Shown here piece after piece: positions 1 through 64,000 of a stretch of DNA of 64,000 nucleotides. How positions within the stretch are numbered: position 1 is the first letter of the stretch; the number at the start of each line of letters is the position of its first letter. This DNA is from Pseudomonadota bacterium (GTDB taxonomy: Bacteria; Desulfobacterota; Desulfobulbia; Desulfobulbales; Desulfocapsaceae). The DNA lies in assembly GCA_023412495.1 (NCBI GenBank), contig JAEYNP010000016.1:1-64000 (forward strand), in the 5' to 3' direction. The notes below the pieces were generated by a model. The model was not told the origin of the DNA and searched no databases. It worked only from the letters and a program-made list of their open reading frames with translations. The position numbers were made by a program, and so were the translations under genes.

Positions 1-1328
1 GTGTGATCACCGGCCACGGCACCATTGGCGGACGTGCGGTGGTGGTGTTCTCGCAGGACTTCACGGTGCTGGGCGGCTCGCTGGGCGAGATGTTCGCGAA
101 GAAGATCTGCAAGGTGATGGACTTCGCGATCAAGGTGGGTGTGCCGGTGGTGGGGCTCAACGACTCGGGCGGCGCCCGCATCCAGGAGGGCGTCGACGCC
201 CTGGCCGCCTACGGCGAGATCTTCCACCGCAACGTCCACGCGAGCGGCGTGATCCCGCAGATCTCCTGCATCATGGGGCCCTGCGCGGGCGGGGCTGTCT
301 ACAGTCCGTCGATGACGGATTTCGTCTTCATGGTCGACCGGACCTCCCATATGTTCGTCACCGGACCAAACGTGGTTAAAACCGTCATCCATAAGGATAT
401 CAGCGCGGAAGAGCTGGGCGGGGCCATGGTCCACGCCAGAAAGAGCGGGGTCGCCCAGTTCGTCTACCCCAACGACATCCTCTGCCTGCGGGCGGTCCGC
501 CAGCTCATCAACTACCTGCCCTCGAACAACAGGCAGAAGGCGCCGTTTCTCGACCTCAACGATCCGCCGGAACGTACCGACCCGACGCTCGATTACCTGG
601 TGCCGGCGAGCCCCAACCAGAGCTACGACATGAACGTGCTCATCTATTCGATTCTCGACGGGGCGGAGTTCCTGGAGGTTCAGCCGCATTTCGCGGGAAA
701 CATTCTCTGCGGCCTCGGCCGCCTCGGGGGTCAGACCATAGGCCTTGTAGCCAACCAGCCCGCGGTGCTGGCCGGGGCCCTCGACAACAACGCCTCGTTC
801 AAGGCGGCCCGCTTCGTCCGGTTCTGCGACGCCTTCAACATCCCGCTGGTCTGCCTGGTCGACGTGCCGGGTTTCATGCCCGGGCCGGAACAGGAGCATG
901 GCGGCATCATCCGTCACGGGGCGAAACTCCTCTATGCCTTCAGCGAGGCGACGGTGCCGCGGATCACGGTCATCGTCCGCAAGGCCTACGGCGGCGCCTA
1001 CGTGGTGATGAACTCCAAGCACATCCACTGCGACATCAACTACGCCTGGCCCACCGCCGAGATCGCGGTGATGGGGGCGCGCGGCGCGACCGAGGTCATC
1101 CATCGCCGTGAGATCGAGCGTTCGGCCGACCCAGATGCGATGCTCCAGGAGAAGATGGAGTCCTACCGCAAGCATTTCATGAATCCCTTTGTCGCCGCCA
1201 AACGCGGCTACATCGACGACGTCATCTTCCCCAATACCACCCGGCACCGGCTGATCCGCACGCTGCAGATTCTGGAAAGCAAGAAGAGCGGCCGTCCCGA
1301 CCGGAAACACGGCAACATTCCACTGTGA
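1..1328 (+). CDS. Acyl-CoA carboxylase carboxyltransferase (beta) subunit, 5' partial
   Basis: This is the C-terminal 440 or so residues of a biotin-dependent carboxyltransferase of the PccB/MmdA family. The family moves CO2 from carboxybiotin to propionyl-CoA or a similar acyl-CoA. The reading frame is open to the left edge, so the true start lies outside the window. Family hallmarks visible are the glycine-rich GGSLGEMFAKK region, the oxyanion-hole stretch GPCAGGAVYSP, and a second crotonase-like half with DVPGFMPGPEQEHGGIIRHG and KAYGGAYVVM. The stop codon is nine bases before the ATG of the biotin carboxylase gene, so the two are one operon. The substrate cannot be fixed by eye; propionyl-CoA is the best guess because the beta subunit is of full PccB type. 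Confidence 0.92.
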   Translation, partial: VITGHGTIGGRAVVVFSQDFTVLGGSLGEMFAKKICKVMDFAIKVGVPVVGLNDSGGARIQEGVDALAAYGEIFHRNVHASGVIPQISCIMGPCAGGAVYSPSMTDFVFMVDRTSHMFVTGPNVVKTVIHKDISAEELGGAMVHARKSGVAQFVYPNDILCLRAVRQLINYLPSNNRQKAPFLDLNDPPERTDPTLDYLVPASPNQSYDMNVLIYSILDGAEFLEVQPHFAGNILCGLGRLGGQTIGLVANQPAVLAGALDNNASFKAARFVRFCDAFNIPLVCLVDVPGFMPGPEQEHGGIIRHGAKLLYAFSEATVPRITVIVRKAYGGAYVVMNSKHIHCDINYAWPTAEIAVMGARGATEVIHRREIERSADPDAMLQEKMESYRKHFMNPFVAAKRGYIDDVIFPNTTRHRLIRTLQILESKKSGRPDRKHGNIPL

Positions 1329-1336
1329 GGTCCGTC

Positions 1337-3352
1337 ATGTTCGAAAAAATTCTGATTGCCAATCGCGGGGAGATTGCCGTCCGGGTGATCCGCACCTGCA
1401 AGGACATGGGAATCCGCACCGTGGCGGTCTATTCCGAGCCGGATTTCCGCAGCATCCATGTAAGTCAGGCGGACGAGGCGGTGCTGCTGGGCGGCGCGCG
1501 CCCGGCGGAGTCCTATCTGGTGATGGACAAGGTTGTCGAGGCGGCGCTTGCCACCGGCTGCCGGGCGATTCATCCCGGATACGGCTTTCTCTCCGAGAAC
1601 CCCGACTTCGCCGGGAAGGTCGAACAGGCCGGACTCACCTTCATCGGCCCGCCTGCTCCGGTGATCGCCGCCATGGGCGACAAGATCGCCGCCAAGAAGC
1701 TGGCCATCGAGGCCGGAGTGCCCACGGTTCCCGGCTGGAGCGATCCGGTGGTGACCCTGGCCGAGGCCCAGGCTGCGGCGGCCGCGGTCGGCTACCCGAT
1801 TCTCTTGAAACCGGCGGCAGGTGGAGGCGGCAAGGGCATGCGCGTAGTCGACCGGCCCGAGGAGATGGGCTCGGCGCTGGCGCTTTGCCAGCAGGAGACC
1901 CGGAAATCCTTCGGCGACGACCGGATCTTTGTCGAGCGTTACCTGCGGCGGCCCCGCCATATCGAAATCCAGGTCCTGGCCGACAGCTACGGGAATGTGG
2001 TCCATTTGGGAGAGCGGGAATGCTCCATCCAGCGGCGCTACCAGAAGATCGTCGAGGAGTCGCCCAGCTGTGCCCTGGATGGTGAGCTGCGCGAGAGGAT
2101 GGGACGGCTCGCCTGCGAACTGGCGAAACGGGCGGGCTATGTCAATGCCGGGACGGTTGAATTCATCATGGACGAGAGGGGCGATTTTTTCTTCCTGGAG
2201 ATGAACACCCGCCTGCAGGTCGAACATCCGGTGACCGAGCTGGTGAACGGGTTCGATCTGGTCGAGCTGCAGCTGCGCATCGCCGCCGGTGAACCGCTGC
2301 CCTTTGCCCAGGAGCAGGTGGCTTTGAAAGGCTGGGCTTTCGAGGTGCGGGTCTGCGCCGAGGATGCGGAGCGGGGATTCGTGCCCTCCGTCGGGCTCAT
2401 AACCCGCTACGCCGCCCCCCTGGGAAAAAACGTCCGGGTGGACGCCGGGGTGGATGCCGGCAGTACCGTGAGCGTTTTCTACGATCCTCTGCTCGCCAAG
2501 GCCGTCACCTGGGGCGAAAACCGCGAGGAGGCCCGCCGGCGAATGGTCCAGGCCCTGAACGGCTATCATATCGAGGGCATCAAGACCAACATCGATTTCG
2601 CCAACCGAGTCCTCACCCATCCGGTCTTCATCCGCGGTGAGCTTTCGACCGATTTCATCCCCACCCATCTGTTGGGCGAGGAAGGCCTGGCGAATAAGCC
2701 GCCGGTCGAGATCCTCCATGCCATGGCCCTGGCCACCACCCTCATCTACCATCTCCGGGAAAACCTGGTGCAGACCTCGCTCCTGCCGCTGAAGTCGCGA
2801 GTCGGCGTCTCTTCTTCGCCAAAGGGACCGTACGAGTATGTGGCCAAGAGCGACCGGGATATCTTCCCGATCCGTCTGGAGGGGAGCGAATCGGAGCTGC
2901 AATGGAGAATCTCGGTCGACGGCCTCGATTATCTGGTGGGGACACCGCCGATGGAATACTACCGGCGCCGGCTCAAGCTCGTCATCAACGGCGAGAAATG
3001 CTACTTCCGGCTCACTTATAGCGGCAATTTCATCGAGGCCGCCTTCTGCGGGGTCGTTCGGACCTTCGAGATCTACAACCCCCGGGAATGGGAGTTGGCC
3101 CGCTTCATGCCGCCGCCCGTCTCCACGGCGGACGGGCATATCCTCGACTGTCCCATGCCCGGTCTGGTGGTGGAGGTGAAAGTCAAGGAGGGCGAGCGGG
3201 TCTTCCGCGGCCAGGAATTGATCATTCTCGAATCGATGAAGATGGAGTCCGCGGTCGCCGCGCCGCGCGATGGGGTCGTGGAAACGGTACGGGTGGGGCC
3301 GGGGGACGCGGTCGAGACCGGCACGGTGCTCATCCAGTTCAAAAAGGATTGA
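1337..3352 (+). CDS. Acyl-CoA carboxylase alpha subunit: biotin carboxylase with biotin carrier domain
   Basis: A 671-residue protein that carboxylates biotin with ATP and bicarbonate and carries it to the beta subunit encoded just upstream. The N-terminus MFEKILIANRGEIAVRV is the standard biotin-carboxylase opening. An ATP-grasp glycine loop (GGGGKGMRVV) is near residue 165 and the MNTRLQVEHPVTE motif is present. The C-terminal biotinyl domain has ESMKMES with the biotinylated Lys near residue 635. The length matches PccA-type alpha subunits. ATG at 1337 is preferred over an in-frame GTG at 1325 that overlaps the previous stop. The gene ends just before a hairpin terminator. Confidence 0.94.
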   Translation: MFEKILIANRGEIAVRVIRTCKDMGIRTVAVYSEPDFRSIHVSQADEAVLLGGARPAESYLVMDKVVEAALATGCRAIHPGYGFLSENPDFAGKVEQAGLTFIGPPAPVIAAMGDKIAAKKLAIEAGVPTVPGWSDPVVTLAEAQAAAAAVGYPILLKPAAGGGGKGMRVVDRPEEMGSALALCQQETRKSFGDDRIFVERYLRRPRHIEIQVLADSYGNVVHLGERECSIQRRYQKIVEESPSCALDGELRERMGRLACELAKRAGYVNAGTVEFIMDERGDFFFLEMNTRLQVEHPVTELVNGFDLVELQLRIAAGEPLPFAQEQVALKGWAFEVRVCAEDAERGFVPSVGLITRYAAPLGKNVRVDAGVDAGSTVSVFYDPLLAKAVTWGENREEARRRMVQALNGYHIEGIKTNIDFANRVLTHPVFIRGELSTDFIPTHLLGEEGLANKPPVEILHAMALATTLIYHLRENLVQTSLLPLKSRVGVSSSPKGPYEYVAKSDRDIFPIRLEGSESELQWRISVDGLDYLVGTPPMEYYRRRLKLVINGEKCYFRLTYSGNFIEAAFCGVVRTFEIYNPREWELARFMPPPVSTADGHILDCPMPGLVVEVKVKEGERVFRGQELIILESMKMESAVAAPRDGVVETVRVGPGDAVETGTVLIQFKKD

Positions 3353-3360
3353 GGCAGGAG

Positions 3361-3393
3361 AGGGCGGAGTGGCGAACACCCCTCCGCCTTTTC
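3361..3393 (+). terminator. Hairpin terminator between convergent operons
   Basis: GGCGGAG (3363-3369) pairs perfectly with CTCCGCC (3382-3388), followed by TTTT. It lies between the carboxylase operon and the convergent DUF169 gene, so it probably stops rightward transcription. The weaker A/T flank on the other side makes leftward use less certain. Confidence 0.7.
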
Positions 3394-4204
3394 AATTGCC
3401 GGTGCCTTTTTGGGTGAGGTAGAGGCCGGTATAGTAATTTCTGCCGTACTCGATCGTCACGTGCTTTCGCCCGCATTCGCGGAGCCGGGCTTCGATTTCA
3501 GCCTTCTTCCGGTCCGGTTCGGTAGGATTCATCGTGGCGCAGAGGCCGTCGACGATCGGCAGGAACTGGTGGAAGGGGAACCCGATGGCCAGCTCGTCAT
3601 CCCGCCAGCCGGCCATGTACCTTGTCCCGGCGCAGAGCATCGAGACATTGATGGAATTGCTCTCGAAGGGATGGGCCGTGCATTCCGAACAAAGGGCCTG
3701 ATTGCCAGCCATCTTGAACTCGGTGTGATAGCCGAATTGGTAGGTGTAGGCCTGCACCACCCGCATCGCCTGGTAGGGGATGCAGACCAGCAGCACCACG
3801 TCCGGGGCCTCACTGCAGTTTGCCAGAGGCTTGACCATCACGCCATGGGCCCGGTGCCGGCAGATGGTCATATTCCGGCGGACGTCCTTTGCGACAACCA
3901 GATCGCGATACAGGCCCAGCCGCCGGTAATGGCGGCCGGAGGTGTAGAATTCGTCGGGTTCGACAATGCCGAGGGCCCGGGCGGAAGCCCGGCACCCGAA
4001 ATCATCCAAGACCGCCTTGACGGCGTAGCCGAGCATGGCCCGCTTGACCATTACACAGAATGGCATTCGGGCCCCCGGCGACCGGGCCTCCGCCCGCTCG
4101 TATTCGTCCTGGTTGAAGAGGAAGGACACACCGACGATCTTTCTGGCAAGATCGAGAGCACAGGAGACTTTTTCAAGCGCCGTTTGAATTTCCGCGATGT
4201 CCAT
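3392..4204 (-). CDS. DUF169 family protein
   Basis: A 270-residue soluble protein matching the DUF169 (COG2043) family by overall pattern, whose biochemical role is not established. It has no signal peptide or membrane segment. Cysteines are clustered, with NCSEAPDVVLLVC near residue 130 and ALCSECTAHPF near residue 170, which could bind metal or a thiol ligand. It is the last gene of a leftward operon with a MetNIQ-type ABC importer, 31 bases after the binding-protein gene. That placement suggests handling of the imported compound or of the same regulatory signal; this is inference only. Confidence 0.75.
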   Translation of the reverse strand: MDIAEIQTALEKVSCALDLARKIVGVSFLFNQDEYERAEARSPGARMPFCVMVKRAMLGYAVKAVLDDFGCRASARALGIVEPDEFYTSGRHYRRLGLYRDLVVAKDVRRNMTICRHRAHGVMVKPLANCSEAPDVVLLVCIPYQAMRVVQAYTYQFGYHTEFKMAGNQALCSECTAHPFESNSINVSMLCAGTRYMAGWRDDELAIGFPFHQFLPIVDGLCATMNPTEPDRKKAEIEARLRECGRKHVTIEYGRNYYTGLYLTQKGTGN

Positions 4205-4235
4205 GGTGTTGTTGATCCGGTCGGTCGAGGTGTTT

Positions 4236-5048
4236 TTAGGGATAGAGGACGTATTTGCCCTGGTAATGGTCCTGGAACTTTTGCCGGTATTTTTCCGAGC
4301 GCAGGGCCTTCATCGCCTCTTTGGCCCACTCGGCCTCGAGGTTCTCGCTGCGTACGATGAGGCCGAGGGGGAAATCCTTGTTCTGCGGGTCCTCGAACAG
4401 AAAAGATTTGGGTTCGAAGTTGGCCACCTGGCTGACGTAATACATCGGTGAGATGATCGCGTCGACATCGTGGATGCTGCGGGCGGTCTGGGTTATCTCG
4501 GTTTCGACGAGGCTGATGTTCTTGGGATTGTCCTTGATATCCAGCACGGTGTAGAAGATGTCGGTCTTCTCCTTCAGGGTGATGAGGCTCGCCTCCTTCA
4601 GGATGATCAGGCTGCGGTTCAGGTTGGTCGGATCCCCCGGCACCGCGATCTTGGCGTTTTCGGGAAGATCCGCAAGCGACTTCAGCTTGGCCGAATAGAT
4701 CGCGAAAAATGAATAGAAATAATATGGTTGCACCATTTCCAGGTTGCAGTTGTGCTGGCGGTTGAAGGTCAGGACCCAGGGGCGGTGGTTGGCGATGATG
4801 CCGTCGATGCTACCGTCCTTCAGCGCTGTCGCCGGCAGCTGGTTGGCGTCGAACATCACGATTTTCACCTTGTAGCCCAGCGGCTCGAGAGCCTCCTTGA
4901 TCCACTGCACCATCGGCTCCGAGTAGGCCAGGCAGCCGAGGGTCAGTTCCTTGCCGGCGGCAAGCGCGGATCCGGCGCTACCGGCAACGGCAAGGCAAAG
5001 GATAAATGCGATGGCCGGAACGAATTTTTTCCCCATGAGCTTGAACAT
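4236..5048 (-). CDS. metQ: MetQ/NlpA-family ABC transporter substrate-binding protein
   Basis: A 270-residue periplasmic binding protein of the NlpA/MetQ family, the ligand-capturing part of the importer encoded upstream. A signal peptide is clear: basic start MFKLMGKK, hydrophobic core, then GSALAA before the mature chain. There is no lipobox cysteine at the cleavage site, unlike typical MetQ lipoproteins, so it is likely a soluble periplasmic protein. Family-like stretches include GAIIANHRPW-type sequence (here DGIIANHRPW) and IAVPGDPTNLNRSL. ATG at 5048 follows GAGGAGA at good spacing, which decides it over a GTG at 5066. The ligand may be methionine or another compound. Confidence 0.82.
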   Translation of the reverse strand: MFKLMGKKFVPAIAFILCLAVAGSAGSALAAGKELTLGCLAYSEPMVQWIKEALEPLGYKVKIVMFDANQLPATALKDGSIDGIIANHRPWVLTFNRQHNCNLEMVQPYYFYSFFAIYSAKLKSLADLPENAKIAVPGDPTNLNRSLIILKEASLITLKEKTDIFYTVLDIKDNPKNISLVETEITQTARSIHDVDAIISPMYYVSQVANFEPKSFLFEDPQNKDFPLGLIVRSENLEAEWAKEAMKALRSEKYRQKFQDHYQGKYVLYP

Positions 5049-5062
5049 TTCTTTCTCCTCAA

Positions 5063-5731
5063 TCACAAAATTTTTTTATAGAGCCAGTCCCCGGTGATCT
5101 GAATGATCTGGACCATGATGAACAAGATGGCAACCGAGGTATACAGCACGGTGTTGTTGAAACTCTGATAGCCGTAGTTAAGGGCCACGGCGCCGATCCC
5201 GCCGGCGCCGACCGCTCCGGCGAGCGTCGTGGCGGACAGGAAGGTGATGGCGGAGAGGGTGGTTCCCGAAACGATCAGCGGTGTGGCCTCCTTGACCAGG
5301 ACCCTGGTGATGATCTGCCAGTCCGAGGCCCCGAAGGAACGTGCCGCCTCGATCAGTTGCCGGTCGACGGCCTTCATGCTCGACTCCAGGATCCTCGCCA
5401 TAAAGGGCGTGGCGGCGATGGTCAGCGGAAAAATCGCCGCCTTCTCGCCGATGGTCGTTCCCACCATGAGCCGGGTCAGGGGCGAGATCGCGACAATCAG
5501 GATGATGATGGGGAACGACCTGATGCTGTTGACCAGGAAATCGATCACTTTATATTTCCGCGGCGACGGCCTGAGTCCCTGCGGTCCGTACAGCACGAGC
5601 AGCACGGCAACGCCGAAACCCAGCAGGAATGCAAGAATCATGGAGACTGAGAGCATCCTCAGGGTGGCAAGGATCGAAGGGGCGATGATGCCGTCAAAAT
5701 ATCTCCACCAGTAAGCCAGATAGTCTGTCAT
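5063..5731 (-). CDS. metI: MetI-type ABC transporter permease
   Basis: A 222-residue inner-membrane permease with about five hydrophobic segments and the cytoplasmic EAA loop (EAARSFGASDWQII near residue 140), which contacts the ATPase. Size and sequence fit MetI of MetNIQ methionine/D-methionine importers. It lies between the ATPase and the binding-protein genes; its stop falls 15 bases before the binding-protein start. No unusual features were seen. Confidence 0.88.
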   Translation of the reverse strand: MTDYLAYWWRYFDGIIAPSILATLRMLSVSMILAFLLGFGVAVLLVLYGPQGLRPSPRKYKVIDFLVNSIRSFPIIILIVAISPLTRLMVGTTIGEKAAIFPLTIAATPFMARILESSMKAVDRQLIEAARSFGASDWQIITRVLVKEATPLIVSGTTLSAITFLSATTLAGAVGAGGIGAVALNYGYQSFNNTVLYTSVAILFIMVQIIQITGDWLYKKIL

Positions 5732-5768
5732 TCTGTGTTTCTTTCTCCGCGGAGGCGGGACCGATGGT

Positions 5769-6737
5769 TTATGTCCAGTTGATGGGCGGAAATACCGACC
5801 GCACCGGATCTACGATGTGCCAGGCGAGCTTTTTCCCGTTGAGATAGTCGGCGATGCGAGGCCGGTCGTCTTCGGTTACACGGAGATGCAGGCCGGGTTC
5901 GCCTATTCGTCCGCCGGCAATGGTCACCTCCATGTCAAGATCGGCGGCCATCTGCCCGGCCAGATCGCCCCCCGCCTGAATGCGCAGCATGACAATCTTT
6001 TGCGGAGGTGCCGCAGTCCGGTCTTCCCCCACCAGATTCTTCAATGCCTCCGGTTGCCGGGCAAAAATTTCGGCAACCGGTCCGCTGCTCGCAACCCGGC
6101 CGTGTTCGAGAATGGCCATCTCATCGCAGGAACTGGTCAGGACGGACATCTGGTGGGTGACCATGACGACGGTAATCCCGATGCGGTTGTTGATGCTTCG
6201 GATGAGGGAGAGGATTTCCTGGGCGGTCTTGGGATCGAGTGCCGAGGTCGCCTCGTCGCAGAGGAGGATATGCGGGTCGAGTGACAGGGCGCGGGCGATA
6301 GCAACCCGCTGTTTCTGGCCGCCGGACAGGGTACGCGGTTTTTCCTGTGCCTTCCGGTTCAGTCCGACCAGGCCGAGCAGCTCATTCACCTTTTTGTCGA
6401 TGAAGGCGGCCCTGTATTTCCAGCAGTGCAACGGCAGGGCGACATTTTCTGCGACAGTCAGCCGTTCCAGCAGGGAAAAGTTCTGGAAAACCATGCCGAC
6501 GTTTTTGCGAAAGGCCCGCATTTCGTCTTTTACCAGGCGATTGACCGCCACGCCGTCCACCAGAAGCGTTCCGCCGTCATAGGGCTCGAGCCCGTTGATG
6601 CACCGGAGTAAAGTTGATTTCCCGGCGCCGCTGCGACCGGCCAGACCGAATATGCTTCCCCTCCTGGCACGCAGGGTGACATTGCGGAGGACTTCCTGGC
6701 CGTCAAAGGTCTTATGGATGTTTTTAACAATGATCAT
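5769..6737 (-). CDS. metN: MetN-type ABC transporter ATP-binding protein with NIL domain
   Basis: A 322-residue ATPase powering the importer. Walker A is GRSGAGKST near residue 35, the signature is LSGGQKQRVA, and Walker B is HILLCDEATSALD. The C-terminal 75 or so residues (from MLRIQAGG) form a NIL domain. In MetN this domain binds methionine and shuts transport off, so the presence of the domain supports a methionine-like ligand. It is the first gene of the leftward four-gene operon. No S-box or other methionine riboswitch was recognised in the 230 bases upstream. Confidence 0.88.
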   Translation of the reverse strand: MIIVKNIHKTFDGQEVLRNVTLRARRGSIFGLAGRSGAGKSTLLRCINGLEPYDGGTLLVDGVAVNRLVKDEMRAFRKNVGMVFQNFSLLERLTVAENVALPLHCWKYRAAFIDKKVNELLGLVGLNRKAQEKPRTLSGGQKQRVAIARALSLDPHILLCDEATSALDPKTAQEILSLIRSINNRIGITVVMVTHQMSVLTSSCDEMAILEHGRVASSGPVAEIFARQPEALKNLVGEDRTAAPPQKIVMLRIQAGGDLAGQMAADLDMEVTIAGGRIGEPGLHLRVTEDDRPRIADYLNGKKLAWHIVDPVRSVFPPINWT

Positions 6738-6967
6738 CTGATCTTCGAAAAATCGGGCAAAGTAGGTACGGAGCCGAGAGCTGGCCGATGGAAGATCTTT
6801 AGTGGGAATATTTCAATAAGTCAAATAGGTTATTCCTCTTTATCAAGTCTTTTTCATAGGAGTTTTTGGACAAGGGCAGCGACAGATCCGGAAGGACAAG
6901 CCTGTGGAGCTTTGTAAGAAGATGGTGCGGATCCACTGAGCGAGCTGGGACGGCTGTTGCGTCAATT

Positions 6968-8290
6968 TCAATCCTCGATCTGTTTCCGGAATCTGCGCAG
7001 CAGCTCGTCCTTGATCGAGGGCAGGTCGAGGTGATAGATGTCCTTGGGGAAGAGCAGGTTAGCCACACCGGTGTCGAACAGCCGGTTGACCTCGTACTCG
7101 CTGTGTGCGACGCCCCGCTGGTAGGTGTAGTTCAGAAAGCTCTTGTTGGTGTGGATGATGAACTCCACCCGCATGCCGCCCATGCGGGCGAAGAACTTCA
7201 GCATCGGCGTGTTGGTCGAGCTGCCGATGTTGCCGTTGTGGCTTCCGCCCTCCAGGGAATCGGACACGTCCTCCAGGGTGAGGAAGGAGCCCGCCCGGAA
7301 GGCGCTTTCAAAGAGATGCTTTTGAAAAATACGCACCTCGGCGATCCCGTCCAGCACCCCCATGAGCCCCAGCTCGTCGGCCACCGCGACATCCGGGTTT
7401 TCCTCGCCTTTTCGTAACAGTTTCAAAACCTTGGCTACGGGATCCTTCTTCCTGACGATGACATAGATGGGAATTTTGCGGTTGTCGTAGTGGAACCAGA
7501 GGCGCTTGATCAGAGTCTTTTTCAGGCCGGGTTCCAGCGGTTCCAGGTAAGGGGCGGCTTCCTCGGTCCGATTCAGGGCGAGTACCGACACCTCGTTGCA
7601 GGCAAAATCTTCCGGCGAATGCCGGCTGAGCAAGACGGCCGGCTCGTGCTCGCCGATTTTGGCATCCGTGCTCCACACATGGTCGTTGAGGAAGTCGAGG
7701 AAGCGGGCGAATTTCTTCTCGATGCAGGTTTCCCGTTCCCGCTGTTCGATGGCTGCCGCCAGCTGCATGAGCACCAGTTTGCGTTTGGCCTCGAAGCGGG
7801 CTTTCTTGTGGTACCGGTCGTCGAAGGGGATGAGGAGGAGCTCCACCGGGTCGTAGAGGGTGTCCACCTTGTTATCTACGTCGAGATAGGAAGAGTAGGG
7901 CGCAAGCACGGCCCTCTTCAGATAGCGGATGACGCCGTCGGCGGTGCCGGCATAGTTTTTTACCGCGATGATACATTCGTTGTCATTGCCGGAAATCCCG
8001 AACATCCGGGATAACAGGAGATAGGCCCGGCGGCTCGCGGCCCTCCTGCAATCTTCGTCGGCAATGAGCCTGTCGATATCGGCAAAGGAGCCGACATTGA
8101 GGAACTCGAAGATCTGGTTCCTGGTAATGCGATATCTGCTGCACAGGTTCGCCTGTTTCAGGCAGACGACCTGGTTGCGGATCAATGGCGAGAACCGCAC
8201 TGATTTTGAAACGGTCTCTTCGACCGCAAAAGGACCGTTCTGATCGAGCAGTTTGAAAACCGTATCCTTGCGTGTTACGTGGTAATTCAT
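6968..8290 (-). CDS. Hypothetical protein, possible distant RelA/SpoT-like fold
   Basis: A 440-residue cytoplasmic protein I do not recognise. It has no signal peptide, membrane segment or obvious enzyme motif. The first 200 residues are charged and probably helical. The last 130 contain ADELGLMGVLDGIAEVRIF and later MRVEFIIHTNKSFLNYTYQ followed by AHSEYEVNRLF. The order (acidic strand, then a V-E-x-x-I-H-T strand, then an H/Y/E helix) loosely resembles RelA/SpoT nucleotidyltransferases, but this is only a guess from pattern. ATG at 8290 is preceded by GAGAGG. The gene stands alone, with 230 bases before metN and about 480 bases upstream. Confidence 0.7.
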   Translation of the reverse strand: MNYHVTRKDTVFKLLDQNGPFAVEETVSKSVRFSPLIRNQVVCLKQANLCSRYRITRNQIFEFLNVGSFADIDRLIADEDCRRAASRRAYLLLSRMFGISGNDNECIIAVKNYAGTADGVIRYLKRAVLAPYSSYLDVDNKVDTLYDPVELLLIPFDDRYHKKARFEAKRKLVLMQLAAAIEQRERETCIEKKFARFLDFLNDHVWSTDAKIGEHEPAVLLSRHSPEDFACNEVSVLALNRTEEAAPYLEPLEPGLKKTLIKRLWFHYDNRKIPIYVIVRKKDPVAKVLKLLRKGEENPDVAVADELGLMGVLDGIAEVRIFQKHLFESAFRAGSFLTLEDVSDSLEGGSHNGNIGSSTNTPMLKFFARMGGMRVEFIIHTNKSFLNYTYQRGVAHSEYEVNRLFDTGVANLLFPKDIYHLDLPSIKDELLRRFRKQIED

Positions 8291-8775
8291 CGATATCCTC
8301 TCTCCGGGAATTGCTTCCGTGACCAAGCAGCGGAATCCCGAGTTGTTATCGGCTTGAATGGATGATGGCGGCTCGAGGCCGGTGTTGTTTCTCTCGCCTG
8401 GAGGCAGGGCTTTGATAGGAGGATCGGGTTGGACCTTTTGGCCGGGACGCGATACGAATGTCTTTGTAAGGTACGGCTATCCAGCCATATTTCGCAATGC
8501 AATGCATCCCGGACAGCGGATGAGCGGCTCTCCCCCAGCGCAATGGAATCGTGGCAACAAAAGTATATATTTTTCCTAACTAATAGTGCAAGCATTTTCC
8601 GCAGCTGGTGTTTACTGGGGAAATATGCTGTCCAGGTAAAAAGTCTTATATTTTATGGAGATAATTCATTATGAATGAATTCGTTCGCGGATTTTCAACA
8701 ATTGATTTTTCGGCCTCCGGACATTCTCGAAGGATACTGCCGAGGGCGTCCGGGGCCGAGAGGAAGAAGAGCCGG
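8291..8775. other. Intergenic stretch without a recognisable gene
   Basis: About 485 bases between the orphan gene and the DUF350 gene. Short open frames here have implausible composition. A small AT-rich palindrome, ATTCAT-T-ATGAAT, sits at 8666-8678. I see no convincing promoter, RNA gene or repeat copy. Confidence 0.5.
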
Positions 8776-9180
8776 TTAATAAGTCAGGCATGAGGCATTC
8801 AGGATGCCGATGGCAATCGCCAGGGCGCCGAGGAAGATGCCGCTCGCGACCTTGCCTTCGTGGATGTTGGTGACGATATCCGAAAACCTTTTCCAGATGA
8901 CGACAAAGAGCAGCATCTGGATGGCCATGGCAATAAGGCTCCATATGATCACATCGAGCACCCCGACGCTGTTGGCGATGACGCTCGCCACCGGCAGCAC
9001 GAAGCCGATGACCGCCCCGCCGAGGCTGCAGGCCGCGGCATTGTTGCCGCCACGGATCTCCTCATGTTCCTTGTACGGCGTCAATCTGGTGTAGGCATAA
9101 AGGAAGACGGCAAACAAGGCCAATGCCGTTCCGAGATAGATGCCGAAATTCAAAATTCCCGATGCAAAACCACCGCCCAT
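8776..9180 (-). CDS. DUF350 (YjfL-like) membrane protein
   Basis: A 134-residue inner-membrane protein with four predicted hydrophobic helices, including LGTALALFAVFLYAY, a glycine/alanine-rich GGAVIGFVLPVASVIA, and SGIFLGALAIAIGILNAS. Size and pattern fit DUF350 (YjfL), a family whose function is unproven. In other genomes it is linked to ATP-grasp ligases of the glutathionylspermidine-synthase fold, and the same association is seen here. It is the last gene of the cassette, 160 bases after the ligase gene. Confidence 0.82.
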   Translation of the reverse strand: MGGGFASGILNFGIYLGTALALFAVFLYAYTRLTPYKEHEEIRGGNNAAACSLGGAVIGFVLPVASVIANSVGVLDVIIWSLIAMAIQMLLFVVIWKRFSDIVTNIHEGKVASGIFLGALAIAIGILNASCLTY

Positions 9181-9339
9181 TGTGAATCCTCCTTTACCGA
9201 CGTTTCAAGTTGAGGTCTGGGGGGCGATAGTTGCTCCGCCCCTGCGAAATCTTCATATCATCAAAATCACAAACAATCATCACGGGACAAAGTAATGGGG
9301 CACAAACATCGAGGTGTTCTTGGTGATCACCGTCGTGTC

Positions 9340-10413
9340 CTAGCGAATGCCGAGTCCCGCCGGCTCATCGCCGATCACCCAGGAGCCGATCAGGACATAA
9401 AAATCGTCATGTCGCGGCAACTCGCAGTACTGCTGGTAGACGGAGGACTGCAGGGAGTAGGATCCGCCGCTGTCCAGCAGTATGCCGTCTGCGTTGACAA
9501 TCTGGATGTTTGCCCCTTCCCGGGAAAAAACCGGCTTACGGACATACTTCGCGATGTGGCGCGGGGCTTCGAAGAAGGCCGGCAGGAGGTTGGGGTGATC
9601 GGGAAAGAGCTGCCAGAGCACCGCGAGTATTTCCTTGTTGGAGAGGATGATTTTCCAGAACGGCTCGTAGAGTTTCAAGTCCCGCTGGGCCATGAGGTAC
9701 TCGCCGAATTCCTCGGCCAGCATCCACTCCAGGGGATAGAGCTTGAAGAGGCCGCGGATTTCCCGCCCCTCGTCGTCGACGAATTTTTCGCAGGAGCTGT
9801 CGTAGCCGATATCCTCGATGAAGGTGAGATGGGTGGTGAAACCGGCCTGGGTTGCCGCATCGCGGAGATATTCGACGGTAACCAGGTCTTCTTGATGTCC
9901 CGAAACGGACGTGAAATGGAAGATCTCGCGTATTCCGGGCCGCAGTTCCTCCAAGCGCTTGAGAAGTTTTTCATGGATGGAGTTGAACTGGTCCATCCGC
10001 GGCATCGCCTCCTCGAGCCACAGCCACTGAGCTATGGAGGATTCATAGAGTGAGGTGGGGGTATCGGCATTATATTCGAGCAGCTTGGCCGGACCCGAAC
10101 CGTCGTAGGCGAAGTCGAACCGCCCGTAGAGGGAGGGATCCCGCCTGTTCCAAGAGTCGGCGATGGTCTGCCGCCATCCTTCCGGGATGCCCAGGTCGTC
10201 CCACCGCTCATGCCGGATGACATGATCGACCGCCGCCAGGCACATTTCGTGGAGCTCCTTCGTTACGTCGTCGAGGCAGTCGATCTGCTCGGGGGTGAAT
10301 TCGTAGCAGATCCCCTCCCGCCAGTATTCCCCGTCCATGGAGTGGAAAGAAAATCCAGCCTCCTCGAACTTCCCTTTCCAATCCGGTCGCTTGGCCACAC
10401 GCCTGCGGATCAT
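9340..10413 (-). CDS. Glutathionylspermidine-synthase-like ATP-grasp ligase (YgiC/YjfC family)
   Basis: A 357-residue soluble enzyme of the YgiC/YjfC family, related to the synthetase half of glutathionylspermidine synthase. Such enzymes form amide bonds using ATP. Recognisable stretches are YGRFDFAYDGSGPAKLLEYN and ADTPTSLYESSIAQWLWLEE near the N-terminal half, and near the end RKPVFSREGANIQIV and GSWVIGDEPAGLGIR. The amidase half is absent, as usual for this branch. Its substrate is unknown. Its ATG overlaps the stop of the YgiB-like gene (ATGA), indicating translational coupling. Confidence 0.88.
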   Translation of the reverse strand: MIRRRVAKRPDWKGKFEEAGFSFHSMDGEYWREGICYEFTPEQIDCLDDVTKELHEMCLAAVDHVIRHERWDDLGIPEGWRQTIADSWNRRDPSLYGRFDFAYDGSGPAKLLEYNADTPTSLYESSIAQWLWLEEAMPRMDQFNSIHEKLLKRLEELRPGIREIFHFTSVSGHQEDLVTVEYLRDAATQAGFTTHLTFIEDIGYDSSCEKFVDDEGREIRGLFKLYPLEWMLAEEFGEYLMAQRDLKLYEPFWKIILSNKEILAVLWQLFPDHPNLLPAFFEAPRHIAKYVRKPVFSREGANIQIVNADGILLDSGGSYSLQSSVYQQYCELPRHDDFYVLIGSWVIGDEPAGLGIR

Positions 10414-10772
10414 GAGGAGACCCCGTGGAAGCTGCCGCTCTTGCCGAACCCTCCGACCTTCACTGAACTCTGGGCCACGGCGTTGGAATGGCTGCCGGCC
10501 AGGGCCTTGCTGAATGAAGGGTTGGAAGATGAAGGCATCACCTTGCCGTGCTTTTTCGATTTGTAGTAATGCTTGTGGTCGTCATCGTCGTAGAAGAAGG
10601 CGGGGCCGAAGTAGCGCCCGCCGATTTCTTCGCACTCGTCGTCATCGCCCCAGTCCTGGACGCAGTCCTGCAGGGTCGAATACTCGTTGCGCATGGCGGG
10701 TACATCCGAGTCGCATGCGGTGAGCGAGAGGGTGGAGAGCAGAACAAGACTGATGCAGGGAGATCTTCTCAT
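10410..10772 (-). CDS. YgiB-like lipoprotein (DUF1190-type)
   Basis: A 120-residue small lipoprotein. The N-terminus MRRSPCISLVLLSTLSLTAC gives a signal peptide ending in a lipobox (SLTAC). The mature part has an acidic tract (DWGDDDECEEIGG), a DDDDHKHYYKSKKHG segment and a Ser/Gly-rich tail, like Escherichia coli YgiB. ATG at 10772 is chosen because it starts the signal peptide and follows AAGAGG; the frame extends further upstream without coding character. It is coupled to the ATP-grasp gene by a 4-base overlap. It may be a periplasmic partner or target of that ligase system. Confidence 0.82.
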   Translation of the reverse strand: MRRSPCISLVLLSTLSLTACDSDVPAMRNEYSTLQDCVQDWGDDDECEEIGGRYFGPAFFYDDDDHKHYYKSKKHGKVMPSSSNPSFSKALAGSHSNAVAQSSVKVGGFGKSGSFHGVSS

Positions 10773-10809
10773 GAATCGTTTCCTCTTAGGGAATGGATTT
10801 ACGGAATGG

Positions 10810-11862
10810 TCAGGTAAAGAGCAGGCGGTGTTCGCCGATGGTGACCGCCGCATCGCCGGCAAGCAGCGGGGTCTCGTCGACCGGATTGAAGATCTGCCCC
10901 TTGCCGCGGCGGATGCCGATGAGCACGTGTTTCGAGCGGCGGCAGATCCCGGCGAGATCGCCATAGGTGCCGGTCCGTAGCGACGAGGGAATCTCGGTGA
11001 TGTAAAGTTGCTGGCCGCCCGAGCTGCAGATCAGATCCTCGATCAGGCTCTGGGCGCCGGGATTGAGCAGCTCGTGGCTGATGAAGCGCGACTCGAATTT
11101 GGACAGGCAGACGACCCGGTCGCACTTGGCCTTGCGAAGCAGGTCCTCCATGCCCGGATCTATGCATTCCACCGCCGAGATCACCCGCGACGACCGGGCC
11201 TCTATCGCCAGGGTGATGGCCAGGTTGAGGTTGTCGGAGGCCGAGTCCTTGGGATCGCGGCAGAGGATGACCACATAGGCGGCATGGTCGATGGATGCCC
11301 GGACCAGGGTCTCGTCCCGGGTCGGGTTGCCCTTCACGAAATGGACGTCATGTCCGTGGAAGACCTGCGGCAGCTCCTCCAGTTCTTCGGAAACGATGAC
11401 CACTTCAGTGTCGCCGCCGATGGTAGGGTCGCGGCGTAGCTCCCGGATGACCTGTTCGACCTTGGAAACGCTCGGCACGTTGACGACCACGATATGCCCT
11501 TTCAGTTTCATCTTCCCCATTCCTTTTAACTTTTGACTCTGGCTGAACACCAGGGCGGTGGAGACGGCGGACAGCACGTAGCCCAGGATGCCGATGCCGA
11601 TGAACATCAGCGGCACCCCCACCGCGAACCGGCCAAGCGGGGTTTTCGGGAAATAATCGCCGTACCCCACCGTGCTCATGGTGACCAACGAGTACCACAA
11701 GCCGTCGACGAAGGTTGCCTCCCCCGCCTCCCGCTCAAAGTAGGTGAAGCCTGCCGCTCCGTAGACCAGTACCGCGGCCAGGATGAGCACCGCCCGCAGG
11801 TTCCTCCCCCGCCGCTTGCGGAAGAGAGAGGTGAAGTAATGAGTTAGTAAGCGAAATATCAT
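10810..11862 (-). CDS. Potassium channel protein with TrkA-N (RCK) domain
   Basis: A 350-residue two-helix ion channel. The first helix is VLILAAVLVYGAAGFTYF, then a pore loop with the selectivity filter TVGYGD near residue 80, then a second helix. A Rossmann-type TrkA-N domain follows (from GHIVVVNVPSVSKVEQVI) and then a C-terminal TrkA-C-like region. The ATG at 11862 is inferred from the homologous start; the upstream frame is open but not protein-like. It begins the leftward cassette with the YgiB-like, ATP-grasp and DUF350 genes, 37 bases ahead of the lipoprotein. Such channels have been seen beside YjfC/YjfL modules in other bacteria. Confidence 0.88.
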   Translation of the reverse strand: MIFRLLTHYFTSLFRKRRGRNLRAVLILAAVLVYGAAGFTYFEREAGEATFVDGLWYSLVTMSTVGYGDYFPKTPLGRFAVGVPLMFIGIGILGYVLSAVSTALVFSQSQKLKGMGKMKLKGHIVVVNVPSVSKVEQVIRELRRDPTIGGDTEVVIVSEELEELPQVFHGHDVHFVKGNPTRDETLVRASIDHAAYVVILCRDPKDSASDNLNLAITLAIEARSSRVISAVECIDPGMEDLLRKAKCDRVVCLSKFESRFISHELLNPGAQSLIEDLICSSGGQQLYITEIPSSLRTGTYGDLAGICRRSKHVLIGIRRGKGQIFNPVDETPLLAGDAAVTIGEHRLLFT

Positions 11863-12202
11863 GGCTGGTCGAATAAGTCCCGGAGCTTTTTCCTCACCCT
11901 TGTACACATTTTTCGATGAAATCAGAGAAGGGTGTAACCAAATCGTATTGAAAAGCAAATTATTCCTTCTCAGCTTAGGCCTTGACGGCCGCGGTCTGAA
12001 GGTGGCCGAGTTCCTCCGATGAAATCGAAGCCGGTGCATAAATTTGAGGATCTCTATTTTCCTCTCCTTCCATAAAAATATTGTTGAGTATGAAGCGAAT
12101 AGGGAATAGGGTAACCGGTTGCGGAAGGCGGGGATTGCTTGCTATTTCGTTGCGGCACTGGCAACTTGGCTGATTTGATCGAACCGGAGGTAAGGAGAGT
12201 AT
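11863..12202. promoter_or_regulatory. Divergent intergenic region
   Basis: About 340 bases separate the divergent K+ channel and DUF945 genes, so promoters for both must lie here. I could not pick a confident -35/-10 pair. The only clear signal is TAAGGAG just before the ATG at 12203. No repeat copy or RNA gene was seen. Confidence 0.35.
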
Positions 12203-13534
12203 ATGAAGAGGATATTTGTAGGAGCTTTCGGGATTCTTGTTCTTGTTGCGCTGGGTTGGCCGTTTCTCAGCGGCCTGATCATGGAGCGGGTTGTCCGCGA
12301 TTCCTTCGCCAATCTCAATGAGCGGTATGCCGAGTCCGGCCATGACATCCGGGCCGAGATCCTTAAATACGACCGGGGGTTCGGCTCCTCGGAGATCGAG
12401 TGGCGGATCAAGTCGGACAGTATGAAGGCCGTGTATGATGTGAGTGAAGTGGTCTTTGTCGATCGGGCGGAGCACGGCCTCTCCGGCATCACCACCAGGA
12501 CGAGCCTTGAGAAGAACCCCTGGTACGTCGATTTTGTCACCGGCAAGCTGGGCGGCAAGGACCCTCTGCATATAACCACAACTTACAAGATCACCGGGGA
12601 AATCGAGACGGAGGCGGCAATCGAGGCCTTTGCCGTCCAGGAGGGGCAGGCGAGCGCCTCCGTCAAGCCGGGGCGGATCGCCATGGCCGTCGACAAGGAG
12701 TTCAAGAATTTTTCCGCCGAGGGCTCCTGGGAGGGCATGGAGGTTGCCGACAGGCTTTCCCTGGCCGGAATCTCGTTCAAGTCCGACCTGGCCATGATCT
12801 CCCCCTATGTCTGGGACGGCAAGATCCATATGGCCATGCAGAGCAGCAAGGCGAAGGGGGAGAGCGACTACGACCAGTTCGAGCTCTCCGGCCTGAAGAT
12901 AGACTCTGTCATCGACTTCGACAGGGATCGGAACACCCTTGCCGCCACAGCAGAATACGGCGCCGACAGTCTCATGGCGGGGACGGAGAGGATCGGCAAC
13001 ATCTTTGCCCGTTTTCAGTTCAAGGGCCTCGATGCCGGCCGCTACGAGGAGTTCATGAAATTATACACCGAGACCATGCGCGACCTGCTCTCGGAGATTG
13101 CGGCCGTCAAGGACGATCCCCAGAAGATGAGGGAGGTTGTTGACAGGCAAATGGCCGGCATGGGCTTTCAACTGGTGGCCGCCGGCGAAAAGCTTCTGAC
13201 CGAGGGACTGGAGCTTCAACTTTCGGACCTGCATCTGCAGGTACCGGAGGGCGAAATCAACGGGGATGTGGCCATTCGCCTCAGGAAAGACATGACCTTT
13301 GCCCAGTTCATCCCCATGGTCAATCAGCCGAAGCTGGCCCTAGAGATCTTGGATTTGAAGACGGCGGTCAGCCTGCCGGAAAGGCTGGTGGGCGAGGTTC
13401 CCCTGCTTTTTTCTCCCATATATCCCGGCATGCAGAACGGTCTTTTCGTGAAGAATGGCGAGCTCATCCGACACACCGCCGAGACCAGGGATGGCAAACT
13501 GTTCCTCAATGGCAAGGAAATGCTGTGGCAATAA
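12203..13534 (+). CDS. DUF945 (YdgA-like) periplasmic protein
   Basis: A 443-residue protein with an N-terminal signal or anchor helix (FVGAFGILVLVALGWPFLSG) and a long beta-rich periplasmic part. The ESGHDIRAEILKYDRGFGSS segment near residue 45 matches the opening of DUF945/YdgA proteins, whose function is unknown. The C-terminus ends MQNGLFVKNGELIRHTAE and a GKLFLNGKE motif, as in that family. A strong TAAGGAG precedes the ATG. It is monocistronic and faces the convergent universal stress protein gene 90 bases away. Confidence 0.83.
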   Translation: MKRIFVGAFGILVLVALGWPFLSGLIMERVVRDSFANLNERYAESGHDIRAEILKYDRGFGSSEIEWRIKSDSMKAVYDVSEVVFVDRAEHGLSGITTRTSLEKNPWYVDFVTGKLGGKDPLHITTTYKITGEIETEAAIEAFAVQEGQASASVKPGRIAMAVDKEFKNFSAEGSWEGMEVADRLSLAGISFKSDLAMISPYVWDGKIHMAMQSSKAKGESDYDQFELSGLKIDSVIDFDRDRNTLAATAEYGADSLMAGTERIGNIFARFQFKGLDAGRYEEFMKLYTETMRDLLSEIAAVKDDPQKMREVVDRQMAGMGFQLVAAGEKLLTEGLELQLSDLHLQVPEGEINGDVAIRLRKDMTFAQFIPMVNQPKLALEILDLKTAVSLPERLVGEVPLLFSPIYPGMQNGLFVKNGELIRHTAETRDGKLFLNGKEMLWQ

Positions 13535-13624
13535 GCCTGAATCCGAACTTCGTCCGAGCCTCCGGGTGGCGCACCGGTCGCTTCGCGCCCCCCCGGGAGT
13601 TTCTGTCCGAAACCATGCACCCGC

Positions 13625-14509
13625 TTACGGGCAACACCAGAGCGAGGCCTTGTCCACCCTGCTGATGAGCTTGGCGGTGATGCCTCCTGTAATCTGCGTC
13701 TTCCGGGCCGGCCCCTGCCGCTCCCCGTGCAAGCCGACGGCCACCGCTGCATAGCCGCCCCTTTCCACCTCGCTTTCGATCGCGCCCGTGACCGTCATTC
13801 CCCAGGTCGACTCGCGGCGGATTCGGTCGCCGGCGATCCCGTGGCCGTTGAGGATTGTTTCCGCCTTGGTGAAAATTTCCGTCGAATCCTTGTGATCCCT
13901 GACGTTCTGCACATGAAAGAGGGTGATCAGATGCTGGGGCTGAGCTGCGAGGATATAGCCCACGTGATCCGCTGCCCGGTAGCTGTTCTCGGAACCGTCG
14001 AGGCAGAGCAGCACGTTCTTCCTGTCCGGCAGGGGCTCGGGACAGATCCACAGGGGGATCGTGCAGCCGCAGTCCCTGATGATCGCCTGGGCCGTTTCGT
14101 CGGCCGCCCGCTCGAACATCCACTGAAAGGTATACGAAGCCCGCCGGCCGAGAACTATGGCATCGTAGGCGCCCTTAGCCCCTTCCGCCAGGATGTCCTT
14201 GACCTTGCCGTACCGTTCGGCGCAGGTCTTGGTCATCACCTGATCGATGACCGTGGTGTGTCGGGCGAGAATGTCCTTGGCCCGGTCGATAGCTTTTTTG
14301 GCCTGGACGGTCAACTGGCCCTTGATCCCGTCGCTGGGGCCTTCCCACATCTGGGACAAAGTGGCGGTCATACCGGCTGCGTCCCGCCTGCAGATGTGCA
14401 GCAGCGTTACCTGATGATCGGCGCCGCCCTCGAAGAAGGAGCAGATGAACCTGACCCCGTAAAGGATCTCGGCGTCATTGCTGATGGTAACCAGGAAGTG
14501 CTTTTTCAT
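13625..14509 (-). CDS. Tandem-domain universal stress protein
   Basis: A 294-residue protein with two UspA domains. Domain one starts KHFLVTISNDAEILYGVRF and ends near residue 150 with AIVLGRRA. Domain two starts KNVLLCLDGSENSYRAADH and ends with VAVGLHGERQG followed by TGGITAKLIS. The second domain keeps most of the G-x2-G-x9-G nucleotide-binding pattern; the first is more divergent. It is likely a stress-linked ATP-binding protein. ATG at 14509 is preferred to a start five codons upstream. Copy A of the dispersed repeat lies directly upstream, separating it from the GNAT-fusion gene. Confidence 0.85.
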   Translation of the reverse strand: MKKHFLVTISNDAEILYGVRFICSFFEGGADHQVTLLHICRRDAAGMTATLSQMWEGPSDGIKGQLTVQAKKAIDRAKDILARHTTVIDQVMTKTCAERYGKVKDILAEGAKGAYDAIVLGRRASYTFQWMFERAADETAQAIIRDCGCTIPLWICPEPLPDRKNVLLCLDGSENSYRAADHVGYILAAQPQHLITLFHVQNVRDHKDSTEIFTKAETILNGHGIAGDRIRRESTWGMTVTGAIESEVERGGYAAVAVGLHGERQGPARKTQITGGITAKLISRVDKASLWCCP

Positions 14510-14538
14510 AGTTGGATGTACCAATCAAAAAGTAATTC

Positions 14539-14623
14539 TGATGCGGGCTGACGCCCGCAACCCAAGGGTTGTTATCCCCTCCCACTGCAGAGGGGATAAG
14601 TACTTGAATTTCTAAGGTACTAA
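14539..14623 (+). repeat. Dispersed multi-hairpin repeat, copy A
   Basis: Begins TGATGCGGGCTGACGCCCGC, a 6-bp hairpin, then ACCCAAGGGT, then a hairpin of ATCCCCT with AGGGGAT, then AAGTACTT and ends AAGGTACTAA. It is a shortened copy of the family seen again near 23.7, 24.4, 25.8, 34.7, 50.8 and 62.4 kb. The TAG stop of the acyl-CoA synthetase/GNAT gene (14620-14622 on the minus strand) lies in its last bases. Confidence 0.85.
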
Positions 14624-17304
14624 TCCTTCCAGTCGACTTGGGAGAGATCGATGGTCAGGTCGTAGGCACCTTGTTCGCTGTCATACTGCAGGGTGAAGCC
14701 GCAGCGTTTGCCCAGCGCCAGCATCTGGGTGTTTTCCCGTAGCACGGTGCCCCAGATCTTCTTGGCGCCCTGCTGCTTGGCAACTTTCAGGAGATTGAGC
14801 AGGAGCTGGGCCCCCACCCCCTGGCCTTGCCAGGGGTCGCCGACCATGACGGAGAACTCGGTCTGCGACAGGTCCGGATCGCCAATGATCCTGGCCGCCC
14901 CCAGCATCCGTTCCGGTCGGGTTGACTCATCGATGGCCACCAGCGCCATGTGCCGGTCGTAATCGATCTGGGTGAGCATGGCTAGCATCTCCGGGCTCAA
15001 CTCCTCCATGTGCCTGAAGAAGCGGAAATAGACGCTGGTGGGTGACAGGGTCTTGAACATCCCGACGAACAGCTCGGCATCTTCCGGCTGGATCGGCCGG
15101 ATGAGCAGCCTGAGTCCGGTCCTGGTTTCTGTGCACAGTTCGTACTGGGCCGGATAGGGGCTGATCGCGAGATGCAGCGGCGATGGTTTCGTTGCCGGCC
15201 GCAGGAGGATTCGGGCGTCGACGGCGATGGGTTTGCCGTTCTTGACGATCACTGGATTGATGTCGAGCTCGGCGATCTCAGGGATGTCGATCACCAGCTG
15301 TGAGAGCTGGAGGAGCATTTCCTCCAGGGCCATGAAGTCGACGGGAGGGCGGCTGCGGTAACCGTGCAGCAGCTTGAAAACCTTGGTCTCCTCCATGAGG
15401 CGCCGGATCAGCAGCCGGTTGAGGGGCGGCAGGCCGAGGGCCCGATCGCCCAACACTTCGGTGTAGATTCCGCCCAGGCCGAAGACAATCACTGGCCCGA
15501 AGGTCTCATCCCGCTTCGCCCCGAGGAGTAGCTCGTAGTCGGGCTGGGCAAGGTGGGCCTGCACCGCGACGCCCTCGATCCGTGCATCGGGGTTGTAGCG
15601 TGCCGCTCCCGCCATTATCCGGCCAAAGGCCGCCAGGACCTCGTCCGCGCTGCGCAGATCGAGCTGCACCCCGTCTGCCTCGGTCTTGTGGGTGATGTCG
15701 GGGGAGACGATCTTCAGGGCCACCGGCCAGCCTATTTTCTCGGCAAGGGCCACGGCCGCCTCGATGGAATCGGCCGTTTCGGTGGGATTGATCCGGATGC
15801 CGTAGGCGGCAAGGACCTTCTTGGCCGCCGTTTCGGAAAGCATCCTCCCCTTCGCGATATCCTGTTCCGCAATAACGGCCCGCACGCTGGCTCGGTCGAA
15901 ATTCAGCCGGCGCTGCAGGCTCGGGGGGATCTCCAGCGCCATCGCGAGATTCCTGGTGTGCCGGACCATATAGGTAAAGGCGAGCACGGCCCGTTCGGGC
16001 ACGGTGTAGGTGGCAATACCCGCATCATTCAAATGCTGCACGCCGGCTTCCATGTCCCGGCCGCCCATCCATACGGCAAAGACGGGGAAGGGTGTTGGCT
16101 TCAACTGCTGGGTGAGGGATTTTGCCACCTCGAGGGGGTCGGCCAGGGCCTGGGGGGCCAGAATGACCATCAGGCCGTGCAGGTCCGGCTCCCTCCTGAT
16201 GATTTCCACCGCCTGCCCATACCGCTCAATTGTGGCGCTGCCGAGGATGTCCACAGGGTTGCGGCGGCTCCAGCAGGAGGGCAGAATCCGGTCGAGGGCT
16301 GATATGGTTTCCCCGCTCAGCTCGGCGGGTTCCAGGCCGTAGCGGGCCAGGGCATCGATGGCCATGACCCCGGGTCCGCCGCCGTTGGTGACGATGGCCA
16401 GACGGGGTCCGGAGGGCCGCGGTTGTTTTGCCATAAGTTCGGCGCAGTCGAAGAGCTCCTCGATGGTGTGCACCCGGATGACGCCCGCCCGCTTGAAGGC
16501 CGCGTCGTAGACCGCATCCTCGCCGGCCAGGGCCCCGGTGTGAGAGGCCGCCGCCCGGGCCCCGGCCTGGCTGCTGCCCGCTTTCAGCACGATGATCGGC
16601 TTGACCCGTGAGACCGCGCGGGCGGCACTCATGAACTTACGGACGTTCGAAAGCTGCTCGACGTAGAGCAGGATGGACTTCGCCGCCGGGTCGCGGCCCA
16701 GGTAATCGATCATGTCGCCGAAATCGACATCGAGCATCGAGCCGATGCTGACGAAGTGGCTGAAGCCCATTCCTTCCTTAAAGGAGCGATCGAGAATGGC
16801 GGTGCACACCGCGCCGCTCTGGGAGATGAAGGCGAGGTTGCCTCGCATCGGCATGCCCGCGGCAAAAGTGGCGTTGAGACCGGCGCCGGGTGCGATCACG
16901 CCCAGGCAGTTGGGGCCGATGATACGGATCCTCCCGGCGGCGGCCTCCTCTATCCGCCGCTCGATGATGCGGCCGGGCTCGCCGGTTTCCCGACCGCCGG
17001 CGGAGATGATGACCGCCGCCTTGACTTCCGCCGCCACGCACTGGCCGATCACTTCCGGGACGCTCTCGATGGGCACCGCCACCAAAGCCAGATCGAGAGG
17101 GGCGTCGAGAGCGGTAACGGCGGCCGCGGCCGGGAGGCCCATGATGCGGCTTGCCTTGGGGTTTACCGGAAACAGCCGGCCCTTGAAGCCGCCCTGCAGC
17201 AGATTGTGCATAAGGGCGGCTCCGATTCCACCGGCCCGCTCGCTTGCGCCGATCACGGCCACCCCTGCAGGGCGGAAGAATTTGTCCAGATTGTGGATTC
17301 CCAT
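14620..17304 (-). CDS. ADP-forming acyl-CoA synthetase fused to GNAT acetyltransferase (Pat-like)
   Basis: An 894-residue fusion. Residues 5-130 are a CoA-binding Rossmann domain (GVAVIGASERAGGIG), 150-460 a succinyl-CoA-ligase-like region (ISQSGAVCTAILD, IGPNCLG), 490-700 an ATP-grasp domain (IGWPVALKIVSPDITHKTEADGV is split across its start), and 715-880 a GNAT domain with the acetyl-CoA loop GQGVGAQLLLNLL. This order matches the Pat/YfiQ type, which acetylates acyl-CoA synthetases and other proteins. The phospho-histidine motif is not obvious, so acyl-CoA synthetase activity is uncertain. ATG at 17304 follows a run of six G. Confidence 0.88.
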   Translation of the reverse strand: MGIHNLDKFFRPAGVAVIGASERAGGIGAALMHNLLQGGFKGRLFPVNPKASRIMGLPAAAAVTALDAPLDLALVAVPIESVPEVIGQCVAAEVKAAVIISAGGRETGEPGRIIERRIEEAAAGRIRIIGPNCLGVIAPGAGLNATFAAGMPMRGNLAFISQSGAVCTAILDRSFKEGMGFSHFVSIGSMLDVDFGDMIDYLGRDPAAKSILLYVEQLSNVRKFMSAARAVSRVKPIIVLKAGSSQAGARAAASHTGALAGEDAVYDAAFKRAGVIRVHTIEELFDCAELMAKQPRPSGPRLAIVTNGGGPGVMAIDALARYGLEPAELSGETISALDRILPSCWSRRNPVDILGSATIERYGQAVEIIRREPDLHGLMVILAPQALADPLEVAKSLTQQLKPTPFPVFAVWMGGRDMEAGVQHLNDAGIATYTVPERAVLAFTYMVRHTRNLAMALEIPPSLQRRLNFDRASVRAVIAEQDIAKGRMLSETAAKKVLAAYGIRINPTETADSIEAAVALAEKIGWPVALKIVSPDITHKTEADGVQLDLRSADEVLAAFGRIMAGAARYNPDARIEGVAVQAHLAQPDYELLLGAKRDETFGPVIVFGLGGIYTEVLGDRALGLPPLNRLLIRRLMEETKVFKLLHGYRSRPPVDFMALEEMLLQLSQLVIDIPEIAELDINPVIVKNGKPIAVDARILLRPATKPSPLHLAISPYPAQYELCTETRTGLRLLIRPIQPEDAELFVGMFKTLSPTSVYFRFFRHMEELSPEMLAMLTQIDYDRHMALVAIDESTRPERMLGAARIIGDPDLSQTEFSVMVGDPWQGQGVGAQLLLNLLKVAKQQGAKKIWGTVLRENTQMLALGKRCGFTLQYDSEQGAYDLTIDLSQVDWKD

Positions 17305-17681
17305 GCATCCCCCCTTTGGAGTTGAACTCAATGAGGTAAACGACCGGATTACGATGACCTCATCCTATCATATTTTTTGGGAAAATCCCATAATTGACTA
17401 GGATCCTGTCAAGCCTCATCGGTCCCATTTAGCTCGTCCTTTGACCCCAGCCTTCGTGGCCTTTTCGGTTGCAAGCAATGCTATGCTCCCTCAATCGGGC
17501 CTTGCAGGAAACCAAAAAATGCGGAGCAATGCTTGTAGCATCTGACGCCTGACCTGATACGAGGCAAGGGGCGAACAGATTGTCATTGACCGTACAATCG
17601 TGGTCGAATAAGGTCTTGACGGTAATTCCGGGTGACAACGCCCGGCCGGAGAATCGACTTCCTCCTGTTTATTTGACGTAT
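17305..17681. promoter_or_regulatory. Divergent intergenic region
   Basis: About 375 bases between the divergent GNAT-fusion and transglycosylase genes. It should hold both promoters. I see no repeat copy, RNA gene or convincing small ORF. The end of this stretch could be coding if the transglycosylase starts at an upstream TTG at 17580. Confidence 0.3.
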
Positions 17682-18803
17682 ATGGCTCAACCACCCGCAT
17701 CCACACCACTTTCGCCGAAACCGCCGGTCCGAAAGCGTTCCGCTGCCGGGGGAAAAACGAGGAAAGCAAAGGGCAAACAGAAGAAAAAGCCGCCGAAAAG
17801 CCTGCTGCAGAACGCCATCCCCGTGGGCCTTGAGTGGCTGGGGCTGGCCGTGATCGGTGTCGCCGCCGTTATGGTGCTGCTCGGCCATTTTGCCAACAGG
17901 TTTTCCGGCACCGACTTAGTTGGCAGCCTGCTGCCGTTCGCCGGGGGCATCTTCGCCTCCATCGTCTTCGGGACCGTCGTTCTCATCGGCTGGAGCAGGC
18001 TGCGGCGCTGGCTGCGGGAACGCTGGTCCCCCTTCCTGCCGCCGCTGATTGTGGCGGGTCTCGCGATTCTGATTGGCTGCTTCACGCCGCCGGGCTACTT
18101 CACCCGCGCCTTCGGCTACTACCGAACCCTGGTCGGCGGCAAGGAGGAGGCCGGCCGGGTGACTCTTGCCCATCAGGTTTATGCCTCCTATCGCCGCTTA
18201 GGTACCGCTCCGCTGGGGGTCATGATCGAGCGGGCCGGGCAATATCTGAAAATCATTGAGGAGGCGGCGGCCGCATACGACGTCGATCCCGACGTGCTCC
18301 TCGGCCTGGCCGCCACGGAATCATCCTTCATGCCGCGTCAGAGCCAGGACGGCGGCCACGGGCTCTTCCAGATCACCCAGGCGCCGACCGCGGCGGTGGA
18401 GTCGGTCAACCGGCGATTCCCGGCAGAAGCACGGTCTCTTGTCGACCCGCGCTACAACGCCTTCCTGGGTGCCGCCACCCTCCGCCATTATCTGACCCAG
18501 ATGAAGGACGACATGTTCCTCGGCCTACTCGCCTACAATATCGGACCGGCCAACGGGGGGCTGCGCTTTATCATGGATCGGTACGGCGTTACCGATTTCA
18601 TCACCATCCAGCCTTACCTGCTGCAGCTTCCCCGCGACTATCCGATCAGGGTCCTCTCCTATTCCCTCGCCTTCCGCATCAATCGTCGGGAGGGAAAGCT
18701 GCTGGCCTACGAGGAGGGGAAAAATGCCCTGGTCATCCAGGGGATGGGGATTCCCGGCCTGTCGGCCGGCTGGCGGCGGGAGGCGGCCAGGCCGGGAAGC
18801 TGA
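17682..18803 (+). CDS. Membrane-anchored lytic transglycosylase (SLT domain)
   Basis: A protein of about 373 residues. A basic, Lys/Pro-rich N-terminus is followed by three hydrophobic helices (for example GLAVIGVAAVMVLLGHFA and PLIVAGLAILIGCF). A periplasmic SLT domain follows, with AYDVDPDVLLGLAATESSF carrying the catalytic Glu, HGLFQIT, and ARSLVDPRYNAFLGAA, then LGLLAYNIGPANGG. It should cut peptidoglycan glycan strands. The start is uncertain: ATG 17682 lacks a good ribosome site, and the frame is open from 17580. The multi-helix anchor is unusual for this family, which normally has one signal peptide. Confidence 0.82.
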   Translation: MAQPPASTPLSPKPPVRKRSAAGGKTRKAKGKQKKKPPKSLLQNAIPVGLEWLGLAVIGVAAVMVLLGHFANRFSGTDLVGSLLPFAGGIFASIVFGTVVLIGWSRLRRWLRERWSPFLPPLIVAGLAILIGCFTPPGYFTRAFGYYRTLVGGKEEAGRVTLAHQVYASYRRLGTAPLGVMIERAGQYLKIIEEAAAAYDVDPDVLLGLAATESSFMPRQSQDGGHGLFQITQAPTAAVESVNRRFPAEARSLVDPRYNAFLGAATLRHYLTQMKDDMFLGLLAYNIGPANGGLRFIMDRYGVTDFITIQPYLLQLPRDYPIRVLSYSLAFRINRREGKLLAYEEGKNALVIQGMGIPGLSAGWRREAARPGS

Positions 18804-18804
18804 T

Positions 18805-19716
18805 TCAGGCCTTTCCGGGATTACGGCGGATGGCCTGCACCGGATGGTAATGAACGAACACCCGCCGGATCGAATCGATCTCCTCCACGAGAATCTCCTC
18901 GATCCTGGTGGCGATCCGGTCGCCCTCGGCGACGCTCAGGTGGGGGCAGACACCGACGGTGATGTTCACCACATCATAGGGGCCGAAGCGGTGGCCATGG
19001 ATCTCCTCGATATCGAGGATCTCCGGCATGTTCTTGAGCTTTTCCCTGATGTCTTCGGTGAGTTTCTTGCCGGGCAGGGTGTTCATCAGATCCGCCGCCG
19101 ACTCGCGGATGATTTCCACGCCGGTGAGCAGGATGATGATGGAGACCACCCCGCCCGCCAGGGGATCGACCCAGAGCAGGCCCATCCGGCCGCAGATGAT
19201 GCCGACGGTGGCTGCCACGGCAGAGAAGATATCGTTGCGGTGATCGGCGGCAAGGGCCAGCAGCACGTTGTTGCTGGTCTGTCTGCCGAGCCTGAGGGTC
19301 CACAGCGACAGCCAGATCTTCAGCAGGATGGTGAGGAGGGCGATCCACAGGGCAAGCTCGGAAGCGCCGGTGAAATCGCTCGCGCCGCTCAAGAGTTCGT
19401 AGACATGGTCGATGGAGGCCCAGAAAATGGAGATGGCGGTGGTGATGACAAAGGCGCCGACCACCACGGCGGCGATCGACTCCAGCCGGTCGTGCCCGTA
19501 GGGGTGTTCCTTGTCGGCTGGTTCGCTGGACAGCCGCATGAAGATCTTCACCACGATGCCGTAGGCCACATCCGACGTGGAATTGATGCCATCCGCGAGA
19601 AGAGCCGGACTGTGACCTACAATGCCCACGCTGGTTTTCAGGAGGGCAAGCAGGAAATTGGCGGCAAGGCCGACGTCGATGGCGAGTTTTCCCTTCTGGT
19701 GCCGTTGCTCCATCAT
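18805..19716 (-). CDS. Cation diffusion facilitator family transporter
   Basis: About 303 residues with six predicted membrane helices and a C-terminal cytoplasmic domain of about 90 residues. The metal-site motifs are visible: ALLADGINSTSDV in helix 2 and AADHRNDIFSAVAATVG in helix 5 (H-x3-D). It exports Zn2+, Fe2+ or a related divalent cation in exchange for protons. The C-terminal domain (DIEEIHGHRFGPYDVVNITV) is the usual metal-sensing fold. Adjacent ATGs at 19716 and 19713 are both possible. Its start lies nine bases beyond the surE stop, so the two are probably cotranscribed. Confidence 0.88.
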   Translation of the reverse strand: MMEQRHQKGKLAIDVGLAANFLLALLKTSVGIVGHSPALLADGINSTSDVAYGIVVKIFMRLSSEPADKEHPYGHDRLESIAAVVVGAFVITTAISIFWASIDHVYELLSGASDFTGASELALWIALLTILLKIWLSLWTLRLGRQTSNNVLLALAADHRNDIFSAVAATVGIICGRMGLLWVDPLAGGVVSIIILLTGVEIIRESAADLMNTLPGKKLTEDIREKLKNMPEILDIEEIHGHRFGPYDVVNITVGVCPHLSVAEGDRIATRIEEILVEEIDSIRRVFVHYHPVQAIRRNPGKA

Positions 19717-19724
19717 CAGTCCGG

Positions 19725-20495
19725 TCAGTTCTGCATCAACGGCTTTTCCGCTTCTTCCAGCATCCATTTCTCCCGCAGATAGACAATGCCGTCATGGTTG
19801 GTGAGGTCGAGCTGAATGGGGGTGATGGACACGTTGCCGCCCGCGAAGGCATGGACATCGGTGTCCTCGTTGGGATCGGCGACTGCGGTGCCGCCGCCGA
19901 TCCAGTAGTGTTTGCTGCCCTGGGGATCGAGGATTTCATGGATAGAGTTCTCCCAGAGCCTTCGACCCTGGCGGGTAACTCGAATGGTGCCGTAAGTCTT
20001 GCCGCTCGGGATGTTGATATTGAGCAGGGTGTTGGCTGGCAGGCCGTGATGCAGGATTTTCCTGGCCATGCAGACGGCGACCCGCATTGCGGCCCGGAAG
20101 TCGTAAGGCTGCCGGCCGCCCACCGACAGGGCCATGGACGGGATGCCGTACATGGTTCCCTCGATGGCCGCTGAGACCGTGCCGGAATAAGAGATATCGT
20201 CGCCCAGGTTCGGACCACCGTTGATGCCGGAGACCAGGAGGTCGGGTGGTCGGTCGAGTATCTTTTTCAGGCCGAGCGCCACGCAATCGGTGGGCGTGCC
20301 GTCCACTGTATAAACGTTCGGGGATAGCTTCTGCACCCGGAGGGGCCGGTTCATGGTGAGTGAATGGGAGACGGCGGAGTTGTCCCGGACCGGCGCCACG
20401 GTGACGGTATTGCCGACCTCCGCCAGGGCCAGCTGCAGGGCCTGCAGTCCGGGGCTATTTATGCCGTCGTCGTTGGTGATGAATATGGTGGTCAT
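19725..20495 (-). CDS. surE: 5'/3'-nucleotidase SurE
   Basis: A 256-residue enzyme that removes phosphate from nucleoside monophosphates. The family signature IFITNDDGINSPGLQAL is at the N-terminus with the metal-binding DD pair. The second signature, VDGTPTDCVALGL, and SGINGGPNLGDDISYSGTV follow. Length is standard. It lies upstream of the cation transporter gene and downstream of ilvY on the same strand, with about 55 bases between ilvY stop and surE start. Confidence 0.95.
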   Translation of the reverse strand: MTTIFITNDDGINSPGLQALQLALAEVGNTVTVAPVRDNSAVSHSLTMNRPLRVQKLSPNVYTVDGTPTDCVALGLKKILDRPPDLLVSGINGGPNLGDDISYSGTVSAAIEGTMYGIPSMALSVGGRQPYDFRAAMRVAVCMARKILHHGLPANTLLNINIPSGKTYGTIRVTRQGRRLWENSIHEILDPQGSKHYWIGGGTAVADPNEDTDVHAFAGGNVSITPIQLDLTNHDGIVYLREKWMLEEAEKPLMQN

Positions 20496-20551
20496 CTGCT
20501 CATGTGGTTGGAGTGTTCGGATGCCGTGTCATCGAAAAAAATTGCATGGAT

Positions 20552-21505
20552 TCATCCTCTGGATGGGCGATCGGATAGCTCTCCGGCCTTTTCCTGTTCG
20601 ACGATCCGCCAGAAGGACTGGACAATCGGGTTGCGCCGGTTCTTGCTGCTAGTACAAGCCCCAACCGCGAAGGGTTTCAGCTGCGGCGAGATGTCGAGGA
20701 TCTCGACTTCGTCTTTCAGGCTGCTTTTATCGAGGACCAGGCGGGGCACGATGCCGATTCCGCAGCCCATGGCCACCATGGCGATGATCGCCTCGTTGCC
20801 GGCAACCTGCGAATATATATAAGGTGAGATCCCCTTGCCCGCAAACCACTTTTCGACCCGGGTGCGGCTTAGGCCCTCGGAAGGCAGGATGACCGGGGTG
20901 TTCTCCCAGTCGATGCCGCCCTCCCTGGTGGCGATGATTTCCGGGTAAAATTTCGGCAGGATGAAGAGCAGGGGCGTCTGTACCAACTCGATGAAGTCAA
21001 GGCCTTCGGGCTGATGATCGGGCAGCGCCGCTATGGCTATATCCGCCTCCCTCGTCTGCAGCTTCTGGAGGGCGCGGGCGGCGTCGCCGGTCTGCACCCG
21101 GATCATCACTTGAGGGTGGGCCTTCCGGAAACGGCCGAAAATCTGCGGCAGGATGGAGAGGATGGCTGTCACCGAGCAGTAGAGGGAAAGCTCGCCCCGC
21201 AGCATGGCATCGCTTCTCAGGGTATTGCGGAAATCGGTCCAGCGCCCGAGTGTTTCCTCGCAGTAGTCCCTGAAGGCCAGGCCAGCGGGAGTGAGGATGA
21301 CCGAACGGTTATTGCGGGAAAAAAGACTTTCGCCTACCTCGGATTCCAGCCGCTGAATAGTCCGGGTCAGGGCGGAGGGGGTGATGTTGCACTCCAGGCT
21401 GGTGCGGCCGAAATGGAGACTCGCGGCAAGGTGTCTGAAAAGTTCCAGGTCCCTGATATTCAAAATTTTTGGTCCAAAGAAGCAATGAGGTGCCGAGGGA
21501 TGCAA
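20552..21505 (-). CDS. ilvY: LysR-family regulator IlvY
   Basis: A LysR-type activator of about 303-317 residues. The winged HTH is at the N-terminus (LELFRHLAASLHFGRTSLEC, then PSALTRTIQRLESEVGESLF), and the C-terminal domain should sense an effector. Divergence from ilvC and close likeness to enterobacterial IlvY support the name. In Escherichia coli, IlvY activates ilvC when acetolactate or acetohydroxybutyrate accumulates. The start is uncertain: ATG at 21505, or a TTG at 21463 that would begin LNIRDLELF as in known IlvY. The later start leaves more room for the operator region. Confidence 0.88.
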   Translation of the reverse strand: MHPSAPHCFFGPKILNIRDLELFRHLAASLHFGRTSLECNITPSALTRTIQRLESEVGESLFSRNNRSVILTPAGLAFRDYCEETLGRWTDFRNTLRSDAMLRGELSLYCSVTAILSILPQIFGRFRKAHPQVMIRVQTGDAARALQKLQTREADIAIAALPDHQPEGLDFIELVQTPLLFILPKFYPEIIATREGGIDWENTPVILPSEGLSRTRVEKWFAGKGISPYIYSQVAGNEAIIAMVAMGCGIGIVPRLVLDKSSLKDEVEILDISPQLKPFAVGACTSSKNRRNPIVQSFWRIVEQEKAGELSDRPSRG

Positions 21506-21529
21506 TCTCGGCGGTGCAATTTAACTCGC

Positions 21530-21554
21530 CTGTATTGCATTTTCTGCAATACAG
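21530..21554. promoter_or_regulatory. Likely IlvY operator between ilvY and ilvC
   Basis: A perfect inverted repeat: CTGTATTGCA, five bases, TGCAATACAG. The inner TGCA-N5-TGCA gives the LysR T-N11-A box, and the TTGCA/TGCAA half-sites resemble those described for IlvY. Extra ATTGCA half-sites in the same region (near 21500-21520) may form a second, ilvY-proximal site. Confidence 0.75.
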
Positions 21555-21571
21555 TATCACGAACAAATCAC

Positions 21572-21600
21572 TTGACGCAACAGGGCTTTCCAAATATATC
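21572..21600 (+). promoter_or_regulatory. Sigma-70-type promoter of ilvC
   Basis: TTGACG (21572-21577), a 17-base spacer and TATATC (21595-21600) form a plausible promoter. It begins 17 bases downstream of the inverted repeat, a position suited to LysR-type activation. The ilvC start is 63 bases after the -10 element. Confidence 0.6.
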
Positions 21601-21662
21601 AGATGAATCGTCGATTTCCGTTCGAAAAACAGTAAAAACAATCCAGATTCAGGGAGATGAAA

Positions 21663-23135
21663 ATGGGAACAAATTACTTCAACACCCTGCCGCTGCGCCG
21701 GCAGATCGAAGAACTCTCGCAGTGCCGGTTCATGGATGCCTCTGAGTTCAACGGGGTGGAATACCTGAAAGGCAAGAAGATCGTCATCGTCGGCTGCGGC
21801 GCGCAAGGGTTGAACCAGGGGCTGAACCTGCGCGACAGCGGCCTGGACGTGTCCTACGCGCTTCGCCCGGAAGCGATCGCCGAGAAGCGCCAGTCATGGA
21901 AGAACGCCACCGGCAACGACTTCAAGGTCGGCACTTATGATGAACTCATCCCCACCGCCGATCTGGTCATCAATCTCACCCCGGACAAGCAGCACACCAA
22001 GGTGGTTTCCGCCGTCATGCCGCTCATGAAGAAGGGCGCCTGCCTCTCCTACTCCCACGGCTTCAATATCGTTGAGGAAGGCATGCAGATCCGCAAGGAC
22101 CTGACCGTCATCATGGTCGCCCCCAAGGCCCCCGGCACCGAAGTCCGTCAGGAATACAAACGCGGCTTCGGCGTGCCGACGCTGATCGCCGTGCACGGCG
22201 AGAACGACCCGAACGGCGAAGGCTGGGATATCGCCAAGGCCTACTGCTGCGGCACCGGCGGCGACAAGGCAGGGGTGCTTGAATCCTCCTTCGTGGCCGA
22301 GGTGAAATCCGATCTCATGGGCGAGCAGACCATCCTCTGCGGCATGCTGCAGACCGGCTCGATCCTCTGCTTCGAGAAGATGGTCGAGAAGGGGATCGAT
22401 CCCGGCTATGCCTCCAAGCTGGTGCAGTACGGCTGGGAGGTGATCACCGAGTCCCTCAAGCTGGGCGGCATCACCGCCATGATGGACCGGCTCTCCAACC
22501 CGGCCAAGATCCGTGCCTATATCCTTGCCGAGGAATTGAAGGAGGTCCTCGAGCCACTCTTCGAGAAACATATGGACGATATCGTCTCCGGACATTTCTC
22601 CAAGACCATGATGGAAGACTGGGCCAACGGCGACGCCAATCTGCTGAAATGGCGGAAAGAAACCGGAGAGACCGCTTTTGAGCAGGCTGTATCCACCACC
22701 GAGGAAATCTCCGAGCAGGAGTACTATGACAAATGCATCCTCATGGTGGCCATGGTGAAGGCGGGGGTCGAGCTGGCTTTCGACACCATGGTGAACTGCG
22801 GCATCAAGGAGGAATCCGCCTATTACGAGTCGCTGCACGAGGTCCCGCTCATCGCCAACCTCATAGCGAGAAAGAAACTGTACGAGATGAACGTGGTCAT
22901 CTCCGACACCGCCGAATACGGCACCTACCTCTTCGCCAATGCGGCAGTGCCGCTGCTTCGGGAGTTCATGCAGACCGTGGACACCGATGTCATCGGCAAG
23001 GGCCTCGAGCTCAAGGATACCGGCGTCGACAACCTCGACCTCATCCATGTCAACGAAGGCATCCGCTATACCGCCATCGAGGCGATCGGCGAGGAACTGC
23101 GGAGCCACATGGGCGCGATGAAGCCGATCATGTAG
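21663..23135 (+). CDS. ilvC: Ketol-acid reductoisomerase, long (class II) form
   Basis: A 490-residue enzyme of valine/isoleucine synthesis that isomerises and reduces acetolactate or acetohydroxybutyrate with NADPH. The Rossmann motif [15 protein letters not shown] is near residue 40, and long conserved stretches such as [17 protein letters not shown]-like [16 protein letters not shown], and the duplicated C-terminal domain with [10 protein letters not shown] and [11 protein letters not shown] match the enterobacterial class II enzyme closely. ATG at 21663 (MGTNYFNT) has AGGGAG eight bases upstream, so the ATG six bases earlier is rejected. Class I enzymes of about 340 residues are the more common type outside enterics, so this locus, together with the linked ilvY, could have been acquired by transfer. 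Confidence 0.97.
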
Positions 23136-23158
23136 GCTTACGCCACTCGGATATACCG

Positions 23159-23208
23159 AAAAAGGGCGCTTCCGGCATTGAAGCCGCGGGCGCCTTTGTT
23201 ATTTTTGC
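23159..23208 (+). terminator. Terminator after ilvC
   Basis: AAAGGGCGC and GGCGCCTTT arms enclose an inner TCCGGC/GCCG stem around ATTGAA, followed by a T-rich run (TTTGTTATTTTT). It lies 23 bases after the ilvC stop. Confidence 0.65.
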
Positions 23209-23354
23209 CGGTTTTCGAAAAAAAATTCCGGCGGCACAGGCAGAGATGGGAAAATTGTAAGAACAGCCGAGTAAGGTCCTCACAATCAAGAAAGTGCTGT
23301 TGTGCAGGGGGACACACGTCCCGTTTACTCAAACATCCTTTTCAAGGAGGACCT

Positions 23355-23741
23355 ATGAAAGCTTTGCATCTGTTCCTGGCCGTATTTTTCACCTGTACCG
23401 TTTGTCTCTTCGCCGCCTCAAGCGATGTCCTTGCCGCGCCAGAAAAGAAACAGGAGTCGGTTGTCGCCGCCGATCCGGCCGCCACGCCCCCTGACGCGCT
23501 GCCGGCTGACAAGAAGGGCAGCGCCAAGGCAAAAAAAGAACTTCCCGCCAATGTCGATATCAACACCGCCGACAAGGATCTCTTAGTCGAGATTCCGGGC
23601 ATCGGCCCCAAGACCGCCGACGCCATCCTGGCCTATCGTCAGGAAAATGGCAATTTTAAGAGCCTGGATGAGCTGACCAAGGTGAAGGGCATCGGAGACA
23701 AGAGCCTAGCAAAGATGAAACCCTATCTGCAGGAAATTTAA
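23355..23741 (+). CDS. Secreted ComEA-like helix-hairpin-helix protein
   Basis: A 128-residue protein. Residues 1-27 form a signal peptide (hydrophobic core LFLAVFFTCTVCLFAA, cleavage around VLAA). A Lys/Ala/Pro-rich linker follows. The last 65 residues carry two helix-hairpin-helix motifs, IPGIGPKTADAILAYR and VKGIGDKSLAKMKPYL, preceded by VDINTADKDLL, as in the DNA-binding part of ComEA. It may bind DNA outside the membrane. A perfect AAGGAGG precedes the ATG. The TAA stop is also the first three bases of repeat copy B. Confidence 0.88.
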   Translation: MKALHLFLAVFFTCTVCLFAASSDVLAAPEKKQESVVAADPAATPPDALPADKKGSAKAKKELPANVDINTADKDLLVEIPGIGPKTADAILAYRQENGNFKSLDELTKVKGIGDKSLAKMKPYLQEI

Positions 23742-23886
23742 TGCGGGCTGACACCCGCAACCCAAGGGTTGTTATCCCCTCCCACAGCAGAGGGGACTCT
23801 TTTCAGTACCCCCTTGAGGGGTATAAGTACCTTCACGAAATAATTTTCTGCCAAAAACGCGCAGAAAATTATTTCTAACGTACTAA
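23739..23886 (+). repeat. Dispersed multi-hairpin repeat, copy B (long form)
   Basis: Starts TAATGCGGGCTGACACCCGC and ends ACGTACTAA. It contains the ACCCAAGGGT palindrome, the ATCCCCT/AGGGGA hairpin and an extra CCCCTTGAGGGG module. It also carries a perfect internal inverted repeat of 14-bp arms (23838-23851 and 23861-23874) with a nine-base loop. The first three bases are the stop codon of the ComEA-like gene. Confidence 0.85.
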
Positions 23887-23959
23887 CCCACCTGTGCCGG
23901 AATCTTCGTTGCGATTCCGGCACCTTTTCCCCTCATCCGGCGTGTGCCGGAGATCCTTA

Positions 23960-24349
23960 TTATTTCTCTTCCACCGGGTATTTGGCCCGGGACCACTCCT
24001 GCCAGCCGCCTTTCAGGGCATAACTTTTGCTGTAACCTTGATCGATAAGTTTCTGTGCCAAACTGGCACTGGTACCTTCATTCGGTCAAGCACAGTAGAG
24101 AACGAAGGTATTTTCCTTGGGATAGTTGTTTACCACCGAAAGGTCGCTGCCTTCCACCCTGACTGCATCCTTGATCTTGTACTCGCTGGTGCTCCAGTCC
24201 CTGCCTTGGCGCACGTCGAGGATCACCAGGTCTTTCTGGCCGAGCATCGCTTTCAGTTCATCCTTGTCCATTCTCGGCGCCTGATCGGCAAAGGCGACCG
24301 AGCCTGCGCAGAATATGAGAACAATAAGCCATGTGAGAACGCTTTTCAT
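23960..24349 (-). CDS. Secreted rhodanese-like protein with in-frame UGA, probable selenoprotein
   Basis: A 129-residue reading frame if the UGA at 24086-24088 is read as selenocysteine (Sec88). The first 21 residues are a signal peptide (KSVLTWLIVLIFCAGSVAFA). A rhodanese domain follows, with LVILDVRQGRDW, and VLYCA just before the UGA. After it the same frame reads PNEGTSASLAQKL, then KGGWQEW, and ends at TAA. In homologous rhodaneses the active-site loop is YCACPNE, so the UGA falls exactly where a Cys is expected. A hairpin fitting the bacterial SECIS form follows. Without recoding the protein would stop at 87 residues and lose its second half. A simple nonsense mutation is possible but less likely, given the continued coding. 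Confidence 0.85.
24052..24088 (-). promoter_or_regulatory. Candidate bacterial SECIS element
   Basis: On the minus strand, 16 bases after the UGA, GTGCC pairs with GGCAC around the loop AGTTT. The loop starts 22 bases after the UGA and has a G at its second position. Both agree with the known bacterial SECIS pattern (short apical loop containing an early G, about 16-37 bases after the codon). Confidence 0.7.
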
Positions 24350-24364
24350 AGAATGCCTCCTTTG

Positions 24365-24428
24365 AGTACCTCAGAAAAATATTCTTTCGCAATTTCATGA
24401 AGGTAGTTATCCCCCCTTGTGGGGGTGT
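24365..24428 (-). repeat. Dispersed multi-hairpin repeat, copy G (degenerate or truncated)
   Basis: On the plus strand it reads AGTACCTCAGAAA, then CAATTTCATGAAGGTA, then TTATCCCC with a CCCCTTGTGGGG hairpin. It matches the AAGGTACT-proximal part of the family and lacks the GCGGGC hairpin. The last codons of the neighbouring permease gene lie inside it. Confidence 0.6.
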
Positions 24429-25669
24429 ATGTTGTTGCTAGCCGGACTACGCCTCCCGCCGAGCCTGTGCAAGGCGGTTGAAAAAAGGCCGCCGGCGGCC
24501 AGGACCGGCACACAGAAACCGAAAAGCAGCCGCGGTTGCGGATATGTAAACGCCAGGTAGGCCACAGCAGCCAGGATCAGCCCGCCGATGGCATAGCCTG
24601 ACGAGGAATGTTTTGCCCGCTGCCTGCGCAGATGAACAGCGGAGAAGAGACAATTCGCACCGATGGCCAATTGCCACAGGAGCAGGGACCCGAAGACGAA
24701 GACCTCCAGGTTTTCGCTGCCCGCAAGTCCAAGGGCCAGAAGCAGGGCGATGACCGCTGCCATCAAGACGGCATGGATCCTGGGCAACCAGGTCGAGGGG
24801 GCAATCTTCGGGATAAGCTGTCGAACTGTGCCTATGGCGAGGTAAAAAAGGCCATTTACGGCGCCGCAGGTCCCGCTGATGATGGCGATCCCCATGAGGA
24901 TGCGCCCGGTCTGGCCAAGTATTTCCCTGGCAGCGACCACGTAGGGCACCGAAGATTCGGCAAGCCGTGCATGCGGGATATGCGAGAGCGATGCCAGACC
25001 CCAGAGGACGAGCAGGAGAAAACCAAGACCGACAGCGCCTGGGTAAAAACGGTTCTTCCCGACCTTGTCTTTCGGGAGTTGCTGATCGTAACCAAGAAAG
25101 AAAAGCATCGCCAGCGGGACGGTGGCGAGGATGTCTTTTGCTGTTCCTGCCGGTGCAGCCGGACCGGTATTCTGCGGCGGTCCGGCCAGGAGACCGGCCA
25201 GGGCGAGCAGCAGCAGGCATGAAGCGGTCAGACCGAAGAAAACCTGCTGTGCGGCAAGAACAACCCTTTCCCCGCTCAGATAGAGGATCAGAACCAGCAA
25301 GAGCAGGAGAAAACTGAAACCGAAGTTGGGAAACCAATAGACAAAGGTCTCATTGAAGGTGAAGCCGGCAGTGACCAGCATCCCTGTCGAGAAAAAGAGA
25401 GGAGGGCTGAGTCGACCGGCGAGGGTCAGCGTAACTTCGGCAAACCTCCCGGCTTCGGTGTCGGGAAGCCCTCGATCATTTTCCCGAGATGCTGCCGTCG
25501 GGCGACGGATGATGAGGGCCGCCGCGGCGGACAGCGCTGCCCCCGCCAGCAGGGCGATTCCGAAAGCCCAGCCGTGTCGGCCAAAGCCGTTCCCCAGCAA
25601 TACCAGCACATCCGGAGAGATTGCCCAGCAGAGAATGAAACTTGCAGTGAGAAGAAATGACCGGGGCAT
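24407..25669 (-). CDS. APC-like amino acid permease family protein
   Basis: A 420-residue integral membrane protein with about 11-12 hydrophobic helices. The N-terminal repeat and a GTCGAVNGLFYLAIGTVRQL segment suggest the APC/amino acid permease superfamily, but I cannot name the substrate. The cytoplasmic loop QLPKDKVGKNRF after helix 6 is hydrophilic. The last residues (NIHPHKGG) are encoded within repeat copy G, so the natural C-terminus may have been altered by insertion of the repeat. It is on the same strand as the rhodanese gene but 57 bases upstream of it; the two may share a transcript. Confidence 0.7.
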   Translation of the reverse strand: MPRSFLLTASFILCWAISPDVLVLLGNGFGRHGWAFGIALLAGAALSAAAALIIRRPTAASRENDRGLPDTEAGRFAEVTLTLAGRLSPPLFFSTGMLVTAGFTFNETFVYWFPNFGFSFLLLLLVLILYLSGERVVLAAQQVFFGLTASCLLLLALAGLLAGPPQNTGPAAPAGTAKDILATVPLAMLFFLGYDQQLPKDKVGKNRFYPGAVGLGFLLLVLWGLASLSHIPHARLAESSVPYVVAAREILGQTGRILMGIAIISGTCGAVNGLFYLAIGTVRQLIPKIAPSTWLPRIHAVLMAAVIALLLALGLAGSENLEVFVFGSLLLWQLAIGANCLFSAVHLRRQRAKHSSSGYAIGGLILAAVAYLAFTYPQPRLLFGFCVPVLAAGGLFSTALHRLGGRRSPASNNIHPHKGG

Positions 25670-25763
25670 CAGAGCTCCTGAGGTTGCTTCTTTTTTCCGG
25701 TGCGGCTGTGAAAAGGGCTAGTTTTTGCAAAACGATAATACCGGAGACAGGACTGGCAAGATC

Positions 25764-25873
25764 TAATGCGGGCTGACGCCGGCAACCCAAGGGTTGTCAT
25801 TCCCCCGACAGCAGAGGGGATAAGTACCTATCACGTCAAAAACAAAAAACGAATTTCTAAGGTACTTACTAAT
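25764..25873 (+). repeat. Dispersed multi-hairpin repeat, copy D
   Basis: Reads TAATGCGGGCTGACGCCGGC, then ACCCAAGGGTTGTCATTCCCC, then AGAGGGGATAAGTACCT, and ends CGAATTTCTAAGGTACT. The arms are imperfect in several places. It fills part of the 409-base gap between the permease and thioesterase genes; the rest of the gap holds only a CTATTTCT/AGAAATAG hairpin near 26009-26031. Confidence 0.8.
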
Positions 25874-26078
25874 ACGGACGAGGTAATCCGCCGGACAATG
25901 GGGTAAAAGGGATTATCTCTTTCTTGGAGCACTTTTCGGACCATTTCAGGCTTGCAGGTTTTTGCGTTTGTCGTAATAGCTAACCCAGCTGAGCTGGAGC
26001 TTCACTATTTCTATAACGAGAAATAGCTCTAGGTACTCAATTCAACGAATTACGGGCATTCCCGCGCGAGGACGATCC

Positions 26079-26510
26079 ATGACCACACCCTTTACAGCGC
26101 CATACACCGTTACCATCGGCGACATCAACTATGGCCGTCATCTAGGCAATGACCGGGCTCTGGTAATCTTTCAGGAAGCAAGGATTCGGTTCCTTGAAAA
26201 TTTCGGGCTCTCAGAGGGAGATATTGGCGACGGCAAGGGCTTGGTGGTGGTGGAGGCCGGTTGCCGTTACCTGCGGGAGGTTTTCCTGCACGACGAGTTG
26301 GAGGTGGGGGTTGCTATCGGAGAGGTGGAGGGCAAGAAGGCAACCTTCCTGTTTGAGGTGACGCGAAAAAGCGATGGCCAACGGGTGCTTTCCGGTTTCA
26401 CCGCGATACTGGCTTTTGATTATGCGCTGCGTAAGGTGGTCGAACTGCCGGAGCCGTTTCTGGCTGCCTGCGGACAGACCCCTTCACGGGAGTTGGGGAA
26501 ACCATCGTGA
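26079..26510 (+). CDS. Acyl-CoA thioesterase (4-hydroxybenzoyl-CoA thioesterase/YbgC-like hotdog fold)
   Basis: A 143-residue hotdog-fold protein, likely hydrolysing an acyl-CoA. The N-terminal VTIGDINYGRHLGNDRALV is a variant of the Y-x-D-x-x-x-x-x-H active-site loop; here Asp is followed by INYGRHLGN. The FLENFGLSEGDI helix and VEAGCRYLREVFLHDELEV strand fit the fold. Length is typical. A GCGAGG ribosome site precedes the ATG. No operon partner: the next gene is convergent. Confidence 0.82.
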   Translation: MTTPFTAPYTVTIGDINYGRHLGNDRALVIFQEARIRFLENFGLSEGDIGDGKGLVVVEAGCRYLREVFLHDELEVGVAIGEVEGKKATFLFEVTRKSDGQRVLSGFTAILAFDYALRKVVELPEPFLAACGQTPSRELGKPS

Positions 26511-26539
26511 AGGGGGCGGCGGGTGGGAGATCATTCGGC

Positions 26540-26953
26540 TTATTGATTGCGCTGAACTTCCAGACACGGGGTGGGCATGCACAAGTCCAGATTTTCGAGG
26601 AGGAAATCGAGCTCGTCTGACTGGGTGTCGGTCAGCTCGGTGAATTCCACCCCCACCTCCAACTCGTATTTGGCCGAAAGTTCGGGATGACCGATCTTTC
26701 TTTCCCAGATTTTTTTTACCTGAAGCTCCCTGATATGAGAACCCTTGGCATCAAGAATGTCCATCGACCAGGTTTCCGGAAAGGAATGGGGATACAGACA
26801 GCCGAAGGATAAGCCTTCCCGTCCGATGTCGAGGATCTGTCCCGTCCCTCGACTAGTGATGGCCAGGATATGGATAATCTTGTAGCGCTCGTTTTTCCTT
26901 CTTTTCGTGATGTTTCGAGCTTCGAAACTTTCCCGCGAAATAGAAATATTCAT
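26540..26953 (-). CDS. PilZ domain protein
   Basis: A 137-residue cytoplasmic protein that probably binds cyclic di-GMP. The first motif is ARNITKRRKNERYKI (the R-x3-R pattern) near residue 12. The second motif would be [D/N]-x-S-x-x-G; here it is DIGREGLSFG, with Gly replacing Ser, so binding may be weak. ATG at 26953 follows GGGAG; the frame continues upstream without coding character. It stands alone between the thioesterase and the peptidase genes. Confidence 0.75.
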   Translation of the reverse strand: MNISISRESFEARNITKRRKNERYKIIHILAITSRGTGQILDIGREGLSFGCLYPHSFPETWSMDILDAKGSHIRELQVKKIWERKIGHPELSAKYELEVGVEFTELTDTQSDELDFLLENLDLCMPTPCLEVQRNQ

Positions 26954-27253
26954 GTGTTTTCTCCCACAGTTGCCGCAGGAATGTCGGGAGGATGTCCCGG
27001 CGGTGCTGCCCCTCTCCCTGCTCCTGCTGAATTTTGAAGGCTGATTACTGGAGTCACTGCTATTCAAGCAAAGTGCGTGCCATTTTTAATTATAGAATTA
27101 TATCGGAGAGTTATCTGGACAGAAGTGAGCCGGATCCTTGCCTATTGCTTATATTTGCAGTAACAGGCCGGGCTTGGGTGCACGATTTGCGCAGCAGCGG
27201 TACGGACGGCGACCTTCTCGTGGTGCTGATGAAGGTCGTTCTTTATGTCGAAA

Positions 27254-28816
27254 TCAAATGATTTTTATCCAAAATGTGCCGATCTCCCGGTCTTTGTAGG
27301 TGGTGCTGATCGGGTACCTGACGCCATCCTTGTTTTCTGAATAGCGAACCCATAGGTCCCGACCGGGATAGATGGGGAAGTTGATGTCGTTGCCGTCGTT
27401 TTTGGATTTTGGTGGTGCGAAGCCTCTTAAATTGGCCGATATGTCGTTGTCGAGGCGACTGATATTGGTGCGAACACCTTTGATGATCAGCATGATGTCT
27501 TTGGCTACCCCTATTTCCTCGCCCTCAGCAACAAAAATGAGCTTGCCATTGACATCGACAATCAGTTGCTCCGCCTTCAGTTCGCTCAAGAGCGCTTGCT
27601 TTTCCGCTGCTATGGTAGTTTCAGGTGCGGAGGGAATCCCTGAGGGTTGTTCGGTGGAATCGGCGGAATTGCCTGCGACGGATTCGGTTCCCACAACAAG
27701 GTCGAGCCACCCGCAGGTCTCTGCATCTTTTCGGATAACCACCTTGGTGGACTGGGAGATCCGCAATGGCAGCATGGTGTCGTTGCGGGTGCCCAGACCG
27801 AGGAAGTCTGCTGTAAGGCCCCGGTCGTTGTCGGCGATGATGTCGGTGACGACGACCTCGTCGCCGCCGGCGATCGCAAGACGAGTGCCGCTGGTTAGGG
27901 CATAGGGCAGGCCGCCGTTGACCTTAACCAGGATGTAAGCTAGCCCGACGTCCTCTACATGCTGCCCCGGAGTCTCCGGGACGATATCGAATTCATCCAT
28001 GAAGGCGTTTACCACCAGTTTCTGTAAGCCGACCTTTTCAGAAATCGACCTGATGGCTTTGGAGGTTTCAATGCCGAAAGCCGGGATCCCTTCCTGGGTC
28101 AGAGCATAATAGGTGGCGGATTTCCGCTGCTCGGGGTGTCGGGTATCGTTGGCTACCGTGTTGTGATTGTTGGGTCGGAAGTGGAGCCTCTGATTGGACA
28201 AATCCCGGTTGACTTTTTCGGTGACTCTCGTGGCCAGGCCTTCGAGGTCGATACGCTGCCCGTTCTTCGAGAGGTAGCTCTTGGCATCGAAGATGATCGA
28301 CTGACCGAATCGATTCGGATTTTCCTGGTCATCCTTCCATTCAGGATTGAAGAACCCGGACCCTTCGTGAAGATTGAGCAGGCAGTCGGCCTCGCCGATC
28401 AGCCTCTTGAGGATCGTGACGATCTCCTGCTCCATGTTTCTCGTCGAATCATCCTGGTCGGCGAACTTCCGGTTCATGTCTCCGGTCATACCGTTTCGCT
28501 GATTGAGCAAGATGGAGTAAAAATTGGCCCGGGGCACGACAATGAGATTGCCTCTCCTGAGGTTGATATCGGCGTAGAGATCGGCGGTCAGGTAGCCTCC
28601 CGGTTCATCGCCCTGGATGCCGCCGATCAGCATGATGGTCTTACCCGGCTCCTTGCCGTAAATCCGATAGATGTGGAGCTCGTGCTCGGTGTTGGCCAGA
28701 AAGACATCGTGCAGGTGATGGTTCGATGAAGGCTTGGCTTCGGCACAATCTGCGGAGATCTGGCAGAAAATGCCGAAAAAGAAAAGAACAGATGTAAGTA
28801 GATGCGGCAAGGTCAT
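27254..28816 (-). CDS. Csd4-like M14-family zinc carboxypeptidase, periplasmic
   Basis: A 520-residue exported protein (signal peptide to about residue 25). The catalytic domain has GGIQGDEPGG with Gln68 and Glu71, and LLNLHEGSGF with His150. Spacing Gln-x2-Glu plus 82 residues to His equals that recalled for Helicobacter pylori Csd4, in which Gln replaces the first zinc-binding His. A candidate general-base Glu is in GIETSKAIRS near residue 250. Two beta-rich domains follow. Csd4 trims peptidoglycan tripeptides and gives helical cell shape. The neighbour upstream is a Csd6-like protein, which strengthens the case. A broader label is succinylglutamate desuccinylase/aspartoacylase family. Confidence 0.75.
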   Translation of the reverse strand: MTLPHLLTSVLFFFGIFCQISADCAEAKPSSNHHLHDVFLANTEHELHIYRIYGKEPGKTIMLIGGIQGDEPGGYLTADLYADINLRRGNLIVVPRANFYSILLNQRNGMTGDMNRKFADQDDSTRNMEQEIVTILKRLIGEADCLLNLHEGSGFFNPEWKDDQENPNRFGQSIIFDAKSYLSKNGQRIDLEGLATRVTEKVNRDLSNQRLHFRPNNHNTVANDTRHPEQRKSATYYALTQEGIPAFGIETSKAIRSISEKVGLQKLVVNAFMDEFDIVPETPGQHVEDVGLAYILVKVNGGLPYALTSGTRLAIAGGDEVVVTDIIADNDRGLTADFLGLGTRNDTMLPLRISQSTKVVIRKDAETCGWLDLVVGTESVAGNSADSTEQPSGIPSAPETTIAAEKQALLSELKAEQLIVDVNGKLIFVAEGEEIGVAKDIMLIIKGVRTNISRLDNDISANLRGFAPPKSKNDGNDINFPIYPGRDLWVRYSENKDGVRYPISTTYKDREIGTFWIKII

Positions 28817-28887
28817 GGCCAAATGGGGAAAAAATTGAGCTTCAGGGTAGGCAATGGACCTCTCTCGTCCGTTCCGGCCTCGGCACG

Positions 28888-30297
28888 CTACATAACTTCA
28901 CTTTCGATCAGCCAGCGGTTATTCTTGTGGGACATTCGGAGCACCTTTGTCCCGGAGGTCTGGTACTGATCCGATTTGTACGTCTGAGAAAATGAGACAT
29001 CGGCTCCGATGGCAGTCCATTGAACCACGATATTCTTTATTGAAACACTGATGTAGGAGTATTTCTTGTTCAAGGCCTGTTTTTTCTGTTTCCATCCTTC
29101 ACGATTCAACCCGCCGTTTTTGAAGGTCGGACTGTAACAGCTGATGTAGGTCTCTATATCCTTGGCAGCCCAGGCAGAGCGCCACTTTTCCACAAAATTC
29201 ATTATCTCCTCGTTCCTCGTCAGCTGGGAAACGTCGGCGGCGGGCGGCCTGGTCGCAGGTTCCCGGGCAGCCTGAGCTGATTTCTCGGGCTCTGCAACTT
29301 CGGCAGGCCGTTGTGGTTCGGCAGGCTCGACGGCTGGAACCGCCTTTACCGGTTTCTCAGGCAGAATCTGCGCCGCCACCTCCGAAGGCGTTTCCTGCGG
29401 AGCGCTCTTTTCCTGTTGAGGCGCAGGGACCATCTTGGTCACCAGCTCGTTTTTGCTGGGACGCAGGGCCAGGAGAAAGGGATTTTTCTCTTGACTCTGA
29501 ATGGAAAAAATATTGCGCCAGGTGCCGACCGGTGACTGGGCAAGATACGTTCGAACCTGTTCACGGTATTGAATGTGGTCCCGTTCGTAGGTGGCGTATT
29601 TCACCGAAACGACGGCTTCTTTCCCCTTCTTTAGGAAGGACAGGGTCTGGATGTCCTGCACGGGGATTTTTCGCAGGTCGAGCGACAGCGTGGCGAGGAT
29701 CTCACCGAAGAGCGGCGTGTCGGTCTGCAGCAAGAAGCTCTTGCCGGCCAGCGGTTCGGCCAGGGCGTCAAGTACGATCACCGGAATGGTATTGACGGTA
29801 AGAAAAGGCGCAAGTTCGTCGAGATCCCTATTGTCGAGGGTGATGCAGCCGTTGGTGCTGTTGGGGATCAGCTTCTTGTTGGTGCCGTGGATGAAGATCC
29901 CGTCGCCCCGGTGACCCGCGTGGGTATCGAAGATGTTCGGATAATCGAGGTGGAAGGCCCGGCTGCCGAAGACGGAGATCTTCTTGTCTTCGTAGACCTC
30001 GGTAATGAAATAAATGCCCTCGGGTGTGCGTGAATCGCCGCTGATTTTCTTGGTGCCGGGATTCTGCCCGGTGGCGCAGACAAATTCCCTGATCAACCGG
30101 ACCTGATCCCGCTGCTCGAACAGGCTCAGCCTCTGGTGCCTTTTCTCGACGATAATGAACTCTGTCGGTGTATTTCTCGAGAAGAACATCAACTCCAGAA
30201 CATCCTTATTGTCGGCGGCTGAACATTTCCCGGTGGACGGTGGCAGAAAAGAGGTTGCCATCGCGAGGAGGAAGATGAAAGAAAAAGCGAATTTCAT
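28888..30297 (-). CDS. L,D-transpeptidase/carboxypeptidase (YkuD) with C-terminal NTF2-like domain, Csd6-like
   Basis: A 469-residue exported protein with a signal peptide (FAFSFIFLLAMATSFLPP). The YkuD domain runs from about residue 45 to 180, with HGTNKKLIPNSTNGC containing His137 and the catalytic Cys151. A Pro/Glu/Ala-rich linker spans about 285-350. The last 110 residues (WRSAWAAKDIETYISCYSP to the end) form a SnoaL/NTF2-like domain. This architecture matches Helicobacter Csd6 and Campylobacter Pgp2, which are L,D-carboxypeptidases controlling cell curvature. The gene lies 71 bases before the Csd4-like gene on the same strand. Confidence 0.85.
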   Translation of the reverse strand: MKFAFSFIFLLAMATSFLPPSTGKCSAADNKDVLELMFFSRNTPTEFIIVEKRHQRLSLFEQRDQVRLIREFVCATGQNPGTKKISGDSRTPEGIYFITEVYEDKKISVFGSRAFHLDYPNIFDTHAGHRGDGIFIHGTNKKLIPNSTNGCITLDNRDLDELAPFLTVNTIPVIVLDALAEPLAGKSFLLQTDTPLFGEILATLSLDLRKIPVQDIQTLSFLKKGKEAVVSVKYATYERDHIQYREQVRTYLAQSPVGTWRNIFSIQSQEKNPFLLALRPSKNELVTKMVPAPQQEKSAPQETPSEVAAQILPEKPVKAVPAVEPAEPQRPAEVAEPEKSAQAAREPATRPPAADVSQLTRNEEIMNFVEKWRSAWAAKDIETYISCYSPTFKNGGLNREGWKQKKQALNKKYSYISVSIKNIVVQWTAIGADVSFSQTYKSDQYQTSGTKVLRMSHKNNRWLIESEVM

Positions 30298-30976
30298 TAT
30301 TTAGGTTGATGAATGTTGAGCGTTGCCGTTGGAGCGACTGCAGAGATGCGCCGGCAGCGGGTGCCTGGGCGATGGAGTCTCAATGCTTATTTCTCGACGA
30401 TGCCTTCCTTCCTGGACTCTCTGTGGTGATTGGAACCACGGTTCAGTGAAAATCCGTCGTATACGAGCCTCTTGCAAAATGGTCTTTTCATCCTGTCTTC
30501 GCGGTATGCTCGAAAATATACCAATGGATTAATGTTATATGCCTGGTCAATTTTTCGCATTCGTGATCTTGATCGAAAATCCGCATTGTGCAAAAAAAAC
30601 TCATACGAAACCAACTTATCGTATTCCCGGTCTTTTGACAAATTCTCTCGGCATCCCCGCGCATTTTTTCTTGTTATGATATTCGTTATAGGAAATAAGT
30701 ATTAAGACTAAAACTTGATCAATCCTTGAATACTGTTTTAAAAAACTGCAGTTCTGTTCTTCCGGTATATGGCGCAATTGTGGTATTCTGAATAAATATT
30801 GATATAACAGAGCGTTGTGCGATATTAAAATGGCTTGCTTTTGGGGTATTAAATAGGATAGTCTAGTTTTAATACTGCCCGTGTGGATCGCTAGAAAACC
30901 AAGCGATTCTTTCAGGGAGAGGTACCGGTCTATAAACTTTCGGATCGTTTTCGGTAATCAACATGGCGGAGAAGAA
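30298..30976. other. Long AT-rich intergenic region
   Basis: About 680 bases separating the divergent Csd6-like and Cache-sensor genes. From about 30460 it is clearly richer in A and T than the flanks. Short open frames are present on both strands but none has convincing coding character or a ribosome site. It may hold promoters for both genes; no specific element can be named. Confidence 0.4.
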
Positions 30977-32074
30977 ATGGTAACGGACGGTAAAGTAACA
31001 GAAAGAAAGGGGGCGGGTTTCAAGATAATCTATCAGATCCTTATAACCATGCTGATCATTTCAGTCATTCCCCTGGGAGGCCTTTGGTATATCGGCATCC
31101 ACAAGTCCAGACAGGAGTGGACCGCCAATATTTACCGGAATCTTGTGGAAAACACCGAACACCTCACTCGCAGTGTCGATGATTGGACCAACATGAATCT
31201 CAGGCTCCTCCAGCAGTCAGCCGCTCTCCCGGCCATCGTCGGGATGAATGCCGGCGACCAGAATCCGGTCTTGAAGAGCATCAGCGATACCTACGAGTGG
31301 ATTTACCTGGCCTTCACCATCCAGCCGGATGGTGAGAATCTCGGTCGAAGCGATGGAAATCCAGCTACATATTACGGCGACAGGGAATATTTCCGGCAGG
31401 TCCTCGGCGGTAAACCGGTGGGTCAGCAGGTGTTGCTCGGCAAGACCTCCAATAAACCGGCCTTTATTCTGGCTAAACCGATCAAGGGCGAGGGCGCGAA
31501 AAATCTCGGAGTGATAGCAGTTGCCATGACTCTTGAAGACCTCTCCAGGACTATCACCAAAACGAAAATCGGCGAAACAGGATACGCCATCCTGCTCGAC
31601 GACGAGAACAGGCTGATCGCCCACGGTCATGGGGAGATACGCTCCGAACTGCAGGATTTCAGCTTGCACCCGGTTGTCAGCCAGCGCAACCAGTTCGGCC
31701 CGGACTCCTTCGTCTTTGAGGAGAACGGTAAAAAGATCCTGGCCAATTCGAAGAAAACAGGCCAGGGCTGGACCCTGATCGTTCAGCAGGATTACGCCGA
31801 AGCCTACGCCGCCGCGGATCAGGCGCAGCGCAACGCTCTGCTGCTGCTGCTCGTTACGATAGTGACGGTGATCATCATCGCCTATCTCCTGGCCCGTCGC
31901 CTCAGCACGCCGATTCGCAACCTGACCCTCATCGCCGATGAAATCAGCCGGGGCAATCTTGACGCGGTCATCAAGGAAAAGGATCGCAGCGATGAAATCG
32001 GGGCTCTGGCGAGGGCGATAGACAGAATGGGAGTTAGTCTACGGATGGCGTTTGAGAGACTTCGAAAAAGGTAA
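30977..32074 (+). CDS. Cache-domain membrane sensor with HAMP domain and no output domain
   Basis: A 365-residue inner-membrane protein. A first helix (IIYQILITMLIISVIPLGGLW) is followed by a periplasmic dCache-like domain of about 230 residues (YYGDREYFRQVLGGKPVG, KPAFILAKPI, GYAILLDDENRLIAHG). A second helix (NALLLLLVTIVTVIIIAYL) leads to a HAMP domain ending at the C-terminus. It has no kinase, cyclase or methyl-accepting domain, so the output must be a partner. ATG at 30977 follows GGAG. The next gene starts six bases after the stop, so the pair is one unit. Confidence 0.82.
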   Translation: MVTDGKVTERKGAGFKIIYQILITMLIISVIPLGGLWYIGIHKSRQEWTANIYRNLVENTEHLTRSVDDWTNMNLRLLQQSAALPAIVGMNAGDQNPVLKSISDTYEWIYLAFTIQPDGENLGRSDGNPATYYGDREYFRQVLGGKPVGQQVLLGKTSNKPAFILAKPIKGEGAKNLGVIAVAMTLEDLSRTITKTKIGETGYAILLDDENRLIAHGHGEIRSELQDFSLHPVVSQRNQFGPDSFVFEENGKKILANSKKTGQGWTLIVQQDYAEAYAAADQAQRNALLLLLVTIVTVIIIAYLLARRLSTPIRNLTLIADEISRGNLDAVIKEKDRSDEIGALARAIDRMGVSLRMAFERLRKR

Positions 32075-32080
32075 CCGCTT

Positions 32081-32635
32081 ATGACTGAGGGTAATATTCC
32101 TTTCCACCAGATCGTGACCGAAGCAGGAAAACTGTGCAGGCAGAGGTCAACCGGTACGCTTTTCATTACCACAAAAGCCAATAAGAGCGCCCAGATAGTC
32201 CTGGATAAGGGGGAAATTATCTACATCCTCTTCTCCGGAAAGCGGGGGCTGGATGCCCTGACCCTGATGTCGACCATCGATGGCGGGCGGTATCGATTTC
32301 AGGAAGGTGGTGTAATGCCGCCCCGCATGGCATTGCCGCCGAGCGAGGCTATCCTCGATGCCTTAGGCCGAGGCGCCGCCGTGGCTCCACCTTCGAGGGG
32401 GAGCGGAGTCAAAAGCGGCGACTCAGCCGGTCTCAGCGGTGAACAGAAGGAGGTGCTTCAGTCATGCCTGGCTGAATGCATCGGGCCTATGGCGATGCTC
32501 ATCTGCGAGGACTATTTCGAATCGAAGAGAATTTTTGCTGAGGTTGTCGACGCCTTGGCCGCCGAAATCCCTTCTCCGGATCAGGCGAAAAAGTTCCGAG
32601 AACTGGTGGCGGCGAGATCGGCCCAGGAGCAATAG
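32081..32635 (+). CDS. DUF4388 (PATAN)-like signalling protein
   Basis: A 184-residue cytoplasmic protein. Residues 5-75 (GTLFITTKANKSAQIVLDKG, then IIYILFSGKRGLDALTLM) resemble the DUF4388/PATAN domain common in bacterial signalling. A Ser/Gly linker follows, and residues 120-180 form a helical domain (KEVLQSCLAECIGPMAMLIC) of a type often found after DUF4388. It is coupled to the Cache-HAMP sensor and may carry that sensor's signal. The exact role is unknown. Confidence 0.68.
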   Translation: MTEGNIPFHQIVTEAGKLCRQRSTGTLFITTKANKSAQIVLDKGEIIYILFSGKRGLDALTLMSTIDGGRYRFQEGGVMPPRMALPPSEAILDALGRGAAVAPPSRGSGVKSGDSAGLSGEQKEVLQSCLAECIGPMAMLICEDYFESKRIFAEVVDALAAEIPSPDQAKKFRELVAARSAQEQ

Positions 32636-32728
32636 CACCCGAGCTGCATTCTCAGGCGAATTTCGACAAGCCGAGGTTTTCTCTCAAGAAGCAGGGATGC
32701 ATTTCCGTTTCCCGGTCTTGGCCGGAAA

Positions 32729-33205
32729 TCAGCTGCACGACTGCGCTGAACGGATCATCCTGATATGCGGAATGCCGTCCTCGTCGTAAGGCTCGGAGAC
32801 AGTCCGGAAGCCGAAATCTTGGTAGAATTCGAGAAGGTACTGCTGGGCTGAAATCAGCACCGGCGCCCGCGGATAGAACTTGCAGATTCGTCTGAGGGCA
32901 AGGTTGAGCAGGTTCTTTCCCTCTCCCCTACCCCGCCTGTCTGAACGAAGCAGCAGTCGTCCGATAATCGGCATCCCGCCCGGATCTTCCGGCGGAATCA
33001 CCCGCAGATAGGCGACCGGTTCGGTCTTCCCTCCCTGTTTCCAGCCCACCAGATGCCGGGCGCTCTGGTCGAGGTCGTCGCAGTCCTGGTAGGCGCACCG
33101 CTGTTCCACAACGAATATCTCCTGACGCAGTTTGAGCACGGCATACAACTCCTGCCCCGTCATTTCGTGAAAGGCGTACCACCGATAGCAAATTTCATCC
33201 ATCAT
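32729..33205 (-). CDS. elaA: ElaA-family GNAT N-acetyltransferase
   Basis: A 158-residue GNAT protein. LYAVLKLRQEIFVVEQRCAYQ near residue 20 and DCDDLDQSARHLVG match the ElaA subgroup. The acetyl-CoA loop is RSDRRGRGEGKNLL, and YLLEFYQDFGFRTVSEPYDEDGIPH is at the end; split, FYQDFGF is the diagnostic part. Its ATG overlaps the stop of the upstream MFS gene (ATGA), so they are translationally coupled. The substrate is unknown. Confidence 0.9.
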   Translation of the reverse strand: MMDEICYRWYAFHEMTGQELYAVLKLRQEIFVVEQRCAYQDCDDLDQSARHLVGWKQGGKTEPVAYLRVIPPEDPGGMPIIGRLLLRSDRRGRGEGKNLLNLALRRICKFYPRAPVLISAQQYLLEFYQDFGFRTVSEPYDEDGIPHIRMIRSAQSCS

Positions 33206-34605
33206 AATGCTCCATCGTCATGTGTATGGCTGTGTCTATCGGTCCGGGCCAGGGAGCAGAGAATCCCTGCGCAGCCGAGCAGGCTGAAGATGACCATGGC
33301 CGCGTGCATGGCGGAGAGAAAGAGGTGTCCTGTCTCCCGGGTCACCGGTGCGGCGCCGAGAAACCAGGAGAGGAGCAGGGTGATCAGGGTCATGGCCGTC
33401 AGCATGCCGGTGGTTCGCATGGTGGCGATCAGGCTCGAGGCCATGCCGTAATCGCGTCTGTCGATGCTGGCCATGATGGCGGTGGTGTTGGGGGTGGAAA
33501 AGAGGCCGAAGCCGATGCCCATGACGATCAACACGATGAAAATGAAGACAAAGGAGGTCCCGGCGGAGATGGTGGCCGCGGCAGCGAGGCCGATGGTGCA
33601 GAATGCCATGCCGAGGGTGGCGATGGGTGCCGGGTTGTGCTTGTCGGCCATCTTCCCGGCAAAGGGGGCGCAAATGGCCTGCAGGAGGGGTTGGGTAATA
33701 AGGATGAAGCCGGTTTCTTTGGGCGAAATCCCCCTGATCACCTGGAGATAGATGCTGAAAAAGAACATTATTCCGAAGGAGGCGGCGTAATTGAGCCAGG
33801 TAGCGATGTTGCTGAGGGCGAAGACCCGGTTCCCGAGGATCTTCCGCAGTGGAAAGATCGGGTACCGGGCGGTGTTCTCGTAGATGAGGAAGATGATCAT
33901 CATTACAGTGCCGCCCAAGGCGAGCCAGCCGGCGAAAGACAGCTGCTTCGCCTCAAGGATGCCTACAATGAGACAGCCCAGGGCGATGATGTAGAGCAGC
34001 GAGCCAGCCCAGTCGAATGGTTCGCCCCGTGAATCCGCCCATTCCCCTGAAAGTCGGGTGGCGGCGAAGAGCAGGATCAGGATTTCGATCGGCACCGCGC
34101 TGTAGAAGATCCAGCGCCAGCCGAGGTAATCGATCATCAAACCTGCGAGCGTCGGACCCGCTGAGATACCCAAATAGACACAGCCAACCACCACGCCCAA
34201 GGCCCGGCCGCGTCTCTCAGGAGGAAAGACCGAGGTCAGGATGGCAAAGCTCGTCGAGGTGATCATTGCTGCGCCCATCCCCTGGACAAAACGGAATATA
34301 ATGAGCAGGGTGATGGTCGACGCGGTGGCCAGGGCCAAGGTGGCCAGGGTCAGGAGAACTGTGCCGGACAGGAATATTTTGCGCCGGCCGTGGATATCGG
34401 CGAAGCGGCCGACGGGCAGGAGCAGCAGGGCCACGGCCAGGATGTAGGCCATCTCGATCAGCCCCAGCTGTACCGCCCCGGCCGAAAATTCTCTGCCTAT
34501 GGTCGGCAGGGCCACGCCGATGGCGGAAAACATGAAGGGTGTCAAAAATTGAACAGCCGCGATTACCCAGAGGATGGCGGCAGGTGTCTGCTTGCTTTCC
34601 GGCAT
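33202..34605 (-). CDS. MFS transporter, DHA2 (EmrB/QacA) type
   Basis: A 467-residue membrane protein with 13-14 predicted helices. Typical DHA2 stretches are ALPTIGREFSAGAVQLGLIE near the start, PVGRFADIHGRRKIFLSGT in the first cytoplasmic loop, and GWRWIFYSAVPIEILILLF. It probably exports a drug-like or toxic compound. ATG at 34605 with AGGA upstream is preferred to a start 11 codons earlier. It is cotranscribed with elaA. The two tandem repeat copies lie directly upstream, so its promoter must be inside or beyond them. Confidence 0.88.
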   Translation of the reverse strand: MPESKQTPAAILWVIAAVQFLTPFMFSAIGVALPTIGREFSAGAVQLGLIEMAYILAVALLLLPVGRFADIHGRRKIFLSGTVLLTLATLALATASTITLLIIFRFVQGMGAAMITSTSFAILTSVFPPERRGRALGVVVGCVYLGISAGPTLAGLMIDYLGWRWIFYSAVPIEILILLFAATRLSGEWADSRGEPFDWAGSLLYIIALGCLIVGILEAKQLSFAGWLALGGTVMMIIFLIYENTARYPIFPLRKILGNRVFALSNIATWLNYAASFGIMFFFSIYLQVIRGISPKETGFILITQPLLQAICAPFAGKMADKHNPAPIATLGMAFCTIGLAAAATISAGTSFVFIFIVLIVMGIGFGLFSTPNTTAIMASIDRRDYGMASSLIATMRTTGMLTAMTLITLLLSWFLGAAPVTRETGHLFLSAMHAAMVIFSLLGCAGILCSLARTDRHSHTHDDGAL

Positions 34606-34656
34606 GCTGTTCCTGTTGCAGTTAATGCGAATATCCACTTTAATGGCGCTTGCGTT

Positions 34657-34770
34657 TAGTACCTTAGAAATTCGTTTCTTGCTTTTTAAGAGCGAATTTC
34701 ATGAAGGTACTTATCCCCTCTGCTGTTGGAGGGATCACAGCCCTTGGGTTGCGGGCGTCAGCCCGCATTA
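34657..34770 (-). repeat. Dispersed multi-hairpin repeat, copy C1 (tandem)
   Basis: Reads in the minus orientation. On the plus strand it starts TTAGTACCTTAGAAATTCG and ends GCGGGCGTCAGCCCGCATTA. An internal GAAATTCG/CGAATTTC stem, the ATCCCCT-type stem (here slightly degraded) and CCCTTGGGTT are present. It is followed directly by copy C2, sharing the TTA junction. Confidence 0.9.
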
Positions 34771-34940
34771 GTACCTTAGAAATTCGTTTCTTGCTTTTTA
34801 AGAGCGAATTTCGTGAAGGTACTTATCCCCTCTGCTGTTGGAGGGGATCACAGCCCTTGGGTTGCGGGCGTCAGCCCGCATTACCTTAACTCCACCCCAC
34901 AAAGGGGTACTGAAAAGAGTCCCCTTGTGGGGGTATAAAT
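34771..34940 (-). repeat. Dispersed multi-hairpin repeat, copy C2 (tandem) with extra tail
   Basis: Nearly identical to C1 from 34771 to 34883. The remaining bases to about 34940 contain a further module (GTACTGAAAAGAGTCCCCTT then GTGGGGGTATAAATTC) that is also seen inside copy B and copy G. C1 and C2 differ at only a few positions over about 113 bases, suggesting recent duplication. Confidence 0.88.
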
Positions 34941-35021
34941 TCGAAACTGAGCCCAGGCCGGCGGATATAATGACGCCCCTTGGCAATCTGTCAAGAGAAG
35001 GGGAGGACGATCAACAAATTT

Positions 35022-35996
35022 ATGATACGGGCAATCATTTCACTTCTGGCCAGCGGTGTGACTGCGGTGCAGGCTATCTTCCTCTATATAGAAGGGAGGG
35101 GAGTCTGCTTCAATGACGGCTGCGAAATCGTCGAAAGCCTCACCACTATAACGCCGCTTACCTTCAATATAGTCGGATTTCTTTATTTTCAGACACTTTT
35201 TTGGATGCTGCTCAAGGGCAGAAACGGCAACGAGTATTGGCATAAGCTGGCGCGACTGCTGCTTTTGGCGGGGCTAGCGGCGGAAGCGGTGCTGGTATTC
35301 TTCCAATACCGGATAGCGATGGCCTTCTGCTCCTACTGCCTGGTCATTTTTGCCATAATTCTTCTGCTGAATCTTTTGTGCGGACTGCGCCAGATTATTC
35401 GGGGTGCAGTACTCTTTTCAGCAGTCTTTCTCGCCTGCTCCAGCCTGCGCTTCGACCCGGCGGCGGGGAAGGCTGCCTCGCTCGCCACGGGGAGTGTTGC
35501 AAAACTGGCAGGGCAAGAGGACGGGACCGATAGGTATCTCTTCTTCTCTTCGACCTGCAATTACTGCGAAAAAATCCTGGACTCCATCAGGGAAAGCAAC
35601 CGCTGCAGTTTTCGCTTCAACCCTGTCGACCGAATAGAATCCTTTCAGTTGAAAGGCGCCGAGCTTTCCGCCGCATACGATCCGGCGGTCAATGCCGGTT
35701 TCCTGAAGAATCTGTCTATCCCGGGGGTTCCGGTCCTGGTTGCATCCGACAAGGAAAGGGCGCTGGTGCTGCAGGGTGAGCGGCAGATCATGCTTTATCT
35801 GGATGAAAATTGCCGGACGAAGGCAAAAGAGATCGAATACAGCGGGTCGTCATCAGCCGTGCCAGGTGCTGGTTTTGGTGGAGGTTTCGGTGGGAGTTCG
35901 GGCGTGCAGGGATCTGCCGCGGACGGTTCCTGTCCGGTGGCCGCAGAGTGCGTGCCTGAAGAGTCGGAGGATACTCAAGAAAAAAACGGTCGGTAG
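35022..35996 (+). CDS. VKOR-like membrane thiol oxidoreductase with thioredoxin-like domain
   Basis: A 324-residue protein. Four or five helices in the first 150 residues form a vitamin K epoxide reductase-like domain, with loop cysteines in GVCFNDGCEIVES and the active pair in MAFCSYCLVIFA. A thioredoxin-like part follows with FFSSTCNYCEKIL (C-x2-C). It would make disulfides in exported proteins by passing electrons to quinones. The C-terminal 40 residues are Gly/Ser/Glu-rich (VPGAGFGGGFGGSSGVQGS) and contain two more cysteines. ATG at 35022 has a GGGGAGG 17 bases upstream, a long spacing, so the start is not certain. Confidence 0.8.
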   Translation: MIRAIISLLASGVTAVQAIFLYIEGRGVCFNDGCEIVESLTTITPLTFNIVGFLYFQTLFWMLLKGRNGNEYWHKLARLLLLAGLAAEAVLVFFQYRIAMAFCSYCLVIFAIILLLNLLCGLRQIIRGAVLFSAVFLACSSLRFDPAAGKAASLATGSVAKLAGQEDGTDRYLFFSSTCNYCEKILDSIRESNRCSFRFNPVDRIESFQLKGAELSAAYDPAVNAGFLKNLSIPGVPVLVASDKERALVLQGERQIMLYLDENCRTKAKEIEYSGSSSAVPGAGFGGGFGGSSGVQGSAADGSCPVAAECVPEESEDTQEKNGR

Positions 35997-36015
35997 GGCC
36001 GACTATCGAAAACTC

Positions 36016-36300
36016 CTATTTCAGAAGATCGGCGAGTTCTTCCTTGGTGAGCAAAGATTTGGCGTTCATTTTGCGTCTGTCCGGGATGGTCCGCCGATCG
36101 ACGTTCCTACGTCTATCGACCCCGAGCCGCGTTCTTATCAGCGACCGCAGCCAATCGTAGAGACCTCTGTGACGGGGGCTTCCTTCGTTTCGGGGATCGA
36201 AACGTCTTTCCCTGAAACTGCGCCGCTCGACTTTTCTTCGGCAACTGTTCGCCTTCCGTCTTTCCGTACCATCCCAGGCTGAATTCTCGGGAGTACTCAT
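36016..36300 (-). CDS. Small Arg-rich hypothetical protein
   Basis: A 94-residue, very basic protein. It contains repeated (D/E)RR motifs: GTERRK, KVERRS, RERRFD, VDRRRNVDRR and IPDRRK, and ends with an acidic helix SLLTKEELADLLK. I do not recognise a named family, although similar DRR-rich proteins occur in Desulfobacterota and relatives. No clear ribosome site precedes the ATG. The gene lies convergent to the VKOR-like gene, 19 bases from its stop. Confidence 0.5.
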   Translation of the reverse strand: MSTPENSAWDGTERRKANSCRRKVERRSFRERRFDPRNEGSPRHRGLYDWLRSLIRTRLGVDRRRNVDRRTIPDRRKMNAKSLLTKEELADLLK

Positions 36301-36760
36301 GGTTTTCAGTTCTATGGTTGAAATAAGCCAACTGTACGAGAATACTGAAAACTATACCATCATCGGGTTTCCTGTGCAATAACTGTCCAGCTTCCTCTGT
36401 AACAGGCCGCCGCTCCCATCCGTTTACTCATTCCCCCACGACCTTGCCGTCCCGATTCAAAAGCAACCGAGATGGACTACCACAAAAAGCAGAATGAGTG
36501 TTCATTCATAAAAAGTCTGTAACAATCAGATTTTACACAAAATAAACGCTATTGAAAAAATTCCTGAATCTGTTAAATATAGATCTGGAAAACAAAGTTC
36601 TGTTTCCCGCTCTCCGGAATTTTTGGGGCGTAGGAGCCTTGACTGGTTTTCCGATTTGTGTTGGTTGCCTGGCACCAACCGGAGCGGCGAGTGGGCGTGG
36701 TATTTCCGGCAGTCAACTGGCTTGCGGAAATAACTTATTGATTCTAAAAAGAGAATTGAC
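36301..36760. other. Leader region upstream of the Hdr/Frd-like operon
   Basis: About 460 bases with no convincing gene. Two hairpins near the 3' end are clear: GGTTG/CAACC around 36661-36680, and TATTTCCG paired with CGGAAATA around the inner GCAG/CTGGC at 36700-36735. The second ends about 25 bases before the operon start and could attenuate or stabilise the mRNA. No promoter could be assigned. Confidence 0.4.
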
Positions 36761-37168
36761 ATGACATTAACGATTACTGCCCAGACTCAGTCGATCCAAT
36801 CGATTGAGAAACTGAAAGAACTGAGTGGCGAAAGCGTCAAGCTGTGCATGCAGTGCGCCACGTGTACTGGTATGTGTCCCATGGCCCAGGAAATGGACTA
36901 CACTCCCCGCAAGGTCATGCATATGGCGCAATTCGGCCTGGCCGACAAACTGGCCGAGATCAACTCCTACTGGAAATGCGCCTCGTGCCATGCCTGTACG
37001 GTGAAATGTCCGAGGGGAATCGATATCGCCAAAGTCATGGAGGCCTTGCGGCAACAGGTTCTTCGCAAGAGCAGGAACTATATCGAGCCTTCCCGGCTCT
37101 CGGCGGAGCAGGTCGCGGAGATGCCGCAGATCGCTCTGGTTGCCGGATTCAGAAAATTCACCTGTTAA
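36761..37168 (+). CDS. HdrC-like [4Fe-4S] ferredoxin subunit
   Basis: A 135-residue protein with two cysteine clusters: CMQCATCTGMCPM at about residue 29 and CASCHACTVKCPRG at about residue 73. Size, motifs and helical C-terminus match HdrC-type subunits, which pass electrons to an HdrB partner. It begins a rightward four-gene operon with HdrB-like, iron-sulfur and flavoprotein subunits. No membrane helix is present. AAAGAG precedes the ATG. Confidence 0.88.
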   Translation: MTLTITAQTQSIQSIEKLKELSGESVKLCMQCATCTGMCPMAQEMDYTPRKVMHMAQFGLADKLAEINSYWKCASCHACTVKCPRGIDIAKVMEALRQQVLRKSRNYIEPSRLSAEQVAEMPQIALVAGFRKFTC

Positions 37169-37176
37169 GGAGAGCG

Positions 37177-38061
37177 ATGAAGATCAGTTACTATCCAGGC
37201 TGTACCTTGAAGACCAAGGCCAAGAATCTAGATCAGGCGGCGATTGCATCCCTGACGGCGCTCGGGGTCGAGGTGGAGGAGATCGAACGGTGGAACTGCT
37301 GCGGGGCAGTGCATTCCCTCACCGCAGACGATCTGATCCATCAGGTCGGGCCGGTGCGCAATCTCATCCGGGCCAAGGAGCAGGGGGCGGATAAATTGGT
37401 GACCCTTTGTTCGATGTGCTACAACACCCTGGCCCGAGCCAACCTGATCATGAAAAACGATGCGATCAAACGTGATACAATCAACCGCTTCATGACCGAA
37501 GAGATCGATTACGCCGGAGAAGTCGAAGTGGTGCACTTCCTGAGCTTCATCCAGGAAGAGATCGGCTGGGAGGCGGTGAAAGAGAAGGTCAAGGTACCGC
37601 TCACCGGCCTCTCGGTCGCACCCTATTACGGCTGCACCCTACAGCGCCCCGCCGACGTCGGCATCGAACCTTTCGGCAGCTATAACCTCATGACCGGGAT
37701 GCTGGAGGCGCTGGGCGCCACGGTCGTCCCCTTCAATGCCGCCGACAAATGCTGCGGTTCCTACCAGGTTCTTGGTGCTCCCGCCGGGGAAAACAGCGCC
37801 GGGGCGGCCATCGTCAATCTCGCCGCCGGGGCGGGCGTAGAGGCCCTTGCCACCAGTTGTCCGCTCTGCGAGTACAATCTTGGCAAGCAGCAGCAGTTGA
37901 TGCTGGAAAAAGGCAGGATTGTCAAAAATGTTCCGACCTACTACTTCACTCAGCTCCTGGCCCTGGCCCTCGGGCTCGACTCGGCAGTCTGTCATTTCGA
38001 GTTGAACACCCGGAGCAGTGTCGATCTGCTGAAAGACAAGAACTGTTTGGCCGCAGCGTAA
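37177..38061 (+). CDS. HdrB-like CCG-domain subunit
   Basis: A 294-residue protein starting MKISYYPGCTLKTKAKNLD. Two full CCG domains can be seen: the first with WNCCGAVHS and TLCSMCYNTL, the second with YYGCTLQRP, DKCCGSYQVLG and TSCPLCEYNLG. In HdrB this arrangement holds noncubane [4Fe-4S] clusters that cleave heterodisulfides. In SdhE/TfrB-type subunits it replaces a cytochrome b membrane anchor. A TAAGGAG lies just before the ATG, eight bases after the HdrC-like stop. The C-terminus has no amphipathic membrane helix that I can identify. Confidence 0.88.
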   Translation: MKISYYPGCTLKTKAKNLDQAAIASLTALGVEVEEIERWNCCGAVHSLTADDLIHQVGPVRNLIRAKEQGADKLVTLCSMCYNTLARANLIMKNDAIKRDTINRFMTEEIDYAGEVEVVHFLSFIQEEIGWEAVKEKVKVPLTGLSVAPYYGCTLQRPADVGIEPFGSYNLMTGMLEALGATVVPFNAADKCCGSYQVLGAPAGENSAGAAIVNLAAGAGVEALATSCPLCEYNLGKQQQLMLEKGRIVKNVPTYYFTQLLALALGLDSAVCHFELNTRSSVDLLKDKNCLAAA

Positions 38062-38113
38062 GCGACGGCTTAACCGAAGGCGGCGTATCACCCGCGCATC
38101 ATTGGAGAGAATC

Positions 38114-38908
38114 ATGTGTGAAACAAACAAGACATCGAGCAAGAAGACCATACGCGTAGCAACGGGGGATCGGGCCATTCTGCCGGAAGGGGCGAAAACC
38201 ATCCCAGTCTACATCATGGGGAAAAAATACGAGGTCCCCGAGACGCTGACCATCATGAAGGCCATGGAGTATGCCGGCTTCAAATTCCTGCGCGGCGCCG
38301 GCTGCCGCGGCGGCATCTGCGGTGCCTGCCCGACCGTTTACCGCTTTGCCGGGGATTACAAACTCCACTTCGGTCTCGCCTGCCAGACTGTGGTCGAGGC
38401 CGATATGTATCTGGCCCAGATCCCCTTCTTCCCCGCCAACCGGGCGAACTACAGCATCGAGGAGATCGGCGGTCTGCCGGAAGCGATCCATGCCCTCTAT
38501 CCCGAGCTGTTCCGCTGCGTGGCGTGCAACCAGTGCACCAAAGCCTGCCCGATGGACGTCGACGTGCTCGGCTACATCTCGGCCCTCAAGCAGGGAAATA
38601 TCGAGAAGGCCGCCCGCCTCTCTTTCGACTGCATTCAATGCGGTCTATGTGCCAGCCGCTGTATGGGAGAAATACCCCAGTACCATGCAGCGCAGCTGGC
38701 CCGTCGGGTCTACGGTCGATACATCCAGCCCCGGGCGGAGCACCTCAAGGCCCGGGTGGAGGGTATCGAGGCCGGCAAATATCAGCCCATGCTGGAAGAG
38801 TTGTCGGCGATGAGCAAGGAAGAGCTGGAGAAGATCTACGTGGAGCGGGAGCGTGAGCCCGATTTCGCCGAAAAAGGATGGATGCCCAAGGAAACTCGCT
38901 ACTTATAA
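38114..38908 (+). CDS. Fumarate reductase/succinate dehydrogenase-like iron-sulfur subunit
   Basis: A 264-residue iron-sulfur protein. Residues about 60-95 carry the [2Fe-2S] motif GAGCRGGICGACP. Two more clusters follow: CVACNQCTKACPMDVDV near residue 136 and CIQCGLCASRCMGE near 175. The domain order is that of SdhB/FrdB, but the ferredoxin part is unusually short and the last 60 residues are helical. It should link the flavoprotein to the HdrB-like subunit. GGAGAG precedes the ATG. Confidence 0.86.
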   Translation: MCETNKTSSKKTIRVATGDRAILPEGAKTIPVYIMGKKYEVPETLTIMKAMEYAGFKFLRGAGCRGGICGACPTVYRFAGDYKLHFGLACQTVVEADMYLAQIPFFPANRANYSIEEIGGLPEAIHALYPELFRCVACNQCTKACPMDVDVLGYISALKQGNIEKAARLSFDCIQCGLCASRCMGEIPQYHAAQLARRVYGRYIQPRAEHLKARVEGIEAGKYQPMLEELSAMSKEELEKIYVEREREPDFAEKGWMPKETRYL

Positions 38909-38950
38909 TCAACCACCGCTCGATCCTCTTTTGGATAAAGGAGATAGAAT

Positions 38951-40627
38951 ATGGCTTACACACCCGAAATGAAGGAACTGATCAAGAGAGTTGAGGCGAC
39001 CCGGCCGGCGAGGGTCGCCATGGCCCGCCGCAACGAGAATTACCCGGCCCTCTCCATGGCCGAGCGGGCGGAGGTTCTTGCCCAATACCATCCGGATTAC
39101 CAGGAAAGCGGCAAGCGCCAGGTATCCGTCGGTCCCAACAAGGGCGATATTTACCAGGAGGGCGTGGCGCGCCTCTTGGAATCGAAATCGATGGTGCGGC
39201 CGGAAAAGGTCGACCTGTCCAAGGTCGATCACGAGACCGACGTGCTGGTCATCGGCGGCGGCGGGGCAGGCACTTCGGCGGCCATCATGGCGGCGAACGG
39301 GGGCTGCAAGGTCATCATTTCCACCAAGCTGCGCCACGGCGACTCCAACACCATCATGGCCGAAGGCGGAATTCAGGCAGCCACCCACGAGGGCGATTCG
39401 CCCTACTACCATTTCATGGATACCATCGGCGGCGGACACTTCTCCAATCAGCGCGACCTGGTGGCGGCGCTGGCCAACGACGCGCCCCTGTCCATCGCCT
39501 GGCTGGAGAGCCTGGGAATGATCTTCAATAAGCACGAGGATGGCCGCACCGTCGTCCGCCACTGCGGCGGCTCTTCCCGCAAGCGCCTGCAGTCTTCCGG
39601 AGACATGACCGGGGCTGAGATCATGCGGGTGGTGCGGGATGAGGTGCGCAACCGCGCGGATCAGATCACCGTGCTGGAGTTCAGCCCGGCGGTGGAGCTG
39701 CTGCTTGACACCGACGGCAAATGCGCCGGCGCCATCCTCTACAACATGGAGACTCGCGAGTTCTCCATTGTCCGCGCCAAGGCGGTGATTATCTCCACCG
39801 GCGGTTTCGGCCGGCTGCACATCAAGGGCTTCGCCACCACCAACCACTACGGCGCGACCATGGACGGCGTAGTCATGGCCTACCGGGCCGGTGTCGGCAA
39901 CAAGGCTCTCCATTCTACTCAGTACCACCCGACCGGCGTCGCCTATCCCGAACAGAACGTCGGCCTCCTCATCACCGAAAAGGTGAGGGGCCTGGGTGCC
40001 CACGTGCTCAACATCGACGGCGAGCAGTTCTGCTTCCCGCTGGAGCCCCGAGACGTGGAATCGGCGGAACTCATCAAGGAGGCCATGGACAAGGGCAAGG
40101 GCATCATCACTCCCACCGGAAGGGTCGGTCTCTGGCTCGACTCGCCGATGATAGAGGAACTGCACGGCCCGGGCACGGTCAAAAAGGAGCTGCCGGCAAA
40201 GTTCATCCAGTTCGAGCGCCACGGCATCGATATCAGCAAGGAGCCGATGCTGGTTTACCCGACCCTGCACTACCAGAATGGGGGGATCAACGTCAACGGC
40301 AACACCGAGACCGTCCTGCCTGGCCTGTACGCCGCGGGCGAGGCGATCGGCGGGGTCCACGGCGAAAACCGGCTTATGGGCAACAGCCTCCAGGACATCA
40401 TCACCTTCGGCCGCCGGGCCGGCAAGAACGCCGCGGCCTACGTGAAGAGCGGTGTAGAGCTGAAAAATCTGACCCTCGATCACGTCATCAAGTTCGAGAA
40501 AGAGCTAGCTGAGACCGGAATCGAGGATCCGGCGGTCGCGCCGATCCTCCTGCCCGACTATGCCACCGACGAGGTGGCCGAGCGCCGCTGGCCCGAGGCC
40601 CGGACCGAGGTTGAAAAGGCGACCTGA
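38951..40627 (+). CDS. Fumarate reductase/succinate dehydrogenase-like flavoprotein subunit
   Basis: A 558-residue FAD enzyme. An N-terminal extension of about 95 residues precedes the FAD-binding GGGGAGTSAAIMAANGG motif. Family markers include NTIMAEGGIQAA, STQYHPTGVAYPEQ and HGENRLMGNSLQDIITFG, which hold the FAD-linkage region and catalytic His/Arg. It is likely to reduce fumarate or oxidise succinate, or to act on a related acid such as a 2-enoate. The N-terminal extension is not typical of SdhA. It ends the operon; a strong terminator follows. Confidence 0.86.
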   Translation: MAYTPEMKELIKRVEATRPARVAMARRNENYPALSMAERAEVLAQYHPDYQESGKRQVSVGPNKGDIYQEGVARLLESKSMVRPEKVDLSKVDHETDVLVIGGGGAGTSAAIMAANGGCKVIISTKLRHGDSNTIMAEGGIQAATHEGDSPYYHFMDTIGGGHFSNQRDLVAALANDAPLSIAWLESLGMIFNKHEDGRTVVRHCGGSSRKRLQSSGDMTGAEIMRVVRDEVRNRADQITVLEFSPAVELLLDTDGKCAGAILYNMETREFSIVRAKAVIISTGGFGRLHIKGFATTNHYGATMDGVVMAYRAGVGNKALHSTQYHPTGVAYPEQNVGLLITEKVRGLGAHVLNIDGEQFCFPLEPRDVESAELIKEAMDKGKGIITPTGRVGLWLDSPMIEELHGPGTVKKELPAKFIQFERHGIDISKEPMLVYPTLHYQNGGINVNGNTETVLPGLYAAGEAIGGVHGENRLMGNSLQDIITFGRRAGKNAAAYVKSGVELKNLTLDHVIKFEKELAETGIEDPAVAPILLPDYATDEVAERRWPEARTEVEKAT

Positions 40628-40679
40628 CAGAGGGAGCTGAAGCGACGATCATTTCTTTATCTGTCGCCATGAGCCCATG

Positions 40680-40727
40680 AAAACCGCCGCAGTCCGTTTA
40701 CCGGACTACGGCGGTTTGTTTTTTAGG
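40680..40727 (+). terminator. Strong Rho-independent terminator after the Hdr/Frd-like operon
   Basis: AAACCGCCG-c-AGTCCG pairs with CGGACT-a-CGGCGGTTT around TTTAC, followed by GTTTTTT. The stem is about 15 bp with a single mismatch. Confidence 0.9.
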
Positions 40728-40904
40728 GAGGAAGAACGGGCCGGTATGGGTGGACCGCGGGCTCGCGGCGAAACCGATTCGGCGATTGCAATTTTTAACT
40801 TGGCGATGTATGGAGGAATTCTGTTTTAGAATTGCGCTCTCTGGGGTATTCTCCGCAAAAGCGATTAAACTTGCCAAGGATTTCTGCGAAAGGGAAATAG
40901 AGTA

Positions 40905-41408
40905 ATGAAAAGCAATTTTATCACCACCATCTATGGTTCGGTTTTCCCCGGAGTAATCAAATCGTTGGCTGAAACTACACGCAGCCTGGGCGGAGAGTGG
41001 TTGACCAGCAAGGTGATCAAAATGGACGGTCAGTTCGCCGCCATCATGAATGTGCTTGTTGCCGAAGAGATGGAGCAGAAGCTGAAATCCGGCCTGGAAA
41101 AGAAATTTCCTACCCTTTCGTTTGTCTACTCGGAACCGACCGAACCCCCGCGGATCGCCACCAAAACAATTACCCTGGTGGTCGACTGCATCGACCGCCC
41201 CGGCCTGACCGGCGATCTTAGTAATATTCTCGCCAATCTCGATATCGTGGTGGAGGATATGGAGTGTAAGCGGTTCGCCATGGACGGCATTGGTGATACG
41301 GTCTTCTCAGCCCGTCTCACGCTCTCCGTCCCGCAAACGGCAGACAGCGAGATCATCGCCGGAGAGATCGAGGCCATGTCGGAGGATGTGCGGGTGAATG
41401 TCCTGTAG
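40905..41408 (+). CDS. Two-ACT-domain regulatory protein, GcvR-like
   Basis: A 167-residue protein made of two ACT domains. The second starts ITLVVDCIDRPGLTGDLSNILANLDIVVEDME; the split part DCIDRPGLTGDLSNIL is a classic ACT opening. This is the architecture of GcvR, which regulates the glycine cleavage system by protein contact. No gcv genes are in the window. It stands alone and is convergent with the aspartate kinase gene. Confidence 0.8.
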   Translation: MKSNFITTIYGSVFPGVIKSLAETTRSLGGEWLTSKVIKMDGQFAAIMNVLVAEEMEQKLKSGLEKKFPTLSFVYSEPTEPPRIATKTITLVVDCIDRPGLTGDLSNILANLDIVVEDMECKRFAMDGIGDTVFSARLTLSVPQTADSEIIAGEIEAMSEDVRVNVL

Positions 41409-41429
41409 CTGCGAACCAGTCTGTAAATC

Positions 41430-41464
41430 CTAAAAATGGGGGATCCCATCCTCCCCTTTTTTCT
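41430..41464. terminator. Probable bidirectional terminator between convergent genes
   Basis: AAAAATGGGG and CTCCCCTTTTTT flank a short GATCCCATC centre. A-run and T-run on each side allow use in both directions. The stem has a mismatch. Confidence 0.6.
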
Positions 41465-41466
41465 TT

Positions 41467-42864
41467 TTATTCCTCCTCTTCGCAGAGCGCCCGGTGCAGG
41501 GCCCGTTGGGCCGCAAAAAAATGATCCCGGTTGATGGTGAACTGCATGTTGGTCTGCCGGGATGTCTGGGAGACCGTGAGGATGTTGATACCCGCATCGG
41601 CAAGCGCTTTTGCCGCTTTGGCCAGCATGCCCGGCTTGGCGATATTGGAGCCGATGGCGCAGACGATTGCAACGTTCTTCGTGGTCACCAGTTCGAAGCG
41701 CTGCCGCATGTCGTCCACCATCTCCCGGGTGCAGTCCTTCTCGTAGATCAGCACGTCGATGGTGTTGGCATTTGTCGCCTTGTTGATATAGCTGATGCTG
41801 TGTTCCTGCAGCACTTTCATGATCCGCATGTCGAAGCCGACCTCGCCGACCATGCGGGTGTCGTGGATCTCGAGGATGGTAACGGCGCTTGAGCCGGTGA
41901 TAACCTCGGTCTTGGAGTGCGGGCAGATGTAGCCCTTGGTGATCAGGGTGCCGCTGTGGCTGGGGTCGAAGGCATTCATCACCCTGATGGAGATCCCGGC
42001 GGTCTCCAGCGGCTTCGAGGCCTTGGGATGGATGGCTTCCATGCCGACGTCTGCCAACTGGTCGGCGACGTCGAAATTGGTGTTGCAGACCGGTCGTACC
42101 TTGCCCTCGCCGATGATCACCGGGTCGCCGGAGCAGAGATGGTATTCCTTATGGATCACCGCCTCCGCGGCATTGAGCAGTACGGCGATCTTGGAAAAAG
42201 TCACCTCGGAGTAGCCGCGGTCGAACTCCCGCATGATGCCTTCCGTGCCCTTGGTGTAGCCTGTGGCGAAACAGATGGTTCTCGAGGGATCGAGGCTGGC
42301 GAAGGTATGCTTGATGCGGGCGTCGATGGTCCTCTCCTTGCGGTCCTGCCAGCCGCTGAGATCGACGAAGGTGGCATTATAGCCGAGGTTCTGCAGGATA
42401 TTTGCGCTGTTGAAGGCGCTGTGCATCTCACCGATGGAGGCGAGCAACTCCCGCGCCGCCAAGAGCACCTCGGTGCGGTTGACGTACCCCGAGGAGATGA
42501 CATTATCCATGCTCTTCAAGATGTTGACCGCAGAAGATATCCGCTCGCAGATGAACCGGTCGGCGACGGCCACGTCGAGGCCGGTCTCGGCGAAACCGCG
42601 ATTCAGCTCGCAGAGCCGGTTCTGGAGGCTGATCATCGCCGGCTCGTAGTCCGCGTTCTGCTCAAAGCTCTGGTAGATGCCGGGCTGGCCGGTCTTCTTG
42701 TGTTCCAGCAGTTCGTTGGTCACTCCGGAATAGGCGGAGACGACATAAATACGATTGTAGATGTCATTCTTGTCCTTGAGGATGACGTTGTTCAGGACCT
42801 CCCCGAAACGGGACATCGTGGTACCGCCGATTTTCTCAATGCGAAGTTTCTTTTTTTCAGCCAT
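41467..42864 (-). CDS. Aspartate kinase family protein with C-terminal ACT domains
   Basis: A 465-residue amino-acid kinase. The nucleotide-binding start is RIEKIGGTTMSRFGEVLNN, a variant of the usual K-F/Y-GGTS. Later markers are GYTKGTEGIMREFDRGYSEV and AIHPKASKPLETAGIS, followed by two ACT domains (VTILEIHDTRMVGEVGFDM and IVCAIGSNIAKPGMLAKAAK). It should phosphorylate aspartate to begin lysine/threonine/methionine synthesis, under feedback control. The sequence type resembles the aspartate kinases associated with ectoine clusters (Ask_Ect), but no ect genes are here. Confidence 0.85.
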   Translation of the reverse strand: MAEKKKLRIEKIGGTTMSRFGEVLNNVILKDKNDIYNRIYVVSAYSGVTNELLEHKKTGQPGIYQSFEQNADYEPAMISLQNRLCELNRGFAETGLDVAVADRFICERISSAVNILKSMDNVISSGYVNRTEVLLAARELLASIGEMHSAFNSANILQNLGYNATFVDLSGWQDRKERTIDARIKHTFASLDPSRTICFATGYTKGTEGIMREFDRGYSEVTFSKIAVLLNAAEAVIHKEYHLCSGDPVIIGEGKVRPVCNTNFDVADQLADVGMEAIHPKASKPLETAGISIRVMNAFDPSHSGTLITKGYICPHSKTEVITGSSAVTILEIHDTRMVGEVGFDMRIMKVLQEHSISYINKATNANTIDVLIYEKDCTREMVDDMRQRFELVTTKNVAIVCAIGSNIAKPGMLAKAAKALADAGINILTVSQTSRQTNMQFTINRDHFFAAQRALHRALCEEEE

Positions 42865-43095
42865 TATCTTTCACCAAAAGCCTGGCAAAACCGTGATATA
42901 CGGAGGATGAAGGAACGGTAGTTATCTCTTCTTAAGAGCTCTGGCGAGTATCCTATCGTAAGAAATTGGCACCCGCAACTGATTTTACCGCGGGGTGAGG
43001 GGAGAGCTTTAATCAGGAAGGCAAGGGGCTGTACTTTTGCGGGAATTTTCTTGAAAGGTCTTTTGCCATGCTTTTTCGAGCACTTGGAAAGCGCC

Positions 43096-43692
43096 TCATG
43101 TTTCCACGTCAGGATAGTATCTACGCATGCATTGTGGACAAATGGAGTGGCTGAACTGGGCATCGGAATGTTGCTCGATATAAGCTTCGAGCCTATGCCA
43201 GGCCTCCTTGTCGCTGCGGATCGAGTGGCAGTGCATGCAGATGGGGATGATACCCTGCAGGGTCTTTACGTGGTCGAAGGCCTCCTTCAGTTCCTTGAGC
43301 TTCTGGCTGAGGGAGGCCTGGGTTTTGACGAGACGAACCGCTACGTTGATTCTGGCCCTCAGCTCATTGAGATCGAAGGGCTTGGTCACATAGTCGTCCG
43401 CGCCGGCCTCCAGACCGTTTACGATATCCGGGGTGCTGTCGCGGGCGGTGAGGAGGATGACATGGATGGGATTGTCCCTGACCAGCAGCTTGATCCGTCG
43501 ACAGAGTTCCGGGCCGTCGATCTCGGGCATTTCCCAGTCGAGGATGGCGATGGGCGGAGCATCCTCCCGTTGCAGGATCTCCCAGGCCTTCCGACCGTCA
43601 TCGACACCTATGGTCTCGAAAGACCATTTGCCTATTATCAGCTCCAGCATTGTTCTGGAGGTGAGATCGTCTTCGGCAATAAGGATTCTCAT
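43096..43692 (-). CDS. Response regulator receiver protein with C-terminal Cys-rich motif
   Basis: A 198-residue protein. The receiver domain has acidic residues in MRILIAEDDLTSRTM, the phospho-acceptor Asp in AILDWEMPEIDG, and Lys in DDYVTKPFDLNEL. A coiled helix of about 30 residues follows, then ICMHCHSIRSDKEAWHRLEA and ICPQCMRRYYPD. This paired C-x2-C motif is common at the ends of bacterial signalling proteins and probably binds a metal. No DNA-binding or enzymatic output domain is present. ATG at 43692 starts the domain. No histidine kinase is adjacent. Confidence 0.85.
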   Translation of the reverse strand: MRILIAEDDLTSRTMLELIIGKWSFETIGVDDGRKAWEILQREDAPPIAILDWEMPEIDGPELCRRIKLLVRDNPIHVILLTARDSTPDIVNGLEAGADDYVTKPFDLNELRARINVAVRLVKTQASLSQKLKELKEAFDHVKTLQGIIPICMHCHSIRSDKEAWHRLEAYIEQHSDAQFSHSICPQCMRRYYPDVET

Positions 43693-43730
43693 GCAACCGC
43701 CCCAAAGGTAGATATTTTCCGCTTCTCTAT

Positions 43731-43936
43731 TCATATCATAACTGCAATCGGCAGTGCAAAGAGTTCTTGGAATTTCAGGGTCGCCAGCGTTTGGGCAACA
43801 AATTCGTCGGTGAAAGCCGACAGAGCAAGTGAAAGGGCTTTTTGTCGCTCGGGAAGCCTCTCTGTTCCGGCACTATTTCAATCATTCCAGAGTCCATCTC
43901 CACGGTTGGAGCACTTTTTACGACTTTATCAATCAT
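43731..43936 (-). pseudogene. Possible frameshifted small gene upstream of the response regulator
   Basis: A frame starts ATG at 43936 and reads MIDKVVKSAPTVEMDSGMIE, then stops at 43775. From about the middle, the next frame reads ERQKALSLALSAFTDEFVAQ, TLATLKFQELFALPIAVMI and stops at 43731. Both parts look protein-like, and a one-base change near 43850 would join them into about 68 residues. It could equally be chance. It fills most of the 355-base gap between the response regulator and the flavoprotein gene. Confidence 0.25.
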
Positions 43937-44047
43937 GACAGTTTTGCCTGTTGACAGTTGCCACGAAGCGAGAGACTATACGCAAAATACTGGCATATGC
44001 ACGTAATAACACATTGTAGTAGTCGAATGCATCGAAAGGAGGAGCTT

Positions 44048-45742
44048 ATGGCAGCACAAAAAATCGTGGTCATCGGCGGTTCGGCGGCAGGGGCGAAGGC
44101 CGCTGCTAAGGCGAGACGGCTGGACCAGCAGGCCGAGATAACCATTATTCAGAAAGAACCCGATCTCTCCATGGCCGCCTGCGGCTACCCTTATTATGTG
44201 GGCGGGGTTTTCAATGATCGGAAGATGTTGCTTGCCACTCCCACGGGTGTGGTCCGCGACCCGACGTTCTTTGCAAAAACCAAAAACATCAAGGCCCACA
44301 CGCTGACCGAAGCGGTGGCCATCGACCCGCGGAAAAAGGAGATTGTCTGCCGCGACCTCAAGACTGCACGGGAGTGGACTATTCCCTACGACAAGCTGAT
44401 TCTCAGCACCGGCGCTTCCGCCGTTCCGCTCCCTGTACCTGGAGTGGAACTTGCCGGGGTGACCAACCTGCTCTCCATGGCCGATACGGATTTTCTGCGG
44501 ACGGTGAGGGACGAAAAGAAGGCCTCACGGGCGGTAGTCATCGGCGGCGGCCTGATCGGTGTCGAAACATGCGAGGCTCTGCGTGTGTCTGGGCTCGATG
44601 TGGCCCTGGTGGAGATGGCGCCGCGGATCCTTACCTTTCTGGATCCGCAGCTGGCAGGGCTTGTTGAAAACCATATGCGGGGTAAGGGTGTCAAGGTGTT
44701 GACCGGAACCGCCCTAAAAGGCTTCCTCGGCGAGGCCGGCAGGCTCGCCGCGGTCCGGCTGCAAAACGATGCCATCATCGACTGCGAGGTGGCTGTGGTG
44801 GCGACCGGGGTGCGGCCGAACGTGCAATTGGCAAAATCTGCCGGACTTGCCATCGGCGAATTGGGAGGTATTGTCGTGGATGAGCACATGGCGACCTCCG
44901 ATCCGGATATCTTTGCCGCCGGCGACTGCGTGGAAGTGGAGCATTTGCTTACCGGGCGGAAGGTGCTCGCGCCCATGGGCGACCTGGCCAATCTCCAGGG
45001 CCGGGTGGCGGGGGAGAATGCGGCCACCGGCGGAAATATCGCTTTCCCTGGCACGATCCAGACGACGATCTGCAAGGTCTTCGATTTTGCCGCGGGATCC
45101 GCGGGACTCACCGAAGAGGCAGCCGAACGACATGGTTTTTCGACTATTTCCGTTGTCAACGCCAGCCCGGACAGACCGGGTTTCATGGGCGCGGGGCTCT
45201 TGGTTTCGAAGATCGTCGCCGAAAAATCGAGCGGGCGGATTCTCGGCTACCAGTGCGTCGGCAGCGGCGATGTCAGTCGGCAGCTGGCGACCGCCGCCAT
45301 GGCCATTCAGGGGGGGATGACCCTCGGCCGCCTCACTTGCCTCGATTTGCCCTATGCGCCGCCCTTTTCACTGGCCATCGATCATTTCATCGCCTCGGCC
45401 CACATTCTCGAGAACAAGTTAAAGGGAAGGTTGAAGACAATTACCGCAGCGGAGGTGAAAGAGAGGATCGGCAGGGAACCGCTACCCTTCCTGCTCGACG
45501 GCCGCGGGCCGGACGAGTACGAAGCGCTGCGCCTCGGCATCGGTGAACGGTATATTCCGCTGGGAGCCCTGCGGGACAAGCTCGGCGAATTGCCGGCCGA
45601 CAAGGATGCGGAGATCATCTGCTTCTGCAAAATCAGTCTGCGCGGCTACGAAACGGCCCTGATTCTCGAAGCGAACGGCTGGACCAACGTCCGGGTCATG
45701 GAGGGCGGAATAATGGCCTGGCCTTATGAGCGGGAGAAATAA
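44048..45742 (+). CDS. CoA-disulfide reductase-like flavoprotein fused to a rhodanese domain
   Basis: A 564-residue fusion. FAD motif IVVIGGSAAGAKAAAKARR is at the start, and the single active-site Cys is in SMAACGYPYYVGG near residue 42, as in CoA-disulfide reductases. The NADH site is VVIGGGLIGVETCEAL near 160, and ATSDPDIFAAGDCVEVEH closes the FAD fold. From about residue 475 a rhodanese domain follows (LLDGRGPDEYEALRLG) with its Cys in FCKISLRGYETALIL. This CoADR-RHD layout is known for enzymes reducing CoA disulfide/persulfide or sulfur. It fits anaerobic sulfur metabolism. AAAGGAGGAG precedes the ATG. Confidence 0.88.
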   Translation: MAAQKIVVIGGSAAGAKAAAKARRLDQQAEITIIQKEPDLSMAACGYPYYVGGVFNDRKMLLATPTGVVRDPTFFAKTKNIKAHTLTEAVAIDPRKKEIVCRDLKTAREWTIPYDKLILSTGASAVPLPVPGVELAGVTNLLSMADTDFLRTVRDEKKASRAVVIGGGLIGVETCEALRVSGLDVALVEMAPRILTFLDPQLAGLVENHMRGKGVKVLTGTALKGFLGEAGRLAAVRLQNDAIIDCEVAVVATGVRPNVQLAKSAGLAIGELGGIVVDEHMATSDPDIFAAGDCVEVEHLLTGRKVLAPMGDLANLQGRVAGENAATGGNIAFPGTIQTTICKVFDFAAGSAGLTEEAAERHGFSTISVVNASPDRPGFMGAGLLVSKIVAEKSSGRILGYQCVGSGDVSRQLATAAMAIQGGMTLGRLTCLDLPYAPPFSLAIDHFIASAHILENKLKGRLKTITAAEVKERIGREPLPFLLDGRGPDEYEALRLGIGERYIPLGALRDKLGELPADKDAEIICFCKISLRGYETALILEANGWTNVRVMEGGIMAWPYEREK

Positions 45743-45867
45743 GAGCCGTTTTGCGTGGTAAACCGGCCGAGCGGTTGCCGCTATTCCCTGTTGACACGGT
45801 TCGGGGAAAGTTTGTATTTTCACGATTCACCCTTGTGAAAATCAATTTTCCCTATTTGGAGGAATGC

Positions 45868-47064
45868 ATGTGGCAAAAAATTGAAGCGGCGCCGGCCGAT
45901 TCGATCCTCGGGCTGACCGAGGCCTTCCGGAATGACCCCAACCCGCGGAAGGTCAATCTGGGAGTGGGAGTGTACAAAGACGAGGCCGGCAAAACGCCGA
46001 TCCTCGACTGCGTCAAAGCGGCGGAAAAAATGCTGCTCGAGCGGGAAAGCACCAAAAGCTATCTGCCGATCTCGGGCGACCCGACCTATGCCGCCGAGGT
46101 CCAGAAACTGCTCTTCGGCGAGGCCGGGGAGGTGATCGCCAGTGGCCGGGCGGCTACGGCCCATGCCCCGGGCGGCACGGGCGCTTTGCGGGTGGGCGGC
46201 GATCTTCTGAAAAAATTCTACCCGAACGCCAGGGTCTGGATCAGCAAGCCGACCTGGGCCAACCATAAAGGTGTGTTCAAGACCGCAGGCTTCGAACTCG
46301 CCGAGTACGACTATTACAACCCCACCACCCGGGCCGTGGATTTCGAGGCCATGGTCAAGAGCCTCGAGAAGGTGCCCGCAGGCGACGTAGTCCTACTCCA
46401 CGCCTGCTGCCACAACCCGAGCGGCGTCGATCTCACGAATGACCAATGGACGAAGGTTGCGGCCGTCGGCGCATCCAGGGGTTGGATCCCCTTCCTCGAT
46501 TTCGCCTACCAGGGCTTCGGCGAAGGCGTGGAGCAGGACCGCTTCGGCATCGAGGCCTTCGCCGCCACCGGCGTCGATTTCTTCGTCGCCAGCTCCTTTT
46601 CAAAGAACTTCGGCCTCTATAACGAGCGGACCGGGGCTTTGACCATCGTCAGCCCAAGTGCGGCGGAGGCGGCGGTGGCCATGAGCCACCTGAAGACCAC
46701 CATCCGGGTCATCTACTCCAACCCGCCGGCCCATGGCGGACTGGTGGTGGCGACCATCCTCAGCAACGCGGAGCTGCGCGCTCAGTGGCTCGACGAGCTG
46801 GCTGCCATGCGAGACCGCATCAAGGCCATGCGGGTTGCCCTGGTCGAAGGGCTTACCGCCCGGAAGGTCAAGGGGGATTTCTCCTCGATCATCAGTCAGC
46901 GCGGCATGTTTTCCTTCAGCGGCCTGTCCGATGAGGTGGTCCAGTGGCTGCGGGCCAACAAGTCGATCTACGTGGTCGCCGGCGGCCGGATCAACCTGGC
47001 CGGCCTGACCAGGGCCAATATCGATTATGTCTGCGACGCCATCGCCGAGGCGATGAACGGATAA
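45868..47064 (+). CDS. Aspartate/aromatic amino acid aminotransferase
   Basis: A 398-residue PLP enzyme of the AspC/TyrB type. Family landmarks are RKVNLGVGVYKDEAGKTPIL (split, VNLGVGVYKDE), ACCHNPSGVDLT, and the PLP-lysine in SSFSKNFGLYNERTGA. The C-terminal INLAGLTRANIDYV matches the usual INVAGL-x-x-x-N. It interconverts aspartate/oxaloacetate or aromatic amino acids with 2-oxoglutarate. GGAGGAATGC precedes the ATG. It follows the CoADR-like gene by 125 bases and ends before a strong terminator. Confidence 0.93.
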   Translation: MWQKIEAAPADSILGLTEAFRNDPNPRKVNLGVGVYKDEAGKTPILDCVKAAEKMLLERESTKSYLPISGDPTYAAEVQKLLFGEAGEVIASGRAATAHAPGGTGALRVGGDLLKKFYPNARVWISKPTWANHKGVFKTAGFELAEYDYYNPTTRAVDFEAMVKSLEKVPAGDVVLLHACCHNPSGVDLTNDQWTKVAAVGASRGWIPFLDFAYQGFGEGVEQDRFGIEAFAATGVDFFVASSFSKNFGLYNERTGALTIVSPSAAEAAVAMSHLKTTIRVIYSNPPAHGGLVVATILSNAELRAQWLDELAAMRDRIKAMRVALVEGLTARKVKGDFSSIISQRGMFSFSGLSDEVVQWLRANKSIYVVAGGRINLAGLTRANIDYVCDAIAEAMNG

Positions 47065-47082
47065 ATTTCGCAGCATCGACCT

Positions 47083-47124
47083 AAAAAAGGGGCGGAGGTG
47101 ATTATCACCTCCGCCCCTTTTTTG
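47083..47124. terminator. Strong terminator after the aminotransferase gene
   Basis: AAAAAAGGGGCGGAGGTGAT pairs perfectly with the facing ATCACCTCCGCCCCTTTTTT. The A-run and T-run make it work in both directions. Confidence 0.95.
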
Positions 47125-47280
47125 CGTTCAACCAGCCTGAGGGAGAAGCAGCCGGATTTCTCATGGATATAGTGTCGATTTCAATAAACTGATGTAAACA
47201 TTCAGATAGAGACGATATTCCGAAATGTGAGTTGATTGGAGATGCCGGGTTTGTCTTGGGATCGAAAAAATCGCTATCGG

Positions 47281-47311
47281 ATCGGGATCGATTTTCGAAA
47301 GCGATCCCGAT
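47281..47311 (-). terminator. Likely terminator of the glycyl radical enzyme operon
   Basis: ATCGGGATCG pairs with CGATCCCGAT around ATTTTCGAAAG. On the minus strand it is followed about 12 bases later by GATTTTTTCG. It lies just past the stop of the glycyl radical enzyme gene. Confidence 0.6.
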
Positions 47312-47326
47312 TTAGATTTGGGAAAA

Positions 47327-49684
47327 TTACACCAGCTCCTGCTCAGTCCGGCTGATGATCTCCTCCTGATGCTCCAGGTCGAGGTCGACAAAGTAGTCGC
47401 TATAGCCGGCTACCCGGACAAGGAGGTTGCGGTACTCGTCGGGATGTTGCTGGGCGTTGCGCAGGGTCCCGGTGTCAACCACATTGAACTGGATGTGGTG
47501 ACCGCCCAAAGTGAAGTAGGTCCGGATGAGGCTGCCCAGCTTGTCGAGATCCTGCTCAGTCTTCAGGACGCTCGGCAAAAAGCGCTGGTTGAGCAGGGTC
47601 CCGCCGGATTTCAGCTGGTCCATTTTGGCGAGGGACTTGATCACCGCGGTCGGGCCGTTGCGGTCGGCGCCGTGGGACGGCGAGGTGCCGTCGGACTCGG
47701 GCAGATGGGCGAAACGGCCGTTGGCGGAGGCCCCGAGCATCCGGCCGAAGTAGACGTGGCAAGTGGTGGACAGCATGTTGAGGTGGTAGACGGTGCCCTT
47801 GGTGTTGGCGCGGCCGTCGATGGTCGTAAAGAGAGAGGCGTAGACCTGCTTCATGATGTCGTCGGCCCGATCGTCGTCGTTGCCGTAGAAGGGTGTTTTG
47901 TTCCAGAGCTTGAGGCGAAGCGGCTCCTCGCCAGCGAAGTTGCCCTTCAGCGCGGCCAGCAGCCTGTCCATGGGAATGCCGCCCTCGAAGACATGGGTCT
48001 TGATCGCCGACAGGCTGTCGGTGATAGTGCCGATGCCGCAGCACTGGATATAGTTGGTGTTGTAGCGCGGCCCGCCGTCGTAGTAATCGCGGCCCTTCTC
48101 GATGCAGTCGTGGATGACCACGGAGAGGAACGGCGCCGGCGAATACTTGGCGTACATCCGCTCGATGTAGTTGTTCACCCTGATCTTCAGGTCGACCACG
48201 TACTCGAGCTGGCGGGAGAAGGCCTCGTAGAGCTCATCGAATGTGTGAAAGGAGGCCGGATCTCCGGTTTCTATAGTGATCATCCTGCCGGTCAGCTGGT
48301 CGCGGCCGTTGTTGAGCGTCACCTCCAGGATCTTCGGGACATTCAAATAGCCGGTGAGGATGTAGGCTTCCTTGCCGAAGGCCCCGGTCTCGATGCAGCC
48401 GCTGGTGCCGCCTTCCCGGGCGTCCTCCACGGTCTTGCCGACCCGCACCTGCTCCATGATCACCGCATCGGTGTTGAAAACCGAAGGATAGCCGTAGCCC
48501 TTGCGGATCACCCGCGCCGCGGCTTTCAGAAAGCGGTCCGGAGTCTTGCTGCTGATGTGGACGCTCGGCTGGGGCTGGAGGAGATGCAGCTCGTCCGAGA
48601 CCTCGAGGCAGAGGTAGGAGACCTCGCTCGTGGCATCGGCGCCGGACCGGTCGAGACCGCCGAGGTTGATCTGGGTGAAGTCGTTGTAGGTGCCGCTCTC
48701 CTTGGCGGTGACCCCGACCTTGGGCGGGGCGCTGTGGTTGTTGATCTTGATCCACAGGCAGGATAGCAGCTCTTTGGCCCGCTCACGGTCAAGGCTCCCC
48801 TCGGCCACCTCTTTTTCGTAAAAGGGACGGAGGTGCTGGTCGATGTGGCCTGGTGTCATGGCATCCCAGCCGTTCAGCTCGGTGATGGTGCCGAGATGGA
48901 CGAACCAGTACATCTGCAGGGCCTCGTGGAAGGTACGGGGCTTTTCCGCCGGCACACGTCGGCAGATCGCGGCAATCTGCGCGAGCTCCTCCCTCCGCTC
49001 GGGGTCTGCCGTTGCGGCGGCCATCTTTTCGGCGAGCTCCGCGTGACGTTCGGCAAAGAGAATCGCCGCATCGCAGGCGATGGCCATTGCCTGGAGCTGC
49101 TCCGCCTGGTCCGCCGCCTCCGGGTCATTGCCATAATCCAATCGGCCGAGCCGATCTGCGATCCTCTTCTTGAAATCGCTCATGCCCATAGTGAAGATCG
49201 TGCCGTCCAAAGCAGTGTGGCCGGGCGCCCGCTGCTCCATGAACTCGGTGAAGAGGCCCGCCTCGTAGGCAACCCGCCACTCCTCCGGAACCTGACTAAA
49301 AATGCGGTCACGCATCGAGCGGCCCTGCCAGTAGGGAATGACCTCTTCTTCATATCGGCGGATGTCTTCCTCGGCCACCCGATAGCTGGTCATGGCCCTG
49401 TCGTTCAGGATCCGCAAGTCCTCGGCGCTGTGGCAAGTGAGTTCGGGGAAGGTGGGCACCACTTTGGGGGCCGGGCCGCGCTCGCCGACCAGCAGCTCGC
49501 CCTCGCCGATGTAGAGCGTCTTGTGTTCGCAGATATGCTTGAAGCAGAGGGCCCGCAGCACAGGCAGAGAGTATTTGCCGTAGTTATCCCGATAGAATTC
49601 GGTTTCGAGGAGCGCCCGTTCGATGGAAATGGCGGGCTGGGCTTCAAAACTCTGCTGGCGCAGTCTGGTAATCCGGCTGTTCAT
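47327..49684 (-). CDS. Glycyl radical enzyme, trans-4-hydroxyproline dehydratase (HypD)-like
   Basis: A 785-residue member of the pyruvate formate-lyase family. The active-site Cys is in GGTSGCIETGAFGKEAY (near residue 430) and the radical Gly in LVRVAGYSDYF near the C-terminus. The GC(I/V)E motif marks the dehydratase/eliminase branch. Other stretches recalled from HypD are present: FTEFMEQRAPGHT, ELNGWDAMTPG, ESGTYNDF and GGTLLNQRF, including positions equivalent to the Asp, Ser and Phe of its substrate pocket. HypD makes pyrroline-5-carboxylate from 4-hydroxyproline. Its usual partner, P5C reductase, is not adjacent, so another hydroxylated substrate is possible. Confidence 0.82.
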   Translation of the reverse strand: MNSRITRLRQQSFEAQPAISIERALLETEFYRDNYGKYSLPVLRALCFKHICEHKTLYIGEGELLVGERGPAPKVVPTFPELTCHSAEDLRILNDRAMTSYRVAEEDIRRYEEEVIPYWQGRSMRDRIFSQVPEEWRVAYEAGLFTEFMEQRAPGHTALDGTIFTMGMSDFKKRIADRLGRLDYGNDPEAADQAEQLQAMAIACDAAILFAERHAELAEKMAAATADPERREELAQIAAICRRVPAEKPRTFHEALQMYWFVHLGTITELNGWDAMTPGHIDQHLRPFYEKEVAEGSLDRERAKELLSCLWIKINNHSAPPKVGVTAKESGTYNDFTQINLGGLDRSGADATSEVSYLCLEVSDELHLLQPQPSVHISSKTPDRFLKAAARVIRKGYGYPSVFNTDAVIMEQVRVGKTVEDAREGGTSGCIETGAFGKEAYILTGYLNVPKILEVTLNNGRDQLTGRMITIETGDPASFHTFDELYEAFSRQLEYVVDLKIRVNNYIERMYAKYSPAPFLSVVIHDCIEKGRDYYDGGPRYNTNYIQCCGIGTITDSLSAIKTHVFEGGIPMDRLLAALKGNFAGEEPLRLKLWNKTPFYGNDDDRADDIMKQVYASLFTTIDGRANTKGTVYHLNMLSTTCHVYFGRMLGASANGRFAHLPESDGTSPSHGADRNGPTAVIKSLAKMDQLKSGGTLLNQRFLPSVLKTEQDLDKLGSLIRTYFTLGGHHIQFNVVDTGTLRNAQQHPDEYRNLLVRVAGYSDYFVDLDLEHQEEIISRTEQELV

Positions 49685-49686
49685 GG

Positions 49687-50598
49687 TTATCCTCCGATTC
49701 GGACATCGTCGCTGTACTGCCTGAGTATCTCCACAATCCGGGAGAGGGTTTCGCCGGTTGGGGCGGTGAAAAGTGTTCCCTGATAAAATTTGTTCAGTTT
49801 CCGGTACTTGGCGGTGGCGGAAGGATGGTAGGGAAGGACGTCGATGCCTTCCACGCTGCGGCAGCCGGCGGCAAAGGCCCCGGTGGCATGAATGTTTTGC
49901 TCGTCGGCATTGACGCCTTCAATAAGGGGGATGCGGATCCTGATGGGTTTGCCGGTGGCGGCAAGAGCCTCAAGGTTTCTGAGGATCAGGTCGTTCCCCA
50001 CTCCGGTAAAATGTTCATGGCGCTTGCCGTCCATGAGTTTCACATCGAAGAGAAAGAGTTCCGCAACCTCGGCGATACGCAGCAGTGTTTCAGTGGGGGC
50101 AAAGCCGCTGGTGTCGACTGCCCGATGAATGCCGAGCGACCCACAGGCCACAAGCAGAGCGAAGAGGGCCTCGGGTTGGCAGAGCGGTTCCCCGCCGGAG
50201 CAGGTGACACCGCCGCCGGATTGGTCGAAAAAAGGCAGATCCTTCTTGATTTCCAGGAGCAGCTCGTCTATCCCCATCCGCCAGCCGGTCGACTCGTGGG
50301 CCAGCGCCGGACAGATGTCGATACAGGTCCGGCACAGGGTGCAGAGAGCCTCCTCGCGGCGGATGCCCTCCGGCGTCATCCGCAAAACCTTCTCCGGACA
50401 GCTTTCGACGCACTCGCGGCACCCCACGCACTTCTCCTCCAGGCTCAGCATCCTTATCTTGAAATCCATACCCTCGGGATTATGGCACCAATGGCAGGCC
50501 AGGGGACAGCCCTTGAAGAAGATGGTTGTCCGAATATTGGGCCCGTCATGCAAGGCGTAGCGTTTGATGGCGAATATGGTGGCGGTGAGAGTAGTCAT
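49687..50598 (-). CDS. Glycyl radical enzyme activase (radical SAM)
   Basis: A 303-residue radical SAM protein. The SAM cluster motif is KGCPLACHWCHNPEG near residue 27. A ferredoxin-like insert follows with two clusters, CVGCRECVESCP and CTLCRTCIDICP, as in activases of non-PFL glycyl radical enzymes. TCSGGEPLCQPE is the next SAM-binding motif. It should install the glycyl radical in the enzyme encoded two bases downstream, with which it must be cotranscribed. ATG at 50598 is chosen over a TTG five codons upstream; neither has a strong ribosome site. Confidence 0.92.
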   Translation of the reverse strand: MTTLTATIFAIKRYALHDGPNIRTTIFFKGCPLACHWCHNPEGMDFKIRMLSLEEKCVGCRECVESCPEKVLRMTPEGIRREEALCTLCRTCIDICPALAHESTGWRMGIDELLLEIKKDLPFFDQSGGGVTCSGGEPLCQPEALFALLVACGSLGIHRAVDTSGFAPTETLLRIAEVAELFLFDVKLMDGKRHEHFTGVGNDLILRNLEALAATGKPIRIRIPLIEGVNADEQNIHATGAFAAGCRSVEGIDVLPYHPSATAKYRKLNKFYQGTLFTAPTGETLSRIVEILRQYSDDVRIGG

Positions 50599-50664
50599 GC
50601 TGCAATGAAACAATAAATATCATTATCGAGCAATATAACTTTTGCAGGCAAAGAAGACTATTTT

Positions 50665-50683
50665 GTATACGATAAATGTATAC
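50665..50683. promoter_or_regulatory. Candidate operator upstream of the glycyl radical enzyme operon
   Basis: GTATAC-N7-GTATAC inside an AT-rich region, 67-85 bases before the activase ATG. GTATAC cores of this kind are typical of GntR-family (FadR-type) operators. No GntR gene is present in the window, so the regulator would be elsewhere. Confidence 0.45.
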
Positions 50684-50744
50684 TATTTATGAGACTTGCA
50701 AAAGAAAAATAACAAATTGCATGTGATGGCAGAATTCGCCTCTG

Positions 50745-50853
50745 TTAGTACCTAGAAATCTTCTTGTTTTTAAAATGAAATTTCGTGAAGGTACTGATCC
50801 CCTTTGCAGTGGGAGGGATAATACCTTTGGGTGGAGGGCGTAAGCCCGCATTA
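50745..50853 (-). repeat. Dispersed multi-hairpin repeat, copy E
   Basis: Plus strand starts TTAGTACCTAGAAATC, then AAATTTCGTGAAGGTACT, GATCCCC, GGGAGGGATAATACC and ends AAGCCCGCATTA. The GCGGGC stem is degraded (GGAGGGCGTAAGCCCGC), so this copy is older. It lies in the 388-base gap between the activase and the flavoprotein gene. Confidence 0.8.
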
Positions 50854-50986
50854 GTGAATTAACCGGTAATAACCGGTTGTTGCGGATAATTCCCGGAAAA
50901 AACTTCTCAAAGAAAAACGGCAAAGGTGGTAGACTTCGACAAGCACGACAACAACTCGAGCCAATCGACGATAAGGAGAACGAGTC

Positions 50987-51562
50987 ATGAGGATGCTGGT
51001 ACTGCTCGGAAGCCCCCGCAAGGGCGGCAACAGTGAGACCTTAGGCCGCAAGGTCGGCGAGGCGATGGAGAAGGAAGGCTGGACTGTGGACTACATCCGG
51101 CTGAACGATCTGCAGCTCCGGTCGTGCCAGGGCTGCGGCGGCTGCGAGAAGACCGGCGTCTGCGTGATCAAGGACGATATGACGGGGGTGTACGAGGCGG
51201 TGGACGCCGCCGATCGAATTCTGCTGGTCAGCCCCGTGTATTTCTACGGGCTCTCAGGCCAGGCCAAAATCTGCGGTGACCGGTTCCAGGCGCGTTGGTC
51301 GAGGAAATACGTACTCGGCGTCAGGTTCCGTCAGGGAGAAGGGCGCAAGGGATATCTCCTCTCCACCTCCGCCACCAAGGGTCCGAAGATTTTCGAATGC
51401 AGTATTCTGACCACCAGGTACATCTTCGATGCCATGGATATCGAATACGGAGGTGAATTCTTGGTAAAGGGTGTCGATTCCAGGGAGGCCATTCGCCACA
51501 TGCCGGAGGAATTGACCAGGGCTGAGCAGTTCGGCAGGGATATCGCTTCTGGCCGTATCTGA
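50987..51562 (+). CDS. Iron-sulfur flavoprotein / NAD(P)H-dependent FMN reductase family
   Basis: A 191-residue flavodoxin-like protein. LVLLGSPRKGGNSETLGRKV is the FMN phosphate loop. The CQGCGGCEKTGVC cluster near residue 46 is the compact Cys motif of the iron-sulfur flavoprotein family, which holds a [4Fe-4S] cluster. VSPVYFYGLSGQAK follows as in the family. It probably transfers electrons in anaerobic metabolism or oxygen/oxidant defence. AAGGAG precedes the ATG. Monocistronic. Confidence 0.88.
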   Translation: MRMLVLLGSPRKGGNSETLGRKVGEAMEKEGWTVDYIRLNDLQLRSCQGCGGCEKTGVCVIKDDMTGVYEAVDAADRILLVSPVYFYGLSGQAKICGDRFQARWSRKYVLGVRFRQGEGRKGYLLSTSATKGPKIFECSILTTRYIFDAMDIEYGGEFLVKGVDSREAIRHMPEELTRAEQFGRDIASGRI

Positions 51563-51712
51563 AGCCATTTTCCGCCATTTTTACTGGCGATTGGTTGTTT
51601 CTTTTCCGGCCCTTTTCTGCTATGTAAGGATGTTTTACCGCAAACTCGGCCTTCCGGGCTTTGAGTACCCGGAAAATCCGTGCCGAGACTCGGCCACTCT
51701 CACTATTGACCA

Positions 51713-53389
51713 ATGAAAAGAAATATCAGCAAATTTGCTGCCGACACCTACGACCTCGTCATCGTCGGCGGCGGCATACACGGTGCAGTACTTGCGCTGG
51801 CGGCGGTGCGGGCCGGTTACCGCACCGCCCTGTTCGAAAAAGGCGATTTCGGCCATTCCACCTCGGCCAACAGCCTTAAAATAATCCATGGCGGCATCCG
51901 CTATCTGCAGCATGGCGATTTCAAGCGCATGCGCGAATCAATCGCCTCGCGCCGGGCGATGATGGCGTTTGCCCCTCACCTGGTCAAGCCGTTGGCTTGC
52001 CTGATGCCCACCTACGGCCACGGCATCAAGGGCCGGGAAATGATGCGGGCAGCCTTCGCCGTTTACGATGCGGTGGCCTTCGACCGCAACCGGGGCCTGC
52101 CGATCGACAACCGGCTGCCCCCGGGTACCTCGATTTCCTCCGAGGCAGTCAAATGGGCGATTCCAGGTATCAGGGAAAACGGACTCACCGGCGGGGCGGT
52201 CTGGTATGATGCCATCGCCGGCAACACCGAACGTCTAGTGCTCGAGTACGTTCTAGAAGCGGCCCGCTATGGCGCCGACGTAGCAAACTACGCCGAAATC
52301 CTGGGGGTGGAAAAGAAAGACGGCCGGGTAATCGGGGTGACGGTCAGGGACCTGCAGGCCGGCAGGACGATTGCCGTGGAAAGCCGGATCGTGGTCAATG
52401 CCGCCGGGCCCTGGCTCGAACGGCTGGTTGGCGGCCGGTTACCGGGTGCCGGCCAGCTCTGGGCTACGGCCACCAACATCGTGGTGAAAAAGAGACTGTT
52501 CCGCAAATATGCGGTGGGACTGGAAGGCTATACCGACTACACCGACCGCGACGCCATCATCAAGCGCGGCAAGAGGCTTTTTTTCTTCGTCCCCTGGCAG
52601 GAGGACTACACCATGATCGGCACCTCCTATAAACCCTATCACGGAGCGATCGACGATTTCGCCCTGCGACGCGAGGACGTTGCCGAAATCGTCGACGACA
52701 TCAACAGGATTTATCCGCCGGCCCAGCTGACCATGAACGATGTCACCTTCTGCCACGGCGGACTCCTGCCCATGACCGAGGCAGATGTCAATCGGGTCGA
52801 TTCGGTCCAGCTCGACAAATCCTCGCAGATCATGGATCATGGTCCGGATGGCCTCCCCGGTTTCTTCTCCATCAAGGGCGTCAAATATACCACTGCCCCG
52901 GACGTCGCCGATAAGATGGTGCGTCTGCTGCATGATGAAAAGGTGCTGGGCCCCCGGGTACCCGGCTCGTACGTGTCCCTTGCCCCTAAGCGGCTCGACC
53001 ATGGACCAGTCATCAGGGAACTGGGCCGGGAGTATGAGCGGATAAGAAGACATCTCCAAGGCTTGTACGGCACGCACTGGCGGTCGGTCTTCGAGACGCT
53101 GGTGGAACAGGGCGAGGCCGGGAAGAATGCGTTGTGGCTGAGCGAGGACCCGGCGCTTCTGGCCGCGGAGGTGCTTTATTTCATTCGAGAGGAGATGGCC
53201 TCGACCTTGGCCGATGTGGTGCTCCGCAGATCCCATCTGGGATCGGCGGAATGCCCCGACAGCGTCACCTTGAACCGCATCGTCGAAATCATGGGCGCCG
53301 AACTGGCCTGGACCGAGGAAGAAAAGACCAAGCAAACCGAGCATGTTCTGCAGGTATACGCACCGCTCAAGGAGTCGGTTACGCCATGA
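51713..53389 (+). CDS. FAD-dependent glycerol-3-phosphate dehydrogenase (GlpD-like)
   Basis: A 558-residue FAD oxidase. The Rossmann motif DLVIVGGGIHGAVLALAAVR is near residue 12. The GlpD hallmarks IHGGIRYLQHGDFKRMRES, DRNRGLPIDNRLPPG and VNAAGPWLERLV are present. GlpD oxidises glycerol-3-phosphate to dihydroxyacetone phosphate. Here the gene opens a translationally coupled operon with a methyltransferase, a glycosyltransferase and an NAD-dependent epimerase, so it may serve a glycolipid or polysaccharide pathway rather than glycerol catabolism. The C-terminal 120 residues are like the GlpD cap. Confidence 0.85.
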   Translation: MKRNISKFAADTYDLVIVGGGIHGAVLALAAVRAGYRTALFEKGDFGHSTSANSLKIIHGGIRYLQHGDFKRMRESIASRRAMMAFAPHLVKPLACLMPTYGHGIKGREMMRAAFAVYDAVAFDRNRGLPIDNRLPPGTSISSEAVKWAIPGIRENGLTGGAVWYDAIAGNTERLVLEYVLEAARYGADVANYAEILGVEKKDGRVIGVTVRDLQAGRTIAVESRIVVNAAGPWLERLVGGRLPGAGQLWATATNIVVKKRLFRKYAVGLEGYTDYTDRDAIIKRGKRLFFFVPWQEDYTMIGTSYKPYHGAIDDFALRREDVAEIVDDINRIYPPAQLTMNDVTFCHGGLLPMTEADVNRVDSVQLDKSSQIMDHGPDGLPGFFSIKGVKYTTAPDVADKMVRLLHDEKVLGPRVPGSYVSLAPKRLDHGPVIRELGREYERIRRHLQGLYGTHWRSVFETLVEQGEAGKNALWLSEDPALLAAEVLYFIREEMASTLADVVLRRSHLGSAECPDSVTLNRIVEIMGAELAWTEEEKTKQTEHVLQVYAPLKESVTP

Positions 53390-54102
53390 GCTTTCCCGAA
53401 ACTGCAGATATCGAGACAGCAAGTGCCGACTACGCCTCCCGGTTCAGCGGATCGGTTGGGGGCTACTTTCTTGACCGGCAGGCGGAAATCACCCTCGCTC
53501 TGTTGCGGGATCTGGATGGCGCGGGGATCCTGGACGTGGGCGGAGGTCACGCCCAGCTGGCGGAGCCCCTCGTGAGGAGAGGCTTTGCGGTGACGGTGAC
53601 CGGCAGCGCCGACAGCTGCCGGGAGCGCCTCGAGCAGCGGCTTGCCCCCGGTTCCTTTACGTATCGCACCTGCGACTCCCTAGCCCTGCCCTTTGCCGAC
53701 CGTTCCTTTCCGGTGGTGATGAGTTTTCGGCTCCTGCCCCATACGACCCGGTGGCGGGAGCTCATCGCCGAAATGTGCAGGGTCGCAGGTCGGGCGGTGA
53801 TCTTCGATTATCCCGACCGGCGCTCCACCAACATCCTCTATGAGCAGTTTTTTGCCATGAAGAAAAAGATGGAGGGTAACACCCGGACCTTCACTCTCTT
53901 TTCCCGGGCGGAGATCGCGGCGGAACTCTCCAGGCATGGGTTTTCCCCACCGGTATTCAAGCCGGAGTTTTTCTTGCCCATGGTCATTCACCGCAAGGTC
54001 GGCAGCTGCGAATTTTCGCGGGTGATAGAAAATTGCTGCCGGCTCACGGGTCTGACCCGCCTCTTCGGTTCGCCGATCATCTGTCGGAGCGACCGAAAAT
54101 GA
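53386..54102 (+). CDS. Class I SAM-dependent methyltransferase
   Basis: A 238-residue methyltransferase. Motif I is GILDVGGGHAQLAEPLVRRG near residue 48, followed by the acidic CDSLALPFADRSFPVVMSF and a motif-III-like LIAEMCRVAGRAVIFDYP. Sequences of this type often methylate lipids or sugars. The ATG overlaps the GlpD-like stop by four bases (ATGA), and its own stop overlaps the next gene in the same way. Substrate unknown. Confidence 0.85.
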   Translation: MSFPETADIETASADYASRFSGSVGGYFLDRQAEITLALLRDLDGAGILDVGGGHAQLAEPLVRRGFAVTVTGSADSCRERLEQRLAPGSFTYRTCDSLALPFADRSFPVVMSFRLLPHTTRWRELIAEMCRVAGRAVIFDYPDRRSTNILYEQFFAMKKKMEGNTRTFTLFSRAEIAAELSRHGFSPPVFKPEFFLPMVIHRKVGSCEFSRVIENCCRLTGLTRLFGSPIICRSDRK

Positions 54103-55304
54103 TGCTCTCCATCCTGGTCATCGCTCCCCAGCCGTTCTTCCAGGATCGGGGGACGCCCATCGCCGTCCGGCTGCTGGTCGAGGAGCTTGCCCGGCTCGGC
54201 CATAAGGTGCATCTGCTGGTCTTCCACGAGGGCGAGGAGGTCGAGCTTGCCGGAGTGCAGGTGCACCGGATTGCTGCACTGCCAGGCGTCAAGAATATTC
54301 CGCCCTCTTTCTCCTGGAAGAAACTGCTCTGCGACGTTTTCCTGTTTTTCAAGGCGGTGGCGCTGTTCAGGCACCACCGGTTCGACGTGATTCATGCGGT
54401 CGAGGAATCGGCCTTCATGGCCATGGTGCTGAAAAAGGCCTTTGGCGTCCCCTACATCTATGACATGGATTCCTCGCTGGCCCTGCAGCTGGCCGACAAG
54501 TTCGCCCTGCTGAGGCGGATCCGACCCTTGCTCGACTTCTGCGAACGGCAGGCGGTGCGGGCCAGCAGCGGGGTTGTCGCGGTGTGCAGGAGCCTGGAGG
54601 AGATTGCCGTTGCCTACGCCCCGGACAAGCCCGTGGTCCGCCTGGAAGATATCAGCCTCCTGGACGAGGGCGCGTCGTCAAGTGAGATCCTCCGTGAGCG
54701 GTACGGCATTTCCGGGCCTATCATGCTCTATGTCGGCAATCTGGAGGGTTACCAGGGCATCGATCTGCTCCTCGAGGGTTTTCACTTGGCCAGGGAGCGT
54801 GGCTGCGAGGGGAATTTGGTAATCATCGGCGGCACGGAAGTGACCATCGCCTATTATCGGCAGAAGACCGAGGAGCTGCGGATCGGGGACCGCACCTTTT
54901 TCGCTGGTCCTAGGCCGGTCACTCTGCTCGGACATTTCCTCGCCCAGGCGGACATCCTTCTCTCACCCAGGATACAAGGCAACAACACTCCAATGAAGCT
55001 CTATTCCTATCTCGATTCCGGCAAGGTGGTGCTGGCGACGGATCTTCCAACCCACACCCAGGTGCTGACCGATGATTATGCCTGCCTGGTGCAACCGACC
55101 AGGGAGAATATGGCGGCCGGGATGGTGGAACTGCTCTCCGACCCGGAGCGCTGCCGGGAATTGGGGGAAAGGGGGAGGAATGTGGCCAGGGAGAACTACT
55201 CCATCGAAGCCTTTAGGCGGAAACTGAGCACTTTTTATGACGAAATCTCGGCATCTCTGCCGGCAGCGGCACAACCCTTTTGGGCGCCAAGGAAGGAGAC
55301 ATGA
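54099..55304 (+). CDS. Glycosyltransferase family 4
   Basis: A 401-residue GT-B glycosyltransferase. The N-terminal domain begins MLSILVIAPQPFFQDRGTPI; the sugar-nucleotide domain has MLYVGNLEGYQGIDLLLEGF, then VIIGGTE, and QADILLSPRIQGNNTPMKLY, split around the E-x7-E-like region. It transfers an activated sugar to an unknown acceptor. The start is coupled to the methyltransferase stop (ATGA). GT4 enzymes coupled to a GlpD-like protein are unusual. Confidence 0.87.
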   Translation: MMLSILVIAPQPFFQDRGTPIAVRLLVEELARLGHKVHLLVFHEGEEVELAGVQVHRIAALPGVKNIPPSFSWKKLLCDVFLFFKAVALFRHHRFDVIHAVEESAFMAMVLKKAFGVPYIYDMDSSLALQLADKFALLRRIRPLLDFCERQAVRASSGVVAVCRSLEEIAVAYAPDKPVVRLEDISLLDEGASSSEILRERYGISGPIMLYVGNLEGYQGIDLLLEGFHLARERGCEGNLVIIGGTEVTIAYYRQKTEELRIGDRTFFAGPRPVTLLGHFLAQADILLSPRIQGNNTPMKLYSYLDSGKVVLATDLPTHTQVLTDDYACLVQPTRENMAAGMVELLSDPERCRELGERGRNVARENYSIEAFRRKLSTFYDEISASLPAAAQPFWAPRKET

Positions 55305-56326
55305 AGATATTGATAACGGGTGGCACAGGTTTTACCGGCCACAACCTTGCAAAAAGACTGATGCAGGACGGCCATGAGGTGCGACTCCTGGTGCGCAGCA
55401 GCTCACGGGTGACGCTCGAGCCTCACCCTTTTCTCGAACTGTGCGAAGGCGACATTAGAGATCCGGAGGCGGTGGACAAGGCGGTTGCCGGAGTGCAGAA
55501 AATTTTCAACCTCGCCGCCATGTACCGCACGGCTTCGTCGGTCGATCAGGATTATCGGGATATCCATGTTGAGGGTACCAGGCATCTCTTGGAAGCGGCG
55601 ACAAAATATGGGGTGGAACGATTTGTCCATTGCAGCACGGTGGGCGTGCACGGCGACGTCAAGGTGCCGCCGGCCACCGAGGAGTCGCCTTATGCCCCTG
55701 GCGACATCTATCAGCAGACCAAGCTGGAAGGCGAACTGCTGGCCCGGGAATATGCCGCCCGGCATGGACTGGCGCTTTCCGTCATCCGGCCGACGGCCAT
55801 CTATGGGCCCGGTGACATGCGGCTCTTGAAACTCTTCAAACTGGCCATAAAAAGCATTACACCGATCATTGGTTCCGGCAAGATCTACTATCATATGGTC
55901 TACATCGACGACCTGGTGGAGGGCTTTATCCTTGCATCGGAGGCCGAGGCGGCGGTCGGCCAGGTATTTATCATCGGCGGGGAGGAGAACATGATCCTCG
56001 ACGACCTCCTGACCACCATTTCCCGGTTAACTGGCCGTCCGGAGAAAAAAATCCATATTCCCGCCTTACCCTTTCAGCTGGCAGGATCCCTCTGTGAAAA
56101 AATCTGCATACCTCTCGGCATGGAACCCCCCATTTACCGGCGAAGGGTCGATTTCTTCACCAAGAGCCGTTATTTCGATATCGGCAAGGCAAAGCGGCTG
56201 CTCGGCTATGCACCAAAGTTCGGCTTGCGGGAAGGTCTGCGCCGGACGGCCGAGTGGTATAAGCAGCAGCATCTGCTTTTTTACCAGGTGACCTTCATGT
56301 TTCCGGATATTTTGACTATCCTCTGA
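55301..56326 (+). CDS. NAD-dependent epimerase/dehydratase family protein
   Basis: A 341-residue extended SDR. The nucleotide-binding TGGTGFTGHNLAKRLM is at the start, and the catalytic Tyr/Lys in YQQTKLEGELLAREY near residue 140. The overall form resembles dihydroflavonol-reductase-like SDRs and HpnA of hopanoid loci. It is the last of four genes joined by ATGA overlaps. The C-terminal 15 residues (LLFYQVTFMFPDILTIL) are hydrophobic and may be a peripheral membrane helix. Its exact reaction is unknown. Confidence 0.87.
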   Translation: MKILITGGTGFTGHNLAKRLMQDGHEVRLLVRSSSRVTLEPHPFLELCEGDIRDPEAVDKAVAGVQKIFNLAAMYRTASSVDQDYRDIHVEGTRHLLEAATKYGVERFVHCSTVGVHGDVKVPPATEESPYAPGDIYQQTKLEGELLAREYAARHGLALSVIRPTAIYGPGDMRLLKLFKLAIKSITPIIGSGKIYYHMVYIDDLVEGFILASEAEAAVGQVFIIGGEENMILDDLLTTISRLTGRPEKKIHIPALPFQLAGSLCEKICIPLGMEPPIYRRRVDFFTKSRYFDIGKAKRLLGYAPKFGLREGLRRTAEWYKQQHLLFYQVTFMFPDILTIL

Positions 56327-56374
56327 GTCTCGCCTTATACACTACATTTGTTTGCCCGAGCCGGCGAAAAGGAC

Positions 56375-56422
56375 CATCGCCCGCTCCCCGTCGGCACAAT
56401 GTGCCGGGGGAAGCGGACGATG
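56375..56422. terminator. Long imperfect hairpin between convergent genes
   Basis: CATCG..CCGCT..CCCC..GGCAC pairs with GTGCC..GGGG..AGCGG..CGATG around AAT. There is no clear T-run, so it may act as a bidirectional stop or mRNA-end protector rather than a classic terminator. Confidence 0.45.
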
Positions 56423-56436
56423 AGGTGGGGAGGGGC

Positions 56437-56946
56437 TTAGTCGAAGGATTCGGAATATCCTTTGGGGATTCTAACCACCAGGACCGGCAGGGTGGCCCCG
56501 TGCAGGACCTTTCGGGCGGTGCTGCCCAGAACTACCTCGCCGATTACGGAATGGCGGTGCGAACCCATGACGATCACATCGGCCGAGCACTCTTTGGCTG
56601 CATCAAGAATGACTTCCGCCGGATGGCCTTCGACAACCCGGATGGAGGTCACCAGATTGTCGCATTCCGCAGTTCCATTGCATTCCTGAACACAGAGTTG
56701 CCTGAGCCGCTCCTGGAGCTGAGCCTTGAAGCTCTCCCGTGCCTTTCGGTGCATCTCTTCCGACACATCGTGGGCAATGTAGTGCTCGACGAGGCTCTGG
56801 CCGAAAGGGGGAAGCGGTTCCACTGCATGCACTGCTACAATCTTCGCCTGGTATCTGCGGGCCATAGCCAGGGCATGTCGGAAGACATAGGGGGCGCCGG
56901 CCCCAAGGCCGGTGGCGTAGAGAATAGTCTTTGTTTCTGGCAGCAT
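56437..56946 (-). CDS. Universal stress protein, single domain
   Basis: A 169-residue UspA protein with KTILYATGLGAGAPYVFRHA at the start and the ATP-binding GSHRHSVIGEVVLGSTARKV near the C-terminus, which fits G-x2-G-x9-G-(S/T). It is the last gene in the leftward TRAP group, 42 bases after dctM. Usp proteins with TRAP transporters are known in other bacteria and can regulate transport. AGGAGG precedes the ATG. Confidence 0.9.
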   Translation of the reverse strand: MLPETKTILYATGLGAGAPYVFRHALAMARRYQAKIVAVHAVEPLPPFGQSLVEHYIAHDVSEEMHRKARESFKAQLQERLRQLCVQECNGTAECDNLVTSIRVVEGHPAEVILDAAKECSADVIVMGSHRHSVIGEVVLGSTARKVLHGATLPVLVVRIPKGYSESFD

Positions 56947-56988
56947 GGTTTATTCCTCCTCGCAATAATATTCACAGACACCTTCGCA

Positions 56989-58326
56989 TCAGTTGCCGAA
57001 GAATACCGACGGCAGATACGTGATGATATCCGGAAAGATAATCAGCAGGACGATACAAGTCAGCTGCAGCCCGACGAATGGGATGATGCCCCGATAGACG
57101 TCGCCGATACTGTATTCGGGAGGAGCCGCTCCCTTGAAATAGAAGAGGGAGTAGCCGAATGGCGGCGTCAGGAAGGAGGTCTGCAGGTTGACGCAGATCA
57201 GCATCGCGAACCACAATGGATTGAAATCGAGCAGGTTGGCGATCGGAGTGAAGATCGGCACAGTGACCAGCAGGATTGCCGCCCAGTCGATGAACATGCC
57301 CAGGATGAAGATGATCAGCATCATGATCCCCAGGGCCACATACTTGTTGGTGAAGCCAAGCAGCAGATCCTCGACCACATCGCCGCCGCCCATGCTCAGA
57401 AAGACCACGCTGAAGACCTTGCCGCCGATGAAGAGGGCCATGACCATCGCAGTGGTCCGGGCGGTGGAGATGGCCGACCCGGTAATCATCTCCCAGGTGA
57501 AGGAACGCTTGAAGAGTGCCAGGATCATCGCGCCGGAGGCGCCCAAAGCGGCAGCTTCCGTCGGGGTGGCGACACCCGCCAGGATGGTGCCCATAACCGC
57601 CAGGATGAGACCGAAGGGGGGCACGAAGCTGGTAACGGTCATCATGAATTTCTGGCCGAGAGTCGCAGTCCGTTCCGCAACCGGAATCGGCGGGCCGAGT
57701 TTGGGGTTGATGCCGCAGCGAATGGCGACATAGACCATATAGAGGCCGGAAAGCAGCAGGCCGGGCAGAATCGCCGCGGCGAACAGGTTGCCGACGGAAG
57801 TCTCCTTCAGTCCGGTCAGGCCGCCGTAGACGACCAGCATGATGGACGGTGGAATGAGAATGCCGAGGGTGCCGGAGGAGCAGATGATACCGGCCGAGAG
57901 TCCTTTTTCGTAGCCGCGCTGCAGGAGCGCCGGCCCGGCCATGAGGCTCATGGCGACCACGGAGGCGCCGACGATGCCGGTGGTCGCGGCAAAGACCGTG
58001 GAGACGACGATGACAGCGAGGCCGAGGCCGCCGCGGAGGCCGCCGAGGACGATGTACAGGGCGTCGAACAGCGATTCGGAAACCTTGGACCGGTCTAGGA
58101 CCTGCGCCATGAAAATGAAGAGCGGCACCGAGACCAGGGTGTAGTTGAGGAAGTTGCCCCAGTTGTTGTTGGTGAACAGGTCGAGCAGGGCGGGGACGTT
58201 GAACCCGTTGTCGATCAGGCCGAAAATGGTTGCGGTGGCAGCCAGGGTCACCGCCAGGGGATGGCCCAGGGCGATAAGCACAATCAGGGTGCCGAACATC
58301 AAAATTGTCAAAACTTCGGGACTCAT
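56989..58326 (-). CDS. dctM: TRAP transporter large permease (DctM)
   Basis: A 445-residue inner-membrane subunit with about 12 hydrophobic helices. GVGFNVPALLDLFTNNNWGN-like N-terminus and SGTLGILIPPSIMLVVYGGL in the middle are typical of DctM. It forms the Na+-coupled channel with the small subunit. The gene order (substrate protein, small, then large permease, then Usp) is standard. It shares the sigma-54 promoter placed upstream of dctP. Confidence 0.93.
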   Translation of the reverse strand: MSPEVLTILMFGTLIVLIALGHPLAVTLAATATIFGLIDNGFNVPALLDLFTNNNWGNFLNYTLVSVPLFIFMAQVLDRSKVSESLFDALYIVLGGLRGGLGLAVIVVSTVFAATTGIVGASVVAMSLMAGPALLQRGYEKGLSAGIICSSGTLGILIPPSIMLVVYGGLTGLKETSVGNLFAAAILPGLLLSGLYMVYVAIRCGINPKLGPPIPVAERTATLGQKFMMTVTSFVPPFGLILAVMGTILAGVATPTEAAALGASGAMILALFKRSFTWEMITGSAISTARTTAMVMALFIGGKVFSVVFLSMGGGDVVEDLLLGFTNKYVALGIMMLIIFILGMFIDWAAILLVTVPIFTPIANLLDFNPLWFAMLICVNLQTSFLTPPFGYSLFYFKGAAPPEYSIGDVYRGIIPFVGLQLTCIVLLIIFPDIITYLPSVFFGN

Positions 58327-58350
58327 AGTGAGTTTTCTCCTAGCAGGCGG

Positions 58351-58848
58351 TTATTTGGAAGAGCGCAGGGTGCTGAAGTCCTGGAGCAACTTCGAAACGC
58401 CTGCCAGAAAAAAGAGGACAAAGCCGATGGCCATGACCGTCTTGTACGGGTAGATGGCCGGGGACCAGGACGAGGAGGCACGCTCCCAGAAGGTCCAGGA
58501 GGTGATCGCGTATTTGATAGACCAGATGGTCATCAGGCCAATGGTCGGGATGAACAGGAAGAGATTGGTGATTATCCGCAGGATAGTTTTATTTTTCGGC
58601 TGCAGCCGAGACTCGAAAATATCGATGCATACATGGCCGTTGGCGCGATGGGTATCGCCCAGGGCCAGCATGAAATGCATGCCGTAGAGGAAGGTGGTCA
58701 TTTCAAAGCCCCATGAGGTCGGGGCGTTGAACGCGTAGCGCATAAATACCTCATACACAACAACCGCCACCAGCGGTAGGACAAGGTAGGCGCTGTAGAA
58801 GCCGGTTTTTTCGTTCAGGGCGTCGATAGCCCGGGAGATTGTCTGCAT
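58351..58848 (-). CDS. dctQ: TRAP transporter small permease (DctQ)
   Basis: A 165-residue protein with four predicted helices, including FYSAYLVLPLVAVVVYEVFMRY and VMAIGFVLFFLAGVSKLLQDF. Family-like RYAFNAPTSWGFEMTTFLYG follows helix 1. It lies between the binding protein and the large permease genes. Length is normal. Confidence 0.9.
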   Translation of the reverse strand: MQTISRAIDALNEKTGFYSAYLVLPLVAVVVYEVFMRYAFNAPTSWGFEMTTFLYGMHFMLALGDTHRANGHVCIDIFESRLQPKNKTILRIITNLFLFIPTIGLMTIWSIKYAITSWTFWERASSSWSPAIYPYKTVMAIGFVLFFLAGVSKLLQDFSTLRSSK

Positions 58849-58939
58849 GACGTATCCTTTTCTTATTTGAAACAGAGGTGGTTCGTGGGTCCGGGGCGGC
58901 GCAAGATACGTACCGCCCCGGAAAGCTGGTCAGGCTAGA

Positions 58940-60100
58940 TTACTGCAGACGCTTGCCGTTGATGAAGTCGTCGATCGGCCAGGGGGCCAGGCCGCTTCTG
59001 ATCTCACGCCACTCGGCGAAGTCCTTCTTGAACTGCTCCTGGGAATCGAGGGTGGCTTTTACATTCGGGTACTTGGCCTTCAGCTCATCCAGATACTCTT
59101 TGGTCTGCTTGGCAAAGGTGGTGATGGCTGCTTCGTCCATCTTGACGAATTCGACCTTTTGCTTGAACAGCTTGATCGCCTCAATGTTCAGGTTCTCCTG
59201 CCAGGCGTTGGACCAGAGCTGGGTCTCCTTGGCGGCGATATCAACGATGTACTTCAGGTCGGCCGGCAGTTTTTCGTACGCTTCCTTGTTGAAGAACAGG
59301 GCACACTGGACGGACGGCTGATGGATGCCGGGCTCGATGACGTACTTGGTGATTTCGTCGAAGCCCATCGGATAGTTGATCGCCGGCGAGCTGAATTCAG
59401 CGGCATCGATGACTCCGCGCTCAAGCGCCAGGTAAACCTCGCCGCCCGGCAGCGGGGTGACGGAGGCGCCGAGCTTGGTCATGATGTCCATGTACCAACC
59501 GGGGGTACGGACGCGCATGCCTTTGAAATCCTCCATGGTGGTGGCCTTCTTGTTGGAGAAGAAGCCCATCTCCTGTCCGCCGTTGCCGCCGGGCAGCGCA
59601 TAGAGATTGTATTTGCCGTAGAGTTCCTGCATCTGCTCAAGGCCGCCGCGCTCGTAGAGCCAGATGTTATAGCCCTCGGCATCGAGACCGAACGGTACGG
59701 AGCCGAAGGAGACGAAGTTCTGATCCTTGCCCTGCCAGTAGCCGGGCCAGTCATGGCCGACTTCGGCGGAGCCTTTGCTGACCGCGTCAAAGGATTCCAT
59801 GGCGCCGACCAGCTCACCGGCGGAGAATACCTTGATTTCCAGACGACCGCCGGAAGCAAGCATTACCGAATCGGCAAAATGCTGCGCCATATCATAGAAC
59901 AAGAGGCCTTTGGACCAGGGCATGACCATCTTCCACTTGAAGGTCTCCGTACTGGGTTTGATGGTGCGCAACTCCTTCTTCAGCGCTTCATGTCGTTTAT
60001 CCGCGCCGAACTTCTCCCGTTTTTCGGCAGCTTGTCCGGTGGTTACGGCAAGCGACAGAGTCAAGGCGAGCGCTCCTGTGGTGATCCAGCTTTTCCTCAT
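58940..60100 (-). CDS. dctP: TRAP transporter substrate-binding protein (DctP family, TakP-like)
   Basis: A 386-residue periplasmic protein with a signal peptide (ALALTLSLAVTTGQAA). After a charged stretch, FKWKMVMPWSKGLLFYDMAQ begins the mature fold; GMRVRTPGWYMDIMTKLGAS has the conserved carboxylate-binding Arg; GVIDAAEFSSPAINYPMGF resembles the 2-oxoacid-binding TakP group. So a 2-oxo acid, hydroxy acid or lactate-like compound is a plausible ligand. GGAGGAGG precedes the ATG. A sigma-54 promoter lies 138 bases upstream. Confidence 0.9.
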   Translation of the reverse strand: MRKSWITTGALALTLSLAVTTGQAAEKREKFGADKRHEALKKELRTIKPSTETFKWKMVMPWSKGLLFYDMAQHFADSVMLASGGRLEIKVFSAGELVGAMESFDAVSKGSAEVGHDWPGYWQGKDQNFVSFGSVPFGLDAEGYNIWLYERGGLEQMQELYGKYNLYALPGGNGGQEMGFFSNKKATTMEDFKGMRVRTPGWYMDIMTKLGASVTPLPGGEVYLALERGVIDAAEFSSPAINYPMGFDEITKYVIEPGIHQPSVQCALFFNKEAYEKLPADLKYIVDIAAKETQLWSNAWQENLNIEAIKLFKQKVEFVKMDEAAITTFAKQTKEYLDELKAKYPNVKATLDSQEQFKKDFAEWREIRSGLAPWPIDDFINGKRLQ

Positions 60101-60237
60101 GATTCCTCCTCCAAAGAAGTGGTTGAAGTGGTTGGTTCGCCAGATGATTCGGCGAAATCCGAAAAAATATGTACTGCATCAAAAATAATCGGATGCAAGA
60201 TCGGTCTAAGCGAAATTGCATCGGTAAATCATAAGAA

Positions 60238-60253
60238 AGCAATAGGCGTGCCA
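60238..60253 (-). promoter_or_regulatory. Sigma-54 (-24/-12) promoter of the TRAP operon
   Basis: On the minus strand it reads TGGCACGCCTATTGCT, a full match to TGGCAC-N5-TTGC-T, with the GC of the -12 element near 60240. Transcription would start near 60227, about 125 bases ahead of the dctP ATG. Confidence 0.85.
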
Positions 60254-60269
60254 ATTGATCCTTCCTATC

Positions 60270-60420
60270 TGAGTCTGTTAAGTTAGCGTTAACATGCAAA
60301 TATTTTCAGCTAAGCATTTCGACGTCCGGGAAAAGGGCGGAGTTGTACGAAAAATTAGACCATGCTTTCCTGTTTCCGTCTTGAAAAAAGCTCCTAATGA
60401 CAATGAGTTAACGTAAATTG
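60270..60420. promoter_or_regulatory. Candidate enhancer sites for the divergent sigma-54 activator
   Basis: GTTAA-N7-TTAAC at 60277-60293 and GAGTTAACGTAA near 60405 lie 25-170 bases upstream of the sigma-54 promoter. This is the expected place for binding by the divergent activator. A further inverted repeat, ACATTGTA(G/T)AC, at 60729-60739 and 60767-60777 lies before the activator gene and could be an autoregulatory site. The assignments are inferred from position. Confidence 0.4.
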
Positions 60421-60844
60421 TGGGTGCGGGTTCCGGAAGCAGTGGCGATGAACATTCAGTCTGAAAAAAAAGACAGATCGGGTGCAGTTAAGAAGTTTGT
60501 GGGCCAAGCATAAAGAAAACTTGAAATTTTAGTACTATCCGGAGAATCGGCGACAAGAGAAGCGGCGGGTGGATTGCCCGTCCCGGTTCTGACTGCTGAG
60601 TTATGGTCTGATGAAAAGACCTCCTGGATGTGGACGAATCTTATCATGTCTTACGCTGTCCGATTTTTCAGATTAAGTCCTTTTAAGGGAAATCCTGAAG
60701 AGAAAAACGGTAGTTTGGTTTGAGTTTAACATTGTAGACAATTGGCGACATAGTTTGTATCAGTATGTATACAATGTGGTTCGTGACTTTAATTTGAGAG
60801 TTGGGAAGATTTCGGGTCAAGAGTCCATGGAAAGGAGAGCGGGG

Positions 60845-62254
60845 ATGAGGGAGAAATGCCGGCAACAGGAAGTACGGACAATGCAGGAGCAGCTGGAGTT
60901 GTTCCAGCGGATCTTCAACAATCTCCCCAGCGGGGCAATGGTCACTGACGCGAGCGGCATCGTTACCCACCTCAACAAACCTTATGCTGATTTTCTCGGG
61001 ATCGACTTGAAGAAGAGCATCGGCAGGCATTGCTCGGAAGTGGTGGAGAACACCCGCATGCATATCGTCGCCCAGACCGGTGTGGCCGAGATCAACCAGA
61101 TTCAGACGATCAGGGGTCAAAACATCGTGGTACACCGGATTCCGATCAAGAAGGAAGGCCGGGTGATCGCCGTGTTCGGCCTGGTCATGTTTCAGGATAT
61201 AGGCGAGGTGGTGAAGCTTTCCGGCAAACTGCATTCCCTCGAATCAAAGGTCAGACGCTACGAGAAGGAACTGATGAATCTGCGATCGACCCGCTTCACG
61301 CTGGCGAGCATCATCGGCGACAGCCCGGCCATTCTCGATCTGAAGGAGCAGGCCCGGTTGGCTGCGGCCAACACCTCGCCGGTGCTCATTACCGGTGAAA
61401 GCGGCACCGGAAAGGAACTTTTCGCGCAGGCCATTCATCATGCGGGCCCGAGGAAGCTGCAGCCTTTCATCCAGATCAACTGCGCGGCAATCCCCAGGGA
61501 TTTGCTTGAATCGGAATTGTTCGGTTACGACCGCGGGGCCTTCACTGGTGCACTGTCGAGCGGCAAGCCGGGCAAATTCGAGATTGCCGACCAAGGGACC
61601 GTCTTTCTCGACGAAATAGGGGATCTGCCTTTGGAAATGCAGCCCAAGCTGTTGAGGGTGCTGGAAGAGAAATGCTTTGAGCGGGTGGGAGGCAACAAGC
61701 TCATCCGCTCCGACTTCCGGCTTATCGCCGCGACCAATCAGGATCTGGAGATCCTGATCGCCAGGGGGCTGTTCCGCAAGGACCTCTTTTACCGGCTGAA
61801 CGTCATTTCCCTGAATATCCCCCCGCTGCGGGAGCGGCCTGAAGACATGGTTCCGCTATGCCGCCACCTTCTTGCGGAGTTTGTCCGGCGTCACGGCGGC
61901 GCTTCGGTCAGGATCAGCGACGAGGCCATGGCAGCGCTTGCCGCTCACAGCTGGCAGGGGAACGTTCGCGAGTTGTCGAATGTGCTCGATCGAGCCCTTC
62001 TGGTCAAGCACGGCGAAGAGATCCTGGCGGCGGATCTCCCTTTCGTACCGAAGGAACTGCGATATCTGCAGGAGGGGGCGATGAAGATCCGCAGTATCAA
62101 GGCAGAGACGGAAAAAGCGGCTATTGTCGCCGCCTTGGCCAGGGCCGGGAACAACAAGGCGAGGGCTGCGGAAATTCTTGGCATTCACCGAACCCTCCTT
62201 TACAAGAAGCTGAAGAAGCATGGCCTGCCCCTGCGTGACCGAGATCCTGTGTAG
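60845..62254 (+). CDS. Sigma-54-dependent transcriptional activator with PAS domain
   Basis: A 469-residue enhancer-binding protein. Residues 20-130 are a PAS domain (IFNNLPSGAMVTDASGIVTH). A short coiled linker is followed by the AAA+ domain with Walker A TGESGTGKELFAQAIH, the sigma-54 contact loop GAFTGA, and Walker B GTVFLDEIGDLP. The C-terminus has a Fis-type HTH (NKARAAEILGIHRTLLYKKL). It is divergent from the TRAP operon, which has a perfect sigma-54 promoter, so it very probably controls that operon in response to the imported acid or a redox cue sensed by PAS. ATG at 60845 follows AAAGGAG. Confidence 0.92.
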   Translation: MREKCRQQEVRTMQEQLELFQRIFNNLPSGAMVTDASGIVTHLNKPYADFLGIDLKKSIGRHCSEVVENTRMHIVAQTGVAEINQIQTIRGQNIVVHRIPIKKEGRVIAVFGLVMFQDIGEVVKLSGKLHSLESKVRRYEKELMNLRSTRFTLASIIGDSPAILDLKEQARLAAANTSPVLITGESGTGKELFAQAIHHAGPRKLQPFIQINCAAIPRDLLESELFGYDRGAFTGALSSGKPGKFEIADQGTVFLDEIGDLPLEMQPKLLRVLEEKCFERVGGNKLIRSDFRLIAATNQDLEILIARGLFRKDLFYRLNVISLNIPPLRERPEDMVPLCRHLLAEFVRRHGGASVRISDEAMAALAAHSWQGNVRELSNVLDRALLVKHGEEILAADLPFVPKELRYLQEGAMKIRSIKAETEKAAIVAALARAGNNKARAAEILGIHRTLLYKKLKKHGLPLRDRDPV

Positions 62255-62359
62255 CAATTTCGATACACTCCACTCAACATCCCCCATGGAACATCCCCAC
62301 CGGGGACTGCCCCTTGAGGGGGCAGGGCAGTCAGGAGATAAGCATCCTTCTGAAGGTAC

Positions 62360-62445
62360 TAATGCGGGCTGACGCCCGTAACCCAAGTACTTATACCCTT
62401 CTACAGCAGAGGGGTAGCTTGACGAAATTCTTCTCAAGGTACTAA
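62360..62445 (+). repeat. Dispersed multi-hairpin repeat, copy F
   Basis: TAATGCGGGCTGACGCCCGT, then ACCCAAG, TTATACCC, AGAGGGGTAGCTTGACGAAATTC and ends AAGGTACTAA. Just before it, GAAGGTACTAA and a CCCCTTGAGGGG hairpin (from about 62300) look like the tail of an older tandem copy. The TAG stop of the CoA-transferase gene (62442-62444, minus strand) lies in the last bases. Confidence 0.82.
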
Positions 62446-64000
62446 AAACTGTCGAGAAGGCCCATCGGTGCGGGGTTGAAGATCCGCGAGTCCATCAACC
62501 GGGGTGGGCGGTTGATGATCGGCCTGAAGGCCATATGGCGAAGGATATCCCCTTCCAGGTCGATGCCCGGAGCAATCTCCGTCAATTCCAGTCCCATCCC
62601 GGTGAGAGTAAAGACGCACCGTTCGGTGATGTACAGAACGGTCTGGCCTTTGGCGCTGGCGTAAGGCCCGGAGAAGGTCACATGCTCGACATGGTCGAGG
62701 AATTTCGGGACCTTCCCTTCCTGTTCAATCGCCAGTTTTTCGTCCTTTACCGAGACGACAAGCCCCCCGGCGGTAAAGGTACCTACAAAAACCACCTTCT
62801 TGGCATTCTGGCTGATATTGATGAACCCCCCGGCCCCGGCGAGCCGAGGGCCGAATTTACTGACATTGAGGTTGCCGTGGCGGTCCGCCTGGGCGAGGCC
62901 GAGAAACGCCAGGTCGAGGCCGCCGCCGTCGTAGAAATCGAACTGGGACGGTTGGTCGATCAGAGCGTTGGTGTTCAGGGCCGCGCCGAAGTTGAGCCCC
63001 CCGGCCGGCAGACCGCCGATGACCCCGGGCTCGGCCGTGAGGGTGAAGAAGTCGAGGATATTCTCCTCGGCCGCCACATTGGAGATCCCCTCCGGCATAC
63101 CGATGCCGAGGTTGACGATGCTGCCCGCGGTCAGCTCCAGGGCTGCCCGTCTGGCGATGATCTTGCGGTCGCTCATGGGGATCTTCGGCAGGGCATGCAC
63201 TGGAACCTTGATTTCGCAGCTGTAGGAGGGGTTGTATTCTGTGCCGAAGGTCTGCCAGTGAAATTCGGGAGTCGAAACGACAACATAGTCGACGAGAATG
63301 CCGGGAATCTTCACCTGCCGGGCGTTCAGGGTCCCCCGCTCGGACACCCGCTCGACCTGGACGATGACGATACCCCCGGAATTGTGGGCGGCGGTGGCTA
63401 TCGCCAGGGCCTCCAGAGTCAGGGCCTCCCGCTCCATGGTGATATTGCCGTCGGTATCGGCCGTCGTCCCCCTCAGAAAGGCTACATGGATGGGAAAGGT
63501 TCTGTATGCCAGGTATTCCTTGCCGTCGAACTCGATCAGTTCGACCAGTTCCTCATTGGTGATGTCGTTGATTTTTCCGCCGCCATTGCGGGGATCCACA
63601 AAGGTGCCGAGCCCGACCGTGGTGATGGTCCGGGGTTTTCCTGCGGCGATATCGCGATAGAGATGGGAGATGACGCCCTGAGGAAGATTGTAGCCCTCGA
63701 TCTTGTTGTCCAGGGCAAGTTTCTGCAGCCGGGGGACCAGGCCCCAGTGTCCCCCGACTACGCGGCGCACCAGGCCGAGGTGGCCCATATGGTTGAGGCC
63801 TCGCTCTTTACCGTCGCCTTGGCCTGCGGCATAGAGCAGCGTCAGGTTCCGTGGACTGCCCTTCTCGAGGAATTGTTTTTCCAGGGCCACCGCCAGCAGT
63901 TCGGGAAAGCCGATGCCGACAAACCCGCCGGTGGCGACGGTATCGCCATCGCGAATGAAGGTCGCCGCTTCCTCGGCGGTTACAATTTTATTGGTACGCG
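62442..64000 (-). CDS. Propionate/acetate CoA-transferase family protein, 5' partial
   Basis: A class I CoA-transferase of about 520 residues or more, open at the right edge. Reading on from the frame, the visible start is [20 protein letters not shown], then [14 protein letters not shown], the normal N-terminus of propionate CoA-transferase/YdiF-type enzymes, so only a few residues are missing. [19 protein letters not shown] begins the second half, and [19 protein letters not shown] has the catalytic Glu that forms the CoA thioester. It swaps CoA between acetyl-CoA/propionyl-CoA and other acids. This would fit propionate metabolism shared with the carboxylase at the left edge. Confidence 0.92.

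What the first reader, a model, noticed from the sequence alone, without database searches (positions are those of the whole stretch)
23960..24349. Secreted rhodanese with UGA at the expected active-site position: probable selenoprotein with SECIS
The minus-strand frame continues for 41 sensible codons past an in-frame UGA (24086-24088). The UGA replaces the Cys expected in the rhodanese loop YCACPNE; the text reads YCA-UGA-PNE. A stem GTGCC/GGCAC with loop AGTTT starts 16 bases after the UGA, matching the bacterial SECIS form. Rhodanese-like selenoproteins have been predicted in anaerobic Deltaproteobacteria, so the idea is not wholly new, but this copy has a signal peptide and would place a selenol in the periplasm. 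Automatic annotation would cut it at 87 residues.
Basis: partly seen in the sequence, partly recalled or inferred. Interest (0 to 1): 0.82.

Follow-up and report, generated by a model that had tools for sequence, protein, structure and literature searches.

The report
Secreted selenocysteine rhodanese with permease partner
This bacterial gene has a stop-like codon in its middle that is almost certainly read as the rare amino acid selenocysteine, making a small, probably exported sulfur-handling protein of an already catalogued family; what looks new is the transporter gene that travels with it and relatives that carry two selenocysteines.

Summary
The 129-residue read-through product matches NCBIfam NF041203, 'rhodanese-related (seleno)protein' (178.7 bits, cut-off 115), listed in a 2026 review as rhodanese form 3, CxU. 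Of 70 homologous loci, 69 have UGA at this codon, one UGT. In a broader sample 89 of 102 matches contain a UGA. The hairpin after the UGA is 99.4% paired over 71 sequences, with changes on both sides of the stem. SelB is present in 22 of 23 carrier genomes tested; the window's own genome is not held.

Correction: the canonical rhodanese cysteine is probably Cys86, which is kept; the UGA is a second loop position.

Two additions, not found in the papers searched: (1) a divergent APC-type permease lies upstream in 53 of 71 loci, and in two genome samples every strong permease match is beside the rhodanese; (2) in 12 of 395 genomes the kept cysteine is UGA too, a UxU subfamily. Substrate and function are unknown.

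The parts
23960..24349 (-). Selenoprotein gene, NF041203 (rhodanese_LYCAU) family; 129 residues with Sec88, TAA stop
   Evidence: Pfam Rhodanese 48.5 bits; NF041203 178.7 bits
24086..24088 (-). In-frame UGA, read as selenocysteine 88
   Evidence: UGA in 69 of 70 homologous loci, UGT in one; curated selenoprotein family
24092..24094 (-). Cys86 codon, probable canonical rhodanese catalytic cysteine; C of the CxU pair
   Evidence: profile-profile alignment; UGA instead in the UxU subfamily
24055..24069 (-). Bacterial SECIS apical hairpin GUGCC-AGUUU-GGCAC, 16 nt after the UGA
   Evidence: 99.4% of cells paired over 71 sequences, 11 cells changed on both sides
24287..24349 (-). Probable signal peptide, residues 1-21 (MKSVLTWLIVLIFCAGSVAFA)
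   Evidence: by eye; lower model confidence over residues 1-20 (block means 60 and 58); no signal-peptide predictor available
24356..24363 (-). Likely ribosome-binding site AAAGGAGG
   Evidence: sequence
24407..25669 (-). Upstream partner: divergent APC-superfamily permease, 420 aa, 57 bp before the rhodanese start
   Evidence: 53 of 71 loci; AdiC, E 7e-9; model pLDDT 90.2; AdiC, SLC7 and BasC folds; strong matches only beside the rhodanese

Best explanation
The gene encodes a probably exported single-domain rhodanese in which the in-frame UGA is decoded as selenocysteine by SelB and tRNA-Sec, directed by the hairpin 16 nt downstream. The protein is a member of the catalogued NF041203 family. 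Its active-site loop most likely keeps the canonical rhodanese cysteine (Cys86) and adds Sec88 two residues later, a CxU pair. Shown by comparison: UGA conservation, coding selection after the UGA, SECIS covariation, SelB in carrier relatives, and the linked permease. Inferred: export; Cys86 takes sulfane sulfur (or selenium) as a persulfide in the periplasm, and Sec88 resolves or reduces it through a selenenylsulfide; the upstream APC-type permease moves the donor, acceptor or product (perhaps an amino-acid persulfide or cystine-like compound) across the inner membrane. The confidence below is for selenocysteine at this UGA; for the detailed function I would say about 0.3.
For: NF041203 at 178.7 bits against cut-off 115. 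102 of the 120 listed phmmer hits (150 found) are 86-88 aa, the length of a product ending at this UGA. UGA in 69 of 70 loci, UGT in one. Post-UGA dN well below dS in the three pairs where dS could be computed. SECIS helix 99.4% paired, with 9 U-A to C-G and 2 further double changes; 0 of 500 shuffles reach the number of double-change cells or the covariation score. Hairpin serine AGY in 71 of 71, against 215 of 572 serines elsewhere in the same genes. Helix complete in 68 of 70 CxU sequences and 13 of 13 UxU loci, but in only 2 of 16 loci without Sec at 88. SelB over cut-off in 22 of 23 carriers and in 12 of 12 UxU genomes. tRNA-Sec at 66 bits or more in 16 of 23, ARAGORN agreeing in the closest relative G001. 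One Cys form (L082) lies in a genome with no SelB match at E up to 1e-60 (G114). Permease adjacency. Rhodanese fold.
Against: The window's own genome is not held, so its selA-D were not seen. SelB is common in this order (104 of 116), so its presence in carriers discriminates weakly; SelA and SelD were not searched. 4 of 23 carriers gave no tRNA-Sec over the Rfam cut-off, and the over-cut-off hit in G003 is called tRNA-Cys by ARAGORN. The 69 of 70 comes from patterns drawn mostly from Sec forms; broader samples hold more non-Sec copies (13 of 102 matches without TGA; 3 of 21 strong ones). Seven more genomes with stop-free copies do have SelB, so lack of SelB does not explain most non-Sec forms. 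One covariation measure (pairs with a double change) is reached by 37 of 500 shuffles. 18 of 71 loci lack the adjacent permease, two of them (L006, L054) with too little upstream sequence to tell. Nothing here tests substrate, direction of transport or catalytic role.
Confidence: 0.95

Rival explanations
1. The UGA is a true stop and the gene is decaying or makes a short 87-residue protein.
For: Databases annotate 87-aa proteins; the window's own sel genes were not seen.
Against: UGA conserved in 69 of 70 loci, selection after it, covarying hairpin. The 87-aa product would lack the helices and strands from residue 92 on.
Confidence: 0.02
2. UGA is read as another amino acid (for example tryptophan, code 4) or by plain read-through.
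For: Several full-length database proteins carry Trp at position 88.
Against: None of 71 DNA sequences has UGG. Twelve of the 70 loci end the gene with UGA, so UGA also works as a stop there. P0005, P0008 and P0014 also show Trp just after the usual C-terminus, which points to code-4 gene calling (inference). A SECIS is present.
Confidence: 0.01
3. Sec88, not Cys86, is the residue homologous to the canonical catalytic cysteine, and Cys86 is the resolving residue at the end of the strand.
For: A sequence alignment to PDB 6mxv places position 88 on its loop cysteine, without gaps from there to the GGW motif.
Against: Profile alignment to plain rhodaneses pairs LYCA with LYCA and makes 88-89 an insertion. 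In the model Cys86 directly follows the strand 81-85. Cys86 is kept in 9 of 10 fetched loci with Ser or Ala at 88; L120 has lost both.
Confidence: 0.25
4. The protein is a redox enzyme (disulfide or peroxide reductase) rather than a sulfur or selenium transferase.
For: A CxU pair resembles thiol-selenol redox motifs; L063, a distant member, has a same-strand AhpC-TSA/redoxin gene 25 bp upstream.
Against: Rhodanese domain and fold; 53 of 71 loci sit with an APC permease.
Confidence: 0.3

Closest known systems
NCBIfam NF041203 rhodanese_LYCAU ('rhodanese-related (seleno)protein')
   Same: Full-length match well over the cut-off, same LYCAU motif; the review lists it as rhodanese form 3, CxU, one Sec.
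   Different: Nothing in the gene itself. The permease partner and the UxU relatives were not found in the papers searched.
Other selenocysteine rhodaneses (forms 1, 2, 4, 5 of PMC13188914)
   Same: Rhodanese-domain proteins with Sec.
   Different: Listed motifs are UxxS, UxxG, UxxG and UxxxxU. Loci L086-L090 show the loop Cys with UGA five residues later, not two; which listed form they belong to was not tested.
GlpE and plain single-domain rhodaneses
   Same: Fold and domain order (GlpE Foldseek E 3.3e-6).
   Different: Probable signal peptide, loop two residues longer, Sec added, Thr where plain rhodaneses have the loop Arg.
APC-superfamily amino-acid transporters (AdiC, BasC, SLC7)
   Same: The partner permease has this fold (AdiC TM-score 0.66-0.75) and distant sequence similarity (E 7e-9).
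   Different: No Pfam match, and no NCBIfam match beyond a 17.6-bit hit to AdiC (cut-off 574), at E up to 0.1; substrate unknown.

Membership tests
NF041203 rhodanese_LYCAU | score over curated cut-off across the full length | tested here: met
   178.7 bits against 115, profile 5-126 of 126 (scored on the read-through product with C for U)
NF041203 rhodanese_LYCAU | LYC-A-U motif | tested here: met
   VLYCA-UGA-PNE
Bacterial selenoprotein | in-frame UGA with conserved downstream coding | tested here: met
Bacterial selenoprotein | SECIS hairpin just 3' of the UGA with G early in the apical loop | tested here: met
   loop AGUUU; G at the second loop position in 71 of 71; the apical-G rule is recalled
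Bacterial selenoprotein | SelA, SelB, tRNA-Sec and SelD in the same genome | not testable with these tools
   no whole genome held; SelB in 22 of 23 carrier relatives; SelA and SelD not searched
Bacterial selenoprotein | selenium in the protein | not testable with these tools
   needs 75Se labelling or mass spectrometry
Rhodanese superfamily | domain over Pfam gathering score, and fold | tested here: met
   48.5 bits against 22.2; 106 Foldseek matches at E up to 0.001, the best a rhodanese-domain protein at 2.5e-8
Rhodanese superfamily | loop cysteine at the canonical place | tested here: inconclusive
   Cys86 by profile alignment, position 88 by one sequence alignment
Rhodanese superfamily | sulfurtransferase activity | not testable with these tools
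   needs an assay
APC superfamily (partner gene) | APC fold | tested here: met
   model pLDDT 90.2; AdiC TM-score 0.66-0.75
APC superfamily (partner gene) | curated APC family model match | tested here: not met
   no Pfam hit at E up to 0.1 for the three partners scanned; only a 17.6-bit NCBIfam hit, cut-off 574

The most novel reading that the evidence does not exclude
The rhodanese and the upstream permease form a dedicated chalcogen module at the inner membrane: a periplasmic Cys-Sec (CxU) loop carries sulfane sulfur or selenium, and an APC-type transporter, whose strong matches in the sampled genomes lie only beside this gene, moves the matching amino-acid-like persulfide or selenium compound. 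A related subfamily has gone further, to a Sec-x-Sec loop in which both residues of the pair are selenocysteine and could form a diselenide; in two loci it is fused to a probable multihaem cytochrome c.
Probability: 0.35. Interest if true: 0.65.

Novelty: new member of a known kind. Interest (0 to 1): 0.42.

Why it matters
The gene itself adds one more sequence to a catalogued selenoprotein family, some members of which are still annotated as 87-aa 'hypothetical protein' (P0003). The useful additions are leads to function. A permease gene without a Pfam family, whose strong matches in the sampled genomes occur only beside this rhodanese, gives a testable hint of what the family does. The natural series CxC, CxS, CxA, CxU and UxU at one pair of positions, with the SECIS helix complete in 81 of 83 Sec sequences and in only 2 of 16 loci without Sec at 88, is a compact record of selenocysteine gain and loss. 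Carriers among named DSM strains exist (L013, L026, L049), so protein and selenium can be tested directly.

Tried and rejected
Own genome: file and searches not available, so carrier relatives reached through loci were used instead. Rfam (gathering threshold) and ARAGORN on the window found nothing. The paper search for 'LYCAU' inside words found 211 papers, the 20 listed being unrelated; together with 'rhodanese' it found none. 'Rhodanese' with 'selenocysteine' and 'Desulfobulb' found none; 'NF041203' found only PMC13188914. 'Rhodanese' with 'selenoprotein', 'permease' and 'SECIS' listed five papers, of which I looked for the permease in one. The Haft papers and the Olavius paper are not held, so the permease or UxU forms could be described there. 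Passages of PMC8318568, PMC1088965, PMC2398784 and PMC1794560 gave only background. Rejected: stop codon or decay, code-4 Trp, strain-specific stop (see rivals). One pattern hit (L105) is not a rhodanese and was dropped from the UxU count. Downstream neighbours (glucokinase cluster in 13 loci, pyridine nucleotide-disulfide oxidoreductase in 10, VTT-domain gene in 9; one example of each annotated) were not pursued. Terminator- and promoter-like sites near the gene are consensus matches only.

Full report
What is there. On the minus strand the frame 24349-23960 reads ATG ... TAA with a single in-frame TGA at 24088-24086. The product is 129 residues: a probable signal peptide (by eye), a rhodanese domain (Pfam 48.5 bits) and the loop LYCA-U-PNEGTSA. 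NCBIfam gives NF041203, 'rhodanese-related (seleno)protein', at 178.7 bits against a cut-off of 115. So the family and its selenocysteine were known before this finding. I saw passages of two reviews: PMC13188914 lists 'Rhodanese-like domain-containing protein form 3, NF041203, CxU', and PMC9312934 lists 'COG0607 form 2, CxU'. The Haft papers and the Olavius paper are not held.

Is the UGA conserved? A scan of one genome per species (GTDB 220) gave 77 loci. Seven (L071-L077) are plain rhodaneses. Of the other 70, 69 have TGA at this codon and one, L054, has TGT. None has TGG, so Trp in some database proteins most likely reflects gene calling with code 4 (inference). 102 of the 120 listed phmmer hits (150 found) are 86-88 aa long, as if cut at the UGA. 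The scan's patterns were drawn mostly from Sec forms, so 69 of 70 overstates the share. Profile searches of whole genomes are less biased: in 116 genomes of the order, 21 matches at E up to 1e-30 split into 17 with one TGA, 1 with two and 3 with none (my count); in 395 genomes of a phylum sample, 102 matches at E up to 1e-24 split into 76 with one TGA (one of them with a TAA as well), 13 with two, 12 with none and 1 with a TAA alone (my count). The place of the stop was not inspected in most of the single-TGA matches. Codons after the UGA are under purifying selection (window against L001: dN 0.08, dS 1.17; L002: 0.06, 0.67; L003: 0.13, 1.25; L005: dN 0.14, dS saturated).

SECIS. Sixteen bases after the UGA stands GUGCC-AGUUU-GGCAC. 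Over 71 gap-free sequences (window plus 70 loci) 99.4% of 355 cells pair. Eleven cells change on both sides (0 of 500 shuffles reach that), 9 of them a U-A to C-G change made by silent changes in a serine and an alanine codon. The number of pairs with a double change (2) is reached by 37 of 500 shuffles, so that measure alone is weak. Sliding the 3' arm by 1-3 columns drops pairing to 22-49%. The serine in the hairpin is AGY in 71 of 71, against 215 of 572 serines elsewhere in the same genes. The helix is complete in 68 of 70 CxU sequences, in 13 of 13 UxU loci, and in 2 of 16 loci whose position 88 is not Sec (L054 Cys, L116 Ser); the background at this spacing is 0.8%.

Machinery. No genome is held for the window. 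I tested 23 of the 70 carrier genomes (22 with the Sec form, one, G019 of L054, with the Cys form): SelB is over the cut-off in 22; the exception is G020. tRNA-Sec is over the Rfam cut-off in 19 of 23 and at 66 bits or more in 16. Of four hits checked, ARAGORN agrees in G001, the closest relative, and G018, calls the G003 hit tRNA-Cys, and finds nothing in the truncated G002 hit. In the order-level sample SelB is over the cut-off in 104 of 116 genomes, so the association is permissive. One stop-free Cys copy (L082) lies in G114, which has no SelB match at E up to 1e-60. Against that, seven other genomes with stop-free copies all have SelB, so loss of SelB does not explain most non-Sec forms.

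Which residue is which. Profile-profile comparison with seven plain rhodaneses pairs LYCA with LYCA and makes positions 88-89 an insertion: Cys86 is then the canonical cysteine. In the model (pLDDT 89.7) Cys86 directly follows the strand 81-85. A sequence alignment to PDB 6mxv instead sets position 88 on the loop cysteine, so the point is not closed. Among the fetched loci with Ser or Ala at 88, Cys86 is kept in 9 of 10 (L112, which has a TAA just before it, L116-L119, L121-L123, L125); L120 has lost it. L124 has an ordinary rhodanese loop and is left out of that count.

UxU subfamily. All 13 two-TGA matches, in 12 genomes, read YU(A/S/T)U: both residues of the pair are UGA-coded (8 found by pattern and read; 5 fetched and read). 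The reversed control pattern gave no match, and one of its 9 hits (L105) is not a rhodanese. All 13 carry the complete helix. SelB is over the cut-off in 12 of 12 of these genomes (8, 4). L101 and L102 continue in frame into a protein with eight CxxCH motifs (by eye). The string 'UxU' is in neither review, and a search for it with 'selenoprotein' listed one paper, on neurodegenerative disease.

Permease partner. The gene at 25669-24407, 57 bp upstream on the same strand, is conserved at that place in 53 of 71 loci (52 of 70 plus the window; gaps up to 0.5 kb). Two of the 18 without it (L006, L054) have too little upstream sequence to tell. It has no Pfam match. Its profile (42 of the 53 partners) finds AdiC at E 7e-9, and its model (pLDDT 90.2) matches AdiC, BasC and SLC7 structures. 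In 116 genomes of the order it occurs in 9, each directly upstream of a TGA-bearing rhodanese. In 395 genomes of the phylum sample there are 13 matches in 12 genomes: the 11 strong ones (E 1.2e-54 or better) lie upstream on the same strand, within 0.6 kb; of the two weak ones (E about 1e-33 to 1e-32), one is 0.8 kb away on the other strand and one is alone. Two genomes (G014, G035) are in both samples. None of the 12 UxU genomes is among the 12 permease genomes. The two reviews do not mention such a partner in the passages found with 'permease' and 'amino acid transporter'.

How it most likely works. Shown by comparison: Sec decoding signals, selection, fold, operon-like partner. Inferred: export; Cys86 as persulfide carrier; Sec88 as resolving selenol; transport of a matching compound by the permease. 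Confidence is about 0.95 for Sec at this UGA and about 0.3 for the detailed function.

Verdict. It is a new member of a known kind. The permease linkage and the UxU forms are the parts worth following.

Noticed in passing
L098-L104, L106-L111: Homologues in which the kept loop cysteine is also UGA (YU(A/S/T)U), 13 loci in 12 of 395 genomes; complete SECIS helix in all 13.
   Followed up: partly
L101, L102: UxU rhodanese continues in frame into a protein with eight CxxCH motifs, a probable multihaem cytochrome (by eye).
   Followed up: no
L054:445-492, L116: Cys and Ser forms that still carry a complete SECIS helix, perhaps recent Sec losses (or sequencing errors).
   Followed up: partly
L086-L090: Other rhodaneses with a loop cysteine and an in-frame UGA five residues later, probably another selenorhodanese form.
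   Followed up: no
L084 (G001), L083 (G056): Homologues that seem by eye to lack a signal peptide, so some members may be cytoplasmic.
   Followed up: no
window 43958-45742: FAD/NAD disulfide reductase of the CoA-disulfide reductase type (346.7 bits to TIGR03385, below its cut-off 578.8).
   Followed up: partly
window 47327-50613: trans-4-hydroxy-L-proline dehydratase (1199.2 bits, cut-off 1100) with a glycyl-radical activase beside it.
   Followed up: partly
window 23894-23923: Inverted repeat GTGCCGGAATC/GATTCCGGCAC just downstream of the gene (by eye).
   Followed up: no
P0005, P0008, P0014: Database proteins with Trp at the Sec position, probably translated with code 4; P0014 reads YWAW and may be a further UxU form.
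   Followed up: no
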